Below are positions 1-64,000 of a stretch of DNA of 64,000 bases, piece by piece. Source of the stretch: Candidatus Kapaibacterium sp. (GTDB taxonomy: Bacteria; Bacteroidota; Ignavibacteria; Kapaibacteriales; Kapaibacteriaceae); NCBI GenBank assembly GCA_030833725.1, contig JAURGP010000002.1:34261-98260 (forward strand), in the 5' to 3' direction. Every line of letters begins with the position of its first letter. The stretch's first letter is position 1. Position numbers and translations under genes: made by a program. The notes beneath the pieces are model-generated. The model was given only the letters and a program-made list of their open reading frames with translations, was not told the origin of the DNA and made no database searches.

Positions 1-915
1 GAAAAACACCGGTGCCGGTAACAGACTGTAGTACCCAACCAACAGCGCGCCAATGAGCAGAATCCCGAACTGCATGGGAACCTTTACCACGCCATTGAGC
101 AGCATTCCGATGCGGCTCTCTCGAACACCCTTGCCTGTAATCCAACGTCCAACCTGACTCTGATCGGTACCGAAGTACGACAGCGCCAGAAAGAAGCCCC
201 CTACCAGACCACTCCACAGTGTGTACTTGTCGTTAACGTCGAAGGTGGTAACAATCACGTTCATGGTACCACTCAGGCGTGCAAGTTCAAGAGCATCGGA
301 CAGTGTGGCGCCCTGGGGGAGGGTGCTTTGTAGGAAGTACACTGAAGCTGCCATGGACGACATGATGATGAGAAACATCACTGTTTGGGTGTTGGCTACG
401 GCCTTGGCTCCACCTCGCCACGTATACACCATCAACAAGCCCCCTACCAGCACATTGGTGAGGTAGATGTTCCAGCCGAGAATCGTGCTTACAATGATGC
501 TGGGTGCATAGATGCTGATGCCCGTGCTAAGACCGCGCGAGAGTAGGAACAGTACGCTACTGAGTGTCCGCGTGCGTCGGTCGAATCGCTTCTCGAGATA
601 CTCATAGGCGGTGTACACCTTTTGAGATCGAAAGATGGGGATAAACACCACGCTGATCACCACCATGGCCAATGGCAGTCCGAAGTAGTACTGTACGAAG
701 CGCATGCCGTCGGTATAGGCCTGGCCGGGTGCCGACAGAAACGTAATGGCGCTGGCCTGTGTAGCCATCACACCCAGCAACACCGACCACCACGGCAAAC
801 TCCGGTCTGCGAGCAAGTAGGCATCATTGGCGCGTTGATTGCGGCCACTGTATACGCCATAGGCAAGAATCGCCACCAACAACAACACAAACACCACACT
901 GTCTAGCCACGTCAT
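1..915 (-). CDS. sodium:solute symporter (SSS family), partial, C-terminus beyond left edge
   Basis: Own reverse-strand translation from ATG at 915: MTWLDSVVFVLLLVAILAYGVYSGRNQRANDAYLLADRSLPWWSVLLGVMATQASAITFLSAPGQAYTDGMRFVQYYFG...; not in ORF track because it is open at the edge; overlaps next gene as ATGA. Confidence 0.88.
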   Translation of the reverse strand, partial: MTWLDSVVFVLLLVAILAYGVYSGRNQRANDAYLLADRSLPWWSVLLGVMATQASAITFLSAPGQAYTDGMRFVQYYFGLPLAMVVISVVFIPIFRSQKVYTAYEYLEKRFDRRTRTLSSVLFLLSRGLSTGISIYAPSIIVSTILGWNIYLTNVLVGGLLMVYTWRGGAKAVANTQTVMFLIIMSSMAASVYFLQSTLPQGATLSDALELARLSGTMNVIVTTFDVNDKYTLWSGLVGGFFLALSYFGTDQSQVGRWITGKGVRESRIGMLLNGVVKVPMQFGILLIGALLVGYYSLLPAPVFF

Positions 916-3326
916 TTGCCTGCTCCACCGGCGCTCATCATGTTGGCTAGCAGCTTCAGCGCTCCAGGCACACCAGCAGGTACGTTTCGGAACAGCGATA
1001 ACGCACAGTACACGTAGTGCCCCTTTCCGTACGAGGCATACACAAGTGATCCTTCCTGTGCATCCTCTCCAGCATCGTTCATACTCAGTAGACGCTGGTA
1101 CCGCTCATCATGATCGCCGGTGAAGTACAAACCCCGCTCCTGCACCCATCCAGAAAAGTCGTCGGGTTCAATACGATTGGGGGTCGTCATCAGGATGTGG
1201 TCGGGATCTCTCAGCGTTACAGTGGCATTCTCCTCCGTCACCCGGTTACGCGTGATCTTCATCGGAAACGGGCCAATCTCTGTGGTCTTCAGATTACCAG
1301 TTGTGTTGTACTGCATCACCAGCGTACCACCCTGCTCTACATACTGCATCAGTGCCGGCATCACGTAGGTCATGTCCGTGCGCGTGTTCAGGGCGCGGAT
1401 ACCTACCAGCACAGCATCGTAGGTGTCAAGCAACTGCTGAGTGTTGAGCAGTTGGTCGGTGGACACCACATCCACCCGCACGCCCATGGTACGCAGGACG
1501 TCTGCCGTTGCCTCGCCAGCCCCTTCCACAAAAGCGATGCGCCGAGCCGTTACACGAAGAGGTTCGGCTACCACCCGCAGACGCGCTGGTTCAAGGTACT
1601 GCAGGGTAGGAAGGTGGTCATACTGCATCACGCGGACGCAATGCTGAAACGTGTGCTGTGCATGAGTAACAAGCACATCCACGTTATCCGACTGCTGTGT
1701 TTGAATCGGCACCGACAGCAGGGTATCCGTATTGGCCGCCATCGAAAAGGTCACGGTGGTAAGGGGCTCACCACGGCTGCTGCGTACCGAGAGTGTAGCG
1801 TTACTGATGTCACGGTAGGCTCTCAGGCGAATGCCGATGGTACCCTGACCATTGTTCACAACAACGAGCGTCGTTGTTGGCTCGATGCTCACATCGGGAA
1901 TCACCCGCAGCTCCTCGATCACATCGCCCTTGAGTGGGTCGAGATGTTTGTAGCTAAGAGGCACCGTAACCAACAGCAGTGCTCCATCTACATCCAGATG
2001 TACCGTACACTGCAGTTCGGGAGGAGTGGTTGGTTCGCCCAGGAGATCTTCGTTCTCTAACGCAAACAGACCGCCTTCCGGATCCTTCTGCAGCCAGTAG
2101 GGATTGGTGGTGGGCGTGGTTTGCGGTATCTGGATCTGATACGATCGGGTTACCAACTGATCGTTGCCAAGTACAACCACATCTGCGGTTGACACCTGTG
2201 GAAGGTCCACCTTCATCAATCGCACGTTGGGCGCCCGGACCACCACGCGGAGTGTTACGGCAACAGAGTCGCCGGGCAGCACCATCGGAGTGGACACAGA
2301 CGCGTCCACGGTTAGACCCATCGCCGAGGTGATCACCGATTCGACCTCTGAGAGTTTCAGCGCTCGCCAGAAGGGATCGTTGATCGTAGCGATCATCGAT
2401 CGGATGCGTAACAACGCTGGCAGATGGTTCTGCGGATCTGTGGTCCAGAAGTTGTCGATCACCACTTGAATTGCTCTACCAATGTCTGGTCGATCAATGC
2501 GATTCCACGTGGTGTCGATTCCGTTGAAGAGGCTGGTTGTAGGGGGCTCTCCGTACCATGTTTCGAAGTACTCTGGCTGTGTTCCTGGTGTGCTTGGTGT
2601 ACCTGCACCCTGACTCTTGTGCAGGCTTCTGCTCCTGCCGGCCAGTTCGCCATATCCCATGCCGATAAGAGGGTCGTACTGACCAACCTGCAGAGCAAAC
2701 TGGCTCTCCGTGATCGTGCTGCGGTCGCCAAATCGATACGCGTTGAAGAGCAGTCGGTGCGGACGAAGATGGCTCGGGCATGAGGCTACAGCTGCCTGTG
2801 CAAGAATGGCCGACGCCTCATGTTGTCCGTGACCTGCCATACGTGATGCTGGAAAACGGCAGATCATCACATCCGGCCGGAACCTCTCCATGACATGGAT
2901 GATGTCCCGCACGAGTTGGGCAGAGTCCCAATGAGTAAATGTCTCCCGAGCAGTCTTCGAAAAACCGAAGTCCAGTGCTCGGGTAAAGTACTGCTCTGCT
3001 CCATCCAATCTCCGTGCCGCCAGAAGTTCGTGGGTGCGGATCAATCCCAGCGCCGAGCCCAGTTCACCACCGATGATATTCTGGCCACCATCACCCCGCG
3101 TAAGCGACAGGTAGGCTGTACGCACGTGTTTGCCCCGGGCCAGCCAGCTCAGTAGGCGCGTGTTCTCATCGTCGGGGTGGGCGGCTACATACAACACGGA
3201 CGTCAGTGACTGCAACCGTTGCAGATCACCATACAGTACCGAGGACATCTGTGGCTGTAGCTGCTGGGCATGCAGCGCAACCCCGATGCACAGCGCTAGT
3301 ACACCGAAACAACAGCGTTTGATCAT
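912..3326 (-). CDS. PIG-L (LmbE-like) deacetylase family protein, large secreted form
   Basis: AAHPDDENTRLLSWLARGKHVRTAYLSLTRGDGGQN motif; N-terminal signal peptide. Confidence 0.88.
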   Translation of the reverse strand: MIKRCCFGVLALCIGVALHAQQLQPQMSSVLYGDLQRLQSLTSVLYVAAHPDDENTRLLSWLARGKHVRTAYLSLTRGDGGQNIIGGELGSALGLIRTHELLAARRLDGAEQYFTRALDFGFSKTARETFTHWDSAQLVRDIIHVMERFRPDVMICRFPASRMAGHGQHEASAILAQAAVASCPSHLRPHRLLFNAYRFGDRSTITESQFALQVGQYDPLIGMGYGELAGRSRSLHKSQGAGTPSTPGTQPEYFETWYGEPPTTSLFNGIDTTWNRIDRPDIGRAIQVVIDNFWTTDPQNHLPALLRIRSMIATINDPFWRALKLSEVESVITSAMGLTVDASVSTPMVLPGDSVAVTLRVVVRAPNVRLMKVDLPQVSTADVVVLGNDQLVTRSYQIQIPQTTPTTNPYWLQKDPEGGLFALENEDLLGEPTTPPELQCTVHLDVDGALLLVTVPLSYKHLDPLKGDVIEELRVIPDVSIEPTTTLVVVNNGQGTIGIRLRAYRDISNATLSVRSSRGEPLTTVTFSMAANTDTLLSVPIQTQQSDNVDVLVTHAQHTFQHCVRVMQYDHLPTLQYLEPARLRVVAEPLRVTARRIAFVEGAGEATADVLRTMGVRVDVVSTDQLLNTQQLLDTYDAVLVGIRALNTRTDMTYVMPALMQYVEQGGTLVMQYNTTGNLKTTEIGPFPMKITRNRVTEENATVTLRDPDHILMTTPNRIEPDDFSGWVQERGLYFTGDHDERYQRLLSMNDAGEDAQEGSLVYASYGKGHYVYCALSLFRNVPAGVPGALKLLANMMSAGGAGK

Positions 3327-3348
3327 GACATGCGGGAGAATGATGGAC

Positions 3349-4188
3349 CTACTTCAACGAATCCAGCAGCGCTTGCGTTGCCGTGTAGTAGCTCTTCTCA
3401 CCATCGGTACCCTTCGTGAGTTCACGAACCTTGGCCACAGCTTCACGACACACGGTTGCGTTGTTCACCTTGGCAGCAATCTCTGCTACCAGCATATGCT
3501 GCCAATACTGCTTCGGGTTGGCTGCAGCCGACCGCTGGGCATAGTCGAGGGCTTTGTCCAGATTCTGATTGGTGCTCAGGTAGTACTGTGCTGCCGCACG
3601 GTACGGAATGTTCGGGCGCTCGATGGCTTGTTCGATCTCCTTCATCAGGCGGGCGTTGTTGTCGGCCTTGACAGGAATCGACACATGGGTGCGATCCCAT
3701 GCAAGGTCGATCGTGCAGGTGTTGTAGGTGATGTTTCCTACGCCAATGGTAAAGGTTTCCACGGGAGCTGTCAGGGTAGTAGGCTTGATGGTGAATCGAA
3801 CCACGTCGTCCTTAGTATCGTAGCCGTTCGAGCCCCAGCTGCCGGTGTTGGTGTTGATGATTACTTCCCATTCCGAGGTTCCTGGAACGGTGTACAGCGA
3901 ATACGAACCTGGTTTGATGGACGTACCGGCAATAACAACTTCTTCGCCAAACATGACCTTCGTTGCAGCATTGGCACCCGTACGCCACACCTGATTGTAC
4001 GGCACGAGGTCTCCAAAGATGACTCGGCCTTTCATCGATGGACGACTGTACGTGATCTCGATCTTCGACGTTGCGAACTCCTGCATGATGGTGCTGGTAG
4101 GGCTCAGGACCGGAAGTTTCAGCTGGGCTGTAGCAATGGATGTGCTCAGTACAAGAAGTGCAAGCATCAATGAGCGCGTTACTGTCAT
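3349..4188 (-). CDS. DUF2911 domain-containing secreted protein
   Basis: SRPSMKGRVIFGDLVPYNQVWRTGANAATKVMFGEEVVIAGTSIKPGSYSLYTVPG is typical of DUF2911; signal peptide. Confidence 0.85.
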   Translation of the reverse strand: MTVTRSLMLALLVLSTSIATAQLKLPVLSPTSTIMQEFATSKIEITYSRPSMKGRVIFGDLVPYNQVWRTGANAATKVMFGEEVVIAGTSIKPGSYSLYTVPGTSEWEVIINTNTGSWGSNGYDTKDDVVRFTIKPTTLTAPVETFTIGVGNITYNTCTIDLAWDRTHVSIPVKADNNARLMKEIEQAIERPNIPYRAAAQYYLSTNQNLDKALDYAQRSAAANPKQYWQHMLVAEIAAKVNNATVCREAVAKVRELTKGTDGEKSYYTATQALLDSLK

Positions 4189-4214
4189 GGGATATCCTGG
4201 ATGAATGTGGAGAG

Positions 4215-5438
4215 TTATGAATCGTAGTCGTCGGTTGTGTGAACTTCCTGGAGGGCCTCACGTAGACTGGTTTTATGCCGCTTTGCCAAGGCAAACACCG
4301 GAAACAATAGCACCGTAACCACGCCCGCTCCAACCAGGGCTGCTGCTGTTTCTGGTAGCATCTGTTGAGTTTCCAATCCGATGTCCGTGATCACCACTAC
4401 CAGTGGCAGGGCCGTTGAAGTCATCAGAGCAAATGGAGCCCAGTCTTCCTTCGGTAAATCCTTTCGATACACGGGCAGGAGCGTCAAGCCTCGGATCGAG
4501 AACATCAACAGCACATACATTGGCACCAGCAGGAGCGTCCACGGCTGTGCTAACAACGCACCGAGATCGAAAAAAATGCCCGTTGTCACAAAAAACGCTG
4601 GCACGAGGAAGCCATAACTGATGGCCTCCAGGCGATGCATCAGGCGCTGGCCATGGTCGCCCTTGCTCATCAGCGCCACGATCAAGCCAGCCGTGAATGA
4701 TCCAAGTACCACGTCCAGACCGAACTCTGCGGCCAATACCACCATGCCAACCAGGATGAGTATCGATACCCGAACCGCGAATTGACTGCTCGACTGCAAC
4801 CACGTGGAAAGGAAGCGAAAGATGAAGATTCCACGAACTCGTGTGGCACTATACACCGATGAGACCGCTAGGATCACAAATCCGATCATCAAGATCACCT
4901 GCTCCGATACTTCGAAGTGGCGAGTATGAATGAGGGGAATCGCCACAATCGGACCAAGTTCACCAAGGGCACCGGCGCCGAGAACGTATTTACCAAAGGT
5001 TGTGGGTAGTTCTTTCGCGTCCCTCATGATGGGTATCAGCGCACCAATAGCGGTGGTTGTAAGGGCAACGGCAACAAAGAGCGGGGCCTCAATCACATCG
5101 ATAGCGTACAACCCCCACGACAGCAACAGTGCTACGGCAAAGGACAGCACCCAACTAAACGTTCCCAACCAGAGGAATCGGCCTCCTACGGGATGCTCCT
5201 TCAACTCCGCTCCGGCCATGAAGAAGAGGAACACCATTCCCAGGTAGCCAAAGAACTTGAGTTCGGGAACAGCCGGCACCCAACCCAGGACATGTGGCCC
5301 CACGATGATGCCCAGCAGGATTTCCACCACAACGATCGGTAGGCGGAACCCGATTGGAATTCGGGCTACCAACGGGGACACCGTGGAGATGATTCCGATC
5401 ACGAAGAGAGCTGGAACGAGGTTCTCCATAGGCGGCAA
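4215..5438 (-). CDS. cation:proton antiporter (Kef/CPA2-like)
   Basis: Multi-TM protein, LLGIIVGPHVLGW...FLFFMAGAEL...GALGELGPIVAIPL. Confidence 0.87.
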   Translation of the reverse strand: MPPMENLVPALFVIGIISTVSPLVARIPIGFRLPIVVVEILLGIIVGPHVLGWVPAVPELKFFGYLGMVFLFFMAGAELKEHPVGGRFLWLGTFSWVLSFAVALLLSWGLYAIDVIEAPLFVAVALTTTAIGALIPIMRDAKELPTTFGKYVLGAGALGELGPIVAIPLIHTRHFEVSEQVILMIGFVILAVSSVYSATRVRGIFIFRFLSTWLQSSSQFAVRVSILILVGMVVLAAEFGLDVVLGSFTAGLIVALMSKGDHGQRLMHRLEAISYGFLVPAFFVTTGIFFDLGALLAQPWTLLLVPMYVLLMFSIRGLTLLPVYRKDLPKEDWAPFALMTSTALPLVVVITDIGLETQQMLPETAAALVGAGVVTVLLFPVFALAKRHKTSLREALQEVHTTDDYDS

Positions 5439-5452
5439 TCTAACTTTGTTGG

Positions 5453-6355
5453 ATGAACATCACTATCATCGGAGCTGGAAGTACCACGGCACGGGCACTC
5501 GTGCCGATGCTTATTGCCGAAACCGACTGGAACCTCCACCTCATCTCCTCGCAGGAAGCCCCCTACCAGCACGAGCGGATTACCAGTGCAGTAGTGGATG
5601 TGATTGATCGATCGGCGCTGAAGGCTGCCGTGATGCCGCACAATCCGGATGTGATCATCAATGCTGCGGCCCTTACGAATGTTGATCAGTGCGAGACGGA
5701 TAAGGGGCTGGCACACATGTTCAATGTGAACCTCGTGGAACATGTGGTACGTGTGGCCCGCTCCACCGATGCCTATGTGATTCACCTGTCCACGGACTTC
5801 GTGTTTAATGGCGAGGATGGTCCATACGACGAAGACGCCGTCCCCGATCCGATCAACTACTACGGCCGAACAAAGTTGGCCGGTGAAAACGTGGTGGTAA
5901 GTAGTGGGGTGGATGCCACGATTTTGCGAACGAACGTGGTGTACGGTCCCCCACCTGCGCGAATGGATTTCGTGCGATGGATCATCCGCGCCATGGACAC
6001 CGATACCGACATCAACGTCGTCACCGACCAGTACTGCAATCCCACGTATGTGGATGATCTGGCTTTGGCCATTCTGCGATGCATCGAGCGACGTGCTACG
6101 GGCCTGTACCACATTGGCGGAGCCGACTACCTGAGTCGGTACCAGATCGCAGAGCGGGTGGTGGCGTTCTTCAAGGGACGTCCGTCGCTCGTTGCGCCCA
6201 CTACCAGTGATTTGCTCGACCAGGCCGCCAGGCGACCCTTACGAGGAGGGCTGGTGCCTCTCAAAGCCGAAGCGAAGCTTGGGATTCGCTTTCGAGGATT
6301 GGAGAGTGGGTTGGTATCGCTGCGCAGAGCACTGTTTGCTGGACGTCCCCAGTAA
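5453..6355 (+). CDS. SDR-family sugar nucleotide reductase (RmlD-like)
   Basis: MNITIIGAGSTTARALVPML...IINAAALTNVDQCE...VIHLSTDFVFNGEDGPYDEDAVPDPINYYGRTKLAGE. Confidence 0.85.
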   Translation: MNITIIGAGSTTARALVPMLIAETDWNLHLISSQEAPYQHERITSAVVDVIDRSALKAAVMPHNPDVIINAAALTNVDQCETDKGLAHMFNVNLVEHVVRVARSTDAYVIHLSTDFVFNGEDGPYDEDAVPDPINYYGRTKLAGENVVVSSGVDATILRTNVVYGPPPARMDFVRWIIRAMDTDTDINVVTDQYCNPTYVDDLALAILRCIERRATGLYHIGGADYLSRYQIAERVVAFFKGRPSLVAPTTSDLLDQAARRPLRGGLVPLKAEAKLGIRFRGLESGLVSLRRALFAGRPQ

Positions 6356-6356
6356 C

Positions 6357-7901
6357 TCATCCATTCCAGTACGGACGATCCAGGGTTCGGTAGTTCACGG
6401 CCTCGGCCATGTGCGCGGCCAGGACGGCTTCGGAACCATTGAGATCGGCGATGGTGCGTGAAACTTTGAGAATTCTCCCGTAGGCCCGCGCCGACAGCGA
6501 CAACTTCTGCATCGATCGTTTGAGGATTTCCATGGCCAGTGGTTCAGCCCGTACAAGGTTCTCCACGTCCTGAGCGGTCATGTCGGCGTTCTTGTACACA
6601 TCCTTTCGCCCCGCAAATCGAACCTGTTGTTGCTTGCGAGCCGCCACGACTCGCTTGCGAATGTTCACCGATGACTCTCCAGCCGGTGCATGGGAGATGT
6701 CGTGGACAGCCACAGCTGGAACATCTACGTGCAGGTCGATGCGGTCGAGCAGAGGTCCCGAGATTCGCGCCATGTACTTGGCCACGTGTTCAGGCTTGCA
6801 TGTGCATTCACGTATGGTGCTGCCGAAGTGTCCGCATGGACACGGATTCATCGAACATACCAGCATCACATTGGCCGGATACTCCACAGACATCTTCGTC
6901 CTGGAGATGCGTACGCACCGATCTTCAAGGGGCTGCCTCAGCACCTCTAGGACGTTGCGTTGAAACTCCGGTAACTCGTCAAGAAACAACACACCGTGAT
7001 GTGCCAGAGTAATCTCGCCGGCGCGCACCGTGCCTACGCCCCCTCCCACCAGCGCTGCATCGGAAATCGTATGATGGGGTGCGCGGAACGGACGCTCCGT
7101 CACCAGCGATGCTCCGGTAGGCAGGATACCCGCAACCGAGTGAATGGTGGTCGTTTCAAGGGCCTCATCAATCGACAGTGGCGGCAGAATCGTGGGGAGG
7201 CGCTTGGCCAGCATGGTCTTGCCCGATCCTGGCGGGCCAACCATGATCATGTTGTGACCGCCCGCTGCAGCGATTTCCAGGGCACGCTTCACTCCGGCTT
7301 GACCCTTCACGTCGGCAAGATCTACCGATGGGTGCAAGTGGCCTTGTTCAAACACGGCCTGTACATCAATGCGATGGGGAGGCAGCGGTTGTGCGCCATT
7401 CAGGTGTTCGATACAGTCGCTCAGCGTGTGTACAGGTAGAATGTCGATACCCTCAATCACCGCTGCTTCCGAGGCATTGGCGGCTGGCAGGAGAATGCGT
7501 TCAAAGCCAGCGTTTTTTAGCATCACCACGATGGGCAGGACTCCACGTGCCGGTCGTACCATGCCATCGAAGGCAAGCTCCCCGATCATGGCGGTTTTCT
7601 CCAGCATGGTAGCGTCGAGTTCCTTAAGGGCTGCCTGTGTGGCTATGGCGATCGGAAGGTCGAAGGCACTCCCCTCCTTTCGGACGTCGGCAGGAGCCAG
7701 ATTCACCGTGTACTTCTTGTGCGGCAACCCCAGCTGCGCTGTCTTGAGTGCTGCCTGCACACGGTCGCGACTCTCGCGAACGGAGCCATCTGGGAGTCCT
7801 ACGACCTGGAAGGCGGGCAGGGCATTCTCTACGTACACTTCGATTTCTACGAGGTAGGCAGTGATCCCCAACACGGCTGCGGAATACGCTTTGGCATACA
7901 T
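6357..7901 (-). CDS. comM: YifB/ComM family Mg-chelatase-like AAA ATPase
   Basis: MYAKAYSAAVLGITAYLVEIEVYVENALPAFQVVGLPDGSVRESRDRVQAALK; GPPGSGKTMLAKRLPTILPPL; start trimmed from 8033 to the family start. Confidence 0.93.
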   Translation of the reverse strand: MYAKAYSAAVLGITAYLVEIEVYVENALPAFQVVGLPDGSVRESRDRVQAALKTAQLGLPHKKYTVNLAPADVRKEGSAFDLPIAIATQAALKELDATMLEKTAMIGELAFDGMVRPARGVLPIVVMLKNAGFERILLPAANASEAAVIEGIDILPVHTLSDCIEHLNGAQPLPPHRIDVQAVFEQGHLHPSVDLADVKGQAGVKRALEIAAAGGHNMIMVGPPGSGKTMLAKRLPTILPPLSIDEALETTTIHSVAGILPTGASLVTERPFRAPHHTISDAALVGGGVGTVRAGEITLAHHGVLFLDELPEFQRNVLEVLRQPLEDRCVRISRTKMSVEYPANVMLVCSMNPCPCGHFGSTIRECTCKPEHVAKYMARISGPLLDRIDLHVDVPAVAVHDISHAPAGESSVNIRKRVVAARKQQQVRFAGRKDVYKNADMTAQDVENLVRAEPLAMEILKRSMQKLSLSARAYGRILKVSRTIADLNGSEAVLAAHMAEAVNYRTLDRPYWNG

Positions 7902-7976
7902 GCGATATCTCCAGTGGTTATCGCTACCGTGATGTGCCGTCGGAGAAATGGGACGTAGGTCGTATTTTTGCCCGCA

Positions 7977-8623
7977 ATGGCTATTCAACGAGCACCAAAA
8001 AAAGTAAAGTGGTATGTGGTCTGGATTGGCCACGAGCCAGGTTTGTACCCATCATGGGAAAAGTGCAAAGCTCAGGTAGAAAACTACCCGGGCTCGAAGT
8101 ACAAGGCCTTTGACACCCTCGCCGAGGCAAAGGCGGCCTACGAGCAGGGTCCACCTGCGCGCGCAGCAAAAAAAAAGAGCAGCTGATACCCATCTCCCAG
8201 CGCTGGGTTGAGGCCGGCGTACAGCTGCCCAGCATCAGCGTGGATGCGGCCTGCGACATGACAACCGGCGTCATGGAGTACCGTGGCGTAGATACCGAGA
8301 CCGCTGCGGAAATCTTTCGGATGGGTCCATTTCAAGACTCCTCAAACAATCTGGGAGAGTTCTTGGCTGTAGTGCACGCACTGGCCTTTATGAAGGAGCG
8401 ATCGATGGCACTTCCTGTGTACACCGATTCGAAGACTGCTCTTGCCTGGGTGCGCAATAAGAAGGCCAAGACTACCGTTCAGCGAACGTCGGGCAACGCT
8501 CCCGTGTTTGAGTTGATTGCCCGAGCAGAAACGTGGCTTCGCAACAACACCTATCCGAATCTCGTTCTGAAATGGGAAACCGAGCAATGGGGCGAGGTTC
8601 CTGCTGACTTTGGGCGGAAGTAA
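7977..8623 (+). CDS. rnhA: RNase H with N-terminal viroplasmin-like domain, split by a -1 frame change at A9 (8168-8176)
   Basis: Frame 1 (to 8186): MAIQRAPKKVKWYVVWIGHEPGLYPSWEKCKAQVENYPGSKYKAFDTLAEAK; frame 2 reads through from the A run: KKKEQLIPISQRW...ISVDAACDMTTGVMEYRGVD...NNLGEFLAVVHALAF...KWETEQWGEVPADFGRK. Confidence 0.8.
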
Positions 8624-8649
8624 CACACGACGGATATCACAGGAACATC

Positions 8650-9105
8650 ATGACCATACCTCTACAGAGACTTCCACACGCAGGTACACTTCCCGTTCCA
8701 TCCTATGCCACCGGAGGTGCCGCCGGCATGGATGTGTGCGCAGCACTGGACCAGCCCCTTACCATCGCACCATCGCAGATCGTGCTGGTACCTACGGGCT
8801 TCTGTATGGCCGTGCCGGTTGGGTTTGAGTGTCAGGTGCGATCGCGGAGCGGATTGGCAGCCAAACACGGGATCTTCGCGTTGAATGCTCCCGGCACAAT
8901 CGACAGCGACTATCGTGGCGAAGTGAAGGTGATCCTTGCCAACTTTTCCGGCGATCCGTTCGTTATCGAGCCCGGAATGAGAATCGCTCAACTTGTAGTG
9001 GCTCAGCATGCAACTGTGCAGTGGGAGGAAGTAAGCGAGTTAGGTGGTACAGAGCGAGGATCCGGAGGATTTGGAAGTACTGGTACAAACGGAGGAACTC
9101 CATGA
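8650..9105 (+). CDS. dut: dUTP diphosphatase
   Basis: GGAAGMDVCAAL...VRSRSGLAAKHGIFALNAPGTIDSDYRGEVKVILAN...RGSGGFGSTG. Confidence 0.95.
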   Translation: MTIPLQRLPHAGTLPVPSYATGGAAGMDVCAALDQPLTIAPSQIVLVPTGFCMAVPVGFECQVRSRSGLAAKHGIFALNAPGTIDSDYRGEVKVILANFSGDPFVIEPGMRIAQLVVAQHATVQWEEVSELGGTERGSGGFGSTGTNGGTP

Positions 9106-9545
9106 TCATCAGCATTGGTTCGGATCATGCTGGCTTTCTGCACAAGGAGGCCCTAAAGCACATGTTGGAAGATGCTGGCCATACCGTGATAGATGTAGGA
9201 CCCGATACCGACGATCGCGTGGACTATCCGGACTATGGTGTAGCAGCTGCGCAGCTGGTTGCCAACGGCCAAGCCCAACGCGGTGTAGTGGTGTGTGGAT
9301 CAGGTATTGGCATCTCCATCGCTGCGAACAAGGTTCACGGCATTCGGTGCGCCAACGTCACCAGCGTAGAGATGGCGCAGTTAGCGCGCGCCCATAACGA
9401 TGCAAACATGATTGCTCTGGGCGAGCGGCTCACTCCTATCGACGTGGCAAAAAACATCGTACAGGCCTTCCTGGACACGCCGTTCGAAGGTGGACGGCAT
9501 GCCCAACGTGTGGACAAGCTGAATCAACTGGGAGGACGATCATGA
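9102..9545 (+). CDS. rpiB: ribose 5-phosphate isomerase B
   Basis: MIISIGSDHAGFLHKEALKHMLEDAGHTVIDVG...GVVVCGSGIGISIAANKVHGIRCA; RBS GGAGG before ATG 9102. Confidence 0.95.
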   Translation: MIISIGSDHAGFLHKEALKHMLEDAGHTVIDVGPDTDDRVDYPDYGVAAAQLVANGQAQRGVVVCGSGIGISIAANKVHGIRCANVTSVEMAQLARAHNDANMIALGERLTPIDVAKNIVQAFLDTPFEGGRHAQRVDKLNQLGGRS

Positions 9546-10273
9546 AATGCGATGTGCTGGTGATCTCTGCCCACCCCGATGACGCCGAACTGTCGTGCTC
9601 TGGCACCGTAAAGGACCTTACCAACCGTGGGCAGTCGGTAGTGTTTGTGGACTGTACTGCTGGTGAGTTGGGCACACGTGGGTCCGCGGAACTACGCGCC
9701 CAGGAAGCAGCAGAGGCCGCGCGGATCCTGGGTGTTGCGCATCGCGAGTGTCTACACATGACTGATGGTGCCGTTGCGCACACGCAGGAAAACGTCCTGA
9801 AGATTGTCGAGGTGCTTCGTGCCTACACTCCTCGCATTGTACTGACAACACCTCCCCTGGAGCGTCATCCCGATCATGAAGCTGTGCACCGGCTGGTGCG
9901 AGCGGCAACGTTTCTCTCTGGCCTGCAAAAGGTTGCTACGCGCAGGCATGGTGTTCCCCAGGAGCCACACCGTCCGGATCGCACGTTATGCTTCATGCAG
10001 CAGTTCGATCTGCCGGGAGGGCCGGATTTCTACGTAGACATTACATCAACGTATCCCGACCGTCTGGCATCAATCAAGGCCTTTGCCTCGCAGTTTCACA
10101 TGCCGGAAACCTATCAAGCTGACGAACCTGAAACGTTCCTGTCGCGTCCGGCCTTCTTCGAGGAGCTCGAAGCACGGTGTCTGTACTTTGGAAGTCGTAT
10201 CGGTGTGCGATATGCCGAAGCATTCAAGAGTGTAGAGCCGCTAGGGCTGCGTTCCCTCGCTGACCTGTTGTAG
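9542..10273 (+). CDS. bshB1: PIG-L deacetylase, BshB1-like (bacillithiol biosynthesis)
   Basis: MKCDVLVISAHPDDAELSCSGTVKDLTNRGQSVVFVDCTAGELGTRGSAELRAQEA; ATGA overlap with rpiB. Confidence 0.88.
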   Translation: MKCDVLVISAHPDDAELSCSGTVKDLTNRGQSVVFVDCTAGELGTRGSAELRAQEAAEAARILGVAHRECLHMTDGAVAHTQENVLKIVEVLRAYTPRIVLTTPPLERHPDHEAVHRLVRAATFLSGLQKVATRRHGVPQEPHRPDRTLCFMQQFDLPGGPDFYVDITSTYPDRLASIKAFASQFHMPETYQADEPETFLSRPAFFEELEARCLYFGSRIGVRYAEAFKSVEPLGLRSLADLL

Positions 10274-10717
10274 ACGTCCGTTCAAGGCCTGCTTGTGGCC
10301 GTCCTTCGCTCGTTGAACATCTGCAGCGGTAAAGGAGCGGTCCACTCCCCCGAGATACTTGCTGATGTACGTAGCAACTGCTGCCAGGTCGGCATTGCTG
10401 TAGGGGGCTGGAGGCATGGTGCGCACAACGCTGTCGGCGGAGTACTGGGTGGCCATGCCGAAGGCCAGAATCACCAGTAGGGTGTCCGAAGTGTCACTCC
10501 AGATAGCTCTCGGCCGAATGTCGGGCACGGCAGATGCACCGACTCCTCCACCGGCACCATCCTCTCCATGACATCGTACACAGTATTCGGCATAGACCTG
10601 CGCTCCGCGAGCGTGTGGTTCAGACTGGTCTTCCAGTGTGCAGCTGGTAGCAAGTGTTGTTAGCAGGGTAAACGCCATCACAACAAGAGCATTCGACCAT
10701 ACTCTTTGCTGAATCAT
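10241..10717 (-). CDS. cytochrome c lipoprotein
   Basis: CVRCHGEDGAGGG haem-binding CXXCH; lipobox TLATSC. Confidence 0.85.
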   Translation of the reverse strand: MIQQRVWSNALVVMAFTLLTTLATSCTLEDQSEPHARGAQVYAEYCVRCHGEDGAGGGVGASAVPDIRPRAIWSDTSDTLLVILAFGMATQYSADSVVRTMPPAPYSNADLAAVATYISKYLGGVDRSFTAADVQRAKDGHKQALNGRLQQVSEGTQP

Positions 10718-10753
10718 ACCTGCAACATCGTGATTTTAGTCGATTTTTGACCC

Positions 10754-11623
10754 ATGAATCGCCTTGATCCCTCGGTCTACCACGTACCTGTGATGCTTGC
10801 AGAGTGCATTGATGCACTGCAGGTTCAGCCCAATTGCTGGTACGTAGACGCTACGCTTGGTGGTGGCGGACATACAGCAGCCATCCTTGAGCGAGGCGGC
10901 AAGGTGATTGCCTTTGATGCCGATGATGTTGCCGTCCACCGGGCACAGGACCGATTTGCCGAGCAGTTGGGCACGTCGCTCGTGATGATGCACACCAACT
11001 TCCGAACCATGGCCTCACGGCTGGAGGGCTACGTAGTACATGGGGCCTTGTTCGATCTTGGAGTGTCGTCGTATCAGTTCGACTACCACAACCGTGGTTT
11101 CTCGTTTCGCCTTGAGGCTCCGCTGGATATGCGGTTTAGCGCTACCGGACCCACGGCAGCCGACCTGCTGAATAGCCTTCCCGAAGAGGAGATCGCTAGG
11201 TTGATCTTCATGTATGGAGAGGATCCATCGGCCCGAAAGATTGCTGCAGCGATCGTGCGCCGACGTACCCTAGCCCCCTACCAGACAACGATCGACCTGC
11301 GCGAGACCATTACCCAACACATCCCCCCACAACACCACAACAAGACCCTCGCACGGGTGTTTCAGGCCTTGCGCATCGCGGTGAACGACGAACTCGGAGC
11401 CCTCCAGACGGCCCTGGTAGATGTGATTCCATACATGGTGAAGGGGGCTCACATTGTGGTGATGAGCTACCACTCGCTCGAGGACCGGATTGTAAAAGAC
11501 ACGTTTCGCGATACCACGCAGCTGACGGTGATCACGAAGAAACCGATTGAAGCATCCGAGCAGGAGGTGGAGCGTAATCCACGAGCTCGGAGTGCACGGT
11601 TGCGCGTGGCAGAGGTGCGGTAG
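10754..11623 (+). CDS. rsmH: 16S rRNA (cytosine(1402)-N(4))-methyltransferase
   Basis: YHVPVMLAECIDAL...WYVDATLGGGGHTAAILERGGKVIAFDADD...LFDLGVSSYQFD. Confidence 0.96.
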   Translation: MNRLDPSVYHVPVMLAECIDALQVQPNCWYVDATLGGGGHTAAILERGGKVIAFDADDVAVHRAQDRFAEQLGTSLVMMHTNFRTMASRLEGYVVHGALFDLGVSSYQFDYHNRGFSFRLEAPLDMRFSATGPTAADLLNSLPEEEIARLIFMYGEDPSARKIAAAIVRRRTLAPYQTTIDLRETITQHIPPQHHNKTLARVFQALRIAVNDELGALQTALVDVIPYMVKGAHIVVMSYHSLEDRIVKDTFRDTTQLTVITKKPIEASEQEVERNPRARSARLRVAEVR

Positions 11624-11643
11624 GTCAGTATCTTCGCCCCTGC

Positions 11644-13020
11644 ATGAAAAACACCGCATCGTTCACCCGTGCCGATCTTGTAGCAGCGCTTGGCCCAGCG
11701 GCTGAACATCTCTCTGCTGCGCTCTCTGTAACAGGCGTCAGCACCGACACACGGTTGATTGAACCGGGCAATGTGTTCGTTGCACTGATCGGTGAGAAGT
11801 TCGACGGCCACGATCATGTCAACGATGCATTTGCCAAGGGCGCAGCGTTGGCCATTGTTCAGCATCCGCTGTCGCACCACTCCGATCGCATCATTGTTGT
11901 AGACAGCACCTTGCATGCACTGGGCTCGCTAGCCTGGTATCACCGGAGACGATTTCACATCCCTGTGGTAGCTATTGGTGGGGCTTCCGGTAAGACGTCC
12001 ACCAAGGAGCTCACGGCCCATGTGCTAAGCCAGCGCTACCATACACTGCGGACCCAAGCCAACTACAACAACCAGGTGGGTACGCCCCTTACACTCTTGT
12101 CCCTCACCAACGAGCACGAAGCCGCCGTGATCGAGATCGGGACGAATGAACCTGGCGAGATTGAACTCCTTGCAGCCATGGTGCAGCCTACGCACGGCGT
12201 AATCACCACGATCGGTCCGGAGCATCTTGAGAAACTGATCGACCTCGACGGTGTGGAGAAGGAGGAAACAGCCCTCTTCGATTACCTGCAGGACCACGGT
12301 GGTGTCATGTTGGTGAACGTGGATGACGACCGACTCCGTGCCTACGATCACGCTGGTAGAATGGCTGGTAGGGTGATCACCTTCGGGCTTGAGTATCCAG
12401 CGGATCTCCGACCCACGGTGAGTTTCGACCGTAACCTGCACCCTACGATGCACCTAGTGAAGGACGATATCACGTTTCGGGCACCGATGCAGACGGTCGG
12501 ACTGGCCTCGGCACTGAACGCAACAGCTGCCATCGCTGTGGGGTGGTCGATGCAGCTCTCCGCAGAAGAAATGAAGCTTGGATTGGAGTCGTATCAACCA
12601 CCGGCAGCTCATGGCTATGCGCGGATGGTGGTGGAACACACATCGGCGGCCACCGTGCTCAATGATACCTACAATGCCAATCCACAGTCGATGCTGATTG
12701 CGCTCCAAACCCTGGCACGCTATCCAGCTACGCGACGACTTGCGGTGCTCGGCGATATGCGAGAATTAGGTGCTGCTGCCGACACTGAACACGACACATT
12801 GTTGGCAGAGGCCGTCACGTATGCAGATCTGGTGATGGTGATGGGAGAAGACTGTGTGGCTGCTGCGCAGCGCCTAAATCATCCCCACGTGCTGGTGTGC
12901 GACTCGCATCGACTGTGTGCCGACTTCGTCCGCGAGAACTCCTGCGATGGCTGTGTGGTGTTGGTGAAGGGGTCGCGCGGAATGCGCATGGAACAGGTTA
13001 TTCACGAACTACGATCCTAA
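11644..13020 (+). CDS. murF: UDP-N-acetylmuramoyl-tripeptide--D-alanyl-D-alanine ligase
   Basis: VTGVSTDTRLIEPGNVFVALIGEKFDGHDHV...GGASGKTSTKELTAHVL...LNDTYNANPQSM. Confidence 0.94.
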   Translation: MKNTASFTRADLVAALGPAAEHLSAALSVTGVSTDTRLIEPGNVFVALIGEKFDGHDHVNDAFAKGAALAIVQHPLSHHSDRIIVVDSTLHALGSLAWYHRRRFHIPVVAIGGASGKTSTKELTAHVLSQRYHTLRTQANYNNQVGTPLTLLSLTNEHEAAVIEIGTNEPGEIELLAAMVQPTHGVITTIGPEHLEKLIDLDGVEKEETALFDYLQDHGGVMLVNVDDDRLRAYDHAGRMAGRVITFGLEYPADLRPTVSFDRNLHPTMHLVKDDITFRAPMQTVGLASALNATAAIAVGWSMQLSAEEMKLGLESYQPPAAHGYARMVVEHTSAATVLNDTYNANPQSMLIALQTLARYPATRRLAVLGDMRELGAAADTEHDTLLAEAVTYADLVMVMGEDCVAAAQRLNHPHVLVCDSHRLCADFVRENSCDGCVVLVKGSRGMRMEQVIHELRS

Positions 13021-13032
13021 CGGGGTAGAGGG

Positions 13033-14163
13033 ATGTTCTATCAACTTGCGCTCTGGCTTCGATCGGCGATCGATGTGCCAGGCATCAATCTGTTCCAGTA
13101 CGTTACGTTTCGGGCGGCGGCGGCAGCAGTGTTTGCACTGCTGATTTCCGTGCTGGTTGGTCCGCGCATCATCGCCGCGCTTCGACGCATGCAGATCGGC
13201 GAGCAAGCCAAGAGTGAGCTACAGAGTGTTGGCCAACATGCCTCCAAGGCTGGAACCCCTACGATGGGTGGCCTGATTGTTCTGGCGGCAGTGTTGATTC
13301 CCACGTTGTTGTGGGGAAATGTGTTGAACATGTACGTGGTGGCTGCCGTAGTAACCACTGCCCTGTTAGGTGCCGTTGGTTTTCTGGATGACTACCTAAA
13401 GGTGGTCAAGAAGTATCCCAACGGATTGATTGGCAAGTACAAGATCGTAGGTCAGGTCACCACCGGACTCTTGGTAGGATGTTCGTTGTACTTCGCTCCC
13501 GAGTGGTACGACGCTGATCTGGCTTCTGTTACCACACTCACAACTGTGCCGTTCGAAAAGCTGGTCAACTTCGATTTTGGTGTGTTGTACATTCCGTTGG
13601 TGATCTTCATCATCACGGCTACGTCGAATGCCGTAAACCTGACGGATGGTTTGGACGGCCTTTGTATAGGCACGGTGGGGATCAGCGCTCTTACCCTTGC
13701 CGTGATTGCATACTTCTCAGGCAATGCGTTCTTTGCCGACTACCTGAACATCATGCACCTGCATGGCACCGCTGAACTCACCATCTTTGCGGCAGCGATA
13801 GTTGGTGCAGCTCTGGGTTTCCTGTGGTACAATGCCTATCCGGCTCAGGTGTTCATGGGAGATACAGGGTCCCTGGCTCTGGGTGGTGCACTTGGTGTAC
13901 TTACCGTGCTCATCAAGAAGGAATTCTTACTTCCAATCGTGGGCGGAGTGTTCTTCGCCGAAACAGTGTCCGTGATTCTACAGGTGTTGTGGTTCAAGTA
14001 CACGCGGAAACGTTTTGGGGAGGGACGGCGGTTGTTGAAGATGGCGCCTCTTCACCATCATTTCGAGAAGAGTGGCTGGCACGAGTCCAAGATTGTCACC
14101 AGATTCTACATCGTAGCGATTCTTCTGGCCATTATTACGATGGCGTCGTTCAAGGTTAGATAA
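13033..14163 (+). CDS. mraY: phospho-N-acetylmuramoyl-pentapeptide-transferase
   Basis: KAGTPTMGGLIVL...GFLDDYLKVVKK...NAVNLTDGLDGL...APLHHHFEKSGWHESKIVTRF. Confidence 0.96.
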   Translation: MFYQLALWLRSAIDVPGINLFQYVTFRAAAAAVFALLISVLVGPRIIAALRRMQIGEQAKSELQSVGQHASKAGTPTMGGLIVLAAVLIPTLLWGNVLNMYVVAAVVTTALLGAVGFLDDYLKVVKKYPNGLIGKYKIVGQVTTGLLVGCSLYFAPEWYDADLASVTTLTTVPFEKLVNFDFGVLYIPLVIFIITATSNAVNLTDGLDGLCIGTVGISALTLAVIAYFSGNAFFADYLNIMHLHGTAELTIFAAAIVGAALGFLWYNAYPAQVFMGDTGSLALGGALGVLTVLIKKEFLLPIVGGVFFAETVSVILQVLWFKYTRKRFGEGRRLLKMAPLHHHFEKSGWHESKIVTRFYIVAILLAIITMASFKVR

Positions 14164-14196
14164 TGTGAAATAGCGAGAGAAAGCGTGAGGAACCAC

Positions 14197-14892
14197 ATGA
14201 ACGTTGGCCTGATTCTTCCTGCCGCTGGTAAGGGGCTTCGGTTTGGTGGCTCCCTGCCAAAACAGTATCAGCTACTGTGCGGCGAGCCGATCATCGTGCA
14301 CACACTGCGCACCTGCTTGCGCGTTCCGATGGTCACCGCGATTGTGGTGGCCCTTCATCCAGATGATGCACTGTTCAGTCGTGCGTTAGAAGAAGCCGGA
14401 ATCCACGATCCGCGCATTGTTGTTGTAGAAGGTGATGCCGAACGTCAACTCTCGATTCAGACAGCCCTAGCTCATACATCGCTGGATTCCACGGATATCG
14501 TTGTTGTGCATGATGCGGTGCGCCCACTAGCAAGTGGAAGCTTGTTTGAGCGGGTGATCACCACAGCTGCCCAGACTGGTGCTGCCATTCCTGTGGTGGC
14601 TGTTACCGACACGGTAAAACGGGTCGATAGCAACGGTTGCGTGGTGGAGACGGTTTCGCGTGCTGATCTTCGGTTGGTACAGACTCCTCAGGCGTTTTCA
14701 ACAACCATACTACGTGATGCATACAACACAGCCATGGGTACGGAGTTCTTGGGTACCGATGATGCTTCCGTGGTGGAGCATGATGGTGTGGTGGTGCACA
14801 CGGTAGATGGTGAGCCGTGGAACGTAAAGGTTACGACAGTTTCGGATCTTGCTTCTGCAGAGGTATTTATGTCGAGGCGTTCATATGAGTAG
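14197..14892 (+). CDS. ispD: 2-C-methyl-D-erythritol 4-phosphate cytidylyltransferase
   Basis: MNVGLILPAAGKGLRFGGSLPKQYQLLCGEPIIVHTL...VHDAVRPLASG. Confidence 0.93.
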   Translation: MNVGLILPAAGKGLRFGGSLPKQYQLLCGEPIIVHTLRTCLRVPMVTAIVVALHPDDALFSRALEEAGIHDPRIVVVEGDAERQLSIQTALAHTSLDSTDIVVVHDAVRPLASGSLFERVITTAAQTGAAIPVVAVTDTVKRVDSNGCVVETVSRADLRLVQTPQAFSTTILRDAYNTAMGTEFLGTDDASVVEHDGVVVHTVDGEPWNVKVTTVSDLASAEVFMSRRSYE

Positions 14893-15874
14893 AGCTCTTC
14901 CTTACTATGGAGCACTCACCATGCCAATACTGGTGATGCTTGGATTGCTGTTGGGTGGTTGGTGGTGGTACTCAATGTTAGTGGTACCGTTTGTTGTTGT
15001 TCCCATCATCGATCATCTAGTGGGACCAGACACCCGTCAACCCGATCGCTCAGAGTTGAAAGACTTGGAATCCCAGATCTCGTATCGGATGGTGCTCTAC
15101 ATCTATGCAGCACTCCAGTGTGGGTTGTTGGTGTGGGCCATGCTGCAGTGGCCAGAACTTCAAGGGTGGGAACGTTGGGCCTGTACAATTGTGATGGGAG
15201 TGATGACAGGTGGCCTTGGCATTACCATCGCTCACGAGCTTGTCCACCGCTCTTCTTGGGTGGAGCGTGCACTGGGGTACGGTTTACTGTGTTCGGTGTG
15301 GTATGGTCATTTTGGTGTGGAGCATGTGCGTGGACACCACAAGAATGTTGGTTTACGGATCGACCCTGCAACGGCTCGTCGAGGAGAGCATGCCTATGCC
15401 TTTGTTGTTCGATCCCTCGTCATGGGCTTTGTGGATGCCTTCCGCATCGAGCCGCGCCTTGTTGCGGGTTTGACAGTTGTTCAGGCAGGATGGACGGTTC
15501 TTGCTGTTGTCCTTGTGGGTGATCTGTCGGTACTGTGGTTTGTCCTTGGTCAGTCGGCAGTGGCCGTACTTCTGCTGGAGCTGGTAAACTACGTAGAGCA
15601 CTATGGCTTGGTGCGACAAGAAGTCGCTCCTGGTGTGATGGCAAAGTTCTCGGCCCAGCATGCGTGGGAGAGCCGCTATCCGGCGTCGAACTACCTGTTG
15701 TTCAAGCTGCAACGCCATGCCGACCACCACATGCATCCGCAGCGCCGATACCAGACGCTCCGTGTGCACGAGGACAGTCCACAGCTACCATCTGGCTACC
15801 CCATGATGGTTCTTCTTGCCCTTGTTCCCTCCTTGTGGTTTCGCGCAATCGATCGTCGGATTCCGGCGATGTAA
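14885..15874 (+). CDS. alkane 1-monooxygenase (AlkB-like membrane fatty acid desaturase family)
   Basis: Histidine boxes: HELVHR, EHVRGHHKNVG, NYVEHYGLVRQ, RHADHHMHPQRRYQTLR. Confidence 0.9.
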   Translation: MSRALPYYGALTMPILVMLGLLLGGWWWYSMLVVPFVVVPIIDHLVGPDTRQPDRSELKDLESQISYRMVLYIYAALQCGLLVWAMLQWPELQGWERWACTIVMGVMTGGLGITIAHELVHRSSWVERALGYGLLCSVWYGHFGVEHVRGHHKNVGLRIDPATARRGEHAYAFVVRSLVMGFVDAFRIEPRLVAGLTVVQAGWTVLAVVLVGDLSVLWFVLGQSAVAVLLLELVNYVEHYGLVRQEVAPGVMAKFSAQHAWESRYPASNYLLFKLQRHADHHMHPQRRYQTLRVHEDSPQLPSGYPMMVLLALVPSLWFRAIDRRIPAM

Positions 15875-15969
15875 CCTGTGAATCTTGGCACTGTTCTTGC
15901 GATTGTGTGATTGCGCGTATATTCGCGCCCACCCCACCCAGACATATACCGTTACGTAGAGGTTCGATC

Positions 15970-16206
15970 ATGTTTTGGACACCAGAACTAGCAGCTTGGC
16001 TTGAAGATGCACCGTGGCCTGCCACCAAGGACGAGCTGATCGATTATGCTGATCGTACCGGAGCCCCTTTACAGGTGATTGATAACCTGAAAGAACTCGA
16101 TGATCCAGAGGATCCGTCCTACGAGAGCATCGAGGACCTCTGGCCAGAGTACGAGAGTGCATCAGACGACTTCCTCTTCAATGAGGATGACGATAACGAG
16201 TATTGA
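15970..16206 (+). CDS. small acidic DUF2795-type protein
   Basis: MFWTPELAAWLEDAPWPATKDELIDYADRTGAPLQVIDNLKELDD, conserved form in Bacteroidota-type genomes. Confidence 0.82.
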   Translation: MFWTPELAAWLEDAPWPATKDELIDYADRTGAPLQVIDNLKELDDPEDPSYESIEDLWPEYESASDDFLFNEDDDNEY

Positions 16207-16244
16207 TCCGCCTCTGAAGCAGGTGTGTATAGGTATCTTTGGCT

Positions 16245-18542
16245 GTGCGCCAATACCGTTTCTTCTGGCATCGTAGCGTTGTAGCACTTCCCATTGCCAT
16301 CCTGTTCGGGATGGTACTACGGCTTCCGTTCGCTTATGCCCAGGATATCGCTGTAGAAACCCTCGACGAACTTCAGGCCATCCGGTTTGAAGGGTGTGTA
16401 CGCACGCAGCCCGCAGACTTATTGGGAGTGTTGTCGTCGCGAGAGAGCGAGTTGTCGTTTACTCGCCAACTGGCCAAGTACTACTACGAGAACGTGCGCC
16501 TGAATCCATCAACACCTCAAGGTGTACTCGGAACACTGGCCACGGTGGAAAAGGACCTTGCCAACGAGTTGCGATACTTCAGCGAGGAAAAGGCGAATAG
16601 TGATTCTCTGGCCTTATTGATCTACCTCTGGCAGAATGGCTTTCACAACGCCAAGGTTGATTGGAGTTTCACAACGGGTTCAACGTTTGCGAAGAATACG
16701 CTCACGTTTCGTATCACCGAGGGCGAACAGGCAATCATCGATACGTTCCTTGTTGTTGGCTTGGACAGCGTGGCCTCTGAGGCTCGGAAAGAGATCGAAA
16801 AGGTATGGGTGTCGTTTAAGGGATCTGCGTTCAGCGAGTTACGCATCGATGAGGCGATGCGCTCCATCGTGCGTGCGTTGAGAAACAACGGCTACTACCG
16901 GGCTCAGTTCGACACACCGATTGTTCGTATCAGTCGTGATGGGTTGTCGGATTCCGTTCTGGTGCGCTTCCGTCCTGGACGACGCGTGAGGATTGGTGAT
17001 ATCGTGTTCGAGGAGAATGCAGGGGGCTATCCGAGTGTGAGCCAGGCCACGCGGAAACGGCAGCTTGAGTTTGATGTGGGTGACCTGTACAGTGAACGTC
17101 TGATTGAGTTATCGCGCGGCAACCTGATGGGACTCAGTGTGTTTGACCTGGCTGCTATCGATACAGTACAGGCTGACTTCATTGGCGACAACGGTCTGCC
17201 AGCGGACTCACTGCTTGCCATGAGGGTGTTCACAAAGAACAGCAAGAACTACGATGTGGGTGCCAACTTGTTGCTCTTTCAGACCCAGATCGATAACTAC
17301 CTGAACGCTGGTGCCGGTGTGAATGCCGTGTACCAGAATCCGTTTGGTGGTGCTCAGGTAGCTTCTGCTGAACTGCAGTACGTTTTGCAGGATGTGAGCT
17401 CGGTGTTTCAGGGTGCCAATCTCCAGAGTGAGGCCTTAGCGGCGTTGCGGTTTTCATGGCCAACGTTTGCTAAGATCGAGGAACTGCGTCTGGGCGCGCA
17501 GTTGAGTGCCACCTACTCGTTCCGCTTACTGATTGATCCATTCCGACTGGAGTCCTTCACCCTGGGTGCCCGACTTCCGGTGAACCTGTTCTCCTACACG
17601 TACTTCAATGGCTTTGACCTGAATGTTTCCGTGGAACGTCAGATACCGCGGAACTTTGCTACGGCACTGGATGATGCGCTTGATCAGGCACAGAGCGAGG
17701 AAGAGATTGCCTACATCCTGAGTACGTTTTCTCAGTTCGAGGTGTTGGACGCCTACTTGCGGGAAACGGGAGACTTTTTCACAGGTGTGTACACGGGTGT
17801 GAACCTACGGGGTGAGCACCGTGATAACCCTGTCAATCCACGCAGTGGAACATTTGCGAGTATCTCCACAGAGTTTGGTTGGGGTGCTGGAAAGTTTGTT
17901 CGACTGCAGTTCTTCAACAGTGTGATTACGCCGGTGAACCCCACACTGGTGCTGGCAACTAAGGTAAAGGTTGGTCACATCCAATTGCTGGATTTTCAAC
18001 GAGGAAGTGCAACGGATACCAACACCTACGTGCCGCTTGAGCGTCAGTTCTTTGCTGGTGGCGCGGCTAGTATTCGATCGTTTGCCTCTCGTACACTGCA
18101 CGACCCCTCGTCGGGCTACATTGATATCGATGATGCTCTCAGTCAGAGTCGACTGTCGAACGTGATTGGCAGTGGTTCGCTGGTGGAGTTGGGATTCGAA
18201 GCGCGGTTCACGTTCTCCCGACCGCGTAATCTGGATGACTTGTGGGCCACGATGATCGAGAGGAGCGGTATCACTCTCTTTACCGATATCGGGAACTCCT
18301 TCAACCGTCTCACGGAAGATCTGTACGGAAAGATGCGGTTACAGGATCTGTGGCAAGGGAGTGTTGTTGCTGCCGGGATCGGATATCGATTTGATACTCC
18401 TGTAGGACCCTTCCGCATCGATTATGCAACCAGCATCTACGACCCTACTCGTTCCGCAGGGCAGGTGATCTGGAATGGTCGAGAGAATGTGTTTGGGTTC
18501 AACAACTGGTTGTTGAGTATCGGTTTGGGTCACGCTTTCTGA
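16245..18542 (+). CDS. BamA/TamA-family outer membrane protein (POTRA + surface antigen domain)
   Basis: GTG start gives signal peptide MRQYRFFWHRSVVALPIAILFGMVLRLPFAYAQ; C-terminal FFAGGAASIRSFASRTL... and GIGYRFDTPVGPFRIDYA. Confidence 0.88.
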   Translation: MRQYRFFWHRSVVALPIAILFGMVLRLPFAYAQDIAVETLDELQAIRFEGCVRTQPADLLGVLSSRESELSFTRQLAKYYYENVRLNPSTPQGVLGTLATVEKDLANELRYFSEEKANSDSLALLIYLWQNGFHNAKVDWSFTTGSTFAKNTLTFRITEGEQAIIDTFLVVGLDSVASEARKEIEKVWVSFKGSAFSELRIDEAMRSIVRALRNNGYYRAQFDTPIVRISRDGLSDSVLVRFRPGRRVRIGDIVFEENAGGYPSVSQATRKRQLEFDVGDLYSERLIELSRGNLMGLSVFDLAAIDTVQADFIGDNGLPADSLLAMRVFTKNSKNYDVGANLLLFQTQIDNYLNAGAGVNAVYQNPFGGAQVASAELQYVLQDVSSVFQGANLQSEALAALRFSWPTFAKIEELRLGAQLSATYSFRLLIDPFRLESFTLGARLPVNLFSYTYFNGFDLNVSVERQIPRNFATALDDALDQAQSEEEIAYILSTFSQFEVLDAYLRETGDFFTGVYTGVNLRGEHRDNPVNPRSGTFASISTEFGWGAGKFVRLQFFNSVITPVNPTLVLATKVKVGHIQLLDFQRGSATDTNTYVPLERQFFAGGAASIRSFASRTLHDPSSGYIDIDDALSQSRLSNVIGSGSLVELGFEARFTFSRPRNLDDLWATMIERSGITLFTDIGNSFNRLTEDLYGKMRLQDLWQGSVVAAGIGYRFDTPVGPFRIDYATSIYDPTRSAGQVIWNGRENVFGFNNWLLSIGLGHAF

Positions 18543-18552
18543 TGCTCTCGCC

Positions 18553-19443
18553 TTAGAGTACTCCTACTATCCGCTTGCCCCACGCATCAATCGACGCACG
18601 GTACATTCCGGAGGTGTTGAACGGCATGGATACTTCACCACGGGGACCGATAGCGATCAAGCCCCCTTCCCCACCCAAATCGTGGATGTGCTGCATCACT
18701 GTTCCCGCTGCCGAGCCTACCGACTCGCCCAGCAACTCCATCCGGGAAATCACGGCGTAGGCTGCTGCGTTGCGAATGAAGTACTCACCGATACCAGTGC
18801 AGGACACCGCACCAACGTTGTTCTTCGCATACGTTCCAGATCCGATCAGTGGCGCATCACCTATTCGTCCCGCTGTTTTGCGGAGCGTACCGCCGGTTGA
18901 AGTAGCAGCTGCTACATTACCGTGTGTGTCGCGAGCTACTGCGCCTACTGTGCCTGTGGAGGGCGATGACGGGTGACCTACAATGGCTCCACCAATCATA
19001 TCGCATGGCTGAAAGTACGAGGCATCAACCATCTCGAAGTTCTGAAGTTCTGCCAGAGCATCTGCCTCGGCACCACCCAAGAGCACCGTTGAGGTGTGTT
19101 CCATCACGTACCGAGCCAGCTTGATGGGGTTCTTCACGCGGCGCACCAGTGCTACGGCACCGGCTTCCAGGTTGTGTCCTGTCATGATAGAGGCGTCCAG
19201 TTCAACGTAGCCATGTTGATTTGGTGCCGAGCCCCTTCCAGCGTGGAAGAGGCCGGTATCCTCCATACGGACGACGGCCTCCGTAACAGCATCTACCGCC
19301 GAGGCTCCTTGTTGCAGCATCGTGTAGATGTGATCGACGAGGTGTCCAAGTACACTCTCTGCTTCCTCGAGGCGACCGGTGCCGGCATAACGCGCTAGGT
19401 TGCCTGCTCCTCCGTGGAGGGCAATGCTGGGAAGGTGACTCAT
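18553..19443 (-). CDS. isoaspartyl peptidase/L-asparaginase (Ntn hydrolase)
   Basis: ALHGGAGNL...GTVGAVARDTHGNVAAATSTGGTLRKTAGRIGDAPLIGSGTYA. Confidence 0.93.
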   Translation of the reverse strand: MSHLPSIALHGGAGNLARYAGTGRLEEAESVLGHLVDHIYTMLQQGASAVDAVTEAVVRMEDTGLFHAGRGSAPNQHGYVELDASIMTGHNLEAGAVALVRRVKNPIKLARYVMEHTSTVLLGGAEADALAELQNFEMVDASYFQPCDMIGGAIVGHPSSPSTGTVGAVARDTHGNVAAATSTGGTLRKTAGRIGDAPLIGSGTYAKNNVGAVSCTGIGEYFIRNAAAYAVISRMELLGESVGSAAGTVMQHIHDLGGEGGLIAIGPRGEVSMPFNTSGMYRASIDAWGKRIVGVL

Positions 19444-20270
19444 CGGATCTTCTCGATGATGGCGTCGTTGATGGCGATGGTGTCTGCTTCTGCGAGTAGT
19501 TGCATCGCTCCATGGGTTACGATGTGGGGGTTGTAGGTGGCAGCAATCCCGTTGGCCTCGAGCCCCTTCATGAGATGGCTTCCTTCTCCTCCCGACACGA
19601 CTACGTGTGGAACGGCATCTGCAAAGTACTGTCGGCGAATAGCGGCAATCGCCTGACTCACGCCACCTACTGCCGATGCCGTGACTCCGGCCATGACGGC
19701 TTCGCGGGTGCCGCTTCCGAGTACGGTGGTTGGCTCCTGGTACTGGTACTCCGGCACACCGGATGTTTGTTTGAACAAACCAAAGAGCTGTGTGCTCAGG
19801 CCAGCAAAGATGACGCCACCCAGAAAGGTGCGATCGGCGGAGATGGCATTTACGGTGATTGCTGTTCCACAGTCCACCGTGATGAGAGGAGGAGTGGCCG
19901 AGGAGAGAGCACCTATGGCGCCAAGCAATCGGTCTAACCCAGCATTCTCCACATCTCCCAATTTCAGCAAGTCCTGTCGGCCCATGAGGAGTTTATGGAT
20001 GTTCACAACGAGGTGGCCAGGGATGCGCTGTAGCACCTTAACAATAGCTGTGGACTGCTTGGGATTCACACTGGACATGCCAATGAGGTAGCGTTTGTCC
20101 ACATGATCACGAAAGTGGTGTTGAACGTTCTTCTTCCACTCTTTGTCGTACGGAAACGAAAGGGAGACACCGTCGTGGTGGATCTTTACCCTACTGTTCC
20201 CGACATCGATGCCACTGATCGCGTATTCGACATTGTTCAGTTCAATGGAGGTATCGTAGACTGTCGCCAT
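19440..20270 (-). CDS. coaX: type III pantothenate kinase
   Basis: SGIDVGNSRVKIH...GLDRLLGAIGALSS...ITVDCGTAITVNAIS...FLGGVIFAGL. Confidence 0.9.
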   Translation of the reverse strand: MATVYDTSIELNNVEYAISGIDVGNSRVKIHHDGVSLSFPYDKEWKKNVQHHFRDHVDKRYLIGMSSVNPKQSTAIVKVLQRIPGHLVVNIHKLLMGRQDLLKLGDVENAGLDRLLGAIGALSSATPPLITVDCGTAITVNAISADRTFLGGVIFAGLSTQLFGLFKQTSGVPEYQYQEPTTVLGSGTREAVMAGVTASAVGGVSQAIAAIRRQYFADAVPHVVVSGGEGSHLMKGLEANGIAATYNPHIVTHGAMQLLAEADTIAINDAIIEKIR

Positions 20271-20985
20271 TGGAAAGGATCCGTTCGTTGTGAGAGTGTT
20301 GTTCGGAAAGTAGGAGGCGTCCGTCGGAGAGCACCTGTTCTACTCGCCAGATACCGTCGGTGTCGACGATCCGTACTTCGCTGCCTTCGATATTCAGGGC
20401 TGCCTTCCACCGATCAAACAGTTGGTGTACAGATTCGGTTCGTTGTTCTATCAACTTGCGTTTCAGTGTACTCAGCACATGATCAACAGAAGCATCAATA
20501 CCGCACGTAGCCAACGACGCACAAGGCTGGTTGATCATGTCCGGAAAACTACGCTGTTGAACGTTGATACCGATGCCTACAATCGTGACGATGCATCGAT
20601 CACCCTGAAAGACGTGCTCCACGAGTGAGCCAGAGATCTTCGCCCACATACCGTCATGGAGCGTTTGTACATCGTTGGGGTACTTCAACCGGAAGGGTTG
20701 CAGTGGTGCAACATCGTGCAGGGTATCCAACACCGTGAGCGACGCCAACCACATATAGCTGGAGAGGCGCTCGGGTGTAAGGGGCTGATGGTGACGCTCA
20801 CCGAATGACAGGTACACATTCTGGTGTGGTTCACCATACCACGCCTTGCCATTTCGGCCACGGCCATGAGTTTGCATGGACGCAGAGGCGAACATCACAT
20901 CGTGCGGGTTCTCCGAGTTTTCTAATTCGCGACGTATAATGTCGTTTGTTGACGTTGTTGTTTCTACGTGGATCTCGTGCATCAT
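20242..20985 (-). CDS. birA: biotin--[acetyl-CoA-carboxylase] ligase
   Basis: STNDIIRRELE...ASMQTHGRGRNGKAWYGEPHQNVYLSF...LKYPNDVQ...GIGINVQQ. Confidence 0.9.
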   Translation of the reverse strand: MMHEIHVETTTSTNDIIRRELENSENPHDVMFASASMQTHGRGRNGKAWYGEPHQNVYLSFGERHHQPLTPERLSSYMWLASLTVLDTLHDVAPLQPFRLKYPNDVQTLHDGMWAKISGSLVEHVFQGDRCIVTIVGIGINVQQRSFPDMINQPCASLATCGIDASVDHVLSTLKRKLIEQRTESVHQLFDRWKAALNIEGSEVRIVDTDGIWRVEQVLSDGRLLLSEQHSHNERILSNGDSLRYLH

Positions 20986-21051
20986 TCAAGATAGGTCGAT
21001 GAACGTCGTGTCGTTCAGCTGTAATGTAGCTTTGCATGAATCTCTACCAAC

Positions 21052-22413
21052 ATGATCGATCAACGCGAAACCATCTGTGCTCTTGCTACTCCTCCCGGTA
21101 CGGCGGGTCTTGCCGTGGTGCGCGTATCTGGTGCAGAGGCTCTATCGATATGTGGCCGTCTGTTCAAGGGCCGTGGTGCTCTATCCGATGCGGCTGCACA
21201 CACCATTCACTACGGCTGGTGGGGTGATGGCATCGACTCCGTAACGGCATCCGTGTTTCGAGCTCCGCATTCGTACACGGGTGAAGACGTGGTGGAGATT
21301 GGGTGCCATGGTGGTCCGTTTGTGGTGGATCAAATCATCGATTCACTGACTTCAGCTGGTGCTCGAGTGGCAGAGGCCGGAGAGTTCACCCGCAGAGCTT
21401 TTCTGAACAGCAAGCTCGACCTTACTCAGGTTGAAGCCGTAGCCGATGTAATCCATGCCCAAACACGGGCGGGAGCGCAGACTGCCGCCCGACAATTAGC
21501 AGGTGGCTTCACGCGACGACTGTCGGAATTGCGCCAAACCCTGTTGACGGCTCTTGGCTACTTGGAAGTGGAACTGGATTTCTCGGAAGAAGGGTATGAA
21601 TTCGTAAGCCGACCTGCGTTCTTGGAAACGTTACGTCAGGCAACGGTGGACGCTACGCGTTTGGCTGCATCGGCACAGTCGGCTCATATTCTGCGGTCGG
21701 GGTTTTACTGTGCGGTGGTAGGTTATCCGAATGCGGGCAAAAGCTCGCTCTTTAATGCACTTCTTGGCCGTCCACGCGCCATTGTGAGCCATATCGCGGG
21801 TACTACGCGCGACTACCTTGAGGAATCGCTTGTAGAGGATGGCTACACCATTCATTTGTACGATACGGCCGGTTTGCGGTCTACCGAGGATACAATTGAA
21901 CTTCTGGGAATCCAGGTCACATCCAGCCTGATTGAACAGAGCAACCTCGTGTTGGTCGTGAACGATGCCTCGCTTGGTTTTCGCCACAGCGATGCACTCA
22001 TTGCAGATATTCAGAGTCGGTATCCTACTGTACCGATTGCCGTTGTCCAGAATAAATCTGACCTCTCTGGTACGGGTGTGCTGGCTAGTGAGCTCGGTAA
22101 CATTGCCCAGATACCAACCATAGCACTGTCGGAACAGGGAGTTTCTGAGCTCAGGGCCTACATCGCAGCGATCTGTCGGGAAAGCACAGCCGCCATCCAC
22201 GATGTCTTGATCAATCAACGTCAGGCACACCTTTTGCGGGTGTTGATTGGACATCTGGAAGGCGCTTCTGGTGCGCTGGCACGGGAAGAGTCCCCTGATT
22301 TGATCGCCATAGATCTGCGGTCTGCGGTGCGTGTTCTGGGTGAAATCACCGGCGAAACGTGGAATCCTGATCTATTAGACACTGTGTTCTCTCGTTTTTG
22401 CATTGGTAAATAG
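21052..22413 (+). CDS. mnmE: tRNA modification GTPase MnmE
   Basis: ETICALATPPGTAGLAVVRVSG...GYPNAGKSSLFNALLGRPRAIVSHIAGTTRDYLEE...VFSRFCIGK. Confidence 0.97.
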   Translation: MIDQRETICALATPPGTAGLAVVRVSGAEALSICGRLFKGRGALSDAAAHTIHYGWWGDGIDSVTASVFRAPHSYTGEDVVEIGCHGGPFVVDQIIDSLTSAGARVAEAGEFTRRAFLNSKLDLTQVEAVADVIHAQTRAGAQTAARQLAGGFTRRLSELRQTLLTALGYLEVELDFSEEGYEFVSRPAFLETLRQATVDATRLAASAQSAHILRSGFYCAVVGYPNAGKSSLFNALLGRPRAIVSHIAGTTRDYLEESLVEDGYTIHLYDTAGLRSTEDTIELLGIQVTSSLIEQSNLVLVVNDASLGFRHSDALIADIQSRYPTVPIAVVQNKSDLSGTGVLASELGNIAQIPTIALSEQGVSELRAYIAAICRESTAAIHDVLINQRQAHLLRVLIGHLEGASGALAREESPDLIAIDLRSAVRVLGEITGETWNPDLLDTVFSRFCIGK

Positions 22414-22434
22414 CGGCTACGTAGGATCCCAACC

Positions 22435-22968
22435 ATGGCTCTACCTGAAGGAATGATGCTTCGTCCACTTGAGGATGTTGACTTTCAATTGTTTCTCGAC
22501 ATCCAATCGGATGCCCTGCGCAATGCTCCGGAGGTATTCGGCTCGGATTACGAGTGGTTTGAAGCCTTATCAATCCTGTCGAAGGAGCAACGGTTTGAGA
22601 AGTACATGATGTTTCCGTACAAGTATCTCCTCGGCGCATTCACTAGAGAGGGCGTCCTTGTGGGCATGATCGGCTTCTCAAACGATCGAAATCGGTCGAA
22701 AATTCGGCACAAAGCGCAGATCTGGGGGTTATACGTCCTCCCCGAGAACCGTGGCTCGGGTATTGCGTCTGCTTTGGTGCGATCTGTGGTAGAAACTGCC
22801 CAGGAGATCGGAGTGGAGTTGATTCAACTATCGGTAAGTACGCGGAACACTGAATCATATGCCTTGTACCTACGGTCTGGATTTGTGGTGTATGGTACGG
22901 AGGTGCGTGCTATGAAGGTTCAGAGCGATTACATCGACGAATATCTCATGGTCAAGTTTCTGCGGTAA
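22435..22968 (+). CDS. GNAT family N-acetyltransferase
   Basis: [55 protein letters not shown]. Confidence 0.88.
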
Positions 22969-22969
22969 G

Positions 22970-22985
22970 TGTTCCACGTGGAACA
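22970..22985. promoter_or_regulatory. parS-like ParB-binding site 1
   Basis: TGTTCCACGTGGAACA, perfect 16-bp palindrome matching the conserved bacterial parS consensus. Confidence 0.88.
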
Positions 22986-22995
22986 TCACCCGGAG

Positions 22996-23011
22996 TGTTT
23001 CACGTGGAACA
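22996..23011. promoter_or_regulatory. parS-like ParB-binding site 2
   Basis: TGTTTCACGTGGAACA, one half-site mismatch within AGTGTTTCACGTGGAACACT; 26 bp from site 1. Confidence 0.87.
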
Positions 23012-23048
23012 CTCCTTATCTGTTTCCGCATCTGTTTCCGAAGACACT

Positions 23049-24896
23049 ATGTTCGACGTAATCGTAATCGGTGGTGGCCATGCCGGTATTGAGGCATGTG
23101 TGGCTGCTGCTCGGATGGGTATGCGCGTTGCGCTGATTTCGATGGATAAACACACCATCGGACGTTTATCCTGTAATCCGTCTATTGGCGGGTCTGCAAA
23201 GGGCCATCTGGCCAAGGAAATCGACGCTCTTGGTGGTGTGATGCCCAAGATCGCAGATGCCAGCGGACTGCAATTCAAGCTGCTCAATACGTCCAAAGGA
23301 CCGGCTGTATGGTCTCCCCGGTCTCAGAATGACAAGGATCTCTACCCCTTGTTCGCCCAGCACATGATTCTGTCTACTCCCGGTATCACGATTGTATCTG
23401 AAACCGTTGCCGAGATTCTTGTTTCCGGCAGGACGGTAATCGGAGTTCTTACCGAGCAGAATGAGGAGATTCGGGGCAAAAGAGTGATCATTTGCTCAGG
23501 AACCTTCCTGAATGGGGTTTTATGGACGGGACAAAGTTGTACCGAGGGCGGACGTATCGGTGAACGAGCCTCGCACCGCATCTCGGATCTTCTCGAATCT
23601 CATGGTCTTCAACGTGGTAGGCTGAAAACAGGCACTCCTCCTCGTATCCTTGGGCGTTCCATACGGTACGAAGGAATGAAGCCCCACAACGGCGACGAAC
23701 AGCCGCAACCGTTCTCCATCGAAACACGTGAGGTGCGGAATAGATTAGCGTGTTGGGCAACCGAAACCACACCTCGTACTCATGAAATCCTTGAGGAAGG
23801 ATTTGAACGATCGCCGATGTTTACTGGTATGATCCAGGGTGCAGGACCACGCTACTGCCCTTCAATTGAAGATAAAATCTCACGTTTTTCCGATAAGTCT
23901 AGTCACACCATAGTCTTAGAGCCAGAAGCTATTGATTCTGAGTCTGTGTATGTAAATGGGTTTAGTACCTCACTGCCTCAGGATATCCAACTCCGTGGTC
24001 TGCGGTCCATACCCGGGCTGGAGGAGGCAGAGATCCTGAAGTACGGCTACGCTGTGGAGTACGACTTCTTCTATCCCTACCAACTGCGATTCACACTTGA
24101 AACAAAGGCCATTGATGGTTTGTACTTCGCTGGACAGATCAATGGTACATCGGGGTATGAAGAAGCTGCGAGTCAGGGATTGATTGCTGGGATCAATGCC
24201 GCGCTGAGCATCAAGGGAGAAGCCCCCTTCACCCTACAGCGTTCAGAGGCATACATCGGGGTACTGATCGACGATCTCGTCAACAAAAACACGGAAGAGC
24301 CGTATCGGATCTTTACAAGTCTGGCAGAGTATCGGCTGTTGTTACGGATTGATACCGTGTACGATCGACTACTACCACACGGGCACGGGTTGGGGTTGGT
24401 GAGCGATCACACACGTCGTATCTGGGAGCGTCAACAAGAGATGGACACCTTACTCACCGACCGTGTAAGAACCACCCGTCTAACCGCCACACAGGCCACC
24501 GAGTTTCTCGCACAGCACGGTCAAGACCCTGTGATCGAAACAGTGACACTAGAAACGCTGGCAAAACGGCCGACTGTACCGCTGGAACATGCCCTCCGAT
24601 TCAGCGAATGTATCCCCCTCTCAGTGTTAGATGAACACCCTGCATCCGTGCATCGAGTTCAGACAGGATATCGATATGCTGGCTACATCGAGAATCAGCG
24701 GCGTGATGTGGCGAGGTTCAAGGAGTTCGAGTCTCGGATGATTCCTGAACACTTTGATTACAGTAGAGTGCAATCTCTCTCCTTTGAGGCACGCGAAAAA
24801 CTGACGCGAATCCAACCTGCCTCCCTAGGACAGGCATCGCGCATTCCCGGCGTGTCTGCTGCCGACGTAAGTATACTCGCTGTGTACTTGCGTTAA
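23049..24896 (+). CDS. mnmG: tRNA uridine-5-carboxymethylaminomethyl(34) synthesis enzyme MnmG
   Basis: [31 protein letters not shown]; start moved from 22995 because MFHVEH is the translated parS site. Confidence 0.96.
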
Positions 24897-24904
24897 CTTT
24901 GTGC

Positions 24905-26197
24905 ATGATCGACATCAAACGTATCCGCGAACAGGCAACTGCCGTCAAAGAAAACTGTGTTCGGAAGAATACAGACCCATCACGCATCGACGCCATCCTA
25001 GAACTTGACGGACAGCGTCGCACCCTTATTCAACAGGTCGAGGATCTAAAAGCTCGGCGAAATGAGGTGTCGCAGCGCGTTGCACGACTCAAGACCCAAC
25101 CAGGTGCTGATCAAAGTGAGACTGACCAACTCATTGCAGAAATGCGAGGTGTTGGGGACGAAATCAAAAACCTCGACGAACAATTACGGAGTATCGACGC
25201 GGCTCTGGAAGACCACATGCTGTGGATTCCAAACATTGCCCATGATAGTGTTCCTGTGGGTAAGGACGCGGATGATAACGTTGAGGTTCGGAGGGTGGGT
25301 ACATGCTCAGAACGTACGTTCCACCAGGATCACATCACAATCGCGCAGCGATTGGGAATTCTGGATTTCGAACGAGGATCGAAGGTGACGGGTTCTGGTT
25401 TCGGGTTCTATGTTGGGAAAGGGGCTCGACTGGAGCGTGCACTGCTCAATTTCTTTCTCGATACAAACACCATGAGTCGGGGATACACCGAGATCATTCC
25501 CCCTCAAGTAGCGAACGCGGATTCGATGCGCGGCACTGCCCAACTTCCTAAGAGTGCGGATGATATGTACTACATGGAGCGCGATGAGCTCTACCTCATC
25601 CCTACTGCCGAAGTACCGATTACCAATTACCATCGTAACGAACTCCTACCCGCAGATCAGCTCCCTGTATGCTATGCAGGGTATTCAGCATGCTTCCGTC
25701 GCGAGGCAGGGAGTTACGGTAAGGACACCAAGGGTTTTCTGCGCGTCCACCAGTTCAATAAGGTAGAGCTTGTGAAGTTTACAACGCCAGAAACATCGTA
25801 CGATGAACTGGAGCGATTGGTACAGGACGTGGAGTCCTTGTTACAACAACTCGGACTCACCTATCGTGTGCTTTCGTTGTGTACTGGCGACATGACGTTT
25901 GGCGGAGCTAAAACCTACGATCTTGAGGTATGGTCTCCTGGAGAACAGCGGTGGTTAGAAGTTAGCTCGTGCACCAACTTCGAAGACTTTCAAGCCCGGC
26001 GTTCTAGCATTCGCTATAAGCCCGACGCTACATCGAAGCCTACCTTCGTTCATACCTTGAATGGAAGCGGTCTCGCCACCTCTCGGATCATGGTAGCCAT
26101 TTTGGAAACCTATCAGCAGGAAGATGGATCGGTGAGGCTGCCAGCTTGCCTAGTACCATATACAGGCTTCGAGGTGATCGAGGTGGATCAAAACTGA
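24905..26197 (+). CDS. serS: serine--tRNA ligase
   Basis: MIDIKRIREQATAVKENCVRKNTD...TAEVPITNYHRNELLPADQLPVCYAGYSACFRREAGSYGKDTKGFLRVHQFNKVE. Confidence 0.96.
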   Translation: MIDIKRIREQATAVKENCVRKNTDPSRIDAILELDGQRRTLIQQVEDLKARRNEVSQRVARLKTQPGADQSETDQLIAEMRGVGDEIKNLDEQLRSIDAALEDHMLWIPNIAHDSVPVGKDADDNVEVRRVGTCSERTFHQDHITIAQRLGILDFERGSKVTGSGFGFYVGKGARLERALLNFFLDTNTMSRGYTEIIPPQVANADSMRGTAQLPKSADDMYYMERDELYLIPTAEVPITNYHRNELLPADQLPVCYAGYSACFRREAGSYGKDTKGFLRVHQFNKVELVKFTTPETSYDELERLVQDVESLLQQLGLTYRVLSLCTGDMTFGGAKTYDLEVWSPGEQRWLEVSSCTNFEDFQARRSSIRYKPDATSKPTFVHTLNGSGLATSRIMVAILETYQQEDGSVRLPACLVPYTGFEVIEVDQN

Positions 26198-26576
26198 ACA
26201 ATCGATACCCGAAAACCAACTACCGTTCTCCACACTCAACATCATATCTTCACTTCTTCTCTTTTTCAAAGGTTGAAGAAGATGATGATGTATATGTACC
26301 GTGGAAACAGGGGATAACTCTACACTCGATACCCCTGATGATCACGAACATCTTATTGTTCAACCACTTACTCAGTGAGATCAACCCCGACACTCTACGT
26401 GGATAACCGCAGGAAAACAGAAACACCCCGAGAATAACGCCGAAGAACTTTTTCTTGGACACATCACCTCCATGTTGAGAGAGGGTACAGAAACCACTTC
26501 TAACCACCTTTTACAACACCTACGTGGAAAGATGTGTGAATAGCACACCAACTATCTTTTCTGGATAGGGTTTACC
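26198..26576. other. long non-coding spacer with DnaA-box-like sequences (candidate oriC-like region)
   Basis: About 380 bp without a credible ORF; TTCTCCACA (26226-26234) and GTTATCCACG (rc, 26399-26408), each one mismatch from TTATCCACA; weaker GTTATCCCC and CTATTCACA; 3 kb from the parS pair. Confidence 0.35.
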
Positions 26577-28130
26577 ATGTCCACTCTTCGTTTGATCCTG
26601 GGCGATCAGTTGCATAGATCGCATTCCTGGTGTAAGGGGCCTGATCCCGACGTCACCATCGTGATGATGGAGGTCCGCTCCGAGACAGATTATGTGCGTC
26701 ATCATATCCAGAAAGTAGCCTGCATCTTCGCAGCGATGCGTGCGTTTGCCGACGAACTTCGTCACCAGGGTCATCGTGTGATCTACATCAAGATCAACGA
26801 CCCACACAACAAACACACCCTAACGGGAAATCTCTCTGCGCTCGTCCACACCCACAAGATCACACGCGTAGAGTATCAAGAACCAGACGAATGGCGTGTG
26901 GACGAAGAACTGGTAAAGTGGTCGCAGAAGGCAGGAGTAGAAACAACCTGCGTCAGCACCGAGCACTTCTATACGCAACGCTACGACCTCCGCGATGTTT
27001 TTGGTAAGCGCACGCGCTACGTGATGGAAAACTACTACCGTTGGATGCGCAAGCGCTTCAATGTGTTTATGGATGATGATGGAGAGCGTCCCATCGGTGG
27101 AAAATGGAACTACGACGCTGCTAATCGAAATCCCTGGAAAGGCGAACACGATATTCCACCTCTCTGGAATCCCCACAATGATCTCACGGAGATCGTGCGT
27201 GATATCGAGTCGGCGAAGATCACCACGATAGGTACAATCGACCCCGCCGATGTTCCCTGGCCAATCACGAGAGCTCAAGCTCTCGACCAATTAGAGACGT
27301 TTATCTCAGATGCCTTGCCGCACTTCGGAAGGTACCAAGATGCTATGGTTTCCAACACCAACCCCGCGGCGTGGTACCTCTATCACTCTCGATTGTCGTT
27401 TGCCCTTAACACGAAGATGCTTACGCCACACGAAGTGGTTGAGCGAGTAGAAGCATGGTGGCACAGCGACGGCACACCAGAAACACTTTCTGCTGTAGAG
27501 GGCTTCATCCGACAGATCATCGGTTGGCGTGAATACGTTCGTGGTATCTATTGGAGTGAGATGCCAACCTATGCATCATTGAACAGCTTGGATCAGAACA
27601 ATCGGCTACCATCATGGTATTGGACCGGTGCTACGCGGATGAATTGTATGCACAGTGTCATCACGCAATCCCTGGAACACGCCTATGCCCACCACATCCA
27701 ACGGTTGATGATTACTGGCGTGTTTGCAATGATGGCAGAGATAGATCCAAATGACGTAGATGAGTGGTACCTCGGTATCTACATCGATGCGTTTGAATGG
27801 GTGGAAATGCCGAATGTGCGCGGGATGAGTCAGTGGGCCGACGGTGGCAAGGTGAGTACAAAGCCCTATGCCTGTGGTGGTAACTACATCAACAAGATGA
27901 GTAACTACTGCAAGGGCTGCGAGTATACCGTTTCAAAGAAACGGGACGAAGGTGATGCCTGTCCATTCAACGCCCTCTACTGGCACTTCATACATCGGAA
28001 CCAGAAGATTCTTCAAACCAATGAGCGTACATCGATCGCCCTGGCTACGTTGCGTAAAATGAAGAACGAGGATCGCATCGCGCTTCTACAACGTGCGCAA
28101 TGGATCCTCGATCACCTTGAGGAGGTGTAG
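26577..28130 (+). CDS. cryptochrome/photolyase-related protein (FeS-BCP/CryB-like)
   Basis: LRLILGDQLHRSHSW...GWREYVRGIYWSEMP...LPSWYWTGATRMNCMHSVITQSLEHAYAHHIQRLMITGVFAMMAEIDPNDVDEWYLGIYIDAFEWVEMPNVRGMSQWADGG. Confidence 0.93.
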   Translation: MSTLRLILGDQLHRSHSWCKGPDPDVTIVMMEVRSETDYVRHHIQKVACIFAAMRAFADELRHQGHRVIYIKINDPHNKHTLTGNLSALVHTHKITRVEYQEPDEWRVDEELVKWSQKAGVETTCVSTEHFYTQRYDLRDVFGKRTRYVMENYYRWMRKRFNVFMDDDGERPIGGKWNYDAANRNPWKGEHDIPPLWNPHNDLTEIVRDIESAKITTIGTIDPADVPWPITRAQALDQLETFISDALPHFGRYQDAMVSNTNPAAWYLYHSRLSFALNTKMLTPHEVVERVEAWWHSDGTPETLSAVEGFIRQIIGWREYVRGIYWSEMPTYASLNSLDQNNRLPSWYWTGATRMNCMHSVITQSLEHAYAHHIQRLMITGVFAMMAEIDPNDVDEWYLGIYIDAFEWVEMPNVRGMSQWADGGKVSTKPYACGGNYINKMSNYCKGCEYTVSKKRDEGDACPFNALYWHFIHRNQKILQTNERTSIALATLRKMKNEDRIALLQRAQWILDHLEEV

Positions 28131-28137
28131 GGATAGA

Positions 28138-28611
28138 CTACCCAAGGTAGGCGGAGTACATCCACACGAGCTTTTCCTGCTCACGGATGTAGTCGGACAT
28201 CAATGCATTAGTACCCTCGTCACCAGCTTTGCTGGACAGTTCAAGAATCTCCCGCTGTTGTAGCAACACCGTGGTAAATGCACTCAGCACTCGTTGCACG
28301 GCCTGACGGCCATCCTTGATATTTTCTGCGGGTTTGACCGAGCTGGTCTCGAGGTAGATAGTATGGGTATGGTACGGCGTACCACCCAGAGTCAGCACCC
28401 TCTCGGCGAGTTCGTCTATCTTCAGTTGGAGATTCGTGTACAACTCCTCGAACTTCACATGGAGTTCAAAGAACTTCTCGCCACGGATGTTCCAGTGAAA
28501 ACCACGCACATTCTGATAGAAGATGGCGTAGTTCGCCAAGAGTTCGTTCAATTCACCAATCAACTGCTGCGACTTTGCAGCACTAAGACCTATTGCATTG
28601 TTCTTTGCCAT
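28138..28611 (-). CDS. dps: Dps family DNA-binding/ferritin-like stress protein
   Basis: NELLANYAIFYQNVRGFHWNIRGEKFFELHVKFEELYTNLQLKIDELAERVLTLGGTP. Confidence 0.93.
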   Translation of the reverse strand: MAKNNAIGLSAAKSQQLIGELNELLANYAIFYQNVRGFHWNIRGEKFFELHVKFEELYTNLQLKIDELAERVLTLGGTPYHTHTIYLETSSVKPAENIKDGRQAVQRVLSAFTTVLLQQREILELSSKAGDEGTNALMSDYIREQEKLVWMYSAYLG

Positions 28612-28650
28612 GCGTCTCCCGTTGACATCGTGGAAAGAGACGCAGACGAT

Positions 28651-29661
28651 CTACTCACCTACTTGTTTGATGTACGCACAACATAAATCCACCGTAGCCT
28701 GAATTCCCTGTACGTGCGTACGCTCCATTCCATGGGAAGCGGCCACACCAGGCCCGATCAACGCCACACGGTAGTCTCTTCCGGCCCGCCAGGCAGCGGT
28801 ACCATCGGAGCTGTAAAACGGATACACATCCACACTGTGTGGAATAGTGTGGGATTCAGCCAGTGCAACAAGGCTCGTCCTCATCCCATAATCGTATGGA
28901 CCACCGGAGTCCTTCGCACAGATGGAGCAGAGCGTCTCGCGACCGTCAACAGCGTCACCCACCACCCCCATATCGATCACCAGGAGATCGCGTATCGAAT
29001 CGCTGAAACCTGTCGTACCTCCATGACCTACTTCTTCATACGTACTGAAGAACAACTCGACGCCGATGGTAGGGGGCTGATCGCGCAGGGCTCGTGCCAC
29101 TTCGAACAACACGTAACAACCAGCCTTATTGTCCAGAAAGTGGCTCTTGATGTATCCGTTAGGCAGAGCTTGATATCGAGGGTCTACTGCGATGATGTCC
29201 CCTACCCGGATGCCAAGGGCCTGCACATCCTTCACCGAGCGCACATCCTCGTCGAGACGAACGTGCATCGTATCAACACTTCGCTCGCTGGTACCGGCAA
29301 CACGGTTAGCGTGCGTCGACGGATTATTCAAGAGCATCGTTCCGTTGTACACGCTCCCATTCATCGTGTGGATACGCACGTAACTCCCCTCGAACGTAGG
29401 CAACAACGGAGATCCCAGGAGGGAAAACGCCAATGTACCATCCGACTTGATCTTACTAACAATCGCCCCTAGTGTATCGGTGTGGGCAGCCAGCCCGATG
29501 ACGGGATCGCTTCCTAACTGCGCAACGACAGCCCCCTTCACCGTTCGCCTCACCGACCATCCGAGATCTTCTAGTGTGGCGGCGATAAAATCCGAAGCCG
29601 CCTGGGTGTATCCCGTGGGTGAATCAATGGCAATAAGCTCGCCGAGGAGATGGAGTGTGTC
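28651..29661 (-). CDS. M42 family metallopeptidase
   Basis: MDTLHLLGELIAIDSPTGYTQ...IGLAAHTDTLGAIV...KSHFLDNKAGCYVLFE...FSTYEEVGHGG. Confidence 0.87.
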   Translation of the reverse strand, partial: DTLHLLGELIAIDSPTGYTQAASDFIAATLEDLGWSVRRTVKGAVVAQLGSDPVIGLAAHTDTLGAIVSKIKSDGTLAFSLLGSPLLPTFEGSYVRIHTMNGSVYNGTMLLNNPSTHANRVAGTSERSVDTMHVRLDEDVRSVKDVQALGIRVGDIIAVDPRYQALPNGYIKSHFLDNKAGCYVLFEVARALRDQPPTIGVELFFSTYEEVGHGGTTGFSDSIRDLLVIDMGVVGDAVDGRETLCSICAKDSGGPYDYGMRTSLVALAESHTIPHSVDVYPFYSSDGTAAWRAGRDYRVALIGPGVAASHGMERTHVQGIQATVDLCCAYIKQVGE

Positions 29662-29718
29662 CATAAAACGCTTCGTCTGTGTGTATGTTCGTCTCTCAGC
29701 AAACATACAGCTCGATCA

Positions 29719-30960
29719 ATGCCACATATCACCACCTATTCCCACACCCTTCAGAACGGGATGCGCGTGATTGCGTGTCCGATCCCCGACACAGCACTCG
29801 TAACCGTTCACGTTCAGTACAATGTTGGTTCGTTCAACGAAGATCCGTCCCGCACAGGATTAGCGCACCTGTTCGAACACTTGATGTTCGACAACACGTC
29901 CACAGGTGTGGACAAACACTACGACGCTCTCTGCACGAGAGCAGGTGGCACGAACAACGCCTATACCACCTACGATCATACCGCTTACCATATCACGCTG
30001 CCATCGCATCAGATGGAGTTGGGCTTGTGGCTCGAGGCTGATCGTATGCAGGCCTTTGCAATCACAGATCAAGCGTTAAGGGTTCAGCAAAGTGTGGTGG
30101 TAGAAGAAATCAATCAGAATGTAGAGAACCAGCCGTACGGTCAGGTGTGGCCTACCATCGATCGTATGTCCTTCACACCCGACAGTCACTACTCGTGGAA
30201 CGTATATGGAAGCGCCCACCACGTAGAAGCCGTGTCTATGGAGGATGCTACCACGTTCTTTCACCGTTACTACCAGCCGGCAAACGCAGTATTAGTCGTA
30301 GCCGGTGGTTGCAATCCAGAAGAAGTGTTCAGGCTGGCCGATCTGTACTTTGGGTTGATACCCTCCGCTACTATTCCACACCACCCACAACCAGTTATCG
30401 GTGTGCAGAGTGGTCAACACGAGATATTGCGTGATCGCGTTCCTGCCGAGGCAGCCTTTATCACCATACCACTTCCACCACAAACAGACGCTCGCATCTT
30501 CGATGCCGAGATTGTCTCCCGTGTGATTGGTGGTGGAACCAGTAGCTCGTTGTATCAGCATTTGGTTCACACCACGCGCTCGGCGAGTTACACCGGTGCC
30601 TTTATCGACCGTCGTGCCCATGCCTCACTGATGATCATCTACGCCTATGGTCTCGACCATACTATCACCGCGGATCGACTTGTCCAGGAGATGCAACACG
30701 CCATTCTACACACAGCACTCACATCGCAGGCGATTTCCAAGGCCGTACAACAACTACGAACGGCGCACGCATTCGAACTCCAGCGAAGTAGTTCGATCGC
30801 AAATGAAGTTGCCTACAACGCGATGTACTTTCAGCATCCGGAACAGGTCAACACTGTATTGGAGGCCTATGCATCGCGGACAGAGGAGGATGTTCACGCA
30901 ATGTTCGCGCGTGTGTGTACCACAAACACGTGGAACCGACTAGATGTGATACCAGCGTAG
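29719..30960 (+). CDS. M16 family zinc peptidase
   Basis: QNGMRVIACPIPDTALVTVHVQYNVGSFNEDPSRTGLAHLFEHLMFDNT, inverted HxxEH. Confidence 0.93.
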   Translation: MPHITTYSHTLQNGMRVIACPIPDTALVTVHVQYNVGSFNEDPSRTGLAHLFEHLMFDNTSTGVDKHYDALCTRAGGTNNAYTTYDHTAYHITLPSHQMELGLWLEADRMQAFAITDQALRVQQSVVVEEINQNVENQPYGQVWPTIDRMSFTPDSHYSWNVYGSAHHVEAVSMEDATTFFHRYYQPANAVLVVAGGCNPEEVFRLADLYFGLIPSATIPHHPQPVIGVQSGQHEILRDRVPAEAAFITIPLPPQTDARIFDAEIVSRVIGGGTSSSLYQHLVHTTRSASYTGAFIDRRAHASLMIIYAYGLDHTITADRLVQEMQHAILHTALTSQAISKAVQQLRTAHAFELQRSSSIANEVAYNAMYFQHPEQVNTVLEAYASRTEEDVHAMFARVCTTNTWNRLDVIPA

Positions 30961-30980
30961 GTATCTAAGGAGTGAAGAGC

Positions 30981-31724
30981 TTAGTACTTCACACCATGCT
31001 CGTTTACGAGCACCCGTATACACGAGCGGCGGTTGTACTCTTTGGCATACGATAGTGCCGTACGGGTGCTGTAATCCATCAGGGTTGGATCTGCTCCCAT
31101 CTTCAATAGGAGTCGGAGCATTTCGTACTCACCGTGGACACATACCAACATGGCAGGTGTCCTACCCATGAGGTCGCGGGTGTTGGGATCTGCACCCCGA
31201 TCCAACAACTCCGTCATCACGTTCATGTTCTTAGATCCACAGGCAATCATCAGGGCGGTATTGCCCTTGCGGTCTCGAAACTCCGTGGCCGCACCCGCGT
31301 CGAGCAGCGCTGTCGCAACGTTCGTTGCACCAGAGGTTGCTGCTACCATGAGCGGCGTCCTACCAGCAGAGTCGAACACGTTGGGTTTGGCACCAGCAGA
31401 GATCAACAACGGTGCTACGGCATCACTCACGTTGTACGCAGCGGCATGCAGTGCTGTCATTCCATTGAAAGATCCCATCGTTGGATCGGCACCGTGCTTC
31501 AGTAGGAGCTCAACCATGGCGCTATCGTTTGCAATCGATGCGACCATCAACCCAGTAATGCCAATATCGTCCTGTTCGTTCACATCTGCCGAACCAGCAA
31601 CCAATAACGACGACACACGGTTCGCATCGCCGGTGGAAACAGCCTCGACAAAGGCCTGAGCGTCCGCATGTGAAGTGAACACCCACAGGAATACGACTGC
31701 TGTAACAAGGCGAGCAAGGATCAT
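30981..31724 (-). CDS. secreted ankyrin-repeat protein
   Basis: Repeated ankyrin units (DDIGITGLMVASIANDSAMVELLLKHGADPT; DSAGRTPLMVAATSGATNVATALLDAGAA); signal peptide. Confidence 0.9.
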   Translation of the reverse strand: MILARLVTAVVFLWVFTSHADAQAFVEAVSTGDANRVSSLLVAGSADVNEQDDIGITGLMVASIANDSAMVELLLKHGADPTMGSFNGMTALHAAAYNVSDAVAPLLISAGAKPNVFDSAGRTPLMVAATSGATNVATALLDAGAATEFRDRKGNTALMIACGSKNMNVMTELLDRGADPNTRDLMGRTPAMLVCVHGEYEMLRLLLKMGADPTLMDYSTRTALSYAKEYNRRSCIRVLVNEHGVKY

Positions 31725-31728
31725 ACGA

Positions 31729-32349
31729 CTATAGCCCCTGCCGCTGCAGGAAGATTCCTTTATCCACCTTGGCAAAGAAGTCCTGATAGAACTTCATATC
31801 GTCGATGGTGTAGACCTCTGCCTGCACACCGTTGTTATCCAGGATCTTGGCCAGAAAATTGGCGCGTACGCGAGAGCGCTTACCAATCTCCGATACGTTG
31901 ATGCTTACCTCGATCACCTTGAACTTGTTATACCGGCTGTCGGTAGTTGTGGTGCTCCGCTGCGACTGCGCCCGACCCTTGGTTCTAAAGATCTGATTAA
32001 AGATCTCCTCCCACGCGTCACCAGTGTTGTTGTTGGCAGTATTGGAAGCACGCGTTCCACCGGACAGTTGGAGTTCCTTGGTTGCTGTGAGGAGCCCTAG
32101 GTCGATCACGGCATTCTTCACCACAAAACCGTCGTCCTGCAGAACATTCAACACGGCCTTCAGCACCAGTTTCGTGTCGTTGGTGTCGAACTCGCGGGTC
32201 TGGAACTCCCGAACCTCCAGCTGAGTCTTCGGTGCAGGAGATTGCCGTGGTCCGTTGATGATGGTACAGGCCGATGTACCCCCAACGAGGAGCACCACCA
32301 CAACGAACCCTTCTAGCAAGCGTTTGAGCACAGAACGTCCCTTTCTCAA
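31729..32349 (-). CDS. hypothetical lipoprotein
   Basis: Lipobox VGGTSAC; tightly spaced with neighbours. Confidence 0.7.
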   Translation of the reverse strand: MRKGRSVLKRLLEGFVVVVLLVGGTSACTIINGPRQSPAPKTQLEVREFQTREFDTNDTKLVLKAVLNVLQDDGFVVKNAVIDLGLLTATKELQLSGGTRASNTANNNTGDAWEEIFNQIFRTKGRAQSQRSTTTTDSRYNKFKVIEVSINVSEIGKRSRVRANFLAKILDNNGVQAEVYTIDDMKFYQDFFAKVDKGIFLQRQGL

Positions 32350-32762
32350 AACTTGCTTTGGTGGTAGGTGTACGAGTCAACCTTCATATCGGTGTTGAAG
32401 CGAATCACTACTGTCAGCGTCCGTTGCGTGGTACTGCTTGCTCCAGACCGATTTGAAAACCCACCGAGAATCAAGAAGAGTGAGTTTTGCGACTGCGAGT
32501 AAGAAGCCTCGGTGGCGATTTTATCATACACCCACGTTTCCCGTTCGTTTTCATCCCGGGTTACGATGTTAGGAGATCCGAGGGCCTCGGCAACTTCGGC
32601 ACCCGACATTCCCTTGCGGATCTCTTTCTGTACGACCCCTACCGTCATCTCCCGTTCCCGGGTTGACGTAAGATCGTTACGGTTATCCTGGACTGTGCGG
32701 CACGACGGAATCGTGGTGGCAAGCAACGCACAACAGGCAAGAATCGCCAATGCTGGTTTCAT
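32346..32762 (-). CDS. hypothetical lipoprotein (SmpA/OmlA-like C-terminal region)
   Basis: Lipobox ATTIPSC; IRKGMSGAEVAEALGSPNIVTRDENERETWVYD resembles SmpA/OmlA. Confidence 0.68.
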   Translation of the reverse strand: MKPALAILACCALLATTIPSCRTVQDNRNDLTSTREREMTVGVVQKEIRKGMSGAEVAEALGSPNIVTRDENERETWVYDKIATEASYSQSQNSLFLILGGFSNRSGASSTTQRTLTVVIRFNTDMKVDSYTYHQSKF

Positions 32763-32802
32763 AATCGATCCGAGATGAAAGAAACGATACAATTCTACGG
32801 CT

Positions 32803-33600
32803 TCAGAAGTGACCAATCACTCCCAAGTTGAACATCACCATGCGTGGTGACGGCACCAATACCTGCTCGATTGTATAGGAACCCGCATCCAACTGGAAGG
32901 CGGGGATAGCTACATCCGTGTTCCGCAGGTACCGGAAGCGTACATCAATCGCCACGCGCTCCACCTCATCGGGAATGGTGATGATGTTTGCCAGTGTCAC
33001 CATCACACCAGCCCCGATCCCATACGTCCAGCTAGCATTGGTTTCTGGCTGAGGGCCCGTAAACGTGGTGTTCTGATCAACACGTGTTGGTCTGACTTCG
33101 GCCGAGGTGGAAAACAACGAAAAGCCCCCTACCCCTTCCACGTATGGAAAGAAGGTGTTCATCAGATTGGGCTGAAACCGCACTCCAACCGTAACAGGGA
33201 TGTGGACGTTCTGCGATTCTAGGCGGTATTCGGTCCGCTGGTAAGAACCGCTCCCCATAAAGTTCACGGCAAACTGCCCCGTAATGGCCAGGGGAATCGG
33301 ATCGAAGTAGTATGCCACATCGAAGCCTAGGCCATACCCCACAGATGGTGCATCCAGACTCTGGTAGGCCGAGCGGAGTGAATCCTGCGGATTCACTACC
33401 ATAAAGTTCATCCCGAACATCCAGTTCAGCGGCTGATCCATGAGATAGTCGATCGTAGCCTGATCCAAGGTGTCCGGAACCTCGGCTGTTGTTTGCTGGG
33501 CACTGGCAAGCGGCACGACTGCCAACCATGCAAGCATCACACCAACGGTATACCTGAGCGTTTTCACCTCACAAGATCGGGCAAGAAATCGAAAAAACAT
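32803..33600 (-). CDS. outer-membrane beta-barrel protein
   Basis: Signal peptide plus alternating beta-strand pattern ending in FNLGVIGHF. Confidence 0.7.
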   Translation of the reverse strand: MFFRFLARSCEVKTLRYTVGVMLAWLAVVPLASAQQTTAEVPDTLDQATIDYLMDQPLNWMFGMNFMVVNPQDSLRSAYQSLDAPSVGYGLGFDVAYYFDPIPLAITGQFAVNFMGSGSYQRTEYRLESQNVHIPVTVGVRFQPNLMNTFFPYVEGVGGFSLFSTSAEVRPTRVDQNTTFTGPQPETNASWTYGIGAGVMVTLANIITIPDEVERVAIDVRFRYLRNTDVAIPAFQLDAGSYTIEQVLVPSPRMVMFNLGVIGHF

Positions 33601-33702
33601 CGGCGTTTTAACATGTGGTTACGCCGCCCACGTCACGAGACGATAACGTGCAGGAGCCCATGATAGCTCGGAGTTTTGTGTACGATTTCGGGGGGAATCC
33701 GT

Positions 33703-34584
33703 ATGAACCGACGAACAGCGCTATCGCTCCTAGGTCTGGGTGCAGCATCTCTAGCCATTGGTCTGAAGCCATTAATTGCCGAAGCTTCATCTGCAGTGTG
33801 GGCATGTTGGATAGGTCATTCCACCGTCCTGCTCAGACTGGGATCGACGTGGGTACTCACAGATCCGGTCATGTTCGATGCCTATGGCGTAAACGTGCTT
33901 GGAATGACTCTTGGCCCGCGCAGAATCGTGCCACCAGCCATCACGATCGATCGTATCCCACGGCCAGACCTGGTGCTGCTTTCGCACGCCCATATGGATC
34001 ACATGGATCGCCGTACGCTCACAGCCCTTGCAGATATGTATCCCGGTGAGATTGACGTGATCACAGCAACGAATACTGCCGATGTGATCCGAGACCTTCC
34101 GTGGAGAGCACTCAACGAGATGGATTGGGGTGAACACGCATCATTACACGGTATCGAGTTGACAGCCTTGCGCGTGCAACACAATGGAGCACGGATGCCC
34201 GGAGAACCGTGTCGATCCGCCGGGTATCGGCGAACGGGACGCAGCTACAATGGATACTACATCAACTACGACGGTCGCGGTTTGGTGTTTGCCGGCGACA
34301 CGGCCTACACAACGTTGTTTCGCGACGTGAAAAAACCTGTCCACCTAGCCATGATGCCTATTGGTGCCTACGGGACATGCCGAGATGTACACTGTACACC
34401 AGAGGAAGCCCTGGCAATGGCGGAAATGATGAAGGCTGAATCAGTGATGCCTATTCATCACAGTACCTTCAATCAGCTCGAAGAGCCCCTTACAGAACCT
34501 CTCGAACGTTTGCGCATTGTTCAATCGTACTCACCCGAACTTTCGGTGGTAGCCACCAGACAAGGGCAAACGTTTCAGGTGTAG
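33703..34584 (+). CDS. secreted MBL-fold metal-dependent hydrolase
   Basis: MNRRTALSLLGLGAASLAIG; CWIGHSTVLLRLGSTWVLTDPV; LLSHAHMDHMD; FAGDTAYTTLF. Confidence 0.88.
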   Translation: MNRRTALSLLGLGAASLAIGLKPLIAEASSAVWACWIGHSTVLLRLGSTWVLTDPVMFDAYGVNVLGMTLGPRRIVPPAITIDRIPRPDLVLLSHAHMDHMDRRTLTALADMYPGEIDVITATNTADVIRDLPWRALNEMDWGEHASLHGIELTALRVQHNGARMPGEPCRSAGYRRTGRSYNGYYINYDGRGLVFAGDTAYTTLFRDVKKPVHLAMMPIGAYGTCRDVHCTPEEALAMAEMMKAESVMPIHHSTFNQLEEPLTEPLERLRIVQSYSPELSVVATRQGQTFQV

Positions 34585-34601
34585 CTACTGTAACTTGTGT
34601 C

Positions 34602-35903
34602 ATGGCTACCACGACGGTTTCGATGACGCCCCCTCTCGCCGATCGGATGCGGCCGACCACCATTAATCAAGTGGTTGGTCAGGAACATCTGTTGGGACAG
34701 GGTGGCCCAATTCAACGGTTTATCGAGCAAGGGGCTTTACCCTCGATGATCCTGTGGGGTCCGCCTGGAACGGGAAAGACCACGATTGCCCAGGCGATCT
34801 GTGCGTCGGCAGGCATCAAGATGGAGCGCTTGAGCGCTATCGAATCCGGTGTGAAGGACCTGCGCGCCGTGATTGAGCGCGCAGCTGCTGTGCCGTTGGA
34901 TCCGCGGAAGACCGTGGTGTTCATCGATGAGATTCATCGATTTACGAAGTCTCAACAGGACGCACTTCTCCATGCCGTGGAGCGGGGAGTGATTACCCTG
35001 ATCGGTGCAACCACCGAGAATCCCAGCTTCGAGGTGAATGCCGCCTTGTTGAGTAGGTGTCATGTGTATCGACTGCAATCTCTCACCGACGACCACCTTC
35101 GGGAGATCGTTGAGCGGGCCTGCAACACAGATACGGTCTTATCGGCGATGCACGTGGTGGTGGACGACTGGTCGGTGCTGCTGCAGTTGAGCGGAGGTGA
35201 TGCACGAAGTGCTCTCAACGCCTTGGAAACAGCTGCTTCGATTGCCGAGCCCGATCAGAATAGTGAGCGACACCTTACCGCAGAGGTTCTTCAGCGTGCT
35301 GTGCAACGCAAACTTGCCCGTTACGACCGCGCCGGAGAATCACACTACGATACAGCCTCGGCCCTGATCAAGAGTATGCGGGGAAGCGATCCCAATGCTG
35401 CTCTGCTCTACCTAGCCATCATGATTGATGCGGGCGAGGATCCCCTCTTCATCGCACGAAGGTTGATCATCTTTGCCAGCGAGGATATCGGAAATGCCGA
35501 TCCCCGTGCTCTGCCCCTTGCGACGGCTACATTCCAAGCGATTGAGCGCATCGGTATGCCAGAAGGCCGAATTCCACTAGCACAATGCGTCACGTTTCTT
35601 GCCAGCGCGCCGAAGTCCAATGCTTCGTACGTTGGTATCGGTGCAGCGCTAGAGGCCGTTCAGCGCACGGGTACAACCACGATTCCGCTCCATCTACGAA
35701 ACGCCCCAACGCACTTGATGAAAAGCGAGGGCTACGGCAAGGACTACATGTATCCGCACAACGCACCAGGACACTTCGTGCCAGGGGCAGAGTACTTCCC
35801 ACCGGAGGTGCCACCGATCAGCTTCTACCAGCCCGATGGGCAGGGGGCTGAGGCAGCAGTGTTGGAGAGATTACGCCAGTGGTGGCCGGAGCGCTATCGC
35901 TGA
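34602..35903 (+). CDS. rarA: replication-associated recombination protein A (RarA/MgsA)
   Basis: [27 protein letters not shown]...[15 protein letters not shown]...[46 protein letters not shown]. Confidence 0.95.
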
Positions 35904-37045
35904 GTGCTATCGGTAGATTGTTGTCGTTCCTGCTCGGCTCGTTTCTTCGCCTCCCGAGCTCTCCGCTCTCGACGAAGTTTGTTGAAGTCGATACTCTCCC
36001 GCAGAGTAACGCCCTCGCGAATGTGGCCACGCTCTCGGATAATCTCCTCGGCGGTGACGTAGCGGGTCTTGTCGGGTAGTCCACCGCGAACCACATGAGG
36101 AATCTGTGAGATGGGGATCAGTGCTTCCTCAACGGCCATGGGATCGGCCGGGAGTTCCAGTTCAATGTCGCGGTTGCTGGTAAGGTCCAACCAAGGACCT
36201 CCCTTCTTTCGCGTGAAATCAAACACGTCGATGATCAGAATTGGTGTGCCTGTCATCGGAATGATGCGACGCGTCTCCTTGTTCACCGCACCTCGATCTA
36301 CCCACTTGTACAACCATTCCGCATCTGCCAGGAACTGACGCACGCAGCTATGCGACACCGGACGGCCCGGCATGTCGAACTGGTGAAAGGCACTACCGGC
36401 GTAGAGATGGAAGTTGACTGTGTACGGAAGAATCCATGTGGAGTCCAGAGAGCTCTTCCGAAGACGATCGATCCAGTTTACGGCATACCGGCCAGGGAGT
36501 GTTGGTTTGCGCTCTTCACCAGAGTTCACAGCGGCAAAGCGCACCAGCTTCCCAAACGCGTAGCAGCCATACGACTGCATAGCATTCGAGATGAGAACGA
36601 TCTTCGGAATCGTGTCTGCACCGGGATAGTAAGCCGGGAACACGGAGTAAGCGCGGAGATCCTCCATGAGTGTGTCCGGGATCAGAACCGTGTCGCCCAT
36701 GCGCACGTAGTGAATGTCCTTGCGGTTCACGGTGGTGAAGGCGCGGTAGTTCACCCAATTACTATCCGTCTTTCGAAATCTCCGGCGGATGCTGTCGAGG
36801 TCGTGTTTGGTGGCAACGGGAAATCGCTCGTATCGGATCCGCGGAAACACGCTTCGGAGTGAGTCCGTGTACTTCTCACCGAGCGTTTGCCGTACTACAC
36901 GAACAGAGTCCTTACGAACCGAATCCCGCTGTTCTGACGACAAGGTCACCGCGTTTTCTGCATCATCAGACTGGACGTCGCATCCCGTAGTCCAAACAAT
37001 AACGGTCAAGACGGCAATAAACCGGAGAAAGGTACTGGACTTCAT
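35894..37045 (-). CDS. L,D-transpeptidase-family lipoprotein
   Basis: LPGRYAVNWIDRLRKSS...YAGSAFHQFDMPGRPVSHSCVRQFLADAEWLYKWVD; lipobox VWTTGC. Confidence 0.83.
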   Translation of the reverse strand: MKSSTFLRFIAVLTVIVWTTGCDVQSDDAENAVTLSSEQRDSVRKDSVRVVRQTLGEKYTDSLRSVFPRIRYERFPVATKHDLDSIRRRFRKTDSNWVNYRAFTTVNRKDIHYVRMGDTVLIPDTLMEDLRAYSVFPAYYPGADTIPKIVLISNAMQSYGCYAFGKLVRFAAVNSGEERKPTLPGRYAVNWIDRLRKSSLDSTWILPYTVNFHLYAGSAFHQFDMPGRPVSHSCVRQFLADAEWLYKWVDRGAVNKETRRIIPMTGTPILIIDVFDFTRKKGGPWLDLTSNRDIELELPADPMAVEEALIPISQIPHVVRGGLPDKTRYVTAEEIIRERGHIREGVTLRESIDFNKLRRERRAREAKKRAEQERQQSTDSTQR

Positions 37046-37056
37046 AATTTGGCGGG

Positions 37057-37869
37057 ATGAAGAGAATCTTCCTAGTGCTGGCTGTTGTGATCTCCGGATG
37101 GGTATCCGGATGGATGACGGCCTGTACACCTGAAGAGGTAGACATTCCGGAACGGGCTCCCGAGCCAGTAGCAAGCGCTGTGCCGATTCGTACTGCGAGC
37201 GTAGCAGAACGTTTTCCCCACAGTGAACGTGCATTCACCCAGGGCTTACTTGTCCATCAGGGTCGGATCCTAGAGAGTGTTGGGCAGAATGGTCAGTCAG
37301 CTCTGCGGCAGGTAGACCTTGCTACCGGTAAGGAGCTACGCCGCATTCCGCTGGGTACGGAATATTTTGCTGAAGGCTTGGCTGTAGCCGATGGTAAGGT
37401 GTTTCAGCTGACGTGGTTGAATCAGCGGTGTTTTATCTACGATGCACGAACACTCAATCGGATCGACAGTGTGCCCTATCTCGGTGAAGGCTGGGGTCTT
37501 GCCACCGATGGTTCCGTGTTGTACATGAGCAACGGCACCAACATGATCACCGTGCGGAACCCCGCGGACTTTCAGGTAGTTCGCACCATCAGTGTTACAC
37601 GTAACGGTTCGGCTCAAACCAACTTGAATGAGTTGGAGTGGGTTGAGGGACGTCTCTGGGCTAATGTGTGGACGACCGACAACATCGTGTCCATCAACCC
37701 CTCTACAGGAGTGGTGGAAGAGGTGATCGACCTGTCCGCCGTCTATCCCGTAGCCGATCGCACACCCACAGCCGACGTCCTGAACGGCATTGCCTACGAT
37801 AGCACATCCGGAGCCATCTACGTCACTGGTAAGAATTGGCCCGAGCTCTACAGGATCGAAATCCGCTAG
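37057..37869 (+). CDS. glutaminyl-peptide cyclotransferase
   Basis: FPHSERAFTQGLLVHQGRILESVGQNGQSALRQVDLATGK...YFAEGLAVADGKVFQLTWLNQRCFIYD. Confidence 0.9.
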   Translation: MKRIFLVLAVVISGWVSGWMTACTPEEVDIPERAPEPVASAVPIRTASVAERFPHSERAFTQGLLVHQGRILESVGQNGQSALRQVDLATGKELRRIPLGTEYFAEGLAVADGKVFQLTWLNQRCFIYDARTLNRIDSVPYLGEGWGLATDGSVLYMSNGTNMITVRNPADFQVVRTISVTRNGSAQTNLNELEWVEGRLWANVWTTDNIVSINPSTGVVEEVIDLSAVYPVADRTPTADVLNGIAYDSTSGAIYVTGKNWPELYRIEIR

Positions 37870-37993
37870 TCCTGACCACCCTGTTTTCTCTCGTTTGTCC
37901 CAAACGACCTCCATTGTAGTACGGTGAGAACCCAGCCCGTTGATTGGCTGGATCGTTCTCCCACTACTCTTCCATTACTCGATGGAGGTCGCC

Positions 37994-40900
37994 ATGCGAT
38001 CCCTTGTTCGGCTGGCGCTGACCGTGCTACTCTGCGCCGGTACAGTTTCCACACCACCGCTACTCCTTTCTGCGCGGGCGCAGTCACCAAGCTTGGTGGT
38101 CCAGTTTCCCCGTGATGGTCTGGTTGACGTGTCCAACCAACCCACAATCACACTCACCTGTGCGGACTCGATTCTACCAGAGAGCATTTCGTTTGGTTAC
38201 CCTGACCATTCGGTAGGGGGCTTATCGGTACCCACAGTAACACTCGTGGAGGATCAGGGCTCGGGTGTAACGGTGTATGGGCGGTATGCCTTGGTGGACG
38301 ACCATACCCTGACGTTTCGCCCCTACCATCTTGCACCGAACACAACATACCGCGTAACAGTAAGGGGTGTAACAGCTTACGTAACCAGACCCATTGCTGG
38401 TCCGGTGGTCCTACCCGAGGTGACCTGGCGCTTTACCACTGCGGCAGAGATACCACGATATGTTTCCACCACGCTCGACGAAGCCCCCTACCTCGGCTGC
38501 CAGGAGCCGATTGAGATCCGTTTTTCGGGTGATATCACGAAGGGATGGAGACATCCAGAGCGGTTCGTGCAGTTGCTGGATGTAACAAATCACGCTTTTT
38601 CAGCACCCATCCTCTGCCCTGTAGACGTCACAAGTACCTCTATGCGACTGCTCCCTCCAGAAGGTGGGTGGCCGCCCGGAGCCTTGGTGAACCTCGTGGT
38701 AGACCCCTCATCCCTGACGGGAGACCCCCTGGACCGACACGAGACGACTATCCAGGTACGATCGGCTGGAAGGCTTGATTTTACGGTGATTGAGCAAGAT
38801 GGCGACACTCTTCCGGACGATCTTATTGCCATGTATGACAGCCTGGATCGCGTGATTACGGCTGGTGAGTACGCTCTGGCTCCGCTGGAGTACAAGCGTG
38901 GATTGTACCGTTTTGTGGGTTGGAAAAGCCCCATCAAAAACCTGAATCTAGAGACTCCAACCCGTGTAACAATTTCATGTGATCTGTTACTCGCAAAGAT
39001 CCCTATCACCGCGATTGTTGACCACATCGACTCAATCTCCATGACGATCGTAGCGGGGGATGGTGGTGTGGTAGAGATCTATGATCAAGCTGATAGTCTA
39101 CATGCCCGAGTAACAGACACCCTCATACTCGGCTTCGGGTCGGAAACAGCGAGCATGCGGCTTGTTGCACGACCCGACAGTGGTTATCGCTTTGCAGCGT
39201 GGTCTGCCCCCTCCTCCACGTTGCACGCCAGCACCTCCCCCGTGATCGTCGTGAACCTCACGCTGGCCCAACATCTCCAGGCCGTGCAGGCAGGTTCCGG
39301 GATTCCCACTGTCTTCACGCCCGGATTTACCCCAAACTTCAACCCCGTCAATCCGAACAATCCGACCAACAGTCCGATCGGAGAGCAGTATCGTCTTGTG
39401 GCGTCCATCACCACGCCGAATCCGGAGCCCGGATACGATCACAACGACGGAGCGTTCTTCACCACGCGCCGAGAGTTCGAGGACGTGAAAGCCCGTGTCG
39501 AGGAAGTATGTATCCAGGCCCAAACCTGTTGGCAAATCATCGGCTACACGATTACCGCCAGTGGAACAACCGTCTGGATTGATCCAGCAAACGAACTCTG
39601 CGTAGCAGCAAACCTCACCAACCCCGAGAATGCCATCACGTTCTACATCGAGCGGAAACCGATTCTGCTACGCATGGAACACATCGTGATGAACACCGAC
39701 GACCCCTCCTCTCGGATCATCGGCAAACGGCCACGCAGCGGAGAGTACGTGCAGGTTTCCCGACGTGTGAAAACTGTTACCGGAACAGATCGCTGGGAGC
39801 AGCTTATCTCGACGGTGTGCGAAGACAATCAACGCATTGCCTACAACCTCTATGAGTTTCGCTGCGGTGACGCCGTGCGATTCACCTGCAGAACCTTCAC
39901 ACAACGACAGCTCATCTGGCGGTTCTTCCAGGATCTGCCGGGTTACGTGATTCCCACCCTCGTTTCCTCAAATGATACGATCACCATCTACCAGATGGTG
40001 GTGGATGAACCACTGGCGCTGTTCAACGGCACCTCCTGTGCTGGAGTGCCGCTTCAGGAGCGCGAAATCCGTTTGCGGGCCTGTTTCCGTCAGGACTTCG
40101 GGGTGGAGGCCATTGGCATGAAGGTGCGTATTCCGCAAGGCTCGGACCGATCCAAGGCAACGTGGGAGTTCAGATACCGAGCGCCCGAGGTTCTGAGCGA
40201 CCTCGAAGACGACGAGCCGGCAGGAGGAAGACATATGGCATACTTCCCGAACTACGGTGCCGAGATCAAGGTGGTGTTCACCCAGCCCGTGGACATACGA
40301 ACACTCTACAACCGCGGTGCGATGGTGCAATCGAAGGGTAACATCCTGCCGAATGATCCCTCGCTGACTCTTCTCGATCACACGTTTTACACCTACAACG
40401 ACGAGCACGTTTCCTTCGAGCCCCTTGACGGTCGACTCCCTACCACGTTGGTGTTTCGACTATGCGATCCGCAAACCCGTCCCAGAGAACAAACCCTGTA
40501 TGGTGGCTACAACACCTTGCGCCTCTTTACCTCCATCACGTCCCTAGATGGGATACCGCTCCGTGCGGATGCCAACCTGCCGTTGGGCTACATGGAGCTT
40601 CCTCCGCTCTTCGTGGAGTGGGACCAAGTAAGCTTTGACTACGACGGCGACCCCGATTTCTGGTTTATCGAGAATGCTGGTGATACCTACCACGTGCTCT
40701 ATGGAGCCAACATCGCCAAGGACGGCTTTCACAACGTGGCTAGTACGGTCAAACGTATTCCGATCTGTGATGAGCAACAAGGCATCCCTCCGAACGAGTG
40801 CACGATTCCGTACTCGGACAAGGGTCCCGCCTACTCATTTGGCAACCGCGTTGTGTTTGCCGAGCCCAACTGGATGGACCATGCCGACATTCCGTGGTTG

Positions 40901-41260
40901 AATGTGGTCTCCTACGACGAGGACTGTAAAGATGTGGACGACTGTCTGATCAATCGCCTCCCGATGGTACTGGACGATCTCGAGCAACGCATCGAAAAGT
41001 ACCAGCAACCATATACCGGCGGTGCGGTGAGCAGCGAACAACTGCTGATCGAACTCCTGGGTGTTGGCGTAACAGCACTCCGATCCATCATCTACCCCGA
41101 CCAAGAGGATCAACACCTCGGCGAGGCCACCTTCCTAGAAGGACGCTCTACGCTGTGGGGGACGAAGACCTCAACTGCACCGTATGTCACGAGTCGACAC
41201 TCCAACGCTACCTATCGTTTTCGGTCAAGGTTTCTTCCTTTGAAGGCCGTGCTCCGCTAA
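37994..41260 (+). CDS. large secreted protein with Ig-like/adhesion-type repeats
   Basis: Signal peptide; PRDGLVDVSNQPTITLTC Ig-like; repeated ...YRFVGWKSP.../...YRFAAWSAP... motifs; about 1,088 aa. Confidence 0.75.
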   Translation: MRSLVRLALTVLLCAGTVSTPPLLLSARAQSPSLVVQFPRDGLVDVSNQPTITLTCADSILPESISFGYPDHSVGGLSVPTVTLVEDQGSGVTVYGRYALVDDHTLTFRPYHLAPNTTYRVTVRGVTAYVTRPIAGPVVLPEVTWRFTTAAEIPRYVSTTLDEAPYLGCQEPIEIRFSGDITKGWRHPERFVQLLDVTNHAFSAPILCPVDVTSTSMRLLPPEGGWPPGALVNLVVDPSSLTGDPLDRHETTIQVRSAGRLDFTVIEQDGDTLPDDLIAMYDSLDRVITAGEYALAPLEYKRGLYRFVGWKSPIKNLNLETPTRVTISCDLLLAKIPITAIVDHIDSISMTIVAGDGGVVEIYDQADSLHARVTDTLILGFGSETASMRLVARPDSGYRFAAWSAPSSTLHASTSPVIVVNLTLAQHLQAVQAGSGIPTVFTPGFTPNFNPVNPNNPTNSPIGEQYRLVASITTPNPEPGYDHNDGAFFTTRREFEDVKARVEEVCIQAQTCWQIIGYTITASGTTVWIDPANELCVAANLTNPENAITFYIERKPILLRMEHIVMNTDDPSSRIIGKRPRSGEYVQVSRRVKTVTGTDRWEQLISTVCEDNQRIAYNLYEFRCGDAVRFTCRTFTQRQLIWRFFQDLPGYVIPTLVSSNDTITIYQMVVDEPLALFNGTSCAGVPLQEREIRLRACFRQDFGVEAIGMKVRIPQGSDRSKATWEFRYRAPEVLSDLEDDEPAGGRHMAYFPNYGAEIKVVFTQPVDIRTLYNRGAMVQSKGNILPNDPSLTLLDHTFYTYNDEHVSFEPLDGRLPTTLVFRLCDPQTRPREQTLYGGYNTLRLFTSITSLDGIPLRADANLPLGYMELPPLFVEWDQVSFDYDGDPDFWFIENAGDTYHVLYGANIAKDGFHNVASTVKRIPICDEQQGIPPNECTIPYSDKGPAYSFGNRVVFAEPNWMDHADIPWLNVVSYDEDCKDVDDCLINRLPMVLDDLEQRIEKYQQPYTGGAVSSEQLLIELLGVGVTALRSIIYPDQEDQHLGEATFLEGRSTLWGTKTSTAPYVTSRHSNATYRFRSRFLPLKAVLR

Positions 41261-41289
41261 CCTCGTCGCATATCTCATCTGGAGGCATT

Positions 41290-42315
41290 ATGAACAGGAT
41301 TGTTGCCGTAGCATACGTTGCGGTGGTCGGGATATCTGTGTGTGTCGCACAAAGTCCGCAGAACTCGGAGTTCCGCTGCGAGTTCTTCCAGATGGTAGGA
41401 GAATACCTACCCCAGGTCGGGTCGTGTCCAGATACCATCAAGGTCCGGCTGTTTGATGTTGTAGACACTCCACTGCCCGAGAAACATCCTAACACTCCGT
41501 ACAGCGAGCCCGGCAAACTGTATGCCTTCACGTTGAATGCCCCCGGTACTGGATACACGGAGTTTCCTGCCCAATGGATCATCGACCGCTCCACGCGTAC
41601 GATGTTCATCATACCCGATGAGCGCTTGAAGGCTCGGATACCTCCAAGCCCTACGCCGAACCCTGTGATCGTGTACACCCTTCAGATCGAGTGTGGTTAC
41701 TGGACGGGTGATACTTCGAAGAAGAACAACATCGACTTCTACGTCAAAGACCAAATGAGCGTCTCCACGTACGCGATGTCACTAGAGGATTCAACGGTCA
41801 TTACACCACTCATCGAAGGCTTCGACTCCCTCCGGAACCAGCGTTTCTACATTGCCGATGGCGTAGAGATCACAGCGCCTCAGCGTTCAGGGGACTGGGT
41901 GTTTTCGCACTGGTCGATACCAGGGTATATCAGCGTGCGCGAGTTCAATCAGCCCGATTGGCAACAGAATGTCATTACCGTAAAGGGTGGATGCTGGCCA
42001 ACTGATCCACGAACTGTGCCATTCATGGCGTGGTATCGCAGACAGCCCGTATCTGTGGGTAATCCACCGTCCACGTTCACCGCTCCTGTGATACGGAGTG
42101 GCGAACATCATCTCGAAGTCCATGCCAACCCCGCTTCCGCACCGGTGACCTTTGTCCAGATTGCCGACGTGCGCGGAGCCGTCTTTGTCCAACACATGGT
42201 ACCACAGCCACAACCTGTGACGTACATCCCCTGTGCACTCAGTCCCGGAGTGTATCTCGTGCAGGTGTGGCGTGGTGCCAGTGTGGTAGCTCTCCCCTAC
42301 TACCACCATCCGTAA
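41290..42315 (+). CDS. secreted protein with T9SS-sorting-like C-terminus
   Basis: GGAGG RBS then ATG; signal peptide; C-terminal LEVHANPASAPVTFVQIADVRGAV...LSPGVYLVQVWRGASVV. Confidence 0.65.
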   Translation: MNRIVAVAYVAVVGISVCVAQSPQNSEFRCEFFQMVGEYLPQVGSCPDTIKVRLFDVVDTPLPEKHPNTPYSEPGKLYAFTLNAPGTGYTEFPAQWIIDRSTRTMFIIPDERLKARIPPSPTPNPVIVYTLQIECGYWTGDTSKKNNIDFYVKDQMSVSTYAMSLEDSTVITPLIEGFDSLRNQRFYIADGVEITAPQRSGDWVFSHWSIPGYISVREFNQPDWQQNVITVKGGCWPTDPRTVPFMAWYRRQPVSVGNPPSTFTAPVIRSGEHHLEVHANPASAPVTFVQIADVRGAVFVQHMVPQPQPVTYIPCALSPGVYLVQVWRGASVVALPYYHHP

Positions 42316-42358
42316 CCCACCACAACCCACCATTCATCAACACATCTCGAGTACAACG

Positions 42359-42985
42359 ATGTATCTCATCATTCTCGTGCTGGCTGCTGTTGTCCCAGCA
42401 GCCGCACAACTTGAACCATCTGGAGGCGCCACAGCCCAACCCTTGCATCCCGGCCATACCGTGCGCATCGAATGGGCCAACGACCTCCAAGCACCACGTG
42501 TAGATCTGGCACTATGGAATGGTACCACGCACACCGAAGAGACCATTGCTACCGGACTGCCGGCAGAGATCTCACACCTCGAGTGGCAGATTCCAGCCAC
42601 TCTTCCTCCCGGAGACCAGTATCGCTTCGTTGTTCGCGATCATGCTCATCCCCGGAGGGCTCTGCGAAGCCGAAGCTGGGTGCACATCACACCAGCCCCA
42701 CCCCTTGTTGCCTCGGTAGACGACGATTCGCAAACGCCCCAGCTTACTATTCATCCATCCCCAGCAACCAACGATGCAACCCTCACGTGGAACGCTTCAA
42801 CGGCAACAATCACGACGATTGAGATCCACGACACCAAGCAACGCAGGTTGGCATCGTGGACGATCCGTCCAGGGCAGACCAGCCTTCAGATTGATCTCAG
42901 CGACCTGCCACCTGGTATGCACCACGTGCGGATGCTGAGCCCCACAGCCGTGATTGCTACGCAGATGTTACCAGTTGTTCGGTGA
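42359..42985 (+). CDS. secreted protein with T9SS type A-like sorting domain
   Basis: LTIHPSPATNDATLTWNASTATITTIEIHDTKQRRLASWTIRPGQTSLQIDLSDLPPGMHHVRM. Confidence 0.75.
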   Translation: MYLIILVLAAVVPAAAQLEPSGGATAQPLHPGHTVRIEWANDLQAPRVDLALWNGTTHTEETIATGLPAEISHLEWQIPATLPPGDQYRFVVRDHAHPRRALRSRSWVHITPAPPLVASVDDDSQTPQLTIHPSPATNDATLTWNASTATITTIEIHDTKQRRLASWTIRPGQTSLQIDLSDLPPGMHHVRMLSPTAVIATQMLPVVR

Positions 42986-44336
42986 GATTGGTTGATAGCT
43001 CGTAGGCTACACCTTTGCGTGGAATGATGATGCGCGTGCCCGGCATACGGTCGAGTACAGAAAGCGCTAGGGCGTCGCAGGCTTCTGGCTCTCCATGCGT
43101 GATCACCACCGTGGACGGGCGGACGTCGGTGATGAAGTTTACCAAGGGTTCTCGGTTGGTATGAGCGCTGAACCGAAGCCGTTCGATACGACAGGATCGC
43201 TGTACGGTGCGTCCTGCAAGGTCGAACGGCTTTTGATGTTCAGAGTGCAGGACGCTATAGCCTGGCGTGGTAGGATCTTGGTAGCCGATAAAGGCAATGC
43301 CGAAACTTGGCTGGCGGAACCATTCCAGGGCTAACCGATACGATGTTGTTCCCTTGCTCAGCATACCCGATGATGCCACAACAATGGAGGGCTCTTTGAA
43401 GTAGTCGCCCTTTGAGAGGTGTCGGAACGGCAGCGAATTCTGAGGAATGTCGCTAATCTCGAAACCGGGCTGCCGAACGGGTTCGGCGTAGCAGTAGTGG
43501 TCGTACACCTTGTTGATCGCCACCCCCATTCCTCCGGAGTAGATCGGCAGGTACGGAATCGTACCCTTCCTCATCAGACGGTACAACAAGGTGAGTATCT
43601 CCTGTGTTTTCCCTAGGGCAAACGAGGGAATCAACACAGACCCATTTGCAGCGGTGACGCTGTTGATGAAGGCGGCGAGCTTCTTCGTTTCTGAAACGTA
43701 GTCGACAGGGTCGCTAGCGCAGTTCGTTGCTTCTGTAATCACCACATCTGCATGTGTACGTGGCAACAGAGCCCCCTTCATCACCTGCTGATCTACAAAC
43801 TGAACATCACCCGTGTGAAGGTAGCGGCGTCCCTGATGCTCGATCACCACACCTGCCGACCCCAGAATGTGGCCCGAGTAGTGCAGAGAGAGCTGTACGT
43901 CGGACCGACCGGTGTATCCGCGCACGGTGGAAACCTCGGTGTAGTCGGTAGCAGTAAATGATTCCCGTACGAGTTCGATCTGCTCTGGAGTGTAGTACTC
44001 CAGAGCCTCCCGTGGCACGTGTCCGGTAACTTCCGAGCGCAGAATCTTGCCCCCATTATGGAGCATGATGTGCGATAGATCACGTGTGGCGCGAGTCATC
44101 AGGGTTCGCACGTGCGGAAACCGCCGCATCACAAAGGGCACGCCACCAAGGTGATCTGTGTGTGCGTGTGTCACCACGAGGAGATCTACGGGCCGGCCCT
44201 CCAGCGCTTCCAGATCGGGAAAGGCTTCAACGGTCCGCAGGCGTGGGTGTAGGCCAGCGTCAATCAGGATTCCCGTGCCATCAAGTTCCAGATAACACGC
44301 ATTGGCACCGATTTCCTCGGCGCCACCAAGAATCAT
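42957..44336 (-). CDS. MBL-fold/beta-CASP RNA-processing exonuclease
   Basis: MILGGAEEIGANACYLELDGTGILIDAGLHPR...VTHAHTDHLGGVP...SAHTNREPLVNFI...VITHGEPEACDAL; ORF start trimmed. Confidence 0.88.
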   Translation of the reverse strand: MILGGAEEIGANACYLELDGTGILIDAGLHPRLRTVEAFPDLEALEGRPVDLLVVTHAHTDHLGGVPFVMRRFPHVRTLMTRATRDLSHIMLHNGGKILRSEVTGHVPREALEYYTPEQIELVRESFTATDYTEVSTVRGYTGRSDVQLSLHYSGHILGSAGVVIEHQGRRYLHTGDVQFVDQQVMKGALLPRTHADVVITEATNCASDPVDYVSETKKLAAFINSVTAANGSVLIPSFALGKTQEILTLLYRLMRKGTIPYLPIYSGGMGVAINKVYDHYCYAEPVRQPGFEISDIPQNSLPFRHLSKGDYFKEPSIVVASSGMLSKGTTSYRLALEWFRQPSFGIAFIGYQDPTTPGYSVLHSEHQKPFDLAGRTVQRSCRIERLRFSAHTNREPLVNFITDVRPSTVVITHGEPEACDALALSVLDRMPGTRIIIPRKGVAYELSTNLTEQLVTSA

Positions 44337-44399
44337 GAGTTGTGCCACACGCAAAACTAATGTCCGTAACTTTGCAGCCCATTCCACAAGCGAGGCCTC

Positions 44400-45806
44400 A
44401 TGAACTCTCCGGAACCCTACAAGCCAGTAAACACGGTGCGGGTTGTCACGGCAGCATCGCTCTTCGACGGTCATGATGCAGCCATCAATGTGATGCGCCG
44501 CATCATCCAATCCACCGGGTGCGAAGTGATCCACCTAGGCCATAACCGATCGGTTGCTGAGGTGGTGGACTGTGCGATCCAGGAAGATGCGCAGGCCATT
44601 GCCATGACGTCCTACCAGGGTGGCCACGTAGAGTACTTCTCCTACATGCACGACCTGTTGCATGAACGAGGAGCCGGTCATATTCGGATTTTTGGTGGAG
44701 GGGGCGGAACCATTTTGCCAACAGAGATCGAACAGCTGCATGCTCACGGGATTTCCCGGATCTACTCTCCCGACGATGGCCGGGAGATGGGACTGCAGGG
44801 AATGATCAACGACCTCGTGTCGAAGTCTGATCACGGAGTGCCGGATGTGTTTGGTGCATCGCTGGACCAGGCGGTGAAAGCCAAGAACCCACTGGCATTG
44901 GCGCAGGCTATCTCTGCCAGTGAACAAGATCAAGGCGATCGCATTGCATTCGTCAAGGGCGTTCAACGGGCTCCTGTCTTGGGAATCACGGGCACCGGCG
45001 GTGCCGGTAAGTCGTCGCTGACAGACGAGTTGGTGCGACGGTTTCTACTGGATCAACCCGACAAGACGATCGGCATCCTGAGTATCGATCCATCCAAGCG
45101 TAAGACCGGCGGCGCTCTCCTAGGTGATCGCATCCGCATGAACTCCGTGTACCACCCCCGCGTCTACATGCGCTCGTTCGCAACACGCGAGGCTAACGTA
45201 GCAGTGTCCCGTCACGTCCACGATGCGATCGACGTCCTCTCCTACGCCGGCTTCGATCTGATCATCGTTGAAACAGCTGGTATCGGCCAGAGCGACTCGC
45301 AAATCACGAACATCGCAGAAGTATCGATGTACGTCATGACTCCAGAGTACGGAGCCGCAACGCAGCTCGAGAAGATCGATATGATCGATTACGCCGACAT
45401 CATCGCTCTGAACAAGTTCGACAAGCGTGGTGCCCTTGATGCGCTGCGCGACGTGAAGAAGCAGTATCAACGCAGTAGGGGGCTCTTCGATCGCTCACCC
45501 AGTGAGATGCCAGTGTACGGTACCATTGCCTCACAATTCAACGATCCCGGCACAAACACCCTGTACCGCGCCCTGATGGATCTCGTGATAGAACGATATG
45601 GCTTGTCGTGGCAGTCCGGTTTTACCGTCACCGACGAGATGAGCGAGAAGATCTACGTGATTCCCCCCGATCGTACACGGTATCTGGCGGAGATTGTCGA
45701 CGAAAACAAGCGCTATGATCGCAAGGTTGCCGAACAGTCCGAGCGTGCCCGCGCTCTGTGGCAACTACGCGGAGCTATCGAGACCCTAACCACTCCGACC
45801 ACCTAA
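44400..45806 (+). CDS. B12-binding domain fused to MeaB/MeaI-type G3E GTPase (N-terminal half of an IcmF-type mutase)
   Basis: [92 protein letters not shown]. Confidence 0.9.
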
Positions 45807-45816
45807 CAGCAGTATC

Positions 45817-46527
45817 ATGAAAGTACTCGCTCTCATCAGCGCCGCTCTGCTCCTCGTTGGTTGTCCCAGCACGGATCCAGAGCCCGCTGCACTCTCCCGG
45901 GTGCAGGTCATCCACGCTCTGGACGGAGAACCGTTTGTGTACGTTACGGCGAACGGGACAACAACCTTGGCGAGCGAACTGCCATTCGGAGCTACAACCG
46001 GATACGTCCAGCTGTCGGCCGGTATCCAGACACTGGCCGTCTCCAATAACGGTACAGATGTATGGCGCACACAGGACATCACCACCGATCCCGACTCGGC
46101 GTACACATTTCTGGTGGTGGGACGTTCCACTCCATCCGGAACGTCGAAGGCAGTGGCACTGTACAGTGACATCGTCGAAGCAAACCCGACGCAGGCTCGA
46201 GTGCGTTTCATCAATGCTGCCTACGATCTGAGCCAAGCTAGCGTTATCACCAACATCGGTCCGGCAGAGTATCCCATTCCGGGCATGCAGCAGGTACTCT
46301 ATGGTGCAACCAGTGTGTCACCCACCACGGGAAGCCCCTTCCTCAATCTCCCAGCGGGCACCTACGACCTGCGGTTTACGGCCGACTCCTCCACGACCGT
46401 GATTGCTCAACTTCCCCAAATGACCTTTGAAGCAGGCATGATCTACACGCTGTTGCTTGGAGGACAGCAAAGCACGAACTCGATCCAGGCATTTCTCTTG
46501 TACCACCAGCCAGGTGTTTTCGAATGA
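45817..46527 (+). CDS. DUF4397-like lipoprotein
   Basis: Lipobox [15 protein letters not shown]...VRFINAAYD...[41 protein letters not shown]. Confidence 0.78.
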
Positions 46528-48506
46528 AGACCACGGTAGACGAAGCGATCGTTGCCCTTGAAGAGCGGGCGAGCTTGATTGAATCGCAGCTCGACCACGA
46601 GGTTCGCCAGTTGTTGGCCACATGGGACAGCAAGCGAGCTGCGTACGAAGGCGAGGAGTTCGTCTACACTGTGCGTGGCAAAGAGATTCGTGTGAAAAAC
46701 CACACGACCTCTCTCTCTGGAACCAATGTCCCGAAGATCGCTCTTCCAAAGTTCAAGGACTGGGGCGAGATCGTACGGTGGTGCATGCAGGAAAACGTTC
46801 CCGGCGAGTTCCCATACACCGCTGGAGTATATCCGTTCAAGCGTCAGAACGAAGACCCGACGCGGATGTTTGCTGGTGAAGGTGGCCCCGAGCGGACGAA
46901 CAAGCGATTCCATTACTTGTCGCACGGTATGCCTGCAGCCCGTCTGTCGACAGCGTTCGACAGTGTGACACTCTATGGAGAAAACCCCGATCGACGGCCG
47001 GACATCTACGGCAAGATTGGTAACTCAGGCGTAAGCGTTGCCACACTGGATGATGCCAAGAAGCTCTACTCGGGATTCGACCTCTGTAACCCAACAACGT
47101 CTGTGTCGATGACGATCAACGGCCCAGCGCCCATGTTGCTGGCCTTCTTCCTCAACGCTGCCATCGATCAGGAGTGCGAGAAGTACATCCGTGCTCACCA
47201 ACTTGAAACAGAGATCGAAGCGAAGATCGCGGCGATCTATAACGCCAGAGGTGTGCAACGTCCACAGTATCAAGCAACCGATGGTAGTGAGGGATTACCA
47301 GCAGGAAATGGTGGACTTGGCTTGCTCCTGCTTGGTGTGACGGGCGACGAAGTGCTGCCTGCCGATGTGTATGCTCAGTGCCGAGAGCGCGCTCTCCAGA
47401 ACGTGCGAGGTACCGTGCAGGCTGATATCCTGAAGGAAGATCAGGCACAGAACACCTGCATTTTTTCCACGGAGTTTGCTCTACGCATCATGGGTGACGT
47501 GCAACAGTACTTCATCGATGAAAATGTGAGGAACTTCTACTCTGTGTCCATTAGTGGATACCACATTGCCGAAGCTGGCGCCAATCCCATTACACAGTTG
47601 GCCTTCACCCTGGCTAACGGCTTCACCTACGTGGAGTACTATCTCTCGCGAGGGATGAACATCAATGACTTTGCGCCAAACCTGAGCTTCTTCTTCAGCA
47701 ACGGTGTCGATCCCGAGTACTCGGTGATCGGCCGGGTAGCACGACGGATCTGGGCCAAGGCCATCAAACTGAAGTATGGTGGTAATGAGCGCTCGCAGAT
47801 GTTGAAGTACCACATTCAAACATCCGGACGATCGCTCCATGCCCAGGAGATCGACTTCAATGACATTCGCACCACGCTTCAGGCGTTGTATGCGATCTAC
47901 GACAACTGCAACTCCTTGCACACCAATGCCTACGACGAAGCCATCACCACTCCTACCGAGGAGAGCGTTCGCAGAGCTGTGGCCATCCAAATGATCATCA
48001 ACCGCGAGTTGGGCCTGGCCAAGAATGAGAATCCACTCCAGGGCTCCTACATCATCGAGGAACTCACCGACCTTGTCGAAGAAGCAGTCTACACCGAGTT
48101 CAAGCGCATTGCCGACCGCGGTGGTGTGTTGGGTGCCATGGAGAACATGTATCAGCGGAACAAGATTCAAGAAGAGTCTCTGTACTACGAAACGCTGAAA
48201 CACACTGGAGAGTATCCCATCGTGGGCGTAAACACCTTCCTTAGTTCAAAGGGGTCACCTACAGTGATACCGCAGGAGGTGATTCGATCCACCACGGAGG
48301 AAAAAGAGCAGCAGATCTCCAACGTGCAGGCCTTTGAACATCGGAACCATGCAGAGGCTCCGTCGGCGCTGCAGAACCTGAAGCACACGGCGATCCAGAA
48401 TCAAAACATCTTTGAAGCACTTATGCAGGCCGCAAAAGTGTGCTCGCTGGGTCAGTTGACGAATGCCTTGTACGAAGTTGGTGGTCAGTACCGGCGGAAC
48501 ATGTAA
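46524..48506 (+). CDS. methylmalonyl-CoA mutase family protein, IcmF-type C-terminal substrate-binding half
   Basis: [75 protein letters not shown]; ends VGGQYRRNM without a B12 domain. Confidence 0.92.
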
Positions 48507-48515
48507 CGCCGACGC

Positions 48516-49472
48516 ATGGTAACGGTGCACGATATCGAGCAGGCGGCTACGCGCATCGCCCCGTACGTGCACCGCACGCCCATCCTGCACTCCCGCACGC
48601 TCGATGCCTTGATTGGCGCAACAGTCTACTTCAAAGCAGAGAATCTTCAGAAGATCGGAGCATTCAAAGCCCGGGGCGCAATGAATGCCGTACTGCAGTT
48701 GTCGGATGAACAAGCAGCCCGTGGTGTGGTGACCCATTCCTCGGGGAACCATGCTCAGGCACTGGCCTATGCAGCAGGCATTCGTGGCATTGGCTGTACC
48801 ATTGTGATGCCGGAGAATGCCCCTCGTGTAAAGGTGGAAGCTACACGGAGCTACGGTGCTGCGATTGTCTTCTGCGAGGGGACGCTGCAGGCTCGGGAAT
48901 CTGCCGTGCAGGAGGTCATCGAACGCACAGGTGCTGTGCTGATTCATCCCTACGATAACGACCACGTTATCACCGGTCAGGGCACAGCAACGCTGGAGTT
49001 TCTCCAAGAGCTGAGCCACCGAAACATCCAGCTGGACATCCTGATGGCACCGGTTGGCGGTGGAGGACTCATGAGCGGAACAGCCATCGCCGCCCGAGGT
49101 ATCCAACCCAACGTACGGATTATTGGTGCCGAGCCAGAGGCCGCCGATGACGCAACACGGGGGTTGGCTACCGGCGTTCGCCAACCACCCAAGCCCCCTA
49201 CCACCATTGCCGACGGACTCCGCACAGCTTTGAGCGACCGAACCTTTCACTACTTGCAGTCGCAAGCGGTATACATGCACACCTGCAGTGAACAAGCCAT
49301 CCGGACCGGCCTGCGATTAGTGATGGAGCGATTAAAAACGGTCATCGAGCCGAGTGCAGCAGTTACACTTGGAGTGATGCTGGAACATCCCGATCTTTTC
49401 CGCGGCAGTACAGTAGGAGTGATCCTCTGTGGGGGGAATCTGGATCTCCAAGGAATGGACGTACCTGTATGA
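48516..49472 (+). CDS. threonine/serine dehydratase (PLP-dependent)
   Basis: YFKAENLQKIGAFKARGAMNAV...THSSGNHAQALAYAA...GGGGLMSG. Confidence 0.92.
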   Translation: MVTVHDIEQAATRIAPYVHRTPILHSRTLDALIGATVYFKAENLQKIGAFKARGAMNAVLQLSDEQAARGVVTHSSGNHAQALAYAAGIRGIGCTIVMPENAPRVKVEATRSYGAAIVFCEGTLQARESAVQEVIERTGAVLIHPYDNDHVITGQGTATLEFLQELSHRNIQLDILMAPVGGGGLMSGTAIAARGIQPNVRIIGAEPEAADDATRGLATGVRQPPKPPTTIADGLRTALSDRTFHYLQSQAVYMHTCSEQAIRTGLRLVMERLKTVIEPSAAVTLGVMLEHPDLFRGSTVGVILCGGNLDLQGMDVPV

Positions 49473-51517
49473 AACATCTTCGCTCCGTACTGACTCCGGT
49501 ACTGACTCCGGTACTGACTCCGGTACTGACGCTAGTTCTGAGTTCGGCAACCCTCCTGGCACAAGCCAACGATCTGATAACCCAACGAACTGCGCTCGAC
49601 GTGCCTGTGGAGCTCCGTGCACGAGTGCAGGACGCCATTCGCGTTCCATTGGGATATACCACCACGCAGATGCAGTGGTATAAGAACGACCACCACCTCC
49701 TGCGAACTGTACAGTTGTCCTTCGAAAACGCGTGGAATCTCCCACGAACATCCGGACAACTGGCGAGACGGGCGGTGCGTGGCTCGGCTATGTCTTCGCT
49801 CGTACAGACAGCAGCCTCGATGGTAGACGTGTCGGCAGGCAGGTTTCTGCCGGTACAGATCGATAGTGTGGCCGTCATGGACGAACTATGGCATCCATCC
49901 CTCTCGTTAGACGAACGCCAAGAGGCTACGCGAGCGTTTGCGTTATTACCTGAGGCAACACAACTCTTAGTGGTGAACATCGTTCGAGCAGCCTTGGATG
50001 CTACCCCGTACATCCACCGAGCCTTTCGTCATGCCGTGTATGACAGCCTCTTTGCCGACAACCGTCCCCTTCTCGCGGCGGCGATGGCACCGTGGATCGA
50101 GGAGAGAAACGGTCAGTATGCAAGCACGGACCCCTTTGGACTAGACGCCCTTGGTGCCCTGGATTTGGAGGCTCTCACCTTTGCTGGCATCATTGTGACC
50201 TCACACCTAGATAGCGCCGTGGCCCGCTGGCAGCGCTCGCCAGTCCCACCGGCAGACTACGAACCCGTGCTCTTGCATACACGCGCCGGTTGGATTGTGT
50301 GCACGGGGTCTGGCGATGATGACGTTCAACCAACGGTTTCCCCGCTGTTGGCTGTGATCGATGCTGGTGGGAACGACACCTACACTGGCTCGGTAGCCTC
50401 TACGGCCGAACGAGGGCAATTCCTAAGTATCGTTATCGACCGCAGTGGGAATGACACCTACGGAACCGTCGGCGACACGGCCTCCGTCTGTGCAGCAGTT
50501 CTCGGGATCGCCGTGCTGATGGATCTTGACGGTAACGACACCTACCGGTGTGGATCGGTGGGCATCGTAGCAGCAGCCCACGGAATTGCTGTGCTCAGCG
50601 ATCAGTCCGGCAACGACACCTACGTGCTGCAGGGAACGTATGGCCAGGCGGCGGCAACTGCTGGTATTGCCATCATCGACGATGCCGCTGGAACAGATTC
50701 CTACACCTGTGCGGCAGAAGGACAGGCCTACGCACAAACACGCGGTGCAGCTCTGCTCATCGACCGCACAGGCGACGACGTCTATCTGGCTCGCCTCGAC
50801 GGAGCTCCCAGTGAGTTGTACCTAGGTCAGACCGTTTCGCGGGCGCAAGGAGCAGCCTTCGGGCGCAGAGCAGATCTCGGAGATGGGACGTCGCTGGCCG
50901 GAGGTGTGGCCCTCTTGGTGGATGTTGAAGGCAACGACACCTTTACAGCTGGTGCATGGAGCCAAGGCTGCGGCTACTGGTGGGGCTTGGGAATGCTTGA
51001 GGATTGGAGTGGAGACGACACGTATGTCAATGGAAAGTACTCGCTTGGAGCTGGTGCCCACTATGCAATTGGAGTCCAGGTAGACCTCCAGGGTGATGAT
51101 CAGTACAACATGGGGAACCCCAACGTGGTGAACCAGTACCAGGGTCACGCACGCGATGGCAGCATCGGCGTAAGCATCGACGGTGGTGGCAATGATCAGT
51201 ACACATTTCGAAGTCACTGTGGCGGAAGTGCGGATTTGTGCAGCATCGGCCTCTTCTGGGATCGATCTGGCGATGATGAGTACGTGATCGACTACGTCCT
51301 CATGGGTGAAGCCAATGGTTGGGCGGACACACCGCCGTGTGGTACCACCACGCGAAACGCCCCCTCCCACACCTATCGCGACGATCTGCCCAGTATCGGT
51401 GTGTTTTTCGATGGTGTAGGCAGCGATACCATTGTGTGGGATGGAGAGCTCTCCACACATCAGTCTGCGGTTCGCCTAGGTTTTTCGGCTCAGTGCGAGG
51501 ATGTGACGGCACGCTGA
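49469..51517 (+). CDS. secreted protein with about 12 GNDTY-type acidic repeats
   Basis: Repeats DAGGNDTYTG, DRSGNDTYGT, DLDGNDTYRC, DQSGNDTYVL, DRTGDDVYLA, DVEGNDTFTA, DWSGDDTYVN, DLQGDDQYNM, DGGGNDQYTF, DRSGDDEYVI. Confidence 0.78.
   Translation: MKHLRSVLTPVLTPVLTPVLTLVLSSATLLAQANDLITQRTALDVPVELRARVQDAIRVPLGYTTTQMQWYKNDHHLLRTVQLSFENAWNLPRTSGQLARRAVRGSAMSSLVQTAASMVDVSAGRFLPVQIDSVAVMDELWHPSLSLDERQEATRAFALLPEATQLLVVNIVRAALDATPYIHRAFRHAVYDSLFADNRPLLAAAMAPWIEERNGQYASTDPFGLDALGALDLEALTFAGIIVTSHLDSAVARWQRSPVPPADYEPVLLHTRAGWIVCTGSGDDDVQPTVSPLLAVIDAGGNDTYTGSVASTAERGQFLSIVIDRSGNDTYGTVGDTASVCAAVLGIAVLMDLDGNDTYRCGSVGIVAAAHGIAVLSDQSGNDTYVLQGTYGQAAATAGIAIIDDAAGTDSYTCAAEGQAYAQTRGAALLIDRTGDDVYLARLDGAPSELYLGQTVSRAQGAAFGRRADLGDGTSLAGGVALLVDVEGNDTFTAGAWSQGCGYWWGLGMLEDWSGDDTYVNGKYSLGAGAHYAIGVQVDLQGDDQYNMGNPNVVNQYQGHARDGSIGVSIDGGGNDQYTFRSHCGGSADLCSIGLFWDRSGDDEYVIDYVLMGEANGWADTPPCGTTTRNAPSHTYRDDLPSIGVFFDGVGSDTIVWDGELSTHQSAVRLGFSAQCEDVTAR
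49487..49530 (+). repeat. 12-bp tandem repeat (GTACTGACTCCG), about 3.7 copies
   Basis: gtactgactccg at 49487, 49499, 49511, then gtactgac at 49523; encodes VLTP x3-4 in the signal peptide. Confidence 0.92.
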
Positions 51518-51569
51518 TTTCCGTAGTTTTGTGGTTCCTGCGCACACCGTGCACACTGTTGCAGAAAGC

Positions 51570-53033
51570 ATGACACCATCCTACGAAGCCGTCATCGGAC
51601 TTGAAGTTCACGCACAGCTGAAGACCACCTCCAAGGCCTTCTGCTCGTGCTCGGCCACGTTTGGGGCTAAACCCAATGTGAATACGTGCCCTGTGTGTCT
51701 TGGTCACCCCGGTACACTACCGGTCCTGAATGAGCATCTGATCACGTTTGCCGTGCGGATGGGGCTTGCAACGAACTGCTCTATCCGACCCACCAGCACG
51801 TTTTCCCGAAAAAACTACTTCTACGCCGACCTACCCAAGGGATATCAGATTTCCCAGTATCAAGATCCCATCTGTTACGATGGCCATGTGGAGATCGAAC
51901 TGGATGAGTCCACAACAAAACGGATCGGTATCACCCGTATCCATATGGAAGAGGACTCCGGAAAGAGTATTCACGATCTGGACATCGACACGCTGGTAGA
52001 TCTCAACCGGGCGGGAGTTCCACTGATCGAGATCGTGTCGGAGCCGGATATCCGCTCGCCTCGCGAGGCCTACCTCTACCTGCAGCAATTGCGGCAAACC
52101 CTGATGTACCTGGACATCTGCGACGGGAACATGGAGGAAGGCTCCCTACGCTGCGACGCGAACGTTTCGGTTCGACCGGTGGGCCGGCAGGCGTTTGGGA
52201 CCAAGACAGAGGTGAAGAACCTCAACTCCTTTCGCAACGTTGAAAAAGCTCTGGAGTACGAGATCCAGCGTCAGATCTCTCTGATTCTGGAAGGGGGCTC
52301 AGTGGTGCAGGAAACCATGATGTGGGATGCCGGTGCACAACAGACACGTACGATGCGTAGCAAGGAGCAGGCCCACGACTACCGGTACTTCCCCGAGCCA
52401 GACCTACCCCACGTCCAGGTGACCGAACAACTCCTTGAGGAACTTCGTATCACGTTGCCGGAGTTGGGGTTACAAAAGAAAGGTCGATTTCGGACCCAGT
52501 ATGGACTGCCAGCCTACGACGCCGGCATTCTGGTAGAAGACGCAGCTGTTGCCGCCTACTACGAGGCGGCTGTTGGACACCTTCGCCAACCGTCCGTTGA
52601 AACCTACAAGCAGGTTTCCAACTGGATTATGACGGAGATTCTGCGAGTGATGGGCGAGAAGAAGGTTGCCATCGGCGAGGTTGGGCTAAGCCCCCTCCAG
52701 CTCGCTTCCCTGGTGAACGTGGTTGCCGACGGCGTGATATCAAGTAAGACAGCCAAGGACATTCTGCCGGAGCTGTATGCATCCGAGCAGACAGCAGATC
52801 AGATTGTGGAAGCACAGGGTTTGCGGCAAATGTCGGACGAGGGCGCTCTTCAGGCCATCGTGGACGATATTCTGGCGGCGAATCCCGAAAGTGTTGAGAA
52901 GTACCGCGAAGGAAAGACTAAACTGCTAGGCTTCTTCGTAGGACAGGTTTTGAAGGCCACCGATGGAACGGCGAATCCAACGATTGCCACCGCACTCATG
53001 AAGGCGGCACTCGACGGACCGTTGGACAAATAG
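51570..53033 (+). CDS. gatB: aspartyl/glutamyl-tRNA(Asn/Gln) amidotransferase subunit B
   Basis: YEAVIGLEVHAQLKTTSKAFCSCSATFGAKPNVNTCPVCLGHPGTLPVLN. Confidence 0.96.
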   Translation: MTPSYEAVIGLEVHAQLKTTSKAFCSCSATFGAKPNVNTCPVCLGHPGTLPVLNEHLITFAVRMGLATNCSIRPTSTFSRKNYFYADLPKGYQISQYQDPICYDGHVEIELDESTTKRIGITRIHMEEDSGKSIHDLDIDTLVDLNRAGVPLIEIVSEPDIRSPREAYLYLQQLRQTLMYLDICDGNMEEGSLRCDANVSVRPVGRQAFGTKTEVKNLNSFRNVEKALEYEIQRQISLILEGGSVVQETMMWDAGAQQTRTMRSKEQAHDYRYFPEPDLPHVQVTEQLLEELRITLPELGLQKKGRFRTQYGLPAYDAGILVEDAAVAAYYEAAVGHLRQPSVETYKQVSNWIMTEILRVMGEKKVAIGEVGLSPLQLASLVNVVADGVISSKTAKDILPELYASEQTADQIVEAQGLRQMSDEGALQAIVDDILAANPESVEKYREGKTKLLGFFVGQVLKATDGTANPTIATALMKAALDGPLDK

Positions 53034-53044
53034 GAGGAACCTCT

Positions 53045-54013
53045 ATGCCGATTACACCAACAACCTGGATATGGAAGAACGGTTCGTTCATTCCGTTCGC
53101 CAAAGCAACCACGCACGTACTCTCCCATGCTCTCCATTATGGAACATCGTGGTTTGAGGGTATCAGAGCATACGAAACGGCTCGAGGCACTGCTGTGTTT
53201 CGGCTTTCGGAACACATGGTCCGGTTTCACCAGTCCCTGAAGATCTATCGCTCCGTGATTCCACATAGTGTTGAGGAGCTGAATACGGCAACCATTGAGC
53301 TGCTGAAAAAGAATGGCTTGTCGCGTGCCTACGTGCGACCGTTTGCGTTTCGCGGATACGGAGATATGGGCGTGTATGGCCTGCGCAATCCCCTGGAGGT
53401 GTTTATCGCCGCCTGGGATTGGGGTGCCTACCTAGGAGATGATGCGGCCGACCAAGGTGTGGACGTATGTGTCTCTACGTGGAATCGCGTTGCTCCCAAT
53501 GCGATGCCATCAACATCGAAAGCAGCGGGCAACTACATGAATTCGCAGCTGGTGAAGATGGAAGCCATTGAAAATGGCTATGCCGAAGGTATCTGCCTGG
53601 ATGCTTCCGGAAACGTCGCCGAAGGAAGTGGTCAGAACCTGTTTGTGGTCATCAACGGCGAGATCATCACCCCGCCGGCCGCTACCTCTATTCTGCCGGG
53701 AATCACTCGCGATACGGTCTTCACTCTTGCCGAGGAACTGGGCTACCATGTCCGTGAACAAAACCTACCACGAGCGCTGTTGTATACGGCCGATGAAATG
53801 TTCCTCACCGGTACAGCAGTCGAAATCACACCAGTGTGTTCGGTAGACCGCATAGCTGTGGGTAAGGGCTCTGTAGGGCCAGTCACAAAGAACATCCAGA
53901 AGGCCTTCCACCGGGTTACCGTGCAGGGCAACGACCCTCACGGGTGGCTTACGTTTGTACCGGCTGGAAAGAAGGCTTCAACCCCAAAACGATCACAACG
54001 CTCACAACGATAA
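53045..54013 (+). CDS. ilvE: branched-chain amino acid aminotransferase
   Basis: WIWKNGSFIPFAKATTHVLSHALHYGTSWFEGIRAYET...VAEGSGQNLFVV. Confidence 0.93.
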   Translation: MPITPTTWIWKNGSFIPFAKATTHVLSHALHYGTSWFEGIRAYETARGTAVFRLSEHMVRFHQSLKIYRSVIPHSVEELNTATIELLKKNGLSRAYVRPFAFRGYGDMGVYGLRNPLEVFIAAWDWGAYLGDDAADQGVDVCVSTWNRVAPNAMPSTSKAAGNYMNSQLVKMEAIENGYAEGICLDASGNVAEGSGQNLFVVINGEIITPPAATSILPGITRDTVFTLAEELGYHVREQNLPRALLYTADEMFLTGTAVEITPVCSVDRIAVGKGSVGPVTKNIQKAFHRVTVQGNDPHGWLTFVPAGKKASTPKRSQRSQR

Positions 54014-54039
54014 CAACGCGATCAACGAAAGAAACTACG

Positions 54040-56172
54040 ATGGCAAAACCAGCAAGTAAGGCCAAGAAAGCAGCCCCGGTCACCGCCAAGACACCGGCCA
54101 AGACACCGGCGAAGACAACCGTGAAAGATCCTGCGGCATTCGACGTGAGTGGCTACTCGAAAGAGACCCTCATTGATTGGTACACCACCCAGGAACTGGG
54201 ACGCCGACTCGACATCAAGGCTGCCAACTACCTGAAGATGGCTATGGGCTGGTCCTACCATGCCCCGTTTGCTGGCCATGACGGTATTCAGCTGGCTCTG
54301 GGCAAGATCTTCCGACAGGGAACGGACTTCCTGTTTCCCTACTACCGCGACATGCTGACCTCGTTGGCAGCGGGTGTGACTGTCGAGGAGATCATTGCCA
54401 ACGGACTGAGCAAGGATGCCGACGTTGCCGGAGGTGGTAGGCACATGTCGAACCACTTTGCCAAACTGTCAGTGGGCCTTCAGAACTCCTCGTCGTGCAC
54501 TGGCAACCACTCGCAACAGGCCGTTGGTACGGCCCGAGCTATCAAGAAGTACAACGGCTCAGAGGTGGTTTTCTGCTCTACGGGCGATTCTACCACGTCT
54601 GAAGGATACTACTACGAGGCGGTGAATGGTGCCGACCGCGAGAAACTGCCAATCGTGTTTGTGATTCAGAACAACAAGTACGGCATCTCCGTACCCGTGC
54701 ACGAACAAACAGCCAACGAAAAGGTCTCCGACAACTTCCGTGGGTTCTCAAACTTGAAGATCATCGAGTGCGACGGTCGAAACCCCATTGACAGCTACCG
54801 TGCCATGAAGGAAGCCGTAGACTACTGTCGGTCAGGTAAGGGGCCGGCTATGGTACATGCGGATTGCGACCGCATCGGCTCGCACTCCAACTCCGACAAT
54901 CACACCCTGTACCGTACGGATGAAGACATCCAGGCCATGAAGGATCGCGATCCACTGCCACGCATGCGTCAGGCGCTGATTTCTGCTGGAATCCTCACCG
55001 AAGAGCAAGCAAAGGCGATCGAAGACAACAATAAGCGGCTTATCAACGCCGCCGCCGACGCGGTAGAGCCCCTTCCCGATCCAGCTCCCGAGTCGTACAT
55101 CGACTTTGTCCTGCCTCCGGCTGTCATCGATTATCACGACACGTCGGAGTCTCGCGTACAGCCAGCTGCAGATGCCCCCATTGTTACGCTCCGTGAAGGT
55201 ATCAACGCAACGATGATGGAGGAGTTTCGCCGGAACCCGAACACCTTCCTGTTCGGTCAGGACGTGGCCTCCTTCAAGAAGCAGGGCATTTTCAACGTGT
55301 GCAAGGGCATGTTGGATGAGTTTGGTAACGACCGCGTGTTCAACGCGCCGATCGCCGAGGACTTTATCGTTGGTACGGCCAATGGTATGACGCGCTATCG
55401 CGACGACATCCGCGTGGTGGTGGAGGGCGCCGAGTTTGCCGACTACTTCTGGCCGGCAATGGAGCAGCTCATCGAGTGTACACACGACTACTGGCGCACA
55501 AAAGGCCAGTTTTCTCCGGCCATCGTCATTCGATTGGCCTCGGGGGGATATATCCAAGGTGGACTGTACCACTCCCAAAACCTGGAAGGGACGTTCACAA
55601 CCCTTCCCGGTCTGCGCGTGGTGATGCCGGCATTTGCTGACGACGCCGTGGGTTTGATGCGGACGGCGATCCGCTCCCGTGGCACCACGATGTACTTGGA
55701 GCCAAAGTTCCTCTACAACTACCGCCCTACCTCGTCCGCAATGCCACCAGAGGACTACCTCGTGCCGTTCGGCAAGGCTCGCGTCCGTCGCCAGGGAACC
55801 GATGCAACTATCGTGACCTTTGGCACAGCAGTTCACTGGAGTCTGAAAGCAGCGGAAACACTGGCCCAAGAGGGTAAGTCTATTGAAGTCATTGACTTGC
55901 GCTCCCTGGCCCCATGGGATAAGGAGCTGGTGTTTGAGTCGGTCCGGCGCACGGGTCGATGCATTGTGGCTCACGAAGACAAGGTAACAGGTGGCTTTGG
56001 TGGCGAAATCGCCGCATCGATTGGGCAAGAGTTGTTCCGATACCTCGACGCACCAGTTGCCCGCGTGGGATCCAAGGATACCCCTGTAGGGTTTGCCAAG
56101 ACCCTTGAAGCAGCAACGCTTCTTTCTCCCGACGACATCGAGCAGGCAGTGCGAACGACACTCGCATTCTAA
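54040..56172 (+). CDS. alpha-ketoacid dehydrogenase E1, fused alpha+beta (branched-chain/2-oxoisovalerate type)
   Basis: LGRRLDIKAANYLKMAMGWSYHAPFAGHDGIQLALG...CSTGDSTTSEGYYYEAVNGA...GQDVASFKKQGIFNVCKGM...FNAPIAEDFIVGTANGMTRY. Confidence 0.9.
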   Translation: MAKPASKAKKAAPVTAKTPAKTPAKTTVKDPAAFDVSGYSKETLIDWYTTQELGRRLDIKAANYLKMAMGWSYHAPFAGHDGIQLALGKIFRQGTDFLFPYYRDMLTSLAAGVTVEEIIANGLSKDADVAGGGRHMSNHFAKLSVGLQNSSSCTGNHSQQAVGTARAIKKYNGSEVVFCSTGDSTTSEGYYYEAVNGADREKLPIVFVIQNNKYGISVPVHEQTANEKVSDNFRGFSNLKIIECDGRNPIDSYRAMKEAVDYCRSGKGPAMVHADCDRIGSHSNSDNHTLYRTDEDIQAMKDRDPLPRMRQALISAGILTEEQAKAIEDNNKRLINAAADAVEPLPDPAPESYIDFVLPPAVIDYHDTSESRVQPAADAPIVTLREGINATMMEEFRRNPNTFLFGQDVASFKKQGIFNVCKGMLDEFGNDRVFNAPIAEDFIVGTANGMTRYRDDIRVVVEGAEFADYFWPAMEQLIECTHDYWRTKGQFSPAIVIRLASGGYIQGGLYHSQNLEGTFTTLPGLRVVMPAFADDAVGLMRTAIRSRGTTMYLEPKFLYNYRPTSSAMPPEDYLVPFGKARVRRQGTDATIVTFGTAVHWSLKAAETLAQEGKSIEVIDLRSLAPWDKELVFESVRRTGRCIVAHEDKVTGGFGGEIAASIGQELFRYLDAPVARVGSKDTPVGFAKTLEAATLLSPDDIEQAVRTTLAF

Positions 56173-56199
56173 CGCTCGCATTCTAATGTGCAATGTGTG

Positions 56200-56230
56200 G
56201 AGGGGGCTTCACACTTCGCTGAGGCCCCTC
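56200..56230 (+). terminator. stem-loop downstream of E1 gene, terminator-like (no strong U-tract)
   Basis: GAGGGG(G)CTTC - ACACTTCGCT - GAGGCCCCTC: 10-bp stem with one bulged G and one wobble. Confidence 0.45.
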
Positions 56231-56306
56231 TTAACTCCGCAATCAATAGGGAGTTGACAAGCAGGCACCTCAAATTTCACTGCTTGTGTATTCCTGTCGG
56301 CTCCGA

Positions 56307-56314
56307 TATATTTG
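56307..56314 (+). promoter_or_regulatory. Bacteroidota-type promoter -7 element TAnnTTTG (TATATTTG)
   Basis: TATATTTG with TTG at 56284-56286 (20-bp spacing) upstream of the TPR gene. Confidence 0.55.
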
Positions 56315-56416
56315 CGTCTTCACATCCGTGGGCATAGTGTGCCCTGACGGAGTTGTTGCATACGTACTAACGTTTGTAACGAGCGAAACAACCTCTCAGA
56401 GAACATTTAGAAAACT

Positions 56417-57136
56417 ATGCTTTCAGAGCAGCAATCAAGCGATTTCGAGCATGTAGCGGGCAATGCAGCGGGCAGCAACACCGCCGTTCCAGGCTGGATG
56501 CAGTCCATGCAACAACAGTGGAAACTCTACGCTGGTGTGGTTGCCGTGGTCGTGATTGGTATCGGTGCCGCATGGTGGTACACTTCGTCGTCGGATGAAA
56601 AGAATGCAGCTGCGGCCGCCGAACTTGCACGCATCCGCAGTGTGTTCGAAGCCGGTCAGTTCGAACAAGCCCTTAGTGGCGAAGGTGTGATGGTAGGCGA
56701 TCAACAGGCCATGGGCCTAAAACAGATCGCCGACACGTATGGCTCTACTCCAGCTGGTCAGGTTGCAGCCCTCCTTACCGGAAACAGCCTGGTCAACCTC
56801 GGAAAGTTCACGGAAGCAGAACCGTACTTTACTTCTGCCAGATCCAGCAGCGCTCTGATTGTGGAAGTTGGTGCTATTCAAGGACTTGCGTCCTGCATGG
56901 AAGCCACAGGCAACTACGCAGGTGCAGCTGATCTCTATGTGGAGGCAGCCAAACGGGCAGCGGATACTGGTCTAGAACCAGCTTGCTACCTAAAGGCAGC
57001 CCTGTGTTTTGAGGCGGCAAAGGACACAAAACAGGCAGCTGATGCCTACACTACGATTGCTAAACAGTACGAAACGTCGGAGGTTGCTCCCCAAGCAAAA
57101 ACAGGTCTCGCCAGGCTTGGCATGGCAATTGATTAG
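56417..57136 (+). CDS. membrane-anchored TPR protein (YfgM-like)
   Basis: Single TM WKLYAGVVAVVVIGIGAAWWYT followed by TPR-like alpha repeats. Confidence 0.75.
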   Translation: MLSEQQSSDFEHVAGNAAGSNTAVPGWMQSMQQQWKLYAGVVAVVVIGIGAAWWYTSSSDEKNAAAAAELARIRSVFEAGQFEQALSGEGVMVGDQQAMGLKQIADTYGSTPAGQVAALLTGNSLVNLGKFTEAEPYFTSARSSSALIVEVGAIQGLASCMEATGNYAGAADLYVEAAKRAADTGLEPACYLKAALCFEAAKDTKQAADAYTTIAKQYETSEVAPQAKTGLARLGMAID

Positions 57137-57138
57137 TG

Positions 57139-57164
57139 AAGGGCTGGCATTGTGTGCCCTTTTG
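57139..57164 (+). terminator. intrinsic terminator candidate
   Basis: AAGGGC - TGGCATTGTGT - GCCCTTTT, directly after the TPR gene stop. Confidence 0.55.
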
Positions 57165-57276
57165 CTGTTCTACCCCACATGATGGGGTGAGACCATTTGC
57201 AGAAGGCACTCTCACAAAGAAGAACATGATTCTAAATACAGATCAAAGACATAAGGTTTTTACAACTGGAGGTTGT

Positions 57277-60200
57277 ATGCAACGTTGGTTTCGTCTCAGC
57301 AGCTTGCTGCTAGTGTTGACTGCCGCGTTCTCAGTGGCTCAGGCCCAAGTAGAAGTGCGTGGTAGTCTTCCACCGGGCGAGGTGCGCATTTTCGTGCGTG
57401 ACTCGATTTACCGGATTAGCGGCACGTACACGATTGGCGGTACCCTGGTCATTGAACCAGGTACGCGAGTCGAGTTTATGCCGAACGGCCGTCTGATCGA
57501 TTCGACCGGTGGTCGAATCATCGCTGACGGTCGCGCCTCGGCAACATATAATGCCAATGCGGTGAATCCGCTGGTCGCCCCCTACACGGGATACGACGAT
57601 CCAGCGTACTTCGCAGCACCTGGCGTTCTCACAGGGAATATCGCAGCCGAACCGACGATTCATGCGTCGAACTACAGCCAGGTATTCCATGTAGATATGG
57701 ATGACAACAATCCAAATCTTCAGAACCTGACACCAGGTGAAGCCATCGTGTATTACGCAGCCCGTCTGAACATGGGTGGTGTGATCTCGGCGATTCGCCT
57801 GAATCCATGGTTCCGTGAAAAGGCTGGAAGTGACATCAACGTGTCGCAGGCACGGATTACCTTCATTGCTGGAGACGTGAACAACTTCTCGCGCGAGTGG
57901 GGTCACATCATCGTTCTGCCAGGTGCCAACGCCGCCTTCTTCCGCGACGTTGACTTTGTGAACTTCCGCAAAGACACCACGGTAGATAACGAACCTGTGT
58001 ACCTGCAGAACGTGTCGGGTAACTCGTTCACCCGCGCTCAGGCAGAAGCAGCAAACAATACACTGATCAGTGAGACGAACGGTAGCGGTGGTGCACTCAC
58101 CACATACTCCGTTCGTACATGGTTGGTTGGCTGTACGTTCCGCGGAAACATGGCTCGCTACAATGGTGGAGCTATTCAGATCCGTCAGGCCCCGGTTGAT
58201 AATAGTGGCGCTCTTCAGCTGTATCCAAACGCTGACGCCACCTACAACAACCTGCCGAACTACAATCCAACAGCGAACCCGTTCATCACCAGCCCATGGA
58301 CGAACGATCCAATCGCTCAAAACATCAAGGCTATCGACCAACTCTACAACCCGAACTACGTTGCTCCGCTGAATGACGCTAACCGTCAGAAGTACGACGA
58401 CGCTCGCGTTGCCATGTACCTCGGTCGTATCCGTCAGTTGAAGTTCTACGGAAACCACACCCTGATTGCAGACGTAGATACGGTGCTTATCGGTGGTATT
58501 CGTGTTGTTTCCGACAAAGACGCAGCTGCTACGGTGTTTGGAACACCTGGTCGCTCACAAAAGAATATGGCGGCCGGTGGCGCTGTATACATCTCGGGAC
58601 GTACCCCAATGCTCGTCGGTCTGGGTATCAACGACTTCCAGGGCAAAGACACGATCCTGTTTGATGGTAACTACGCTGAAAACCGTCAGCCAGCAACGCC
58701 AAACAACGGCGTATACACGATGGGTGCTAAGGGTGGTGCTCTGTACGTCGGTGACAACACGTCGCTGATGGTTGCAGGTCGTTACACCAACAACCACACC
58801 CACGTACCATACATCACTGACTCGACCACGAATGCAACAACATCGCTTGCTTCGTACTCGCACGGTGGTGCTATCTATGCAAACAACAATGCCTGGACTT
58901 TGTACGTACGTGGTGGTCTGGATAACAATCCTCCAACCCACTTCACGAACAACACGTCCGGACGTGGTGGCGCTATCTACACAGCGTACAACGCTAACGT
59001 GAAGCAGGTATCGCCGCACATTGGTGGTTCCGATGGCATTATCAATGCTCGCAACCAAGGCTACAACATCAAGTTCCGCAACAACATGGCAGTCGCTTCG
59101 GGTGGTGCTATCCACACCGAGCGCAACATGTATGTCTACGGAGCTGGTGGTGCTAGCGGCTCGCTGTGGGTATATGGTGCCAACTACGGTATCGACTTCT
59201 CTAACAACGAAGCCGGCTACTATGGTGGTGCAGTGGCTGTCGATCAGCCAGCAGGCCTGCCTATCTCCGAACGTGCTCTGCGCTATGTGCGTGCGCAGTT
59301 CGTTGAGAACGTTGTTGGTAACGTTAACCAGAACCTGAAGGACAACGTACGCGGCGGTGGTGGTTTGTACACCATCAATGCCGATCTGAACGTTGTAAAG
59401 GGCGTTGAATTCCGCGCTAACGAAGCATGGAATGGTAACGGTGGTGCTGTAGCGGTGGTAACACCTGACACACTGACGCGTAAGCGATTCATGGTGACGG
59501 ACCTAGACGAGATCTACTACAACATGGATGGCGTTGCTACTGGCTACATGCCACGTAACGACGTGTTTACCTTCCAGAACGGTTCCCTGCAGCCAGACGA
59601 GCGCATGTTGACGCGCTTCTACGATAACGTAGCAGCTCCAAACATGGACCGTATGGGTTCAGGTACCACACAGATCGGTGACATCAACATCACCCACCCA
59701 GGAACATTGGTACGTGAAAACGGTACCGGTCTTGGTGGAGCGTTGTACATTCTTGACTCGATCCGCGTTCGCGTTGACACCTTCTCGTTCGACCGCGTTC
59801 GTATGCAAAACAACACGGCGTTCAGCGGCTCGGCGATCTACTCCGACAACTACGACCTCAAGCTTGCAATGCTGCGTAGCTACATCACAGCTAACAAGGC
59901 GACGTCAAGCATTGGTCGTTCGGACGAAGAGATCGAAGGTCCTCTTGTCAACAACGAAAACGCCGCATCGAGCGACCTCGCAGCTGCTACGATCTATGGT
60001 GAACTCGTTGGACCACTGCCATGGACATCCTACAGCTTTGCTGCTAACTCGATCTACAACAACGATGCGCGCTTTACGATACGTTTGCCAGATGCACAGG
60101 ACACCAAGGGTGTACTTGCAGGTAGCACCGGAATCGGCTTTGGTGGTGTAGACACACTTCGCGGCAACTACTGGGGCCGTACAGAAGCAGACGTAACCAC

Positions 60201-63200
60201 GGTTCTCCCAGCTTCGGCAAACAACTCGTTCCGCCGTACGCAGGAAACCTTCTTTATCGCTGGTAACGGTGACACCCACATGCAGTTTGTACGTGGCGGT
60301 GCTGGTACTCAGCAAGGCCCATTCGAATCGCAATGGCGCCTCACCTACACGCCAATCGATATCTATACGATTCCTGACACCCTTCTGATGCAAGGTCGTA
60401 TCTACGACATCTTCGACAAGGGAACGGACATCAAAACAGCAGATTACTCGAAGCGCCGCATGGCTCCTGTCGAAGACTTCGCCGTAGGTATCGCACCAAA
60501 CGTGAAGCGCTTTGTAGATGCTACGCAGCCCTCGTTCAACAAGTATGTAAAGCGCTGGACACGTAATCCATTCGATGCCGAAGAATACGATTACATCGCA
60601 GCCGTGCAACGCGAATTCACAGGTAACCACCCAATTGGCTACCCATTGTTCCTGGAGGCACATGTAGACTATAGCGCTACGGCTTCGATCAGTAACAACG
60701 ACCTTCGCGAAGTAAACGAGCAGGTGTTCTTCGTAATCAACGAGCGCACCGGTGACTACATCCGAGCCATCATGCACCAGCGTGATGCACTGGACGAAGT
60801 ATACCGTGCCCGAGTAGAACTTGTTCCTGACTCCACCAATGGTGCTGATCCAAACCAGCGTCGCGGTCGCGAAGGACTGGCAACGTATGGTACGGGTGCT
60901 ACTCTTCTCGGTCTGTTGCGCGCAAATGCAATCCGTGAAGACTCAGCCGCACTTGCAGGTCGCGTATGGGACGGCAGCACGACGAATGGCGAACTGGGTG
61001 GTGCAAACTTCCGCCTCGGCAACCGTCCTTCGCTTCCAACATCGAACAACGGTAAAGAAACGTTCTACGGTGGTGAGCGCTTCCGTGCTCTCCCAGTACG
61101 CGCAGGTGACAACGTCATGGTTGTTTCGCGTACAGTACTGTGGAAAGAAGGCGTGAACTCTGCTCTGAACGGTGCCCTCATGTTCACCGTTAACAACCAG
61201 ACAGAACCGCCAACATTCACAGGTTCGGGCGACACACTTGCTACCGACGCCACGATTCACCCAGAAATGCGCAACCGCGTGTTCGTAACGGAGAATCGTC
61301 TGTACACGCCAATCACGGCTGCACAATCACGCCGTCAAGGCGGTGGAAGCTGGTTCAACGAACCAGTAAGCTATCCAGCTGACTCGGCAGGTAACGCAAT
61401 TCCAAGCCGTAACTGGATGGAACGTGACTCGATCTTTACGATCACAGCTGTAGACGCCAACGGATTCTATGATCCTCGCACGATCATGGATAGCACATGG
61501 GGCGCAGAACTGTCGTACTTCTGGCGCATCACGTCGCCGAACTCGGCCCTCCGCTACTGGCTCCGTGACACCCTCGTTCGTGTATCTGATGGTGACAACC
61601 AAGCTTGGGGAGCACGTGGCTACCTCGTTCTGCGCGGTCGTCCAATCAATCCATACATCGTACCTGGTGGCGAAGAAGTAGAAGTAACAACAAAGAACTT
61701 CCCACCAAGCCTTGAGATCGTGGACTCCCTGCGTTCGGCTGGCTATGACGACGAAGTTGTATCGCGTTGGTTCTACACCTACCCATCATACTTCCACGCT
61801 GAGAAGTATGACAACAATGAACTTGCACTGGGTGACCGTAACCCAGGTAACACGAATGCTCGTTACCTGCAACAGGACTCCGTGAACTACGGCTGGTTGG
61901 ATACAACCTCGTATCGCTTCCGTATTCACGTGGTGGATTCGATGCCACGCTTCCTCTGGGCTCACAAGCCAGATCGCTTTGGCCGTCAGTACACCGAAAT
62001 GCTTGCTGGTGACACGACGATTGTTCTGGACCCAACGACAACAGATCCAAACTCGTTCAGCAATGGCGAGTACATTGATACGCTCCGCATGTTCGTAACG
62101 GCATCGCGCGTTGGTCGTCGCTTGACCGCTCCAAATGCCATCAACAACGAAGAGTACAACGATCCAATTGGTAACCAACCTGACTCGATCGACATCCAAT
62201 TCGTAGCAAACTTGACGGACTCGCTCCGCTTCAAGCTCGATGTGAACACGGATGACGAATTCGAAGACATGGCTGCCATGGACGCCAATCGCTGGGTAGT
62301 TCAGCAGTACGGTGCTTGGGACTTCCGTTATGGCAAAACTGCCTATGGATTCAAGTCTGTCGCTGTACGTGAAACACCAGGTGACACCACGAACGACGAA
62401 GTGGTAATGGCACGTCCAGTCTGGATGGCTAATCAGTACCTCCGCAAGTTTGATGCTTCGGAAGCTATTGACCCATTCGCTGAAGATCTGTCAACAGCGG
62501 GTAAGATTAACATCCGTATCGCTGCTGATGAGGCCATGAACATTCTGAAGGCTTCTAATCCATTCAATCCTGGCAACCCATATCACCGCGACCTGAACAC
62601 GGACACCGTGATGACGATCGTTGTGAATGATGGCCATGGTGGAATCAATCAGCTTACACGTCGCGTGTTCGTCAACGTTGCACCAGAGATTCTGACAGCA
62701 AGTCTGCCAGACGCTATGGAGGACATGGACTACAACGTAGCTCTCCTTGATAGTGGTCGTGCCATCTCGGTTTACGACGCTAACTGGGGCCAGGCTCGCG
62801 AATTCGAACTGATCTACGGTTCAGAGTCACGTGATTCAATTCCGGTGGACCCATACTTCCCTGAAGCTGGCTACATCGTATTTGATGAATCGAACAAGAC
62901 CACCCCGGAGTGGTTGAAGATCAATAGCAAGAGCGGTCTTCTCTACGGTACCCCACGCGTGACAGACGTTCCGTTCGCTGATACAACGGTTCTGGTAACA
63001 GTCCTCGTTGAAGACGCCGGTGGTCTGCGTGACATCAAGAGCATTCCTCTGCGTATTGAAGCAAAGAACCACGATCCTGAACTGTTCGAATCACCAATCA
63101 TCTCCTGCGTCGAACTTGGTGCAGAGTATTCTGATACCATCACGGTAACGGATATCGACCTGGCCCGTCGTCAGGCTGGCAATGAGAAGTTGACGTTCGA

Positions 63201-64000
63201 AGTGATTGAACCCGCTGGTTCTTGGTCGATTACGCCAGAGTCCATCGAAAGCCCTGTGGCTGACACACAACGTATCGTTGTAAGCAACAACGCTATCTCC
63301 GGATCACCGGTAAATGGTAAGCTTACGATCGTAGTTGTAGTAACTGATGCTGCTGGTGCTGCTGACACGCTGTCGTACGAAATCGCTGTTTCCTCGGAAA
63401 CGCGCTTCACCGCCGACATCCGCGTACAGAATAACCTTGGTGCCTTCGACATTCTCACGTTTGGTGTAGGGGGCTCGGATCCAGCTACGCGTGGTGATGG
63501 CACGGATGCTACGGCTCCATTCGGCAAGCTCGACTCGAACTATTGCGAATTCGAACTGCCACCAGTTCCGTACGTAGACGTCTTCGACGCCCGTTGGACC
63601 ATTCCAAACCGTAACGGTGTAGACCGCAACATCTATCCATTCTCGACCGATCCTGGTGAGGCAATCTATCGTGCCCGCTTCCAGGCAGGTGGCGAAACGG
63701 GACAGAGCTCGGCCTACTATCCAGTATCGATCTCGTGGTGCCGCGACCGCATCCCAGCTACGGATGCTGCTAACCCCGGATCGTACTACATCCGTGACGA
63801 CATCTCGAACGGTGCCATCTTCTCGTACAACATGAAGACTGGTGAAGGTCGTTCGGCTGCTGACGTGATTCACAAGACCGATGGTTCGTGCGATACGATC
63901 ATCATCAGCCGCGACGCTCTCAAAGGCTTCATCATCGTGTATGACTTCACAACAGATGTTGCTGATGACAACGCGACGATGACGAACATGCTGGCGATCA
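57277..64000 (+). CDS. giant secreted protein, Pmp-like GGA[IVL] beta-helix repeats then cadherin/He_PIG-like domains; truncated by window end
   Basis: RBS GGAGG then MQRWFRLSSLLLVLTAAFSVAQAQ; open for at least 2,241 codons; GGAIYANNN, GRGGAIYTAYN, ASGGAIHTERN, YYGGAVAVDQ, GNGGAVAVV, LGGALYILD; EWLKINSKSGLLYGTPRVTD. Confidence 0.9.
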   Translation, partial: MQRWFRLSSLLLVLTAAFSVAQAQVEVRGSLPPGEVRIFVRDSIYRISGTYTIGGTLVIEPGTRVEFMPNGRLIDSTGGRIIADGRASATYNANAVNPLVAPYTGYDDPAYFAAPGVLTGNIAAEPTIHASNYSQVFHVDMDDNNPNLQNLTPGEAIVYYAARLNMGGVISAIRLNPWFREKAGSDINVSQARITFIAGDVNNFSREWGHIIVLPGANAAFFRDVDFVNFRKDTTVDNEPVYLQNVSGNSFTRAQAEAANNTLISETNGSGGALTTYSVRTWLVGCTFRGNMARYNGGAIQIRQAPVDNSGALQLYPNADATYNNLPNYNPTANPFITSPWTNDPIAQNIKAIDQLYNPNYVAPLNDANRQKYDDARVAMYLGRIRQLKFYGNHTLIADVDTVLIGGIRVVSDKDAAATVFGTPGRSQKNMAAGGAVYISGRTPMLVGLGINDFQGKDTILFDGNYAENRQPATPNNGVYTMGAKGGALYVGDNTSLMVAGRYTNNHTHVPYITDSTTNATTSLASYSHGGAIYANNNAWTLYVRGGLDNNPPTHFTNNTSGRGGAIYTAYNANVKQVSPHIGGSDGIINARNQGYNIKFRNNMAVASGGAIHTERNMYVYGAGGASGSLWVYGANYGIDFSNNEAGYYGGAVAVDQPAGLPISERALRYVRAQFVENVVGNVNQNLKDNVRGGGGLYTINADLNVVKGVEFRANEAWNGNGGAVAVVTPDTLTRKRFMVTDLDEIYYNMDGVATGYMPRNDVFTFQNGSLQPDERMLTRFYDNVAAPNMDRMGSGTTQIGDINITHPGTLVRENGTGLGGALYILDSIRVRVDTFSFDRVRMQNNTAFSGSAIYSDNYDLKLAMLRSYITANKATSSIGRSDEEIEGPLVNNENAASSDLAAATIYGELVGPLPWTSYSFAANSIYNNDARFTIRLPDAQDTKGVLAGSTGIGFGGVDTLRGNYWGRTEADVTTVLPASANNSFRRTQETFFIAGNGDTHMQFVRGGAGTQQGPFESQWRLTYTPIDIYTIPDTLLMQGRIYDIFDKGTDIKTADYSKRRMAPVEDFAVGIAPNVKRFVDATQPSFNKYVKRWTRNPFDAEEYDYIAAVQREFTGNHPIGYPLFLEAHVDYSATASISNNDLREVNEQVFFVINERTGDYIRAIMHQRDALDEVYRARVELVPDSTNGADPNQRRGREGLATYGTGATLLGLLRANAIREDSAALAGRVWDGSTTNGELGGANFRLGNRPSLPTSNNGKETFYGGERFRALPVRAGDNVMVVSRTVLWKEGVNSALNGALMFTVNNQTEPPTFTGSGDTLATDATIHPEMRNRVFVTENRLYTPITAAQSRRQGGGSWFNEPVSYPADSAGNAIPSRNWMERDSIFTITAVDANGFYDPRTIMDSTWGAELSYFWRITSPNSALRYWLRDTLVRVSDGDNQAWGARGYLVLRGRPINPYIVPGGEEVEVTTKNFPPSLEIVDSLRSAGYDDEVVSRWFYTYPSYFHAEKYDNNELALGDRNPGNTNARYLQQDSVNYGWLDTTSYRFRIHVVDSMPRFLWAHKPDRFGRQYTEMLAGDTTIVLDPTTTDPNSFSNGEYIDTLRMFVTASRVGRRLTAPNAINNEEYNDPIGNQPDSIDIQFVANLTDSLRFKLDVNTDDEFEDMAAMDANRWVVQQYGAWDFRYGKTAYGFKSVAVRETPGDTTNDEVVMARPVWMANQYLRKFDASEAIDPFAEDLSTAGKINIRIAADEAMNILKASNPFNPGNPYHRDLNTDTVMTIVVNDGHGGINQLTRRVFVNVAPEILTASLPDAMEDMDYNVALLDSGRAISVYDANWGQAREFELIYGSESRDSIPVDPYFPEAGYIVFDESNKTTPEWLKINSKSGLLYGTPRVTDVPFADTTVLVTVLVEDAGGLRDIKSIPLRIEAKNHDPELFESPIISCVELGAEYSDTITVTDIDLARRQAGNEKLTFEVIEPAGSWSITPESIESPVADTQRIVVSNNAISGSPVNGKLTIVVVVTDAAGAADTLSYEIAVSSETRFTADIRVQNNLGAFDILTFGVGGSDPATRGDGTDATAPFGKLDSNYCEFELPPVPYVDVFDARWTIPNRNGVDRNIYPFSTDPGEAIYRARFQAGGETGQSSAYYPVSISWCRDRIPATDAANPGSYYIRDDISNGAIFSYNMKTGEGRSAADVIHKTDGSCDTIIISRDALKGFIIVYDFTTDVADDNATMTNMLAI

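Follow-up and report, generated by a model that had tools for sequence, protein, structure and literature searches.

The window, by which we mean the whole 64,000-nucleotide stretch of DNA analysed here, belongs to the 1.98-Mb draft genome of an uncultured bacterium from the Candidatus Kapaibacterium group (G000; 92 contigs, 98% complete) and contains an RNase H1 gene (rnhA) whose N-terminal hybrid-binding domain (HBD) and RNase H domain lie in different reading frames that meet at a run of nine A's. The locus comprises the following features.

7977..8186, + strand: 0-frame open reading frame of 69 aa, RNase H1 N-terminal hybrid-binding domain (PF01693, E=2.2e-19) plus linker
8168..8176, + strand: A9 slippery run, read from the sequence in the phase (GC)A AAA AAA AA(G) and containing A_AAA_AAG
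8168..8623, + strand: −1-frame continuation, linker plus RNase H domain (PF00075), with the stop TAA at 8621-8623, recognized by Pfam and by selection
8179..8228, + strand: potential stem-loop, GCAGCTG...CAGCTGC around CCCAGCGCTGGG, recognized from inverted repeats and not supported as a conserved stimulator

From its ATG at 7977, the 0 frame encodes a product that begins MAIQRAPKKVKWYVVW and ends ARAAKKKSS, the last codons being GCA GCA AAA AAA AAG AGC AGC TGA, with the TGA at 8184-8186. Starting at 8114, the −1 frame has no stop until its TAA and encodes an RNase H sequence ending PADFGRK. Pfam assigns the 0-frame product to the Cauli_VI/RNase H1 N-terminal domain (2.2e-19) and the −1 frame to RNase_H (5.9e-6). 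Joined through the A9 run, the two frames specify a 215-residue protein in which the HBD is followed by a Lys-rich linker and the RNase H domain; an alignment with chain 6dmn, a solved RNase H, covers 131 residues of the catalytic domain without a gap (2.4e-40), and the HBD aligns to solved RNase HI/H1 N-terminal domains. The four catalytic acids, at positions known from the B. halodurans enzyme, align as (i) the Asp of SVDAAC, (ii) the Glu of LGEF, (iii) the Asp of YTDS, and (iv) the Asp of ADFGRK, and all four are present both here and in the copy of a sister species (G002). The domain order of an HBD-type RNase H1, PF01693 and then RNase H, is thus present, but across two frames. The repeats GCAGCTG (8179-8185) and CAGCTGC (8222-8228), as well as CCCAGCGCTGGG (8196-8207), are all in place, and every coordinate that a first-pass annotation had assigned to the A9 run, the 0-frame stop ending at 8186, the passage of the −1 frame into RNase H, and the repeats proved correct.

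The split copy is the sole PF00075 match in G000, as its counterpart is in G002, and both genomes also encode an RNase HII. Judged by translation, the neighbors of rnhA are a ComM/YifB-like gene upstream on the opposite strand and a dUTPase-like gene downstream. Long open frames cover 97% of the window, which therefore gives no sign of widespread frameshift errors. At 57133-63999, a 2289-codon open frame, which would encode a very large protein, runs to the end of the window.

The RNase H1 domain was found in 21 of the 99 relatives' genomes searched, and all 21 (G000 included) belong to the family. Leaving aside G000 and G002, as well as the G020 copy, which was not judged because of an N gap, the 18 readable family copies are single open frames with no homopolymer. 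The frame bearing the domain comprises 75 codons in G000 and 126 in G002, compared with 193-285 codons in the other family copies. Surveys of the class and the phylum added single-frame copies only, apart from a Bacteroides sp. ET71 locus (L099, ∼3130-3180), in which the frame breaks between the HBD and RNase H at another place, with no homopolymer there, and which we set aside as probably an isolated error or mutation. Because the other copies surveyed in the family, class, and phylum are single open frames of 193-285 codons, the HBD-RNase H fusion is the usual form of the protein. Some RNase H domains of this kind have no HBD detected upstream, namely L086-L098, L100, and L101 from Prevotellaceae and Bacteroidaceae, and L079, L083, and L085 from Symbiothrix, which suggests that the HBD has been lost in these lineages. 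For three of them (L085-L087), upstream translations in all frames revealed no HBD.

G002 represents another species of the same genus (JANJTN010000026.1, bacterium isolate RX1_metabat.bin.9). At the homologous codon, it too carries nine A's (L011:1662-1670), with GAGC next, and its RNase H domain again lies in the −1 frame. The 0-frame stop is a TGA two codons past the Lys codons in G000 and a TAG six codons past them in G002, and the linkers of the two copies have diverged. In the RNase H tree, these two copies form one branch (94/94 support), and the split therefore probably has a single origin; it is seen in two species, each represented by one genome. The idea that relatives might lack a homopolymer at this linker consequently holds for the 18 single-frame copies and fails for the nearest relative, G002.

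Comparison of G000 with G002 shows that synonymous differences are saturated, with pS values of 0.735 and 0.745 in the two halves of the gene, whereas pN is 0.067 in the upstream half (0 frame) and 0.112 in the downstream half (−1 frame). Counted by codon position in its own frame, the upstream half has 5/5/31 differences and the downstream half 19/12/70, so that the third-position signal changes frame at the A run. Each half is thus under purifying selection in its own frame, and both are maintained although the frame changes between them. In the 0 frame, the downstream half contains stops in both species; in the −1 frame, the catalytic half is strongly conserved and has no stop over about 150 codons. 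Only 71 of the 153 aligned codons for the same amino acid are identical, yet all nine A's are kept, including the third base of one Ala codon and of two Lys codons; in neighboring genes, AAG accounts for 59 of 78 Lys codons. Moreover, in the part of the G002 −1 frame that separates the run from the catalytic Asp, ATG, GTG, and TTG are all absent. An active enzyme in this species hence could not start at a usual codon, and we rejected the idea that the catalytic half has a start of its own. In G000, a GTG (8240) closely precedes the catalytic Asp; a start there would remove most of the first β strand.

A/T runs of at least nine occur at 7 sites in the 1.98 Mb of G000 and at 11 sites in G002 (the run-length table was computed for 1.3 Mb), and several of these sites consist of a hairpin and a run, resembling terminators. 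With such runs this rare and the same split in a second species, the A9 at the frame junction is, on sequence comparison, more than a chance occurrence. The heptamer A_AAA_AAG, which the first-pass annotation had identified as dnaX-type, is indeed in the right phase in both genomes. The stem-loop proposed in the same annotation fared differently: its repeats exist, but a stimulatory role is not borne out. The folding energy downstream of the run is unremarkable for sequence of this composition, with a z score of −0.86 in G000, where 38 of 200 shuffles fold as well, and of +0.59 in G002, where the structure, in this comparison of two sequences only, is unlike that of G000. Inspection of the 17 nt that lead up to the run revealed no AGGAG-like (Shine-Dalgarno-like) element in either species (CCACCTGCGCGCGCAGC in G000; CCGCCCGATCGGACGGC in G002). 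A search of 1.24 Mb of G000 together with the window for one or two Lys tRNAs, the number of which has a bearing on ribosomal frameshifting, found no Lys tRNA.

Four genic runs of G000, in rnhA, a DksA/TraR-like gene, atpI, and a gene with a Lys-rich tail, are all A9 or longer in G002 as well. The DksA/TraR-like zinc-finger gene (L105/L127 on contig C50, 19-28, in G000; L115/L123 in G002; L124-L145) is split in all 23 family genomes, with a Lys/Ala-rich open reading frame and the DksA/TraR domain in different frames (0 to −1). The upstream reading frame is cut by a contig end in G000 and G006; for G019 and G020, the assignment relies on upstream reading frames that are incomplete. The junction is A10 in 22 of these genomes and A11 in G004, is in frame in none, and is followed by the 0-frame stop after 0-3 codons. 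Outside the family, the same split occurs in two other families, at A10 in G028 and G054 and at A9 in G055 and G060; in most other members of the order, the Lys/Ala part is either missing or in frame with the DksA/TraR domain. A hairpin directly 3′ of the A10, its structure derived from folding a single member of the set, shows double changes in 9 of its 10 pairs. None of 500 shuffles attained its covariation score, which drops when the structure is slid, and RNAalifold alone recovers only 3 of the pairs. The sequence support for a covarying hairpin after this run is therefore good but not conclusive.

In atpI, a gene of the ATP synthase operon (L102/L232 in G000; L112/L229 in G002; L230-L246), 16 of 18 family genomes carry an A9 or A10 close to the 3′ end. 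Beyond the run, the 0 frame goes on for 11-21 codons and the −1 frame meets a stop within 1-5 codons in 16/16, a count of hidden stops that, the sequences being related, is not a test. The fourth gene encodes a conserved protein, and the A9 falls within its Lys-rich C-terminal tail (L104:1771-1779 in G000; L110:1534-1542 in G002); the flanking bases are kept in both species, with −1-frame extensions that are unlike each other.

We propose that the locus holds one functional RNase H1 gene, the frame of which is broken at the A9 run and would be restored in a fraction of the products. Recoding at this run, by the polymerase and ribosome routes taken together, is very probable from the sequence evidence. 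This agrees with the first-pass proposal that recoding yields both full RNase H1 and a short protein that binds hybrids, for which the split shared with the sister species and the selection acting on each frame provide strong support. RNA polymerase would slip on the nine A's and add one A to some transcripts; the resulting A10 transcripts, by standard translation, would give the full HBD-RNase H1 of 215 aa, and the unslipped A9 transcripts would give the 69-aa HBD-only protein. Slippage by RNA polymerase is, in our assessment, the probable main route, and the ribosome, by slipping −1 at A_AAA_AAG, may play a part or may itself provide the main route. We favor the polymerase because (i) the run, at nine A's, is longer than ribosomal frameshifting needs, (ii) the A10-A11 split recurs in 23/23 family genomes, and (iii) rnhA has neither a Shine-Dalgarno-like element nor a supported stem-loop. 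Among the features by which transcriptional slippage is recognized, those found in the two species are a run of about nine or more A's at the junction, conservation of the run and the split, and selection in both frames. It is also at a run length of nine that many bacteria begin to show clear selection against slippage (PMC1088944). The existence of slippage, its level, and its transcriptional nature are what we infer here; a use for the 69-residue HBD-only product is presumed in the same way, and this product may be a by-product.

Among the alternatives, programmed −1 ribosomal frameshifting at A_AAA_AAG on a faithful A9 RNA, of the dnaX or IS3 type, survives best, and we consider it unlikely as the sole explanation. 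The heptamer is in the correct 0 frame in both species, and in E. coli it is reported to be far more shift-prone than other heptamers tested (PMC5009743). Further, the covarying hairpin after the DksA-like A10 suggests that the lineage may use 3′ stimulators; such a hairpin speaks more for a ribosomal than for a transcriptional mechanism, because a polymerase on the run has not yet copied it. Against this reading stand the lack, in both species, of a Shine-Dalgarno-like sequence in the 17 nt that precede the run, downstream rnhA folds that are neither significant nor alike, and a run of nine A's where A6G would suffice.

An assembly error or a phase-variable tract, with A10 as the true or an alternative allele and a gene that is sometimes intact in the DNA, draws on the mutability of homopolymer tracts and on the single genome examined per species, and we regard it as very improbable. 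The identical A9 occurs in two independent assemblies, from species with saturated synonymous divergence, and this second occurrence of run and split makes the homopolymer error considered in the first-pass annotation very unlikely. In addition, the contig name in G002 (k141, MEGAHIT style) suggests short reads, the long open frames over 97% of the window argue against error, and the DksA-like run stays at 10 in 22/23 genomes and is never in frame, unlike variable tracts or random errors. Gene fission, by which the HBD and RNase H would now be separate genes, or decay of the catalytic half is at least as improbable: loss of RNase H1 might be tolerated, since RNase HII is present in both species and the split is found in only two, and fission could appeal to the GTG at 8240 and to the Prevotellaceae domains of the same RNase H type for which no HBD was detected, but the conserved, stop-free catalytic half, the A9 kept despite saturated synonymous change, the missing start codons in G002, and the cost of the GTG start to the first β strand all count against it.

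Returning to slippage as the preferred reading, we raise tentatively, as something that may well prove wrong, the broader idea that slippage on A9-A11 runs is a standing expression mode of several core genes in the family, namely the Lys-rich/DksA-type regulator (23/23), atpI (16/18), and RNase H1 (two species). If so, the level of slippage could jointly set the ratios of short to long products and might couple the condition of RNA polymerase to both the removal of R-loops and the control of transcription. On evolutionary grounds, the DksA-like A10 and the atpI A9 make the stronger cases. So far, slippage has been found to recode scattered genes, and a recoded RNase H1, the remover of RNA/DNA hybrids, would fix the ratio of a hybrid binder to a hybrid cutter. 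With the DksA-like A10 split, its covarying hairpin, and the atpI run, the lineage offers a natural test bed for the maintenance of slippery runs and for polymerase versus ribosome as the slipping partner. For gene callers, such genes would be recorded as broken or as two fragments.

The open-access literature yielded no report of slippage or frameshifting for bacterial RNase H1, DksA-like genes, or Kapabacteria; the frameshift in Buchnera RNase HI is described as a loss of activity (PMC1950709). Like the HBD-containing RNase H1 of Bacillus halodurans and human, the rnhA described here has both PF01693 and PF00075, which lie in one frame in those enzymes and in two frames here. The −1 frameshift of Escherichia coli dnaX involves the same heptamer in the same phase and likewise gives 0-frame and −1-frame products. 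It relies on an upstream Shine-Dalgarno-like element and a downstream stem-loop, whereas rnhA lacks such an element and its stem-loop is unsupported; moreover, the shifted product is the shorter one in E. coli dnaX and would be the longer one here. A dnaX parallel within the genus itself was sought and discarded, as the dnaX loci examined in G000 and G002 contain neither A_AAA_AAG nor an A8 run. In Citrobacter rodentium tssM1, slippage on an A11 run restores a broken frame in about 20-25% of products, and both forms are made (PMC4256274). The template frame of rnhA is likewise broken at a poly-A run, but that run is A9, the gene and function are different, and the case is known from sequence, whereas that of tssM1 was shown experimentally. 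In Thermus thermophilus dnaX, transcriptional slippage on an A9 run, which gives tau and gamma, has been shown experimentally (PMC1088944, PMC5009743). As in that gene, the nine A's of rnhA lie in a Lys-coding stretch of a gene for a nucleic-acid enzyme, and two product lengths are expected. In Thermus dnaX, however, the template frame gives the long product and slippage the short one, whereas in rnhA slippage is predicted from the sequence to be needed for the long product; in atpI, one extra A would, as in Thermus, give a truncated product.
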